A stretch of DNA of 20,762 bases from IMG/VR virus record IMGVR_UViG_3300044961_000955, positions 1 through 20,762 of that record. One strand, written 5' to 3'. The position numbers and the translations under genes are program-made. The notes under the pieces are model-generated. The model had not been told where the DNA came from, ran no database searches, and saw nothing but the letters and a program-made list of their open reading frames with translations. Source of the stretch: a virus. Below, piece by piece: positions 1-20,762 of the stretch (positions are counted from its first letter, which is position 1; each line of letters opens with the position of its first letter).

Positions 1-465
1 CTTCAGCGCAGCGGCCCGCAGTCGGCGGCTGCCGGCGGCGTACGCGACGATCACCTGAGACGGATGCTCGATCGTGATCTGTGGTCGGCCGTTGTCGTCG
101 GCCCACACCAGCGCGTAGGCGTAGCCGGTCGCGAGGGCGGCGTGGTGGGCGAGCTCGGAGTCGGCGTCGAGCTGGTTGCGTTGCCAGATCGTCCACGCGT
201 CGGTGTCGCCGGCCGGGTCGTCGCCGATCCGGAACCCGTCGACGTGGAGGCGTTCCTCCACGGCGTCGACGACGAGCTCCATCCAGTTGTCCCGCACCGC
301 CGCCAACATCAGGTTGAACTCGCGCCGGTACGTCGCGGTGCCGAGCGTCGGTGGGTGGTCGCCGGCGACGTAGTCCTCGCAGCGCGTCACGTCGGGCTGG
401 CGGGCCTTGATCTGCCCGTAGAGCCGAGCGAGCCACCACGCCGGGGCCCCGGGGACCGGGGTCAC
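1..465 (-). CDS. Phage portal protein, SPP1 gp6-like (N-terminal part, cut by window edge)
   Basis: Portal proteins form the dodecameric ring at the capsid vertex through which DNA is packaged and ejected. The minus-strand frame is open from a GTG at 465 to the left edge (155 codons) with no stop. It contains NWMELVVDAVEERL followed by HVDGFRI, then a Trp/Asp-rich stretch, ALATGYAYALVW and ITIEHPSQVIVAYA. These match the start of the gp6-like portals of actinophages: an N-terminal helix ending in a 'VV-ERL-V-GF' motif, then the 'GYAY-LVW' strand. The GTG overlaps the TGA of the preceding small gene by four bases (GTGA), implying translational coupling. Its place two genes after the large terminase is the standard one. 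About two thirds of a normal portal (450-500 residues) lies outside the window. Confidence 0.9.
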   Translation of the reverse strand, partial: MTPVPGAPAWWLARLYGQIKARQPDVTRCEDYVAGDHPPTLGTATYRREFNLMLAAVRDNWMELVVDAVEERLHVDGFRIGDDPAGDTDAWTIWQRNQLDADSELAHHAALATGYAYALVWADDNGRPQITIEHPSQVIVAYAAGSRRLRAAALK

Positions 466-734
466 TCCTGGACGACCTCGACCTGGGCCGGTGCGGCGGC
501 CTTCACAGACGGAGTCGGTGCCGCCGGCGGGGCGGCGGACACCTCGACGAGCTCGAGCACCGCGGTGGACGCGGGGATGGTGTGCTTGTCCTCGAGGAGC
601 ACACCGTCGGCCTTGAACGAGAAGTGCCGGCCGGCGACGCCGCGCAGCGCCATCAGGTCACGGGCGACGGTGCCCGCAGAGCCGGTCAGCTGGACGTCGT
701 CGGCAGCGCCGAAGTCGGTGATCAGTCGCATCAT
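462..734 (-). CDS. Small phage protein between terminase and portal, function unknown
   Basis: This 90-residue protein lies between the large terminase and the portal gene. Two adjacent ATG codons (734 and 731) could start it; the first is taken. It begins 12 bases after the terminase stop, and its TGA overlaps the portal GTG. The first 65 residues look like a small beta-rich domain (LITDFGAADDVQLTG, then GRHFSFKADGVLLEDKHTI), and the last 25 are an Ala/Pro/Val linker ending in EVVQE. I do not recognise a family. From its position it could be a head-assembly or terminase-associated factor, but the sequence does not show this. Coding is supported by the tight operon fit and by GC-rich third codon positions. 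Confidence 0.75.
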   Translation of the reverse strand: MMRLITDFGAADDVQLTGSAGTVARDLMALRGVAGRHFSFKADGVLLEDKHTIPASTAVLELVEVSAAPPAAPTPSVKAAAPAQVEVVQE

Positions 735-746
735 CCCGGCTCACTT

Positions 747-2396
747 TCAGAAGGTGCGGAGCACCCGGCTGCGGGTGCTGGTCGGGGTGGCGCCGGCGGC
801 AACGGCGTCGGTGCGCGCCTCCCACGCGAGGACGGCGGCGACGGCGGCGTCGATCTTGCGGTCCGGGGTGGTCTTCGCGACGGTCCAGAGCCGTTCGCCG
901 GCGTCGTCACGGACCCGTGAGGTGCGCCGGCGGCAGTTCCCGATGTGGCGAGCCAGGTCGGCGTCACCAGTGTGGGTGAGCGCCATGGTGGTGATCGCTC
1001 CAGCGAAGGAGCGCACGGCGTGCCCCATGGGGCGTTCGCGATGGGTGAACCATTCGATGACCCGCTTGTCGCCCCACCGGCCCGCCCAGCGGGCCACGGC
1101 GGTCTCCCAGTAGGGCGGGTCGGCGTAGAGGCGCCACACGTCGTAGCGGGTGAACGCGTCTTCGACGGCGGTGTCGACCTCGTGTTCGGGGACCTGCCAC
1201 CCGTCGGGGGCCTGGTGGGGTCGTTCCCACAGGCCGAGGAGGTCGACGAGCCCGTCGCCGATGCGGCAGGCCACCAGCGCGGTGGAGTCGTCGAAGCGTG
1301 ACCCGTCGAAGCCGAGGACCACGTGGTCACGGTCGGCGAGCCGGCCCGATACGGTGCGGGCCGCCCACGTGTCGGGGTCGAACGCTGCCTGCCCGGACCG
1401 GCGGCGGCGGTTGAGGTGGTAGCGGAGCGTCGAGTCCCACGTCGCTGTCGGGGAGCGGGCCTCGGCGACCTTGGCGGCGAGGTCCATCCACGCCGCTGCG
1501 GGGCCGGCGGCGATCGCGATCGCTGCGCGCAGCTGCTCGTCGTCGTCCGGGTCGGCGGGTTCGGGGCCTTCGCGGTGGTCGTAGAGCAGCCCGGACCGGT
1601 TCCTGGCTCGGCCTTCGGCGATCGCTTCGGCGAGCTCGTGGAGCTGCTGGCCGACGGACTGCTCACCGGGGTCGTGCATGGTGGTGGTGGCGAGCATCCA
1701 CGGCTCGGCGGTGCGGCGCTTCGTCAAGTTCCGGCTGACCGTGGCGTACATCGACCGGTTGACGGGGAGCATGTACAGGTGGACTTCGTCGGCGACCGCG
1801 AACGTCTCGCGTCCGCCGTCCTTGGAGGCGGCGCCGGCGGTGCTCGGCCGGATCTCCCCGCCGCCGGGCAGGAACGTGCGGGTGTCGGCCACGTCGATCT
1901 GGCGGAACTGCTCGGCGATCAGCCCCTCGGTGAGCATGACCTTGACGTTGTCGTAGGTGTTGCCCGCTTGGCCTTCCTCGGTGGCCAGGCACCGGATGAA
2001 CGGGGCCCGCACCGGACGGCCGACCGGCTCACCCGGCTCGTAGGCGTAGCCCCACCACGACGTTTCGCCGGGGTCGGCCCAGTGCGAGAACCGGACGGGG
2101 CCGAGCGCCTCGGCGCAGACGACCGCTCCCGCCCACATGCTCTTGGCACGCCCCTTCAGGCGGGACAGGGCAGCTTCACGCACCAGGCGGCGGCCGTCGA
2201 GGCCGAGCGCGTACGCGAGGACCACGAAGTCGTGGATCTCGTCGTCTACGACGAGAGCGTCGCCCTGAACGTCGCCGGGACCCATGCACAGCAGCGTCTC
2301 GCACCAGTGCGCGACCTGCGGTCCGAGCGACCGGTGCGGGTCGAGACCGTCCGGCACGACGGTCATGCCGGGCCAGGGACGGCGGAGCTCACCCAC
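747..2396 (-). CDS. terL: Phage terminase large subunit (ATPase and nuclease)
   Basis: This is the DNA packaging motor: an N-terminal ATPase drives DNA into the prohead and a C-terminal RNase H-like nuclease cuts it. With the GTG at 2396 it has 549 residues, normal for the family. Residues 26-46 resemble the 'SLGPQVAHW-E--L--GPGDVQG' opening of actinophage terminases. A deviant Walker A, SRLKGRAKS, lies at about 78-86, and Walker B, FAVADEVHLY with the Asp-Glu pair, at about 199-208. The nuclease half contains VVLGFDGSRFDDSTA, whose Asp residues are the usual first metal ligands. The GTG at 2396 overlaps the small-subunit stop at 2389; an ATG at 2366 is the alternative start. Upstream extension of the frame is shadow coding against the small subunit. 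Confidence 0.95.
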   Translation of the reverse strand: MGELRRPWPGMTVVPDGLDPHRSLGPQVAHWCETLLCMGPGDVQGDALVVDDEIHDFVVLAYALGLDGRRLVREAALSRLKGRAKSMWAGAVVCAEALGPVRFSHWADPGETSWWGYAYEPGEPVGRPVRAPFIRCLATEEGQAGNTYDNVKVMLTEGLIAEQFRQIDVADTRTFLPGGGEIRPSTAGAASKDGGRETFAVADEVHLYMLPVNRSMYATVSRNLTKRRTAEPWMLATTTMHDPGEQSVGQQLHELAEAIAEGRARNRSGLLYDHREGPEPADPDDDEQLRAAIAIAAGPAAAWMDLAAKVAEARSPTATWDSTLRYHLNRRRRSGQAAFDPDTWAARTVSGRLADRDHVVLGFDGSRFDDSTALVACRIGDGLVDLLGLWERPHQAPDGWQVPEHEVDTAVEDAFTRYDVWRLYADPPYWETAVARWAGRWGDKRVIEWFTHRERPMGHAVRSFAGAITTMALTHTGDADLARHIGNCRRRTSRVRDDAGERLWTVAKTTPDRKIDAAVAAVLAWEARTDAVAAGATPTSTRSRVLRTF

Positions 2397-2832
2397 CCTC
2401 GGCCACGAGGCGCAGACCACGGCGCACCGAACCCGACGGCACAGTTGCCGGCGATGTCGCAGCCGGGTGGTCGCTGTCGTCAACCACCTGCCAGCGCAGC
2501 TGGGCCCGGGACTTCGGTGTGAGGCCGAGGCGGTCGTCGAGCTCACGCATCTCGCGCAGCATCTTGTCGAGCAGCAGCCCGTCGGACTCGTGGAGCAGAT
2601 CCTCGAGGCGCGCCCGGCGGTGGATCACCGACAGATCACTCGTGCACCACGCTGCGGCGGTCGGGGTGCGCCACGCCCACCGCCACCATGCGGTGCCGTG
2701 CTCACCGAGCGGGGCGGCATGCCGGGGTGGCTTCGGGACCGGGCCGCGGCGGCCGCCGGCGGGCAGCTTCGTGGTCGGGATCGTCGGAGCGTTGCGCCGA
2801 GCACGCTGCTCAGCAGGCAGGGGTCCACGCAT
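2389..2832 (-). CDS. terS: Phage terminase small subunit
   Basis: The small subunit recognises the packaging site on phage DNA and loads the large subunit. The gene has a good ribosome binding site, GGAGGA, seven bases before the ATG at 2832. The 147-residue product has a basic Pro-rich N-terminus (GRRGPVPKPP), a Trp-rich segment (AWWRWAWRTP), helices with LEDLL and LLLDKMLREM, and the conserved RELDDRLGLTPKSRAQLRW motif typical of small terminases from actinophages. The last 30 residues appear unstructured. It directly precedes and overlaps the large terminase gene and follows an HNH endonuclease gene, which is the usual order near a cohesive-end site. The family assignment rests on the C-terminal motif and the context, and is fairly secure. 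Confidence 0.88.
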   Translation of the reverse strand: MRGPLPAEQRARRNAPTIPTTKLPAGGRRGPVPKPPRHAAPLGEHGTAWWRWAWRTPTAAAWCTSDLSVIHRRARLEDLLHESDGLLLDKMLREMRELDDRLGLTPKSRAQLRWQVVDDSDHPAATSPATVPSGSVRRGLRLVAEGG

Positions 2833-3006
2833 CGTGTCCTCCGTCGGGCATCGCGCCCGTCGTCACCGGCGATGCCTCGCCGTCAGGAGCGGCCGTCACG
2901 CGACGTGAGGCCGCCTGTTGCAAACCCGTACGCACAGCGAGTCGCTGCCCCCTGTGACCCCGGGTGGCTGCGGGCCGCAGGGGGTACCCCAGGGGGTGGG
3001 GTGGGG
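2833..3006 (+). other. Non-coding packaging-side gap with G-runs; candidate cos region
   Basis: These 174 bases separate the HNH endonuclease stop from the small-terminase start and carry no plausible gene. On the plus strand, 2980-3006 has four G-runs (GGGGG, GGGGG, GGGG, GGGG) with loops of 7, 1 and 1 bases, a G-quadruplex-type pattern. It includes the perfect palindrome GGGGTACCCC at 2981-2990 and CAGGGGGT twice, 12 bp apart (2978 and 2990). A second small palindrome, TCACG-CGA-CGTGA, lies near 2896-2908. In cohesive-end phages the cos site usually lies beside terS and HNH genes, so this is where I would look. The cleavage site itself cannot be read from sequence. Confidence 0.4.
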
Positions 3007-3381
3007 TCAGGCCAGCTCGGCCGTCACGCTGCGTGCTCGCACCTCTGCTGCGGTCTTGCGGCCATGGCACCGCTCGCACAGCGACTGCAGGTTGCTCGGA
3101 TGGTGGGCTGCGCGCCGGTCGCCGGCGAACAGCCGCAGCGGTGTGATGTGGTCGACGTCGACGGCCGGCGCACCGCAGGGTGCAGCGTGGTCGCCGCACG
3201 CACCGCACTGGCAGGTGGGGTGCTGCCGTAGCTGAGCTCGCCTGAGCTTCACCCACTCCCCGCCGTACTTCAGTCGTTGCACTTCGGCGCGACGTGCTCG
3301 ATCGGTGGCCCGCCGGTGCGCATCGCAGCGGGCCTCGTCGGTCAGCTCGGCGCAACCATGCTCAGCGCACACCCTGCTCAC
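3007..3381 (-). CDS. HNH endonuclease
   Basis: A small HNH nuclease of 124 residues from the GTG at 3381. Zinc-binding cysteines occur as C57, C59, C62 and C69. The catalytic core is VDVDHITPL (D77, H78), NLQSLC (N97) and CERCHGRKT (C102, C105, H106), giving a full DH...N...CxxCH signature. HNH proteins encoded next to terminase genes, such as HK97 gp74, act together with the terminase in cutting DNA at cos during packaging; that role is inferred here from position. Its start overlaps the end of the preceding gene by 20 bases. A homing endonuclease is possible but less likely, because the gene sits cleanly within the packaging operon. Confidence 0.93.
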   Translation of the reverse strand: MSRVCAEHGCAELTDEARCDAHRRATDRARRAEVQRLKYGGEWVKLRRAQLRQHPTCQCGACGDHAAPCGAPAVDVDHITPLRLFAGDRRAAHHPSNLQSLCERCHGRKTAAEVRARSVTAELA

Positions 3382-3805
3382 GCTTCACCGTGACGTCGAT
3401 GTAAGGGTCGGACCACTCGACGACCTCGGCGCCGCCGGCGACGACCACGACCTCTTGGCCATCCACGGTCACGGTCTCGGTCGCCACGGCGCCGGCTTTC
3501 ACGAGTGCGGCCACCTCGGAGGCCTTCACCCGCTCCTCGAACACGGCCTTGCGCTGCGCCGGCGAAAGCACCGCACGCAACGCCTCGACGTTCCATCGGC
3601 CGAGGTCCTTGCGCTTCCGCTTCCGGGTGATCTTCAGACCAGCAGCCTCGACGGTCGGGTCATCGCGCAAGGCCAGCTCGGCGGAGATCTGCTCGGCGAT
3701 CTCGCGCTTCTGGCGGTCGAGCTCCTCGGTGCGTGCCTTCACCTCGAGGTACTCGCGACCCAGCTTCACCAGCTGGGCGTCGGTCAGGCGCTTCGCCTTC
3801 GGCAC
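3362..3805 (-). CDS. Coiled-coil phage protein upstream of HNH, function unknown
   Basis: A 147-residue protein from the GTG at 3805, preceded by AAGGAG at good spacing. The upstream gene stops at 3808, so the two genes are nearly adjacent. Residues 5-55 are charged and helical, with a likely coiled coil (LVKLGREYLEVKARTEEL and QKREIAEQI). A basic patch KITRKRKRKDLGRW follows, then a helix with LSPAQRKAVFEE and a C-terminal beta-rich region (ETVTVDGQEVVVVAG). The basic patch suggests contact with nucleic acid. No family is recognised with confidence. A Gam-like or other DNA-binding helper would fit the pattern but is not shown. The reading frame extends further upstream to 4168, but that part runs antisense through gene starts and regulatory sites. 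Confidence 0.75.
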   Translation of the reverse strand: MPKAKRLTDAQLVKLGREYLEVKARTEELDRQKREIAEQISAELALRDDPTVEAAGLKITRKRKRKDLGRWNVEALRAVLSPAQRKAVFEERVKASEVAALVKAGAVATETVTVDGQEVVVVAGGAEVVEWSDPYIDVTVKREQGVR

Positions 3806-3807
3806 GC

Positions 3808-3975
3808 TCACTCCTTCGTTCGGGGCGGCTCGGACATCAGCGCGGTCAGCCACCGCCGCTTGTGATGCTCGAGCCAGTCGGCCGAGCGGTCCTGCAGGCC
3901 TTCGGGATCGCATCCGAGATCGAGCAGCTCCTGCACCAGGCGCTCGATCTCGCCAGCGCCAGCGGAGTCGTGCAT
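3808..3975 (-). CDS. Small 55-residue phage protein, first gene of packaging operon
   Basis: A strong ribosome binding site (GGAGGTG, four bases before the codon) selects the ATG at 3975 and gives 55 residues. The protein is acidic and helical (EIERLVQELLDLGCDP, then DWLEHHKRRWLTAL). Its stop lies three bases from the next gene's GTG. It appears to be the first gene of the transcription unit that runs through HNH, terminases and portal. No function is recognised. A longer form from a GTG at 4056 is possible, but it would lack a ribosome binding site and would cover likely promoter sequence. Confidence 0.65.
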   Translation of the reverse strand: MHDSAGAGEIERLVQELLDLGCDPEGLQDRSADWLEHHKRRWLTALMSEPPRTKE

Positions 3976-4031
3976 CGGCACCTCCGTGGCCTGAACAGCA
4001 GAAGCGCCCCGCCCAGGAGACGGAGCGCTCG

Positions 4032-4063
4032 ATTTCCACTCCAGAAGTACCACCACCTGTCAA
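4032..4063 (-). promoter_or_regulatory. Possible promoter of packaging operon (TTGACA element)
   Basis: On the minus strand a perfect TTGACA (4063-4058) lies about 85 bases before the first packaging gene and downstream of the terminator and palindrome. No clear TANNNT box follows at 16-18 bases; TGGAAAT near 4038-4032 is the closest AT-containing stretch. The -35 element alone makes this a weak call. Confidence 0.3.
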
Positions 4064-4088
4064 GACGCCCAGGTCAGACGGCGATTCA

Positions 4089-4102
4089 TGTTCCCGGGAA
4101 CA
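4089..4102. promoter_or_regulatory. 14-bp perfect palindrome, candidate operator
   Basis: TGTTCCCGGGAACA is a perfect 14-bp inverted repeat. It lies between the terminator of the integrase-WhiB unit and the presumed packaging-operon promoter, about 26 bases upstream of the TTGACA element. The half-site order GTTC...GAAC is the reverse of the GAAC...GTTC order in Gram-positive LexA boxes, so it is not a standard SOS box. A phage repressor or late activator (Xre or WhiB-associated) could bind here; no binding partner can be deduced from sequence. Confidence 0.45.
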
Positions 4103-4105
4103 CAA

Positions 4106-4133
4106 CGGCCCCGGAGCAGTCGCTCCGGGGCCG
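4106..4133 (-). terminator. Hairpin terminator after integrase-WhiB-zinc ribbon unit
   Basis: A perfect 12-bp stem (CGGCCCCGGAGC paired with GCTCCGGGGCCG) closes a four-base loop at 4118-4121. On the minus strand it begins about 31 bases after the stop at 4165, and the sequence after the stem is moderately T-rich (GTTGTGTT). It fits a rho-independent terminator of a GC-rich genome that separates this unit from the packaging operon. Confidence 0.7.
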
Positions 4134-4164
4134 ATGACGCAAAGCGCATGATCGCAGGGGGGTG

Positions 4165-4773
4165 TCACACAGTTGGGGTCACGGCGTGCTCGCGGCGGCG
4201 ATGGCCGGGCTTGTCATCGAGGACGAGACGCTCGGGGCGCTCGAGCTGGCGAGGTCCGCTGCGGCGCAAGTACTGGTAGCACGCGTCGCAGCGGCCGGCC
4301 TTGGTCGCCACCGAGTAGACCTCGAACCGCTCGCAGTTCACGCAGCCGGGCGCCTCCGGGCGAGCCGGCGGGCGCTGGTCGTGGGGGACGTAGACCGCTC
4401 GGGCTCGGGCGGCGACCGCTGCACGCAGCACGTGCGCAGCCTGCTCGAGGGCTCGGATCATGGCCCGGGCGCCGTCGCCGACGGGGTCGAACGTGATCGA
4501 CGACGTTGCCGGCGGCTTGCCGTCGGGGCCGACGTCGAGCGGGGTGCCTTCGCGATCGGTGCCGGGCGACAGCATCGCGGCGATGCGCTCGCCGGCGGGG
4601 TCGGTCGAGTAGGAGCGGCTGCCCTCCATGAGCGTCGCCGTCGGGTAGCCGTCCCAGCGCACCGGGATCGACGCGCGCTCGGCGACCGCCTCGGCGTCGT
4701 CGAGCGCTGCAAGTAGCCGAGCGAGCTCGTCGAGCGCAGCGGCGGCACGGCGGCCGAGTCGGCTGGGTGTCAC
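4165..4773 (-). CDS. Zinc-ribbon phage protein, function unknown
   Basis: A 202-residue protein from the GTG at 4773, which overlaps the WhiB-like gene's TGA (GTGA). The N-terminal 125 residues are Ala-rich and helical (ALDELARLLAALDDAEAVAE, then ARAMIRALEQAAHVLRAAVA), with a Gly/Pro-rich loop region at about 40-100. A zinc ribbon follows, with C144-x2-C147 and C162-x2-C165 (APGCVNCERF, GRCDACYQYLRR). The tail of about 30 residues is basic (ERPERLVLDD, then RRREH). Such ribbons bind nucleic acid or protein partners. I do not recognise a named family. Co-transcription with integrase and WhiB suggests an early or regulatory gene, which is inference. Confidence 0.8.
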   Translation of the reverse strand: MTPSRLGRRAAAALDELARLLAALDDAEAVAERASIPVRWDGYPTATLMEGSRSYSTDPAGERIAAMLSPGTDREGTPLDVGPDGKPPATSSITFDPVGDGARAMIRALEQAAHVLRAAVAARARAVYVPHDQRPPARPEAPGCVNCERFEVYSVATKAGRCDACYQYLRRSGPRQLERPERLVLDDKPGHRRREHAVTPTV

Positions 4774-4991
4774 GCGTTTCTCCGCAGGCGTTGCACAAGG
4801 ATCTGGCGTCGCCGCTCAGCCGGTGTGGTGCCGGCCCAGACGCCGCTGTGGTCCGCCAGCGCCTCCCGACGGAAAGCGAGCTCGAGGCACGGGCCGCGCA
4901 GCTCGCACGTCGCGCAGATCGCCTTGGCCGCAGCGATATTGGCGGCCCGAGACGAGAAGAACAGCTCGCCACGACCGTGGCAGGGGGTCAC
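4770..4991 (-). CDS. WhiB-like transcription factor (small phage type)
   Basis: WhiB-family proteins bind a [4Fe-4S] cluster through four cysteines and regulate transcription with the principal sigma factor. They are confined to actinobacteria and their phages. This 73-residue protein has C4, C26, C29 and C35 in the C-x21-C-x2-C-x5-C pattern (CHGRGELFFSS, then ICATCELRGPC) and the turn GVWAG at 50-54, a variant of the family's G[VI]WGG, followed by a basic C-terminus (ERRRQILVQRLRR). The GTG start at 4991 overlaps the integrase TGA (GTGA), so translation is probably coupled. Phage WhiB proteins such as TM4 WhiB can block host WhiB function and cause superinfection exclusion; whether this one does is unknown. 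Confidence 0.93.
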   Translation of the reverse strand: MTPCHGRGELFFSSRAANIAAAKAICATCELRGPCLELAFRREALADHSGVWAGTTPAERRRQILVQRLRRNA

Positions 4992-5986
4992 GCCGAAGAA
5001 CGTACCGAGCGACGGGTGCGTGCTTCGTCTTTCGCACCAGTGTGACGCGACGTGCCACCACGTTGGTTGACGACGGCGGCGACGGCGAGGGACGGGGCAC
5101 GGTGCAGGCGGGTGCGGGCGCGGTCGTAGCGCATGGTGGTGTCGGTCGAGGTGTGGCCCATGGCGATCTGCACGTCGTAGATCTGGGCGCCTGCGTCGAG
5201 CGCGAGCGTGGCGAAGGTGTGGCGGAGCGCGTGCGGGTGCAGCCCGGGGATCTGCGCCTGGCGGCCGAGGCGGCGCACGATCGCGTAGGCGGTGCGCGTC
5301 TGGAGGTGCTGCTGCTCGATGACGGGCTTGGCGGTTTCGGCGGCGTGGAGCAGCAGCGGGCCGCGCTGGCGGGCGCCCACGTGCGCTTCGATCGCCCGCA
5401 TCACGATGTCCGGAAGCACCGCGATGCCGTGGCGGCCGCCCTTGCGCGTGGGCAGGTCGAGGACGCGCACGCCGGCGTCTTGGCCAAGGTCCTCGATTGC
5501 TGCAGCGCAGGTCTCACCGACGCGCAACCCGAGCGTGGCCAGCATCAGTACCAGCAGGTGCTCGAGCGTGCCGACCTCGCGTGCGACGTCGACGAGGCGC
5601 TGCAGCTGCTCACCGGACAGGGCCATGGTCGTCGACTCGTTGACGCGCGGCGGCCGTCGGATCCGGGCGAACGGGTTGCGCTCGACCAGGCCCTCGTCGA
5701 CCAGCCACGAGTACCACTGGGAGACCACGGCGATGTGGTGGCGGATGGTGGCCGGCTTCCGAGCTGACCGCTCGAGCTGGCGAGTCCAAGCGTCGGCGTG
5801 GTGGCGCTCCGCGGTCAGCGGGTCCAGCGACCGCAGCGCGCACCATTCGACCCAGGCCGCCAGCACGGTGCGGTAGTTCCGCCGGGTGTTCTCGACGCCG
5901 TAGCCGCCGACGAACAGGTCCACCGCTCGGCCCGTCTCCACGCCCCCACCGTGCCATGCCCCGGCAAGGCCACACCCTGCCATCAC
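4988..5986 (-). CDS. int: Tyrosine recombinase / phage integrase (first copy)
   Basis: Tyrosine recombinases integrate and excise phage DNA through a covalent 3'-phosphotyrosine. The 332-residue product has an N-terminal SAM-like core-binding domain (about 20-105: DLFVGGYGVENTRRNYR, then WYSWLVDEGLVERNPF) and a complete catalytic domain: R155 (LGLRVGE), K182 (TRKGGRHG), H252 and R255 (HPHALRHTFAT), H278 (MGHTSTDTT) and nucleophile Y287 (MRYDRAR). The GTG at 5986 is chosen because a TAGTTT box lies six bases upstream, the spacing of a leaderless transcript. ATG 5983 and GTG 5941 (behind a G-rich stretch) are alternatives. It is the first gene of a unit with WhiB. The last 35 residues are basic and probably disordered. 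No attachment site could be identified. Confidence 0.95.
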   Translation of the reverse strand: MMAGCGLAGAWHGGGVETGRAVDLFVGGYGVENTRRNYRTVLAAWVEWCALRSLDPLTAERHHADAWTRQLERSARKPATIRHHIAVVSQWYSWLVDEGLVERNPFARIRRPPRVNESTTMALSGEQLQRLVDVAREVGTLEHLLVLMLATLGLRVGETCAAAIEDLGQDAGVRVLDLPTRKGGRHGIAVLPDIVMRAIEAHVGARQRGPLLLHAAETAKPVIEQQHLQTRTAYAIVRRLGRQAQIPGLHPHALRHTFATLALDAGAQIYDVQIAMGHTSTDTTMRYDRARTRLHRAPSLAVAAVVNQRGGTSRHTGAKDEARTRRSVRSSA

Positions 5987-5992
5987 CCCCGA

Positions 5993-6053
5993 AAACTAGT
6001 GCTGACCTGCGACAACGGACCGCTTAACTACCTAACCTGGGTTATCGGACCGC
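5993..6053 (-). promoter_or_regulatory. Integrase promoter with flanking direct repeats
   Basis: On the minus strand a TAGTTT box (5998-5993) is followed six bases later by the integrase GTG. GCGGTCCG occurs twice as a direct repeat (6023-6016 and 6053-6046), 30 bp apart. The nearer copy sits where a -35 element would be, 17 bases from the box. Between the repeats is an AT-richer stretch with the perfect palindrome TAACC-TG-GGTTA at 6033-6044. The arrangement looks like a controlled promoter, or binding sites for an excisionase or integrase. Confidence 0.5.
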
Positions 6054-6351
6054 ACCGTGTTCGCACCGACAGCCCCACCGCCACCCCAACTCGTACACGA
6101 CCACAGCGGCCGGCGCCGCACACCCCATCCCAGGCCCGGCGCGGCCGCCCAGCTCGCCGCCCGGCCCTGGTTGACCACCTCGTCGACGTGCCGGTCGCGA
6201 CTTCTCAGCGCCCGCGACACCCATGACGCGCAGCGGCCGCCCTCGACGATGAGCCCGAGCCCCGCCAGGGGCGAGGCCCTTCACAGAAGGCACGCCACCG
6301 GCGGGCCGCCCCTCCGCAGGAGGGTCTAACCGACCGGAGGGAGGGGGTTAG

Positions 6352-6395
6352 CGGCGATAGATCGCCGTCGTTAACACCGGCGATAGATCGCCGTC
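6352..6395. repeat. Two perfect 18-bp palindromic repeats, iteron-like
   Basis: CGGCGATAGATCGCCGTC occurs at 6352-6369 and again at 6378-6395, identical, with a 26-bp period. Each copy contains the palindrome CGGCGAT-AG-ATCGCCG. The spacer contains GTTAAC. The repeats lie about 150 bp beyond the stop of the winged-helix Rep-like gene. Repeats of this kind serve as iterons of replication origins or as operators for ribbon-helix-helix or Xre regulators, both of which are encoded nearby. Confidence 0.75.
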
Positions 6396-6546
6396 CCATA
6401 CCCCCGGGGAAGCGACGTCGGCTCGGACGCGCAGCAGCGCCCCGTGCGGGGGCGCGTCGAAGCAGGAGCACAGCGGGAAGCGGGATGTCAGCTGCGGGCG
6501 CTGCAGCAAGAGGGCGGGCCAGACCTGGCCTCGGCGCCCACCAGCC

Positions 6547-7308
6547 CTACGGGCCGGCTCGGCTCCCACGGCCCAGCACACGGGCCAGCCGCTCAGCCAG
6601 GTGGCCGGGCACCACGCCGTCAGGAGCGTCGACCTCGCCCGCGGCCAGGAGCGAAGGGTCAGGCATCGCCGGCGGTGTCGGCGGCCGCCACGGCGCCGCT
6701 TCTGGCCTCGAGGCCCCACGACCGTCGGCTTGAACGGGCCGCGTGCCCTTCGCTGTGGTCCGACCACGAGCTGGTCGACCGAGACCGGCCGATGACGGCG
6801 TGAACGCCTCCGGCAAGCAGAACTGCACCACGTTCGTCTGGCCCTTCAGCCCGCCTGTGCGGTCGTCCCACACCGGCTTGCGATGCCAGATCCGCAGGAA
6901 CCCGAGCCGCTCGAGCACCCGTTCGTGGGCCCGCACGGACCGCTCCGACAGCACCACCCACTCGCCTTTCGTGCGCTGCGACGCCCACACCGGCGTACAC
7001 CACCGATCACCAGCGCCACCGTCAGCCGAGAACAACACACCGACCGCGTAGTCGTACGTCGAGGCCGGCAACACCCCGGCCTTCAACGCGTTCGCGAGGC
7101 CTCGCGCGACGCGATCACGCATCGACTTGGTGTGCTTGCGGGTCACCGACGGGTCCCACCACCGGCGCGGCCACGTCGACAACGGGACCACCGGCGACGC
7201 GCCAGGCACCGCCTGCCACCCACCCGTATGGACGCGACGACGCGCGCCGCGAACCGGCGACGACACGGGCGCGCTCGACGACGCGACGGAGGTGGCCATG
7301 GACGTCAC
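6547..7308 (-). CDS. Winged-helix protein resembling replication initiators
   Basis: The 253-residue protein starts at the GTG at 7308, overlapping the stop of the ribbon-helix-helix gene (GTGA); ATG 7299 is an alternative. Residues 1-55 look disordered. Residues 60-100 form helices (MRDRVARGLANALKAG). A winged helix follows at about 104-166: WASQRTKGEWVVL, the recognition-helix segment SERSVRAHERVLERLGFL, and the wing TNVVQFCLPEAF. The pattern 'S-RSV--H---LE-LGFL---HR ... N-V-F-LP' is what is seen in replication initiation and primosome-type proteins of plasmids and phages. The C-terminal 85 residues are Pro/Ala/Arg-rich. Iteron-like repeats lie just downstream. Replication initiation is an inference; a transcription factor with the same fold cannot be excluded. 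Confidence 0.65.
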   Translation of the reverse strand: MTSMATSVASSSAPVSSPVRGARRRVHTGGWQAVPGASPVVPLSTWPRRWWDPSVTRKHTKSMRDRVARGLANALKAGVLPASTYDYAVGVLFSADGGAGDRWCTPVWASQRTKGEWVVLSERSVRAHERVLERLGFLRIWHRKPVWDDRTGGLKGQTNVVQFCLPEAFTPSSAGLGRPARGRTTAKGTRPVQADGRGASRPEAAPWRPPTPPAMPDPSLLAAGEVDAPDGVVPGHLAERLARVLGRGSRAGP

Positions 7309-7592
7309 CGACCCGAATCCGCCTCCACACCACCAGCACCATCACACGTGTCAAGTAGTCCTGGTAGCGGCGTTATGGGCCAAACGTGGTGCACAGTGGC
7401 GCGCTCTGGTGCACGTGTGGTGAGCGTCAACGATCCACGCCACTCAGGCACCGGGGCGAGACGATCCAGGAGCTGCTCGACAGCACGCGTGATCAACCAG
7501 TTCACCGTCACGTCACGGTCGTCGGCCTCGGCACGCAACCGCGCCATCACCTCCGGATCGAGACGGATCGTGCACGCCCGCCGCTCACTCAT
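7305..7592 (-). CDS. Ribbon-helix-helix (CopG/Arc-type) DNA-binding protein
   Basis: A 95-residue protein from the ATG at 7592, which overlaps the upstream TGA (ATGA). Residues 6-45 make a ribbon-helix-helix: beta strand ACTIRLDPEV, helix 1 MARLRAEADDRDV, the turn TVNW, and helix 2 LITRAVEQLLDRL. These domains dimerise and bind palindromic operators through the strand; they repress plasmid copy-control, antitoxin and phage genes. The remaining 50 residues have no recognised domain. The stop overlaps the start of the Rep-like gene, an arrangement familiar from copy-number regulators encoded just before rep. The palindromic repeats at 6352-6395 are possible targets. Confidence 0.85.
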   Translation of the reverse strand: MSERRACTIRLDPEVMARLRAEADDRDVTVNWLITRAVEQLLDRLAPVPEWRGSLTLTTRAPERATVHHVWPITPLPGLLDTCDGAGGVEADSGR

Positions 7593-8095
7593 CGCGGTGG
7601 GTGCTCGTGGAGGTGGAACGTCGTGTCGTGCAGAGCCACGTACTCGGCCGAGCGAGGGAGGTGCATCACGCAGGCGACATCGGCCGGCAGGAACACGTCG
7701 CGGGCGTCGGCGATCTCGAGACATTGGTGCGCCGGCGTGGGAACGGTGCCACCGACCGTTCCCACACCGTTCAAGGTGGCCTCGGTCTCTTCGCTCGCCA
7801 CGCCCGGCTGATGGGCTGCCGGGACGCCCGCCACCGCCGGCGCAGCACGGCCGACGGTGGCGCCGTGATCTGCGGGGGTGACCTGTCCCTCGTCGACGAA
7901 CGAGTCCTGGACCTCGGCCAGTTGGGAAACCTCAGCTCTCGTCGGGCTCGAGCAGTCGAGCCGCACCCCGAGAACGGACGTGTCGACGCGCAGGGCAGCG
8001 TCGCTCGGCGCCACGTCGTCGCACTCACGGTGCCCGTCCGGCCCGCACAAGCGGCGCAACACTCTCAACACCGCGTTCGCTTCGGACACGTTCAC
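7589..8095 (-). CDS. Hypothetical phage protein in early operon
   Basis: A 168-residue protein from the GTG at 8095, which overlaps the upstream gene's TGA (GTGA); its own stop overlaps the next ATG (ATGA). The N-terminal 30 residues contain a helix with a Cys-Gly-x-Asp-Gly-His segment (LRVLRRLCGPDGHRECDD). The middle is Ala/Val-rich and probably flexible (about 60-115). The C-terminal third (CLEIADARDVFLPADVACVM, then SAEYVALHDTTFH) is more regular, with several Cys and His residues. No family is recognised. Coding is supported mainly by overlaps at both ends and by the codon pattern. Confidence 0.6.
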   Translation of the reverse strand: MNVSEANAVLRVLRRLCGPDGHRECDDVAPSDAALRVDTSVLGVRLDCSSPTRAEVSQLAEVQDSFVDEGQVTPADHGATVGRAAPAVAGVPAAHQPGVASEETEATLNGVGTVGGTVPTPAHQCLEIADARDVFLPADVACVMHLPRSAEYVALHDTTFHLHEHPPR

Positions 8096-8355
8096 GACGT
8101 CACCGCCGCCAACATGTTGTCGAGCTCGGACCCGACACCACCCAACGTGGCGGCCAGGTCGGCGGGGTCGACGCCGAGCAGCGCCGCGAGCTCCTCGGCG
8201 GCCTCGCGGCGCAGCGTGTCCCACACGGCCGCGACGTCCTCGCGGTTGGCGACGAGACAGCGGAGCTGCGACTCGGCCGCCGTCGCCCACTCGGCCGCCA
8301 CACGAGCGACGTCGAGCGGTGACACGCGGGTGCCGCCAGCAATGGTCGTTGTCAC
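8092..8355 (-). CDS. Hypothetical helical phage protein
   Basis: The GTG at 8355 is preceded by a strong ribosome binding site (GAGGAGG, six bases away), giving 87 residues. The product is mostly helical (LDVARVAAEWATAAESQL, then VAAVWDTLRREAAEELAAL), with a repeated DPADLAATL-type segment near the C-terminus; a small dimeric helical protein is likely. An in-frame GTG at 8571 overlaps the upstream stop and would add 72 residues, but that extension is low-complexity and runs through the hairpin at 8376-8421, so the shorter form is preferred. Function unknown. Confidence 0.65.
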   Translation of the reverse strand: MTTTIAGGTRVSPLDVARVAAEWATAAESQLRCLVANREDVAAVWDTLRREAAEELAALLGVDPADLAATLGGVGSELDNMLAAVTS

Positions 8356-8567
8356 CAGTACCCTCCTCGGGGTCAGATGCCCCGCACCCTCGGCTTCGCC
8401 AGCGAGGGGGTGCGGGGCGTCGTCGTGCTCAGGGGAACGCGTGGACGCGACCCACCAGGGGGGACGACCAGCGACGCGACCCGCCGATCGGGCGTGACGG
8501 TCACGCCCACACGTTCCCGGCCGTCGACCACCACAGCGATCGACGCGCGGCAACCCGCAGACCCGAC
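8356..8567. other. Intergenic leader, 212 bp
   Basis: This gap separates the hypothetical gene ending at 8568 from the gene starting at 8355. Besides the hairpin at 8376-8421 I see no gene or clear promoter; the minus strand here is open only as a low-complexity extension of the downstream frame. Confidence 0.45.
8376..8421 (-). terminator. Strong hairpin in leader of the gene at 8355
   Basis: GCCCCGCACCCTCG (8379-8392) pairs with CGAGGGGGTGCGGGGC (8403-8418) around a 10-base loop, with further pairs outside (GAT with GTC). Read on the minus strand it ends about 10 bases before the GAGGAGG ribosome binding site of the next gene. No T-run follows. It could be a terminator or attenuator dividing the Xre unit from the Rep unit, or a processing or protective hairpin. 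Confidence 0.5.
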
Positions 8568-8939
8568 TCACACCTCACTCCGAGACAGCAACTCGGCCGC
8601 CGGCGCCGCCAGCACGTCCGGCGGGAACAGACACACCAGCCAGCCCGCCACCGGCGCCCCGTCCTCGATCCACGCCACCGGCTCGAGAGTCGGCACCCAC
8701 CCCTGACGGCGGCCCATGGACAGCCACTCCACCGCCCGCGTCAGATCGACACACACCCTCTCCTGCAACGGCGGCACCGACCGCGGGATCCGCGCGATCA
8801 CCGCCCCACCCCCGGCCACAACAGCCGGCCCACCACCGCCAGCAGGCGAGACCGTCGCGCCCGCCGATGCGACACCCACCGGCCACTCACGACGCAAGCG
8901 CTTCCGGTTCGACCGCATCGGCGGCCACGTGGCGCTCAT
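8568..8939 (-). CDS. Hypothetical protein downstream of Xre repressor
   Basis: A frame of 123 residues from the ATG at 8939, overlapping the end of the Xre gene by 53 bases. ATG 8918 and GTG 8879 (the latter after the Xre stop) are equally possible, since none has a good ribosome binding site. The C-terminal 60 residues look like a real folded domain: RVCVDLTRAVEWLSMGRR, then LEPVAWIEDGAPVAGWLVCLF, ending PAAELLSRSEV. The N-terminal part has a Gly/Ala/Val-rich stretch. The gene fits between the repressor and the hairpin leader on the same strand. No family is recognised; an accessory immunity or early regulatory role is possible from position only. Confidence 0.55.
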   Translation of the reverse strand: MSATWPPMRSNRKRLRREWPVGVASAGATVSPAGGGGPAVVAGGGAVIARIPRSVPPLQERVCVDLTRAVEWLSMGRRQGWVPTLEPVAWIEDGAPVAGWLVCLFPPDVLAAPAAELLSRSEV

Positions 8940-9210
8940 ACCGTCGGGTATCAGCAACGCCCTGGTCAGCGGCTGCGCCGTTGAGCCCCAGTAGCCATCC
9001 GAGGGGGGCCCCGGTCGCCACCGCAATGCGCCTCATCGCCTCGAGCGACGGGACAGTTCGGTCGTTCTCCCACGAGCTGACCGTGTTCCGGTGAGCACCG
9101 ATCCTCGCCGCGAGATCCTCGACCCGTCGCATCCCTGCGGTCTTGCGCGCCTTGGTGATGCGATCGCCGATGGTCCATGCCAGATCCATGGCTGCCATGT
9201 CTACCATCAT
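8887..9210 (-). CDS. Xre-family helix-turn-helix repressor
   Basis: A 107-residue cI/Cro-like regulator. Residues 10-70 form an HTH_3 domain: DRITKARKTAGM (helix 1), VEDLAARIGAH (helix 2), RNTVSSWENDRTVPS (recognition helix and the typical 'W--, --P' turn), LEAMRRIAVATGAPLGWLL (helices 4-5). The C-terminal 35 residues are short and variable, with no LexA-like peptidase domain. It diverges from the tyrosine recombinase at 9381, the classic position of an immunity repressor. The first of two ATG codons (9210, 9207) is taken; ATG 9198 is also possible. No ribosome binding site is evident, so translation may be leaderless. Confidence 0.88.
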   Translation of the reverse strand: MMVDMAAMDLAWTIGDRITKARKTAGMRRVEDLAARIGAHRNTVSSWENDRTVPSLEAMRRIAVATGAPLGWLLGLNGAAADQGVADTRRYERHVAADAVEPEALAS

Positions 9211-9380
9211 CGCACACTTACAAACGCATGACTAGGGGGACAGAGGCCGAAGTTACTCGGCGTCGGGCCTTGACAGGCGCGCGAGCGCATCCGCCTCCCG
9301 CTCATCGGCGCCGCCGCCTGACCGACCGAGCCGGCGTTTCTTCCGGTAGCCCGTTGACGGGCTGTCCAACATCGGCCAAC
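9211..9380. promoter_or_regulatory. Divergent control region between Xre repressor and recombinase
   Basis: About 170 bp lie between the divergent repressor and recombinase genes. On plus, TTGACA occurs at 9270-9275 but without a convincing -10 at 17 bases. A perfect inverted repeat, AGCCCG-TTGA-CGGGCT, lies at 9348-9363 just before the recombinase start and could be an operator or a small hairpin. The recombinase frame is open through this region from 9177, so part of it could be coding if an earlier start is used. Confidence 0.4.
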
Positions 9381-10376
9381 GTGCCCCGCCACACGAGACA
9401 CCGGCGGCCTCCGGTCCTCGACCTGTCGCAACCCGACGTGGAGGTCGCACGCGCCGTGAAGCTGTCACTTGCGCTCACCGCTTACCTGTTCGCCCATGCC
9501 GCCATGTGGGCACCCCGGACCAGGGTCGCCTATCGCGAACGGCTGATGCTGTTCGCTGCGAGCGCCGGGCCCGACATCGAGATCGGGGACCTCACCGCGA
9601 ACCACGTCCGCAGTTGGCTCGGCACCGACCGGCGCCCCAAGACGGTTCGGAAGTACCTGTCCACGGTGCGGGGCCTCGCTCGCTGGCTGGTCGCCGAAGG
9701 CCACCTCCAACACGACTTCTGCGCCGGCGTCAGGGCACCACGCCGGCCGGCACCGCTCCCTCGCGCCCTGCGCGCCGAACAGGTCGCCGCACTTCTCGCC
9801 GCCGCCCCGCCACGAGAGCGGGTTGCGATCATCGTGCTCGCGCAGACGGGCCTGCGTGTCGGCGAGCTCGTCGAGGCACGCTGGGAACACGTGGACCCCT
9901 ACGACCGCACCCTTCGCGTCAGGGGCAAGGGGTCACGCGACCGGGTCGTCGGGATCCCGGAGGAAGCGTGGCAGGCGCTTGAGCAGTGGTGCGGGATCCG
10001 CACTTGGGGACCGATCATTGCGCGCCACGACGATCCGACGTTGCCGTTGCGGTCCCTCGGGCACGCGTTGGCAGCGATCGGGCGGCGCGCCGGTGTCCAT
10101 CGGGCTGCGTGGGACGGCCAGGGCACCGCCCACTCCCTGCGGCACACCGCGGCGACCGACGTGCTGCGCAGCGGCGCCAACGTGAAGGTCGTCCAGCAAC
10201 TCCTCGGTCACGCCGATCTCGCCACAACGTCGCGCTACCTGGCGACGCTGCCCGGCGACGTGGCGCGAGCCCAAGAGGGCCGTTGGTACGGCCGGCCTGT
10301 GGTGGCCGAGGGCGGCCGGGCGGCCTCCCGGATCGCCCCCGGCCACGACAACGATCGGCACGACCTGGCGTCGTGA
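9381..10376 (+). CDS. Tyrosine recombinase, XerC/D-like (second copy)
   Basis: A second full-length tyrosine recombinase, about 331 residues from the GTG at 9381. The N-terminal core-binding domain spans about 25-115 (AYLFAHAAMWAPRTRVAYRE, then KYLSTVRGLARWLVAEGHL). The catalytic domain is complete: R159 (TGLRVGEL), K183 (RGKGSRDRVV), H251 and R254 (AHSLRHTAAT), H277 (LLGHADLATTSRY) and Y286. The GKGSRDR turn and the 'LGHADLATTSRY' motif are typical of Xer-type enzymes. GTG 9438 is an alternative start; an ATG at 9228 would leave almost no promoter space and adds a low-complexity Arg/Pro-rich extension. It is unrelated in detail to the integrase at 4988-5986 and could serve multimer resolution or a separate integration event. 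Confidence 0.93.
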   Translation: MPRHTRHRRPPVLDLSQPDVEVARAVKLSLALTAYLFAHAAMWAPRTRVAYRERLMLFAASAGPDIEIGDLTANHVRSWLGTDRRPKTVRKYLSTVRGLARWLVAEGHLQHDFCAGVRAPRRPAPLPRALRAEQVAALLAAAPPRERVAIIVLAQTGLRVGELVEARWEHVDPYDRTLRVRGKGSRDRVVGIPEEAWQALEQWCGIRTWGPIIARHDDPTLPLRSLGHALAAIGRRAGVHRAAWDGQGTAHSLRHTAATDVLRSGANVKVVQQLLGHADLATTSRYLATLPGDVARAQEGRWYGRPVVAEGGRAASRIAPGHDNDRHDLAS

Positions 10377-10449
10377 CACCTCGCCAACTTCGACTTCCGA
10401 AGCCAGATTCAGGTGCTCGAGCTGGCTCCCGGCGGCCGGTACGGCCATG

Positions 10450-11508
10450 TCAACAGGCGGTGCTGGAAGTTGTGGCGACCCATCCTGTGTCGGTCCTTCC
10501 CGCCGCGCCGGTCTGCTCGAGCTGGGCGAGCCAGCGGCGTACGGAGCTTTCGGGGCGGTCAGAGCGCTTGGCGATCTGGCCTTGGCTGAGAGGTTCGTCG
10601 GCCCAGGCGAGGGTGAGCCAGATCCACTGTGGGCCGTCACCGAGAGCGGCGACGGCGGGTGGTGTGACGATGCGGGGGGTGCCACGGGGCCCGGCCAGTC
10701 CTATGCAGCCCGGATCGGTCGGTGGCACCCCCTGTGGCACCCCCTGTGGCACCCCCTGTGGCACCCCCGTGGCACCCCCCCGTCTGGCCACGATCCGTGA
10801 AACTCCGCCGACGGTCAGCTGGTAGCACTGACCTTCCACGGGTCGGGCCATGCGGTCGGTCAGCACGAAGCAGCGGCCGGGGTGCGACGGGTCGAGGAGG
10901 TGGGCTGGCGCTTCCTTCGACCGGTCACCGAACACGAGGCGCGTGGCCGCAGCGTCGGCAAGGCGAAGCGCGACGCGGTTCGGGAGGTTCACGACCATGC
11001 TGCGCGGGATGGCGCTGTCGGTGGGGTGCTGATCGGCGACGACCAGCACCATCGACACCTTCCGCCAGTTCTTCGCAGCGTGTTCGAGCGCAGCGCGCAG
11101 GTCGAAGCGCTTCCCGAGGTCGGCGATGGTGGAGCTCGTCTCGTCCTGCACGACAAGCAGCAGCGGGTGGCCGTGGTCGGGGCCGAGCACGTCGACACCA
11201 GCGGTGCGGTAGGTGGCGATGCGCCGCTCGTACTCGGCGCCGAGCCACTGCCACGTGTCGACGAGCTCGGCCTTCGTCGACGCGTACCGGTCGCACAGCG
11301 GCGCGACCGTTGCGAGGCCTCCGGGTGGGTCGCACACGACGGCGCGCGCGACGTCGGCGTGTTGAGCGCCGACACCGGCGGCAAGGGTACGCAGGAGAAC
11401 AGTTTTCCCCGACCCGGTGGTGCCGGCCACGAGCGTGTGCGTGCGCAACGGCAGCGTGATGGCGCGGCCGTGCTCGTCTTGGGCGAAAGGCACGTCACGC
11501 GCTGGCAT
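10450..11508 (-). CDS. FtsK/SpoIIIE/TraB-type DNA translocase ATPase
   Basis: A 352-residue P-loop ATPase. Walker A is GTTGSGKT at 29-36, Walker B HPLLLVVQDE at 114-123, followed by the sensor segment MVLVVADQHPTDSAI and the FtsK/TraB signature NLPNRVALRLADAAATRLVFGD (about 174-195). These are features of FtsK/SpoIIIE motors and of the TraB/TraSA proteins that move double-stranded DNA in mycelial conjugation of actinomycete plasmids and AICEs. Residues 248-262 are a GVPQ repeat linker; residues 293-346 form a winged helix (SQGQIAKRSDRPESSVRRWLAQLEQTG) that could read DNA as FtsK-gamma does. It lacks its own membrane segments, but the adjacent upstream gene encodes a two-helix membrane protein. 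The ATG at 11508 follows GAGGA and overlaps that gene by 14 bases. Confidence 0.88.
   Translation of the reverse strand: MPARDVPFAQDEHGRAITLPLRTHTLVAGTTGSGKTVLLRTLAAGVGAQHADVARAVVCDPPGGLATVAPLCDRYASTKAELVDTWQWLGAEYERRIATYRTAGVDVLGPDHGHPLLLVVQDETSSTIADLGKRFDLRAALEHAAKNWRKVSMVLVVADQHPTDSAIPRSMVVNLPNRVALRLADAAATRLVFGDRSKEAPAHLLDPSHPGRCFVLTDRMARPVEGQCYQLTVGGVSRIVARRGGATGVPQGVPQGVPQGVPPTDPGCIGLAGPRGTPRIVTPPAVAALGDGPQWIWLTLAWADEPLSQGQIAKRSDRPESSVRRWLAQLEQTGAAGRTDTGWVATTSSTAC
10722..10780. repeat. Tandem 12-bp repeat inside the translocase gene
   Basis: GTGGCACCCCCT is repeated at 10722, 10734 and 10746, followed by GTGGCACCCCC at 10758 (one base short) and a fifth partial copy at 10769. On the coding strand it gives the GVPQ linker. 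The minus strand shows runs of five or more G every 12 bases, so G-quadruplex formation is possible. The array also resembles the clustered short repeats that TraB proteins recognise near or in their own genes. Confidence 0.85.
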
Positions 11509-12427
11509 CGAGGTCCTCGTCGACGAACGGCGGCTCGGCCGATGCCGTGGGGAACGGGTCGCCGTAGTTGAAGAACAGGCCGGCACGGTTGCCGGGCCGG
11601 CCGCCGACGTCGACGACGAGCGCGCCAGCGTGGTGGGGCAGATGGAAATAGGAGCGAAGCCCGGCGAGCAGCGCGTCGTCGAGCAGGCCCGGGTGGCCGC
11701 CGCCGGGCCACTCGACCTCAAGGGTGACACCGCGGGCGGTGCGGCCACCGTCGAGGACACGGGGCATCGGTGGGAGCACGCGATCGCCGTGCTTCACCCG
11801 CCACGACGCTTCGATCGCGGCGTGCAGCATGCGTTGCGCTTCGCTCGCCGCGCCACGGCGAGCCCAGTCCACCTTGCGGGCGTCCCAAGTGCGGGTGGCG
11901 TGCTCGTGCTGCATCACCGGGAGCAGGTCGGCGAGACCGGCAAGCCGGTTGGCCAACTGGGGGAGCTCGTCACGCCACCGGCGTCGGGTGAACAGGACCG
12001 TGATTGCTGTGAGCGTGCACTCGAGCTCCCACTCACGGCGCAGCCACCACCGGGCCCGCAGGCGTTGGGCAAGCCGGCTCGCGAGCAGATCCACGAACAT
12101 GGCGAGCAGCACAACCATGGTGGCCACCGAGGCGACGATGCCGCAGCGCAACGCGACGCCATGGTCGACGCCGAACCACCACAGCACGCCAGCGAGACCG
12201 ACCCCGACGACGAGCACGCAGAACAAAACCAACCCCCACGCGAACGCGAGGAGCCGGGCGATGTACCGGGGAAGGTCAGCCCGTCCGTCAGCGGCGTCGA
12301 CCGCGAGCGGCCACAGCCACCACGCCCACGCGTCCCACCTGTCCCCGCGCTGCGGTCTACGCCTTGCGAGGTACTCGCTTGGCCGCGTCCCCTGACCCTG
12401 GCGCTTCCCACTCGACGGGGAACTCAC
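11495..12427 (-). CDS. Two-helix membrane protein paired with the translocase
   Basis: About 310 residues from the GTG at 12427 (GTG 12484 is the alternative; both overlap the end of the HTH gene). A Trp-rich segment (WDAWAWWLWPL, about 31-41) is followed by two transmembrane helices: about 57-86 (AFAWGLVLFCVLVVGVGLAG) and about 91-115 (GIVASVATMVVLLAMFVDLLA). A cytoplasmic domain of about 195 residues has many charged helices (RWRDELPQLANRLAGLADLL) and a final LEVEWPGGGHPGLL...GALVVDVGG segment. The family is unknown. The overlap with the FtsK/TraB-like gene suggests a membrane anchor or partner for the ATPase, as SpdB-type proteins are for TraB in actinomycete elements; that is inference from context. 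Confidence 0.75.
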   Translation of the reverse strand: MSSPSSGKRQGQGTRPSEYLARRRPQRGDRWDAWAWWLWPLAVDAADGRADLPRYIARLLAFAWGLVLFCVLVVGVGLAGVLWWFGVDHGVALRCGIVASVATMVVLLAMFVDLLASRLAQRLRARWWLRREWELECTLTAITVLFTRRRWRDELPQLANRLAGLADLLPVMQHEHATRTWDARKVDWARRGAASEAQRMLHAAIEASWRVKHGDRVLPPMPRVLDGGRTARGVTLEVEWPGGGHPGLLDDALLAGLRSYFHLPHHAGALVVDVGGRPGNRAGLFFNYGDPFPTASAEPPFVDEDLDASA

Positions 12428-12611
12428 GACCCACCTCGCGACACCACGCAACCACGGCGGCCGTGAAGTACAGGCCACGCCCATCGATCGAACGCGGAAA
12501 CGCAGCGTTCCGCTTCGTCCACGCCGACTTGCGCCACGAGCGCACCGTCTCGGTGCTGACGCCCAAGCCGACCGCGATCTCGCTCATCGTGAGCACCGGT
12601 TCGGCGGGCAC
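12357..12611 (-). CDS. Small helix-turn-helix regulator, MerR/excisionase-like
   Basis: An 84-residue protein from the GTG at 12611, with ATG 12587 as the alternative. Residues 8-35 form a helix-turn-helix (TMSEIAVGLGVSTETVRSWRK), followed by a wing with aromatic residues (AAFPRSIDGRGLYFTAAVVAWC), as in excisionases and MerR-type winged-helix domains. The C-terminus is basic. A TAGGAT box ends eight bases before the GTG, which suggests a leaderless transcript. It faces three small plus-strand genes across a control region with inverted CTACCCG sites, so it probably regulates both directions, and perhaps excision. The stop is within the start region of the membrane-protein gene, implying one unit with the translocase. 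Confidence 0.82.
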   Translation of the reverse strand: MPAEPVLTMSEIAVGLGVSTETVRSWRKSAWTKRNAAFPRSIDGRGLYFTAAVVAWCREVGREFPVEWEAPGSGDAAKRVPRKA

Positions 12612-12619
12612 GGGCCGTG

Positions 12620-12695
12620 ATCCTAACCAGCGGGTAGGTGGTCGCCCTGTCCATGCAATCGATCCTACCGCCTACCCGGTAGCCGGTGTTAGCGT
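12620..12695. promoter_or_regulatory. Divergent leaderless promoters with paired operators
   Basis: On minus, TAGGAT (12625-12620) lies eight bases before the HTH gene's GTG. On plus, TAGCGT (12690-12695) lies seven bases before the ATG at 12703. Both match TANNNT at the spacing of leaderless transcripts. Upstream of each box is the same motif in opposite orientation: CGGGTAGGTGG at 12631-12641 and CCGCCTACCCG at 12668-12678 (one mismatch). The right copy is part of a 21-bp near-palindrome at 12667-12687 (ACCGcCTACCcGGTAGcCGGT). This looks like a shared operator of a divergent switch. Confidence 0.68.
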
Positions 12696-12702
12696 CGTGG
12701 CC

Positions 12703-13020
12703 ATGACCGACACCATGACAAACGGCAACGGTACGACGAGCACGGCAGCGGGCGCAGTGACACGCGCGGCGTACGTCGAGGCCTTGGACACGGCCGTGAG
12801 CGGGCAGCGCGACGTGGCCGATGCGACGGACGTGCTCGACGCCGTGCGCACGCTGTTGCGCATGACCGCGGAGCAGCGCGCGCTCGTGGAGCAGCTCGTG
12901 AGCGATGGCCTCGCGCTTGGTGTGGAGCGCGCGGATGACGAGATCACCCGTGCGCGCAGTGTGCACGGCCTCACTGCGGCGCGTCGCAGCGAGCAGCACC
13001 GCGGCAAGGGCAAGCGATGA
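12703..13020 (+). CDS. Small helical protein, first gene of plus-strand trio
   Basis: A 105-residue protein from the ATG at 12703, apparently leaderless (TAGCGT box seven bases upstream). After a Thr/Gly-rich start the rest is charged and helical: AAYVEALDTAVSGQRDVADA, then RTLLRMTAEQRALVEQLV and GVERADDEITRARSVHGL, with a basic tail ending GKGKR. Acidic helices and a basic tail suggest a small oligomeric or nucleic-acid-associated protein, but no family is recognised. Its TGA overlaps the next ATG (ATGA). It is divergent from the HTH regulator and presumably controlled by it. Confidence 0.75.
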   Translation: MTDTMTNGNGTTSTAAGAVTRAAYVEALDTAVSGQRDVADATDVLDAVRTLLRMTAEQRALVEQLVSDGLALGVERADDEITRARSVHGLTAARRSEQHRGKGKR

Positions 13021-13247
13021 CCGCGCGTTATGCCGTGCGGCGGCTGCGCGTTGTGGGCTGCGCTGATCTCGCACGTGCGGTCACGCGGTCTTATGCACCG
13101 GGGTGGCAGCCGAGTGACCGGCCCGTCACGGCGGCCGACTGTCTGACGATCCTCATCAGCGCGAGGGCCGCTGGGGTCGGCACGGTGGCCACGCCCGGCG
13201 AGGTGTTGGCGTGGTGCGAGTTCCACGGGTCGCGGCGGCCGAGGTGA
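13017..13247 (+). CDS. Small hypothetical protein, second gene of plus-strand trio
   Basis: A 76-residue protein whose ATG at 13017 overlaps the preceding TGA (ATGA) and whose own stop overlaps the next GTG (GTGA). The sequence is basic at the N-terminus (RYAVRRLRVVGCADLARAV) and continues with ADCLTILISARAAGVGTV, then GEVLAWCEFH. The Trp-Cys and Phe-His pairs near the end and the three cysteines are the only distinctive points. No domain is recognised. Coupling on both sides supports it as a true gene of this small operon. Confidence 0.7.
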   Translation: MTARYAVRRLRVVGCADLARAVTRSYAPGWQPSDRPVTAADCLTILISARAAGVGTVATPGEVLAWCEFHGSRRPR

Positions 13248-13579
13248 GTGACGCAGCGAGCCGGGCCACTGCGGCGACCACGGTGGCGGCCGGGGTGCTG
13301 AAGACGACGATCTGGGCGTCAGCGGCGGTGATCATGCTGACCATCGCCATCCGATTCGTGTGGCCCGACCCACCATCGCGCCACGTGACAATCGCGGCTG
13401 ACGTCGCCGGCGTGCCCGCTGCCCAGGGCGAGGACGTCGAGCGGCCACCGGCGGCTGCCCCAGCAAGCTCACGGCGACGGCTCGCCGCACCGGTCATCGC
13501 GCCACGCCCCACGATCGAGTGCCGCGACGAGTCTGCGTTCGCGCCGGCGCTGGCCGGCGTCGACGTGGTGTGCCGGTAG
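13244..13579 (+). CDS. Single-pass membrane protein, third gene of plus-strand trio
   Basis: A 111-residue protein from the GTG at 13244, which overlaps the preceding TGA (GTGA). A single transmembrane helix lies at about 20-40 (TIWASAAVIMLTIAIRFVW), preceded by an Ala-rich stretch and followed by a variable Pro/Ala/Arg-rich segment with two cysteines near the end (IECRDES, then VDVVCR). The product may be anchored with its C-terminal part outside the cell. It converges on the lipoprotein gene, leaving about 60 bases between the stops. The function is unknown; small membrane proteins next to TraB-like genes often take part in plasmid spread or entry exclusion, which is only a suggestion here. 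Confidence 0.7.
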   Translation: MSDAASRATAATTVAAGVLKTTIWASAAVIMLTIAIRFVWPDPPSRHVTIAADVAGVPAAQGEDVERPPAAAPASSRRRLAAPVIAPRPTIECRDESAFAPALAGVDVVCR

Positions 13580-13640
13580 CCGCCGGGGCTGGCAGGGGCC
13601 TGCTGGGTCGCCGTCCGGCAGCGAGCAGCGGCGTGAGGGC

Positions 13641-14609
13641 TCAGCCTGCGAGGTTGATGGTCCAGTCGCCGTCGGCGCGAATCACGACCAGGCTCGGCCC
13701 CTTGAACGGTCGACGACCGCTGTACGGACCGATCTCGTTGACCACGAGGTCGGCGAAGCTCGCGCCGGTGGGGTAGTTGCTGACGATGAAGTTGCTGGAC
13801 CCGCTGTGGTTGATCGCGGCGACGCCGTTCGGGCCCGTGTACGCGAGGACGGAGTCGCCGCGGCCCTGGGTGATCGGGTTGAAGGCCAGCACTGCGCTGA
13901 CCGCGTTGACCTGCACGGACCAGTCGCCGTCGGCCTTGACGTCGAGCATTGTCGTGCGCTGGTTCGAGCGGAAGTCGAGGGCCACGGTGCCGTCGTAGGC
14001 GCCGATGGTGTTCACGAGCAGGTCCACCCGTCCGCCGCTGGCGTCGAGACCCGTCACGATGAAGTTGCGGGTGCCGTTGTGGGTGAACCTGACGACTGCT
14101 CGGTCCTCGGGGCGGCCGGTGGGCTTCGCGATGGCTACGACGTTGTCCCCGCGGCCCTGGGTGACGAACGGGAGGGGCGGTGCTGTGGGGGCCGCGGTGG
14201 GCGGAGCCGTGGCGACGGCGCCAGGCGCCGAGGCGGGAGGAGCCGTGGCCTCGGTCGGTGGCGGCGCTGCGGGCGTGGACTCCACTGGCACGGACGCCGG
14301 GGGTGGCGGAGCCGCTGTCGCGGTCGGCGCAGGAGCTGCGGTCGTCGGGGGAGCCACGGCTCGGGCGGTGGTCGCCGACGTCGCTCGCGGTGCGGCCGTC
14401 GTGGCTGCCGTCGTGGCGGCCGAGGTGGTTGCGACCGTCGTCGTCGGTGACGGTGTCGTGGGGGCCGTGGTCACAGGTTCCGGTTTTGCCATCGTCGGCG
14501 CGGTCGTGGTCGCGGCAACCTGCGCGACGGTCGTCGTTGCGACGGTGCTCGATGCGCCGCCACACCCTGCAGCGATCAGAAGGGCGAACGCCAGGAGGTT
14601 GCGCTTCAT
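13641..14609 (-). CDS. Secreted lipoprotein with two repeat beta-domains (probable moron)
   Basis: From the ATG at 14609 the 322-residue protein begins with a lipoprotein signal, MKRNLLAFALLIAAGC, with the lipidated Cys at 16. A linker of about 125 residues, almost wholly Thr, Ala and Pro, follows and probably spans the cell wall. Two homologous domains end the protein (about 150-234 and 247-321), each running TQGRGD-V-A...G...NFIV...DLLVN-IG-Y-G...ADGDW. The domain resembles repeats in extracellular proteins of high-GC actinobacteria. CAGAAT seven bases before the ATG may be the -10 of a leaderless transcript, and the gene stands alone between two terminator-like regions. That is typical of a moron expressed from the prophage; surface change or superinfection exclusion is possible. 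Confidence 0.85.
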   Translation of the reverse strand: MKRNLLAFALLIAAGCGGASSTVATTTVAQVAATTTAPTMAKPEPVTTAPTTPSPTTTVATTSAATTAATTAAPRATSATTARAVAPPTTAAPAPTATAAPPPPASVPVESTPAAPPPTEATAPPASAPGAVATAPPTAAPTAPPLPFVTQGRGDNVVAIAKPTGRPEDRAVVRFTHNGTRNFIVTGLDASGGRVDLLVNTIGAYDGTVALDFRSNQRTTMLDVKADGDWSVQVNAVSAVLAFNPITQGRGDSVLAYTGPNGVAAINHSGSSNFIVSNYPTGASFADLVVNEIGPYSGRRPFKGPSLVVIRADGDWTINLAG

Positions 14610-14733
14610 GAGCGGGATTCTGCCACCGCTGTTCAGCGTCCTCGACCAGGGCCGCTGCTGACGCGTCGATAAGCGCCTACCTCGAGGTCGTCGGCTGCCG
14701 CCGTGGTCCCCGGGGGCTGAGCCCTTGACGCGC
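14610..14733. promoter_or_regulatory. Lipoprotein upstream region with possible leaderless promoter
   Basis: These bases lie between the late-operon terminator and the lipoprotein start. CAGAAT on minus (14622-14617) is seven bases from the ATG and fits TANNNT except at its first base. No Shine-Dalgarno sequence is seen. Nothing else is evident. Confidence 0.35.
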
Positions 14734-14781
14734 AACAGCCCCGCCACCCGGGGCGGAGACCCAAGGTGGCGGGGCTGTGTT
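14734..14781 (-). terminator. Terminator at end of late (tail/lysis) operon
   Basis: AACAGCCCCGCCACC (14734-14748) pairs over 14 bp with GGTGGCGGGGCTGT (14765-14778), with a 16-base loop. It starts about 30 bases after the stop of the last late gene (14811). In the minus direction the stem is followed by T-containing sequence (GTTGCGCG). The AA/TT flanks also allow function in the plus direction. Confidence 0.75.
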
Positions 14782-14810
14782 GTTCGGCGCCGGGGCGGCG
14801 GGGTTGGGGG

Positions 14811-15179
14811 TCAGCCGGCGCGTACTTGCAGGTCGGCGGAACCGAGGTCCTGGACGAGGCCGCCGAGGGTGCCTCGCACCCTGATCGCCCACAGGCCGGC
14901 GCCGAGCGAGGCGAGGTGGGCGGCGGTGATCGTGCAGGTCACGTTGTAGGGCTTGGCGGAGCCGTCGGGGACGGTGGTGGTGCCGTCGGTGCACGTGATG
15001 CCAGATGTGATGGTGACGAGGACGGCACCGCCGAAGGTCGCGAGCTCGATGGAGGGCGCGGTGACGGCGGCGAGGTTGCGCAGTCCTTCGTGGTCCGACG
15101 TGCGCGGGATCGCGAGGTGGATCGTGGCGCTGGTGCCGAGGGTGAGCTCGATTGCTGTGGGGTCGAGATCGTGGCTCAT
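14811..15179 (-). CDS. Virion-associated beta-rich protein, last late gene
   Basis: A 122-residue protein starting with an ATG that overlaps the TGA of the repeat protein (ATGA). It reads as a compact beta-sandwich: TAIELTLGTSATIHLAIPRT, GGAVLVTITSGITCTDGTT, YNVTCTITAAHLASLGAGLW, AIRVRGTLGGLVQDLGSADLQV. The pair of cysteines (about 80 and 97) might form a disulfide or be buried. Alternating strands and the 'W-IRV-GT' ending resemble small immunoglobulin-like or baseplate decoration modules of phage tails. No specific family is claimed. It closes the late operon before the hairpin terminator. Confidence 0.8.
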   Translation of the reverse strand: MSHDLDPTAIELTLGTSATIHLAIPRTSDHEGLRNLAAVTAPSIELATFGGAVLVTITSGITCTDGTTTVPDGSAKPYNVTCTITAAHLASLGAGLWAIRVRGTLGGLVQDLGSADLQVRAG

Positions 15180-17086
15180 GGGCGCCCTTCCGTCCAGGTG
15201 CGTGGGCTGCGGCCGGTGGCGTGGGTGACGTCCGGGCGCGTGGTGGCGGCCGTGGCGGGTGCCCGTGCCGCTGCGGTAGTGCGTGGTGCTCGGCCGGCGG
15301 CCCAGGTGCGGGCGACGCGTGCGAGAACCCAGCGGACGACCACGCCGAGCTGTGCGAGCAGACCGGTTGCGATGTCGGTGACGCCGAGATCGTCGGTGAC
15401 GGCGCGCGCGATGGCGCGCCGATCGGTGGCCGTGTCGTCGAGGCCGAGGGTGTCGACAACGGCCCGAGCGGCGGTGGCTGTGCGATCGGCTGCGTCGACG
15501 ACGCCGAGCTGCTCAGCGATCTGTCGTGCGGACGCGAGCGAGAGTGCGTCGTCGTCGTCGAGGTCGAGGTTGTCGGCGACACTGCGGGCCACCGTGGCGG
15601 TGCGGGTCGTGTCGTCGGTGATGCCGAGTGTGTCGGTGACGGCGCGTACGAAAGACGAGATGAGCGAGGCCACCGCGACGTCGACGAGGTCGAGTGTGTC
15701 GGCGACGCTGCGGGCCGCCGTGGCGGTGCGGGTCGCGACGTCGACGAGGTCGAGTGTGTCGGCGACACTGCGGGCCGCCGTGGCGGTGCGGGTCGCGACG
15801 TCGACGAGGCCGAGGGTGTCGGCGACGCTGCGGGCCGCCGTGGCGGTGCGGGTCGCGGCGTCGACGAGGCCGAGGGTGTCGGCGACGCTGCGGGCCGCCG
15901 TGGCGGTGCGGGCCGCGGCGTCGACCAGGCCCAGGGTGTCGGCGACACTGCGGGCGGCATCGGCGGTGCGGGTCGTGTCGTCGGTGATGCCGAGTGTGTC
16001 GGCGACGCTGCGGGCCGCCGCCGCGGTGCGGGTCGCGACGTCGACCAGGCCCAGGGTGTCGGCCACGGAACGGGCTGCGACAGCCGTACGTGTCGCTGCG
16101 TCGACCAGGCCGAGGGTGTCGGCCACGGCACGGGCCGCGACAGCCGTACGTGTCGCTGCGTCGACCAGGCCGAGGGTGTCGGCCACGGAACGGGCCGCGA
16201 CAGCCGTACGTGTCGCTGCGTCGACCAGGCCGAGGGTGTCGGCGGGTGAGCGGCGGTACGCCTCGGTCGAGGTCAGCGCGTCGACCAGGCCGAGGGTGTC
16301 GGCGGCGGAACGGGCAGCCACCGAAGTGCGCGTCGCGGCGTCGGTGAGCCCGAGCGCGTCGGTTAGTGCGCGCGAGAACGCCGAGCCGCCGGCGGCGGCG
16401 TCGTCGTCGACGCCGACCAACCCCATCGGAGCCGCCAGAAGCGACACGATGTCGGCGGTGGTCAGTGCCCGACCCCACATGGCCTGCCACGCGATCGCCA
16501 CGTTCGTGTGCGTGTTCGCCGTGTAGTAGCCGTGCAGGATCTGCGACGTCGTGCCGTACAGGACCGACGACGCCACGTTGGTCGAGTTGACGATCTCGGT
16601 GAGGCCGGCGTAGGCGATGACACGGGCGCCGGTGTGCACGAGGGTGAGCAGCACGGGCACGCCGTCGGACAGCGCGTACGACGACGCCACCTCGGTGTAA
16701 GAGCCCAGGCTGTTCTTGTTCCAGTTCACGACGATCTGCGTCGAGGCGTTGCAGTACGCAGTGAGACAGGCGAACGGGTCGCTGTTGTTGTTCGTGGCGC
16801 CGACGCCGATCAGCTGCGCGCCCGTCGGGACAGTGCCGTTACGCGCGACCCAGGCAGCCACCGTGAACGGGGGCTGCAGCCGCAGTCGCACGTCGCCCGA
16901 GCCGAAGTCGTAGTACGCACCCGAACCGGTGCCACCGGTGTTGATGTGGCCGACGAGGTCACCGACGGCACGGATCGCACAGTTGCCGGGGTTCGCCACC
17001 GTGCCGCGACGCCCCCCGACGACATCGGCGAACGACCCCACCGACTCGGTGACCCACAGCGCGACAAGCCCCTCGCCGAGGCTCAC
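15176..17086 (-). CDS. LamG-type tail protein with seventeen 20-residue repeats
   Basis: A 636-residue protein from the GTG at 17086, three bases after the previous stop. Residues 1-225 form a concanavalin-like (LamG) sugar-binding module: GLVALWVTESVGSFADVVG, FTVAAWVARNGTVPTGAQLIG, LLTLVHTGARVIAYAGL, and NVAIAWQAMWGRALTTADI. Residues 239-578 are about 17 tandem units of 20 residues with consensus RSVADTLGLVDAATRTATAA; one unit has 22. The last 55 residues are Arg/Ala/Thr-rich. LamG modules occur in tail fibres and receptor-binding proteins, so this is probably a host-recognition or decoration protein with a repetitive stalk. Whether the repeats form a helical or beta-solenoid rod is unknown. 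Confidence 0.87.
   Translation of the reverse strand: MSLGEGLVALWVTESVGSFADVVGGRRGTVANPGNCAIRAVGDLVGHINTGGTGSGAYYDFGSGDVRLRLQPPFTVAAWVARNGTVPTGAQLIGVGATNNNSDPFACLTAYCNASTQIVVNWNKNSLGSYTEVASSYALSDGVPVLLTLVHTGARVIAYAGLTEIVNSTNVASSVLYGTTSQILHGYYTANTHTNVAIAWQAMWGRALTTADIVSLLAAPMGLVGVDDDAAAGGSAFSRALTDALGLTDAATRTSVAARSAADTLGLVDALTSTEAYRRSPADTLGLVDAATRTAVAARSVADTLGLVDAATRTAVAARAVADTLGLVDAATRTAVAARSVADTLGLVDVATRTAAAARSVADTLGITDDTTRTADAARSVADTLGLVDAAARTATAARSVADTLGLVDAATRTATAARSVADTLGLVDVATRTATAARSVADTLDLVDVATRTATAARSVADTLDLVDVAVASLISSFVRAVTDTLGITDDTTRTATVARSVADNLDLDDDDALSLASARQIAEQLGVVDAADRTATAARAVVDTLGLDDTATDRRAIARAVTDDLGVTDIATGLLAQLGVVVRWVLARVARTWAAGRAPRTTAAARAPATAATTRPDVTHATGRSPRTWTEGRP
15353..16372 (-). 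repeat. 60-bp tandem coding repeats (about 17 units)
   Basis: The stretch encodes residues 239-578 of the LamG protein. Neighbouring 60-bp units between about 15660 and 16320 are nearly identical at the DNA level, while the outer units are more diverged. That gradient is what repeated slippage or unequal recombination in the middle of an array produces, so repeat number may vary between phages. Confidence 0.9.
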
Positions 17087-17089
17087 CGC

Positions 17090-17536
17090 TCACACCTCGA
17101 GCGTGTAGGTGCGGTACTTCAGGGTGTTGCCGCTGGCGTTGAGCGCCTGCCCCGTGCTGTTCCGGGCGAACAGGGCGAAGTGCACCGGTGAGATCCTGAT
17201 GCGCTGCAACGGGTTGTTGCCCCTGACGATGCGCTGCGCCGCGGTCGACGCCTGCGTCGGGAACACGGCGATCCGCTGCGCCGACACCTCGTTCACATCG
17301 GACGTGTTCGTGCCGTCCAAGCGCACCACCATGAACACCTCGACGGACCCGCCGGCGGACCGCGCCGACCCTGCGACGCCAAGCACCAGTTCCAGATCCA
17401 TGAACTGGTCGCGGTTCGTCGTGTTGTCGATCAGGCTCGACGCCGCCGAGTTCGCAGCGTTCGCCAACGAGTTCAGTTCCGTCGTCAGCGCGCTGGTGGC
17501 CGACTGCGTGTAGGCGGTGAGCTTGATCGACGGCAT
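17090..17536 (-). CDS. Virion protein, tail or capsid associated
   Basis: A 148-residue protein from the ATG at 17536, overlapping the previous stop in TGATG. It begins with a helical segment rich in Asn/Ala/Ser (SATSALTTELNSLANAANSA) and continues as an extended beta-rich domain: FMDLELVLGVAGSARSAGGSVEVFMVVRLDG, RIAVFPTQAS, IRISPVHFALFARNSTGQAL, NTLKYRTYTLEV. Proteins with this 'LTTELNSL--A-NS' start followed by 'D-ELVL' are met in late operons of many tailed phages and are presumed structural. No precise family name can be given from sequence alone. Confidence 0.75.
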   Translation of the reverse strand: MPSIKLTAYTQSATSALTTELNSLANAANSAASSLIDNTTNRDQFMDLELVLGVAGSARSAGGSVEVFMVVRLDGTNTSDVNEVSAQRIAVFPTQASTAAQRIVRGNNPLQRIRISPVHFALFARNSTGQALNASGNTLKYRTYTLEV

Positions 17537-17841
17537 CAGACCCGCCGCGTCTTGATGATCCGGTCGAACACGGTGGACGCCTGCGTGTCGAGGTTGGCGT
17601 CGGTCGGTGCCGCCAGTTGGCCGGCCGTGTCGAGGAGCGACATGAACAGCCGCACCCACGATGCGGGGAACGTGCCGTCGATGATCGCCTGACAGACCAG
17701 CCACTCGCGCTGGTCGTCGCTGCCGGTCACCGACGGGATGCGCGTGACGGCGCGACGCACGAGCGCCGCCTCGCACCGGCCGTAGGTGTCACCCGACGCC
17801 CTGGTCGCCCGGAACGCTGTGTCGACGTCTGCGTAGGCCAT
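17536..17841 (-). CDS. Small virion-operon protein
   Basis: A 101-residue protein from the ATG at 17841, which shares a base with the previous stop (TGATG); it ends in the same way at the next gene. It reads AYADVDTAFRATRASGDTYG, then LVRRAVTRIPSVTGSDDQRE and CQAIIDGTFPASWVRLFMSLLD. A mixed helical protein with a Trp-x-Arg-Leu-Phe segment is likely. The frame continues upstream of this start by four codons, but the stop overlap selects the ATG. Function unknown; position suggests a tail-associated or assembly protein. Confidence 0.7.
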   Translation of the reverse strand: MAYADVDTAFRATRASGDTYGRCEAALVRRAVTRIPSVTGSDDQREWLVCQAIIDGTFPASWVRLFMSLLDTAGQLAAPTDANLDTQASTVFDRIIKTRRV

Positions 17842-18068
17842 CACACACCCCACACGGCAGGATCGGGGCCCTTCACGGTGACGGGGTCACCGTTGCCGTC
17901 GAGCACCGGCTCGCCGTGCTCGTCGAGGACCGGGCCGACGTGCGGCGGTTCGCCCGCCGCCATCGGAGCGGGGCGAGTGCTGTCGTCGCCCCACACGGCG
18001 GGATCGGGGCCCTTCACGGTGACGGTGACGGCGTCGGTGACGCCTGCGGGATCGGAGAAGTCGCTCAT
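17841..18068 (-). CDS. Short acidic repeat protein, function unknown
   Basis: A 75-residue protein from the ATG at 18068, one base after the previous stop. It contains VTVKGPDPAVWG twice, at about residues 16-27 and at the C-terminus, joined by an Asp/Glu/Gly/Pro-rich segment (VLDEHGEPVLDGNGDPV). It looks like a disordered or linker-type protein carrying two copies of a short binding peptide. Such peptides could tether neighbouring virion proteins, which is a guess. No family is recognised. Confidence 0.65.
   Translation of the reverse strand: MSDFSDPAGVTDAVTVTVKGPDPAVWGDDSTRPAPMAAGEPPHVGPVLDEHGEPVLDGNGDPVTVKGPDPAVWGV
17848..18025. repeat. 37-bp direct repeat within a small late gene
   Basis: 17848-17884 and 17989-18025 are identical except for one base (A at 17859, G at 18000), 141 bp apart. 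They encode the two GPDPAVWG copies. The near-identity at DNA level suggests a recent duplication within the gene. Confidence 0.85.
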
Positions 18069-18069
18069 G

Positions 18070-18603
18070 TCATGCCCCCAGCAGGTCGTGGGTCCAGTCG
18101 ACCTGGAGCGTGTCCAGCGACCCCTTGTTCACGGTCGGGCTGAGCAACGCGCGAGCGATCGTGTTCGCCGCGGCGCCGGCAACGTCCGTGAGCGGCGACT
18201 CGTTCGTGATGACGGCCTCGGCGAGGCCGGTGGCGGTGGCGACGCCGGCCGCCCACGTCGACCGCCACGCGATGCGCCGCGACGACCCGCTCAGCGCGCT
18301 GGTCGGGTACCCGCCGGTGATCGGCGCGTTGGAACCGGTCGTGTAGGTCACGATCGCCGCCCCCGCGCCCGTCTTGGCCACCGCGGTGGTGCCGGTGCCG
18401 AGACGCATCCCGGTCACCTGCCCAGGCGGCGAGCCGATGCCCGCCGCGCGCTCGCCGTAATACTGGTCGCCCACCTGGGTCACCAGGTTGTCGAAGGTGT
18501 GGTCGTAGGCCAACAGCATCCGGTCGCTGTGGAACAGCGACGGGGACCAGAGGCGGACACGGACGCGGCCACGGATGCCGCTGCGATCGAGACTGATGCT
18601 CAT
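18070..18603 (-). CDS. Virion protein of late operon
   Basis: A 177-residue protein from the ATG at 18603, overlapping the holin-like stop (ATGA). It has a basic beta-type start (SGIRGRVRVRLWSPS), a helical part (FDNLVTQVGDQYYGERAAGI), then Gly/Thr-rich strands: GMRLGTGTTAVAKTGAGAAI, TGSNAPITGGYPTSALSGSS, ITNESPLTDVAGAAANTIAR. This mix is typical of structural proteins at the end of tail operons in actinophages. The end, DTLQVDWTHDLLGA, is a usual strand-rich closing. The exact role (tail tip, fibre or decoration) is not clear. Confidence 0.75.
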   Translation of the reverse strand: MSISLDRSGIRGRVRVRLWSPSLFHSDRMLLAYDHTFDNLVTQVGDQYYGERAAGIGSPPGQVTGMRLGTGTTAVAKTGAGAAIVTYTTGSNAPITGGYPTSALSGSSRRIAWRSTWAAGVATATGLAEAVITNESPLTDVAGAAANTIARALLSPTVNKGSLDTLQVDWTHDLLGA

Positions 18604-18788
18604 GGGTTGCCGTCCTTTCCGACGGGCGTGACACGCGAACGCGTGACGACGGACAGCAGCGCCGCCGTGGCGGCGACGATCGCGCCGACCTGCTCGGCGC
18701 TCAGGTCGAAGCCGAACGCCACCGCCAGGGCGACGACGGCCTGCACGGCGCCGAGGATCAGCGCCGGTTCACGGTCGAGCAGCGTCAC
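18600..18788 (-). CDS. Holin-like small membrane protein
   Basis: A 62-residue protein from the GTG at 18788, overlapping the previous TGA (GTGA). It has two hydrophobic helices, ILGAVQAVVALAVAFGF (about 11-27) and VGAIVAATAALLSVVTR (about 34-50), joined by DLSAEQ, and a basic C-terminus. This fits class II holins, which collect in the cytoplasmic membrane and open it at lysis time so that endolysin reaches the wall. It lies two genes after the endolysin and its product resembles short membrane proteins in the lysis cassettes of other actinophages. Final proof would need lysis tests. Confidence 0.8.
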   Translation of the reverse strand: MTLLDREPALILGAVQAVVALAVAFGFDLSAEQVGAIVAATAALLSVVTRSRVTPVGKDGNP

Positions 18789-19075
18789 GGCGTCTCCTCG
18801 CGGTGATGAGGGGTTGCGTACGGCGCGTCCCCAGATGCGCGGCCGAGCGCGACGACGAGGATGTCCTCCAGCCGGCCGACGCGACGGTCGAGCACTCGTG
18901 TGTCGGAGGAGTGAGCGGCCGACGAGGCGGTCATGCGTTCCTCGATCCTGGCCACGACCTGCCCGAGCCGGACCTGCTCGCGGATCGACCAGCCGAGCAG
19001 GCCGGACACGACCAGCACGCCGAGCGACGACAGCGCCGCGAACACGCCGTCGGCGATCACCACCGCCGCGATCAC
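18785..19075 (-). CDS. Membrane-anchored coiled-coil protein of lysis cassette
   Basis: A 96-residue protein from the GTG at 19075, overlapping the endolysin stop (GTGA). It has one long N-terminal membrane helix (AAVVIADGVFAALSSLG and VLVVSGLLGWSI), a charged helix likely to form a coiled coil (IREQVRLGQVVARIEERM, then TRVLDRRVGRLEDILV), and a short tail. The pattern resembles small membrane proteins with a coiled coil (such as DUF2746-type proteins) placed beside holins in actinophage lysis cassettes. A second holin, an antiholin or a lysis accessory role are all possible. Confidence 0.72.
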   Translation of the reverse strand: MIAAVVIADGVFAALSSLGVLVVSGLLGWSIREQVRLGQVVARIEERMTASSAAHSSDTRVLDRRVGRLEDILVVALGRASGDAPYATPHHREETP

Positions 19076-19782
19076 GGCCACTCCGGCGTGCCCGGCGCCA
19101 ACGGGAACGCCCGCACCACCGCGGACACGGTGGTCTGCCGAGCACCGAACAGCCGCTCGAGCTCGGCCAGCTCGGCGGTCGTGGCGATGCGGCGGCGGTA
19201 GTCGCCGACGAGCCATGTCGCCTGGTCCGCTCGGTCGGTCTCGACGAGGATGCGCATGTCGACCTCCAGCGCTGGGGGGACGGGCGGGGGTGCGGGGGGC
19301 TCGGGTTCGGCGAGGCCGAGCACGGCGCGCACGGCGGCGACGGTGAGGGTCGCTGCGGCGGCGGTGGTGAGCTCGAGGTGCACGTGGTCGTGGTGCCCGG
19401 CGCGCGGCGTGAGCCGCCAGCGCCCCAGGATCGGCAGTGAGAGGTTGTCGCTGGTCCAGGTGCGGCCGGCCCAGATGATCCGCATCACCCCGAGCACCTC
19501 GTGATGCTCGACGAGCGCGGAGCACAGTTCGTCTGCGAGCCGCTTCTCGCGTGGGACCGACGCGTTGGCCATCCGGTCGAGCGCCGCGCCGCGGGCGTGC
19601 CAGGACCAGCGTGGTGGCCGGGAGCCGGCGACGGGGCGAGCGTGGAAGCAGCCGCCCGACCGCAGTTCGGGCCACCGCTCGCCGAGCACGACGCCGAGGG
19701 CCCGGGCGCCTGTCTGACAGGTCTGGCCGGGCCAGTCCGGCGACAGCGAGACGAGGGGTGCGGTCTCGTAGCGCATGGTCAT
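19072..19782 (-). CDS. Endolysin, peptidase M15 / VldE (ARB-07466)-like
   Basis: The 236-residue protein starts at the ATG at 19782, overlapping the upstream TGA (ATGA). The metal-site pattern of the M15-like family is visible: SWHARGAALD (H62 and D69) and GHHDHVHLEL (H130-H135), preceded by the strand GVMRIIWAGRTW typical of VldE/ARB-07466-like domains. Such enzymes cut peptide bonds in peptidoglycan. After a Pro-rich linker (about 157-172) comes a 60-residue module, MRILVETDRADQATWLVGDYRRRI...ELAELERLFG, of a kind often found at the C-terminus of actinophage endolysins, perhaps for cell-wall binding. No signal peptide is seen, so holin-dependent release is expected, and holin candidates follow directly. 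Confidence 0.85.
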   Translation of the reverse strand: MTMRYETAPLVSLSPDWPGQTCQTGARALGVVLGERWPELRSGGCFHARPVAGSRPPRWSWHARGAALDRMANASVPREKRLADELCSALVEHHEVLGVMRIIWAGRTWTSDNLSLPILGRWRLTPRAGHHDHVHLELTTAAAATLTVAAVRAVLGLAEPEPPAPPPVPPALEVDMRILVETDRADQATWLVGDYRRRIATTAELAELERLFGARQTTVSAVVRAFPLAPGTPEWP

Positions 19783-20762
19783 GTGCCTATCGGTGGGTAC
19801 AGGAGGAACTGGGCGGGGGTGAGCGTGTGACCGACGATCTTGCGCCACGACCCGTCGGTCGGCACCAGCCAGTAGGGCGACTGGCAGTGGACCCCGTTCC
19901 CGAGGTTGTTGGGATCGCTGACGGTGCCGTCGGTGCGGTAGACGTCGACCCCGGTGGACACGACGTAGCGGGCGTTCGCCCGGTCGTCGGATGCGCCCTT
20001 GACGATCAGCCGTGCCTCGATCGCGACGTAGACGCCGGTGATCTTCGTTGCCGGGTTGGCGCCGAGGTAGTCGACGTACTTGCGGCGCGGCCAGATGTTC
20101 GGCCATCCGTGCGCGCATCGGGCCCGCAGCGTCGGCTTCACCCACAGTTGCGGGGCGCCGACCGAGTCGACGATGAGTGTGTCGTCGGTGCTCTTGTAGC
20201 CGGTGACGCCGATGTCGAACGACCCGACCCGCACCGACGAGTCCCAGCCGAGAGCGTCGACGGCGGCGTCGTCCTTGAAGTGGACGGACCAGCCGTGGCA
20301 GGTGAAGTTGGTGGTGTTGGGCACGACCTGCACCCAGGTGTTCGACTCGTTCTTGAGCTGCAGCTCGAGGCGGCGCAGCTCGACGGCGGCGTGCACGGCG
20401 GTGTGCCCGTCGGCGGCGTAGACCGTGTACCACGGTTCGCAGGCCTCGTAGTTGTTGTAGATGTTGCTGCCCCAGCCGGAGTCGCGGGTGCCGTCGGGGC
20501 GGGTGGAGCCGGGGCTGACGCCGGGGTCGAGGCCATCCCACGCGTAGTTCGCCCAGTCGTATCGCGTGCCGCGATAGATGCTCTCGCCGTCCGGGACGCC
20601 CGCCGGGTCGGCCTCATAGCGGCCAGGGTTCATGCAGTTGGCGAACGCCTCACGCGTGGTCGCAGAGCCGGCCGACGTGGTCGTCGCTGTGGTCGACGCT
20701 GTCGCACCGAGCCCCGAAGCGTTGCGCGCTTGCACGGTCACGGCGTAGGTCGTCGATGGCGT
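19779..20762 (-). CDS. Tail protein with fibronectin type III module (C-terminal part, cut by window edge)
   Basis: The frame is open from the right window edge to the stop at 19779, giving 328 visible residues. The first visible residues, TPSTTYAVTVQARNASGLG, are the end of a fibronectin type III domain (the Y-V-V-A-N--G strand), so the true start lies outside the window. The rest is a long Asp/Trp/Tyr-rich domain: SIYRGTRYDWANYAWDG, GWGSNIYNNYEACEPWYTVY, LGWDSSVRVGSFDIGVTG, KITGVYVAIEARLIVKG. It holds five cysteines. FN3 modules are common in tail fibres and tail-tip proteins. The final TGA overlaps the endolysin ATG, so this virion protein is translationally linked to the lysis cassette. 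Confidence 0.82.
   Translation of the reverse strand, partial: TPSTTYAVTVQARNASGLGATASTTATTTSAGSATTREAFANCMNPGRYEADPAGVPDGESIYRGTRYDWANYAWDGLDPGVSPGSTRPDGTRDSGWGSNIYNNYEACEPWYTVYAADGHTAVHAAVELRRLELQLKNESNTWVQVVPNTTNFTCHGWSVHFKDDAAVDALGWDSSVRVGSFDIGVTGYKSTDDTLIVDSVGAPQLWVKPTLRARCAHGWPNIWPRRKYVDYLGANPATKITGVYVAIEARLIVKGASDDRANARYVVSTGVDVYRTDGTVSDPNNLGNGVHCQSPYWLVPTDGSWRKIVGHTLTPAQFLLYPPIGT

Follow-up and report, generated by a model that had tools for sequence, protein, structure and literature searches.

The closest described systems are built around motors of the FtsK type. TraB of the pIJ101 type is a single chain that combines its own N-terminal membrane region with an FtsK-type motor and a C-terminal winged helix, and in FtsK the membrane part, the alpha domain and the motor are likewise fused. 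TcpA of the Clostridium plasmid pCW3, an FtsK-like conjugation ATPase, works with a relaxase and T4SS proteins. In AICEs of the pSAM2 type, TraSA, a short FtsK-domain Tra protein, has a tyrosine integrase gene and one for an excisionase-like HTH protein in its vicinity; AICEs are defined by the combination of Int, Tra and Rep (PMC3218068). The clt sites of Streptomyces conjugative plasmids are repeat arrays bound by TraB. In pWTY27 the clt overlaps traA at its 3' end, and the TraA protein likewise has two transmembrane (TM) segments (PMC3583192, PMC12857230).

Such motors also occur in phages. True pIJ101-type TraB is encoded by Woodruffvirus (the isolated Streptomyces phages TP1604, YDN12 and Xkcd426), and the phage traB genes adjoin conserved repeat arrays. 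These phages have no integrases and at least one of them is virulent, so a traB gene in a phage does not by itself imply that it lives like an ICE. Other phage-borne FtsK translocases (Omegavirus LittleE gp198, Bacillus SPO1-like phages, Geobacillus PK5.2 gp22; phrog_1358) often lie near integration or repressor genes, as the motor gene studied here does. For example, the FtsK-like gene of the temperate phage PK5.2 lies between lysis and integration genes, that of LittleE adjoins an RDF, and five contigs have a small FtsK gene at most about 2 kb from a serine recombinase. An integrase neighbourhood was rejected as a rule holding for phage FtsK genes in general, since it applied to only some of them (tyrosine recombinases in 6 and serine recombinases in 12 of 44 records). 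For the FtsK-like protein of the virulent phage Geonosis, a role in replication was suggested by its authors (PMC11536984). PHROGs contains several FtsK families, and a narrow motif scan of IMG/VR returned 309 relatives; given these and PK5.2, the statement in an earlier note on this DNA that FtsK-like motors are not usual in temperate phages is wrong.

Phage context of the module

The window, which is the whole stretch of DNA analysed here, is a 20.8-kb actinophage fragment encoding a terminase (large subunit matched by phrog_9, 1.2e-61), tail genes and two tyrosine recombinases. The tyrosine integrase gene (9177..10376, plus strand) is convergent with the ATPase gene; its product matches PF00589 (2.2e-30), has a SAM-like domain from residue 112 and is XerC-like (4.2e-44, NCBIfam). 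Because the first approximately 100 residues are without any match, its true start is probably later than 9177. A second, Xer-like recombinase lies at 4988-5986 (1.9e-33, NCBIfam).

Measured against the AICE definition, the window contains Int, as shown by the PF00589 match, and a Tra protein with an FtsK_SpoIIIE domain, which is the ATPase. For Rep, a search of this fragmentary record for Prim-Pol gave no match, nor did one for DUF3631 (RepAM), in which the control was also without signal. Relaxase and T4SS proteins, the partners of TcpA-type ATPases, were not found in the window. The locus resembles the pSAM2-type AICEs in its short FtsK-domain protein, encoded close to a tyrosine integrase and to an HTH protein of excisionase type, whereas it differs from them in its terminase and tail genes and in the Rep that was not found. 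In a TraSA-like protein (L007) the hydrophobic N-terminus is in the same chain, while in the window a separate gene encodes the membrane part. The earlier note had called the module AICE-like; with no Rep found and the membrane part in a separate gene, this is not supported in the strict sense. The part of that interpretation that is supported is the dsDNA motor of FtsK type and its winged helix.

Motor protein and putative membrane partner

Within 10450-12611, the minus strand carries genes for an HTH protein, a two-TM protein and the ATPase, all overlapping, and three coupled genes lie opposite on the plus strand (12703-13579). This gene content had been described in the earlier note from the sequence alone, and the ORFs, Pfam matches and a TM scan confirmed every gene of it.

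The ATPase gene (10450..11508, minus strand; ATG 11508, stop 10450) encodes 352 aa, and a 436-aa ORF at 10450-11760 is a mere 5' extension of it. The protein matches Pfam FtsK_SpoIIIE (PF01580; 1.1e-10, 41.7 bits, cut-off 24) and ends in an HTH_IclR-type winged helix (4.6e-5, above the cut-off; about residues 307-345). The motor alignment shows both Walker motifs intact (A, GTTGSGKT, aa 29-36; B, LLLVVQDE, aa 116-123) together with the conserved R, Q and N columns, while two near-invariant residues are changed, K62 to P and T159 to D. In the AF2 model the core is mostly above pLDDT 90, and the linker 247-306 is modelled at low confidence. A fold search with the modelled core gave FtsK (Z 26.9), TcpA (26.0) and EccC (25) as nearest, with HerA/DndH lower (about 20); in BFVD, A32-like packaging ATPases came far lower, only at about 1e-7. 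PF01580, the Walker motifs and the modelled FtsK beta fold place the protein in the FtsK/SpoIIIE motor superfamily and, with the winged helix, support its assignment as an FtsK-type dsDNA motor. The earlier note, which had read the gene in this way, had proposed HMM and structure comparisons and had named clustering with packaging ATPases as evidence against its view. No such clustering was seen; the protein is modelled as an FtsK motor and is not a clear packaging ATPase, and in the tree described below it falls weakly beside TraB. The motor fold, the winged helix and the probable role of the membrane part are shared with chromosomal FtsK/SpoIIIE, in which all parts are fused and from which the window also differs by a P in place of the DPK lysine.

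The ATPase has no TM segment (best hydropathy 1.04), and the TM segments that TraB carries in the same chain as its motor are encoded here by the overlapping upstream gene (11495..12427, minus strand), whose stop at 11495 gives an overlap of 14 nt. Its product has 310 aa from GTG 12427 or 329 aa from ATG 12484, and the overlap with the HTH gene is 71 nt or 128 nt, respectively. By hydrophobicity, and counted from the GTG start, the two TM helices lie at residues 54 and 89, and a helical region and a C-terminal strand-helix-strand segment complete the layout. The protein is an orphan, with no match in Pfam, PHROGs, PADLOC, NCBIfam, phages or viral contigs, and its single-sequence AF2 model (pLDDT 60) was too poor for a fold search. 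Its C-terminus is like the FtsK alpha domain by eye, but this assignment was rejected as non-significant in profile comparison, and one to the TraB pre-motor region was likewise non-significant. In the clearest phage FtsK translocases, unlike in the window, the motor is fused to an alpha-type domain; these showed neither a TM partner nor an iteron array.

Iteron array in the motor gene

Just before the part of the ATPase gene that encodes the winged helix, an iteron array (10675..10779) contains six perfect copies of GGGGGTGCCAC. Five are direct repeats on the minus strand (10722, 10734, 10746, 10758 and 10769; steps of 12, 12, 12 and 11 bp), and the sixth is inverted at 10675-10685. At no more than one mismatch there are 8 matches, against 1.36 expected (0 of 100 shuffles). 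The six perfect copies are spread over three reading frames, and the synonymous-codon null, with at most 4 in 2000 shuffles, did not yield such an arrangement. Since four copies encode a GVPQ linker repeat, tandem expansion is plausible; one copy lies in another frame, and the inverted copy, which has a 16-bp match (2 of 1000 permutations), is in yet another. The array is non-random and, like the 12-nt inverted repeat described below, is absent from the earlier note and new here.

By analogy the array resembles the clt site of Streptomyces conjugative plasmids and is a candidate clt or loading site. A repeat array near the motor gene is shared with pIJ101-type and Woodruffvirus TraB, whereas the repeats of the window lie inside its motor gene and no recognisable spd genes accompany them. 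At the 3' ends of the other FtsK/P-loop ORFs examined, no comparable array was present. An AGGGGGT core that the repeats of the window have in common with DNA upstream of traB in TP1604 was rejected, because the TP1604 copies are arms of terminator-like hairpins and are not conserved. The iterons could also be bound by the integrase, the regulator or replication proteins instead.

Relationship to FtsK and TraB proteins

In the tree, the ATPase is joined with a TraB-like protein of a terminase-bearing phage contig (L010; support 97/92), and the pair adjoins TraB at weak support (77/67). In AU tests neither TraB (p 0.23-0.27) nor TraSA (0.15-0.23) was rejected as its group, whereas EccC (0.012) and PK5.2-type phage FtsK (0.014) were; a clade with ordinary FtsK was borderline (p 0.058). 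The trees thus put the ATPase weakly beside TraB-like proteins, on long branches and with weak forks. With pIJ101-type and Woodruffvirus TraB it shares the FtsK-type motor, the C-terminal winged helix and an actinobacterial host, while identity is at most 28%. The winged helix resembles that of Xkcd426 TraB (score 44 against 24.6 +/- 4.7; 1 of 500 shuffles). The NCBIfam model plasmid_TraB gave 21.3 bits against a cut-off of 800, but this model is non-discriminating, since a plasmid TraB (L003) was unmatched and the Tra protein L007 reached only 35.9 bits.

No close relative of the ATPase was found in any collection searched. The ATPase, the membrane protein and TerL, each used singly to scan viral and genome contigs, gave none, and neither did a pattern alignment of the window ATPase with an artificial partner, for which the genome scan was narrow and used two stretches. 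A GC-rich Walker A pattern was rejected as a means of finding relatives, both of its matches being unrelated. In 42 records with terminase relatives, mostly fragments, there was no membrane-protein homologue and no FtsK above the cut-off.

Regulatory region and opposite operon

The first gene of the minus-strand operon (12357..12611) encodes an MerR/excisionase-like HTH protein of 84 aa, likely a regulator. Its excisionase-type matches are weak, phrog_66 at 2.6e-4 and TIGR01764 at 13.3 bits, below the cut-off of 28.8, and so is that to HTH_17 (0.007). The divergent promoter region (12612..12702) holds a 12-nt inverted repeat (12631-12642 / 12667-12678) with the arms CGGGTAGGTGGT / ACCGCCTACCCG, a candidate operator, and no perfect copy of GGGGGTGCCAC. 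On the plus strand, g1 (12703..13020, 105 aa) belongs to no family in Pfam, PHROGs or NCBIfam, and g2 (13017..13247, 76 aa) has no known function (phrog_2036, 0.011). The last gene, g3 (13244..13579, 111 aa), encodes a single-pass membrane protein with its TM segment at residue 14, in agreement with the earlier note. Judged from the sequence, its start is most likely GTG 13244, in a GTGA overlap with the g2 stop.

Proposed function and alternatives

Our preferred reading, at a probability of roughly 0.45, is a dsDNA translocase of the FtsK/TraB kind whose two subunits both come from the minus-strand operon. It would be held in the membrane, use the iterons in its own gene for loading and carry phage DNA through a septum or membrane. 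This reading draws on the motor family and modelled fold, the retained Walker motifs, the winged helix and its likeness to that of Xkcd426 TraB, the gene overlap, the two TM segments and the non-random iterons. The tree and AU results and the precedent of plasmid clt sites and phage traB repeat arrays also count in its favour. We infer that the ATPase may form a hexameric ring motor, which its C-terminal winged helix would load on the GGGGGTGCCAC iterons; these would serve as a clt-like cis site within the ATPase gene. The two-TM protein would form a complex with the ring and anchor it in the membrane or septum, for which TraB and FtsK use their own N-terminus instead. Driven by the motor, the phage genome in the form of excised or replicating dsDNA could cross the division septum, a cross-wall or a cell contact, and phage DNA might thereby be spread or partitioned within host cells or from one to another, with no virion involved.

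Conjugation-like transfer is made more credible, by analogy, by the clt-like iterons together with the true TraB homologues of Streptomyces phages, and less credible by the integrase-free, in part virulent, life style of the latter. That a temperate actinophage owns a two-gene TraB-like pump with a cis loading site in the motor gene, and that its naked genome spreads plasmid-like from one hyphal compartment or cell to the next in addition to virions, is doubtful. If phages do move unpackaged dsDNA with the motor of a conjugative plasmid, the line between phage and conjugative element would blur, and the spread of infection through actinobacterial mycelium past cross-walls would gain a testable mechanism. 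The window offers a concrete candidate cis site and two-gene motor for this, and TP1604, YDN12 and Xkcd426, which were isolated on S. griseus, already provide material for addressing this question. Against the translocase reading stand the long branches and weak forks of the tree, the orphan membrane protein with a C-terminus not detectably related to FtsK alpha or TraB pre-motor regions, the K62 and T159 changes, and the lack of a 3' array in the other FtsK/P-loop ORFs examined.

It is possible, though somewhat unlikely, that the iterons serve something other than motor loading: they could be arm-type sites for the integrase, operators for the HTH protein, iterons used in replication, or a coding repeat that arose by slippage. 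The integrase stop is 300-400 bp away, the HTH gene is in the same operon, and the GVPQ repeat fits tandem expansion. Against this stand the copies in the other two frames, with the 16-bp match, and the HTH promoter region without a perfect copy. XerC-type recombinases of this length are also not known to have an arm-binding domain.

The motor could instead serve segregation or dimer resolution, placing phage DNA, once replicated or excised, at the septum and activating Xer-like recombination as FtsK does with XerCD. Two Xer-like recombinases, one of them convergent with the motor gene, the FtsK-type winged helix and the integration genes beside other phage FtsK genes (PK5.2, LittleE and the five serine-recombinase contigs) point in this direction. 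Since Xer models match most tyrosine integrases, and Woodruffvirus has TraB without integrases, we consider this role unlikely. A general helper in replication or genome processing during the lytic cycle, with no part in transmembrane transfer or segregation, would suit the wide occurrence of FtsK-like genes in phages and the proposal made for Geonosis. It is quite unlikely here, as the coupled two-TM gene points to the membrane and the module adjoins the integrase, divergent from another membrane-protein operon.

Cargo for defence or superinfection exclusion is improbable, even though tail genes and the integrase gene flank the module, as is usual for cargo, and orphan small genes lie opposite. 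PADLOC gave mad8 (1.4e-13, N-terminal part only), SspH (2.2e-11) and, for the HTH protein, mad1 (1.7e-5), but every match falls on a generic domain, FtsK/HerA or HTH, the fold is nearer to FtsK than to HerA/DndH, and the family searches of the module gave no nuclease, methyltransferase or other effector. Among the eight proteins scanned, the two recombinases included, the mad1-mad8 set was absent, with a partial mad8 and weak mad1/mad3 matches on two of them. A role in the virion as a second ATPase for packaging or ejection, suggested by the HerA-FtsK fold that A32/P9-like packaging ATPases share, is very improbable, given the nearest folds of the model, the large terminase that the phage already encodes and the position of the module outside the head genes.

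The module and its motor

Every gene named for this module in the earlier note was found, at 10450-13579 of the window. On the minus strand, the ATPase gene (10450-11508, 352 aa, start ATG at 11508) overlaps by 14 nt the upstream gene of a protein with two transmembrane segments (TMs), which in turn overlaps a helix-turn-helix (HTH) gene. The plus-strand genes g1, g2 and g3 are coupled via ATGA and GTGA overlaps, and g3 encodes one TM. The divergent region between the two operons is 91 bp long and contains a 12-nt inverted repeat.

The ATPase was assigned to FtsK_SpoIIIE (1.1e-10), with a winged helix also above the cut-off, in Pfam, and to phrog_1358, 'FtsK/SpoIIIE-like' (2.1e-16), in PHROGs. 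Both Walker motifs (A and B) were retained, as were further invariant positions of the alignment, but two near-invariant residues were replaced (K62P and T159D). A structure model, whose alignment included 34 phage relatives, had a core (residues 1-245) mostly of pLDDT >90 and matched the FtsK motor (Foldseek 3.9e-14, Z 26.9), followed by TcpA (26.0) and EccC (25), with HerA and VirB4 near 18-20; since this alignment was made of FtsK relatives, the fold agreement with FtsK is expected and not independent, the independent part being the profile hits.

No close relative of the ATPase was found among isolate phages and plasmids (at best about 32%, in a partial-length alignment), identity to 309 viral-contig relatives was at most 35%, and narrow genome scans gave no relative. 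In maximum-likelihood trees it was grouped with L010, a 655-aa TraB-like protein (plasmid_TraB, 3.2e-11), with a support of 97/92, and the pair was placed beside TraB on long branches with weak support (77/67). Placement with TraB or TraSA was not rejected by AU tests, which rejected EccC and the FtsK type of the temperate Geobacillus phage PK5.2 and were borderline for ordinary FtsK. At the C-terminus, the winged helix is more similar to that of TraB from Woodruffvirus, a genus of Streptomyces phages, than shuffled sequences are. Judged from its sequence, the ATPase is TraB-like, not a proven TraB. The L010 source is a GC-rich viral contig, in which the TraB-like protein with its C-terminal winged helix is encoded at 17-1984 and a terminase at 4276-5769, 2.3 kb downstream.

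A separately encoded, putative membrane partner

In TraB-type proteins the membrane segments are N-terminal and lie in the same chain as the motor, whereas the window ATPase lacks this feature and the TMs are on a separate gene, whose product is an orphan. In FtsK, the alpha domain stands before the motor. The C-terminal segment of the partner resembles such a pre-motor (alpha-type) domain by eye. Because profile comparison gave no support for this likeness and the structure model of the partner was of poor quality, we infer a 'split TraB/FtsK' from gene order, overlap and the features missing in the ATPase. TraA of pWTY27, one of the TraB-type proteins, likewise has two membrane segments (PMC3583192).

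Iterons inside the ATPase gene

Six mismatch-free copies of the 11-mer GGGGGTGCCAC were found, all inside 105 bp of the ATPase gene (10675-10779), between the parts coding for the motor and the winged helix. Five are direct (steps of 12, 12, 12 and 11 bp) and one is inverted, the inverted match extending to 16 bp. With at most one mismatch, 8 matches were obtained against 1.36 expected (shuffle maximum 4, n=100). The copies are read in three frames (GGAT, GVPQ and GTP). When synonymous codons were permuted within the gene, no 11-mer exceeded 4 copies in 2000 trials, and an inverted match of at least 16 bp arose in 2 of 1000 permutations. Elsewhere in the window, no 300-bp stretch contained six copies of any 10-mer, and in the 3' regions of 94 other P-loop ORFs the maximum was 3. 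The three frames, the permutation nulls and this absence elsewhere point to selection or copying at the DNA level, beyond the linker peptide alone.

Known clt loci of Streptomyces conjugative plasmids are repeat arrays bound by TraB: clt of pJV1 has nine 9-bp repeats, that of pWTY27 has 7-bp repeats and overlaps the end of traA, and the winged helix of pSVH1 TraB reads 8-bp repeats (PMC3583192, PMC12857230). The window array fits this anatomy and is a candidate clt-like site.

In the favoured mechanism, the motor and the membrane anchor, encoded by two coupled genes, would form a membrane-anchored dsDNA translocase, which would load on the iterons and drive phage DNA through a membrane or septum. 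The phage genome might in this way be spread, partitioned or resolved. Conjugative transfer by the module, as suggested earlier, is possible but would be the most conjectural step, and membership of the element among actinomycete integrative conjugative elements is not established.

TraB in Streptomyces phages

The earlier note regarded FtsK-like motors as unusual in temperate phages; in phages they are common and already known, and phage TraB is already in databases under another name. What is new here is the split motor/anchor arrangement and the iterons inside the motor gene. Plasmid TraB L003, to which pIJ101 TraB is 53% identical, matched phage genes annotated 'FtsK-like DNA translocase', such as those of TP1604 and YDN12 (51% over 82%), and these Streptomyces phage proteins fell among plasmid TraB proteins in the tree. 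The records of the TraB-bearing phages yielded neither a tyrosine recombinase nor a large serine recombinase, and their relative Geonosis was reported as virulent (PMC11536984).

Within the 340 bp upstream of traB in these phages, GGAACG occurs in 4-6 copies in a single direction (about 0.2-0.5 expected), and this array of the pIJ101-type traB is non-coding. Two groups of phage sequences were compared (L187, L188 and L191-L197 versus L198-L200 and L203): where the first has GGAACGG, the sister group has GTGACGG at the homologous positions (seen in L198, L199 and L203), and the TraB winged-helix sequence differs as well. Coordinated replacement at several sites suggests that a protein binding the repeats changed together with them. 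The array is a candidate clt or operator that changes in a coordinated way, perhaps along with the winged helix of TraB. The pattern favours the view that TraB-type motors of phages are accompanied by their own cis sites, an operator for traB instead of a motor site being equally possible. Separately, in each of five contigs (L023, L025, L056, L083 and L086), the gene of a short phage FtsK protein (227-245 aa) lies about 2 kb or less from a serine recombinase gene.

Phage context of the record

The IMG/VR virus record is linear, 20,762 bases long and of 71% GC, and is probably a fragment. The large terminase (747-2546, minus strand; phrog_9, 1.2e-61) has its closest isolate relative in Streptomyces phage Samy (42.6% over 90%). 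An HNH gene and an XRE repressor-like gene were detected by profile searches, and a WhiB-like regulator, an actinobacterial hallmark, is encoded at 4770-4991 (minus strand). The source is an actinobacterial phage, probably temperate. This single fragment carries two Xer-like tyrosine recombinases, the integrase at 9177-10376 (plus strand) and a second one at 4988-5986 (minus strand). Tail-type genes lie at the right side, and the minus-strand reading order is tail, small lipoprotein-like gene, module, integrase, repressor, second recombinase and terminase.

The protein encoded at 15176-17086 (minus strand) combines a LamG-like domain with some twelve repeats of 20 aa, which are of the type RSVADTLGLVDAATRTATAA and correspond to a 60-bp tandem repeat (15553-16343); it is possibly a tail fibre or surface protein. 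Adjoining the module, 13641-14609 (minus strand) encodes a protein rich in threonine and proline that begins with a lipobox-like sequence (MKRNLLAFALLIAAGCGG); it could be a phage-encoded lipoprotein acting as an exclusion factor.
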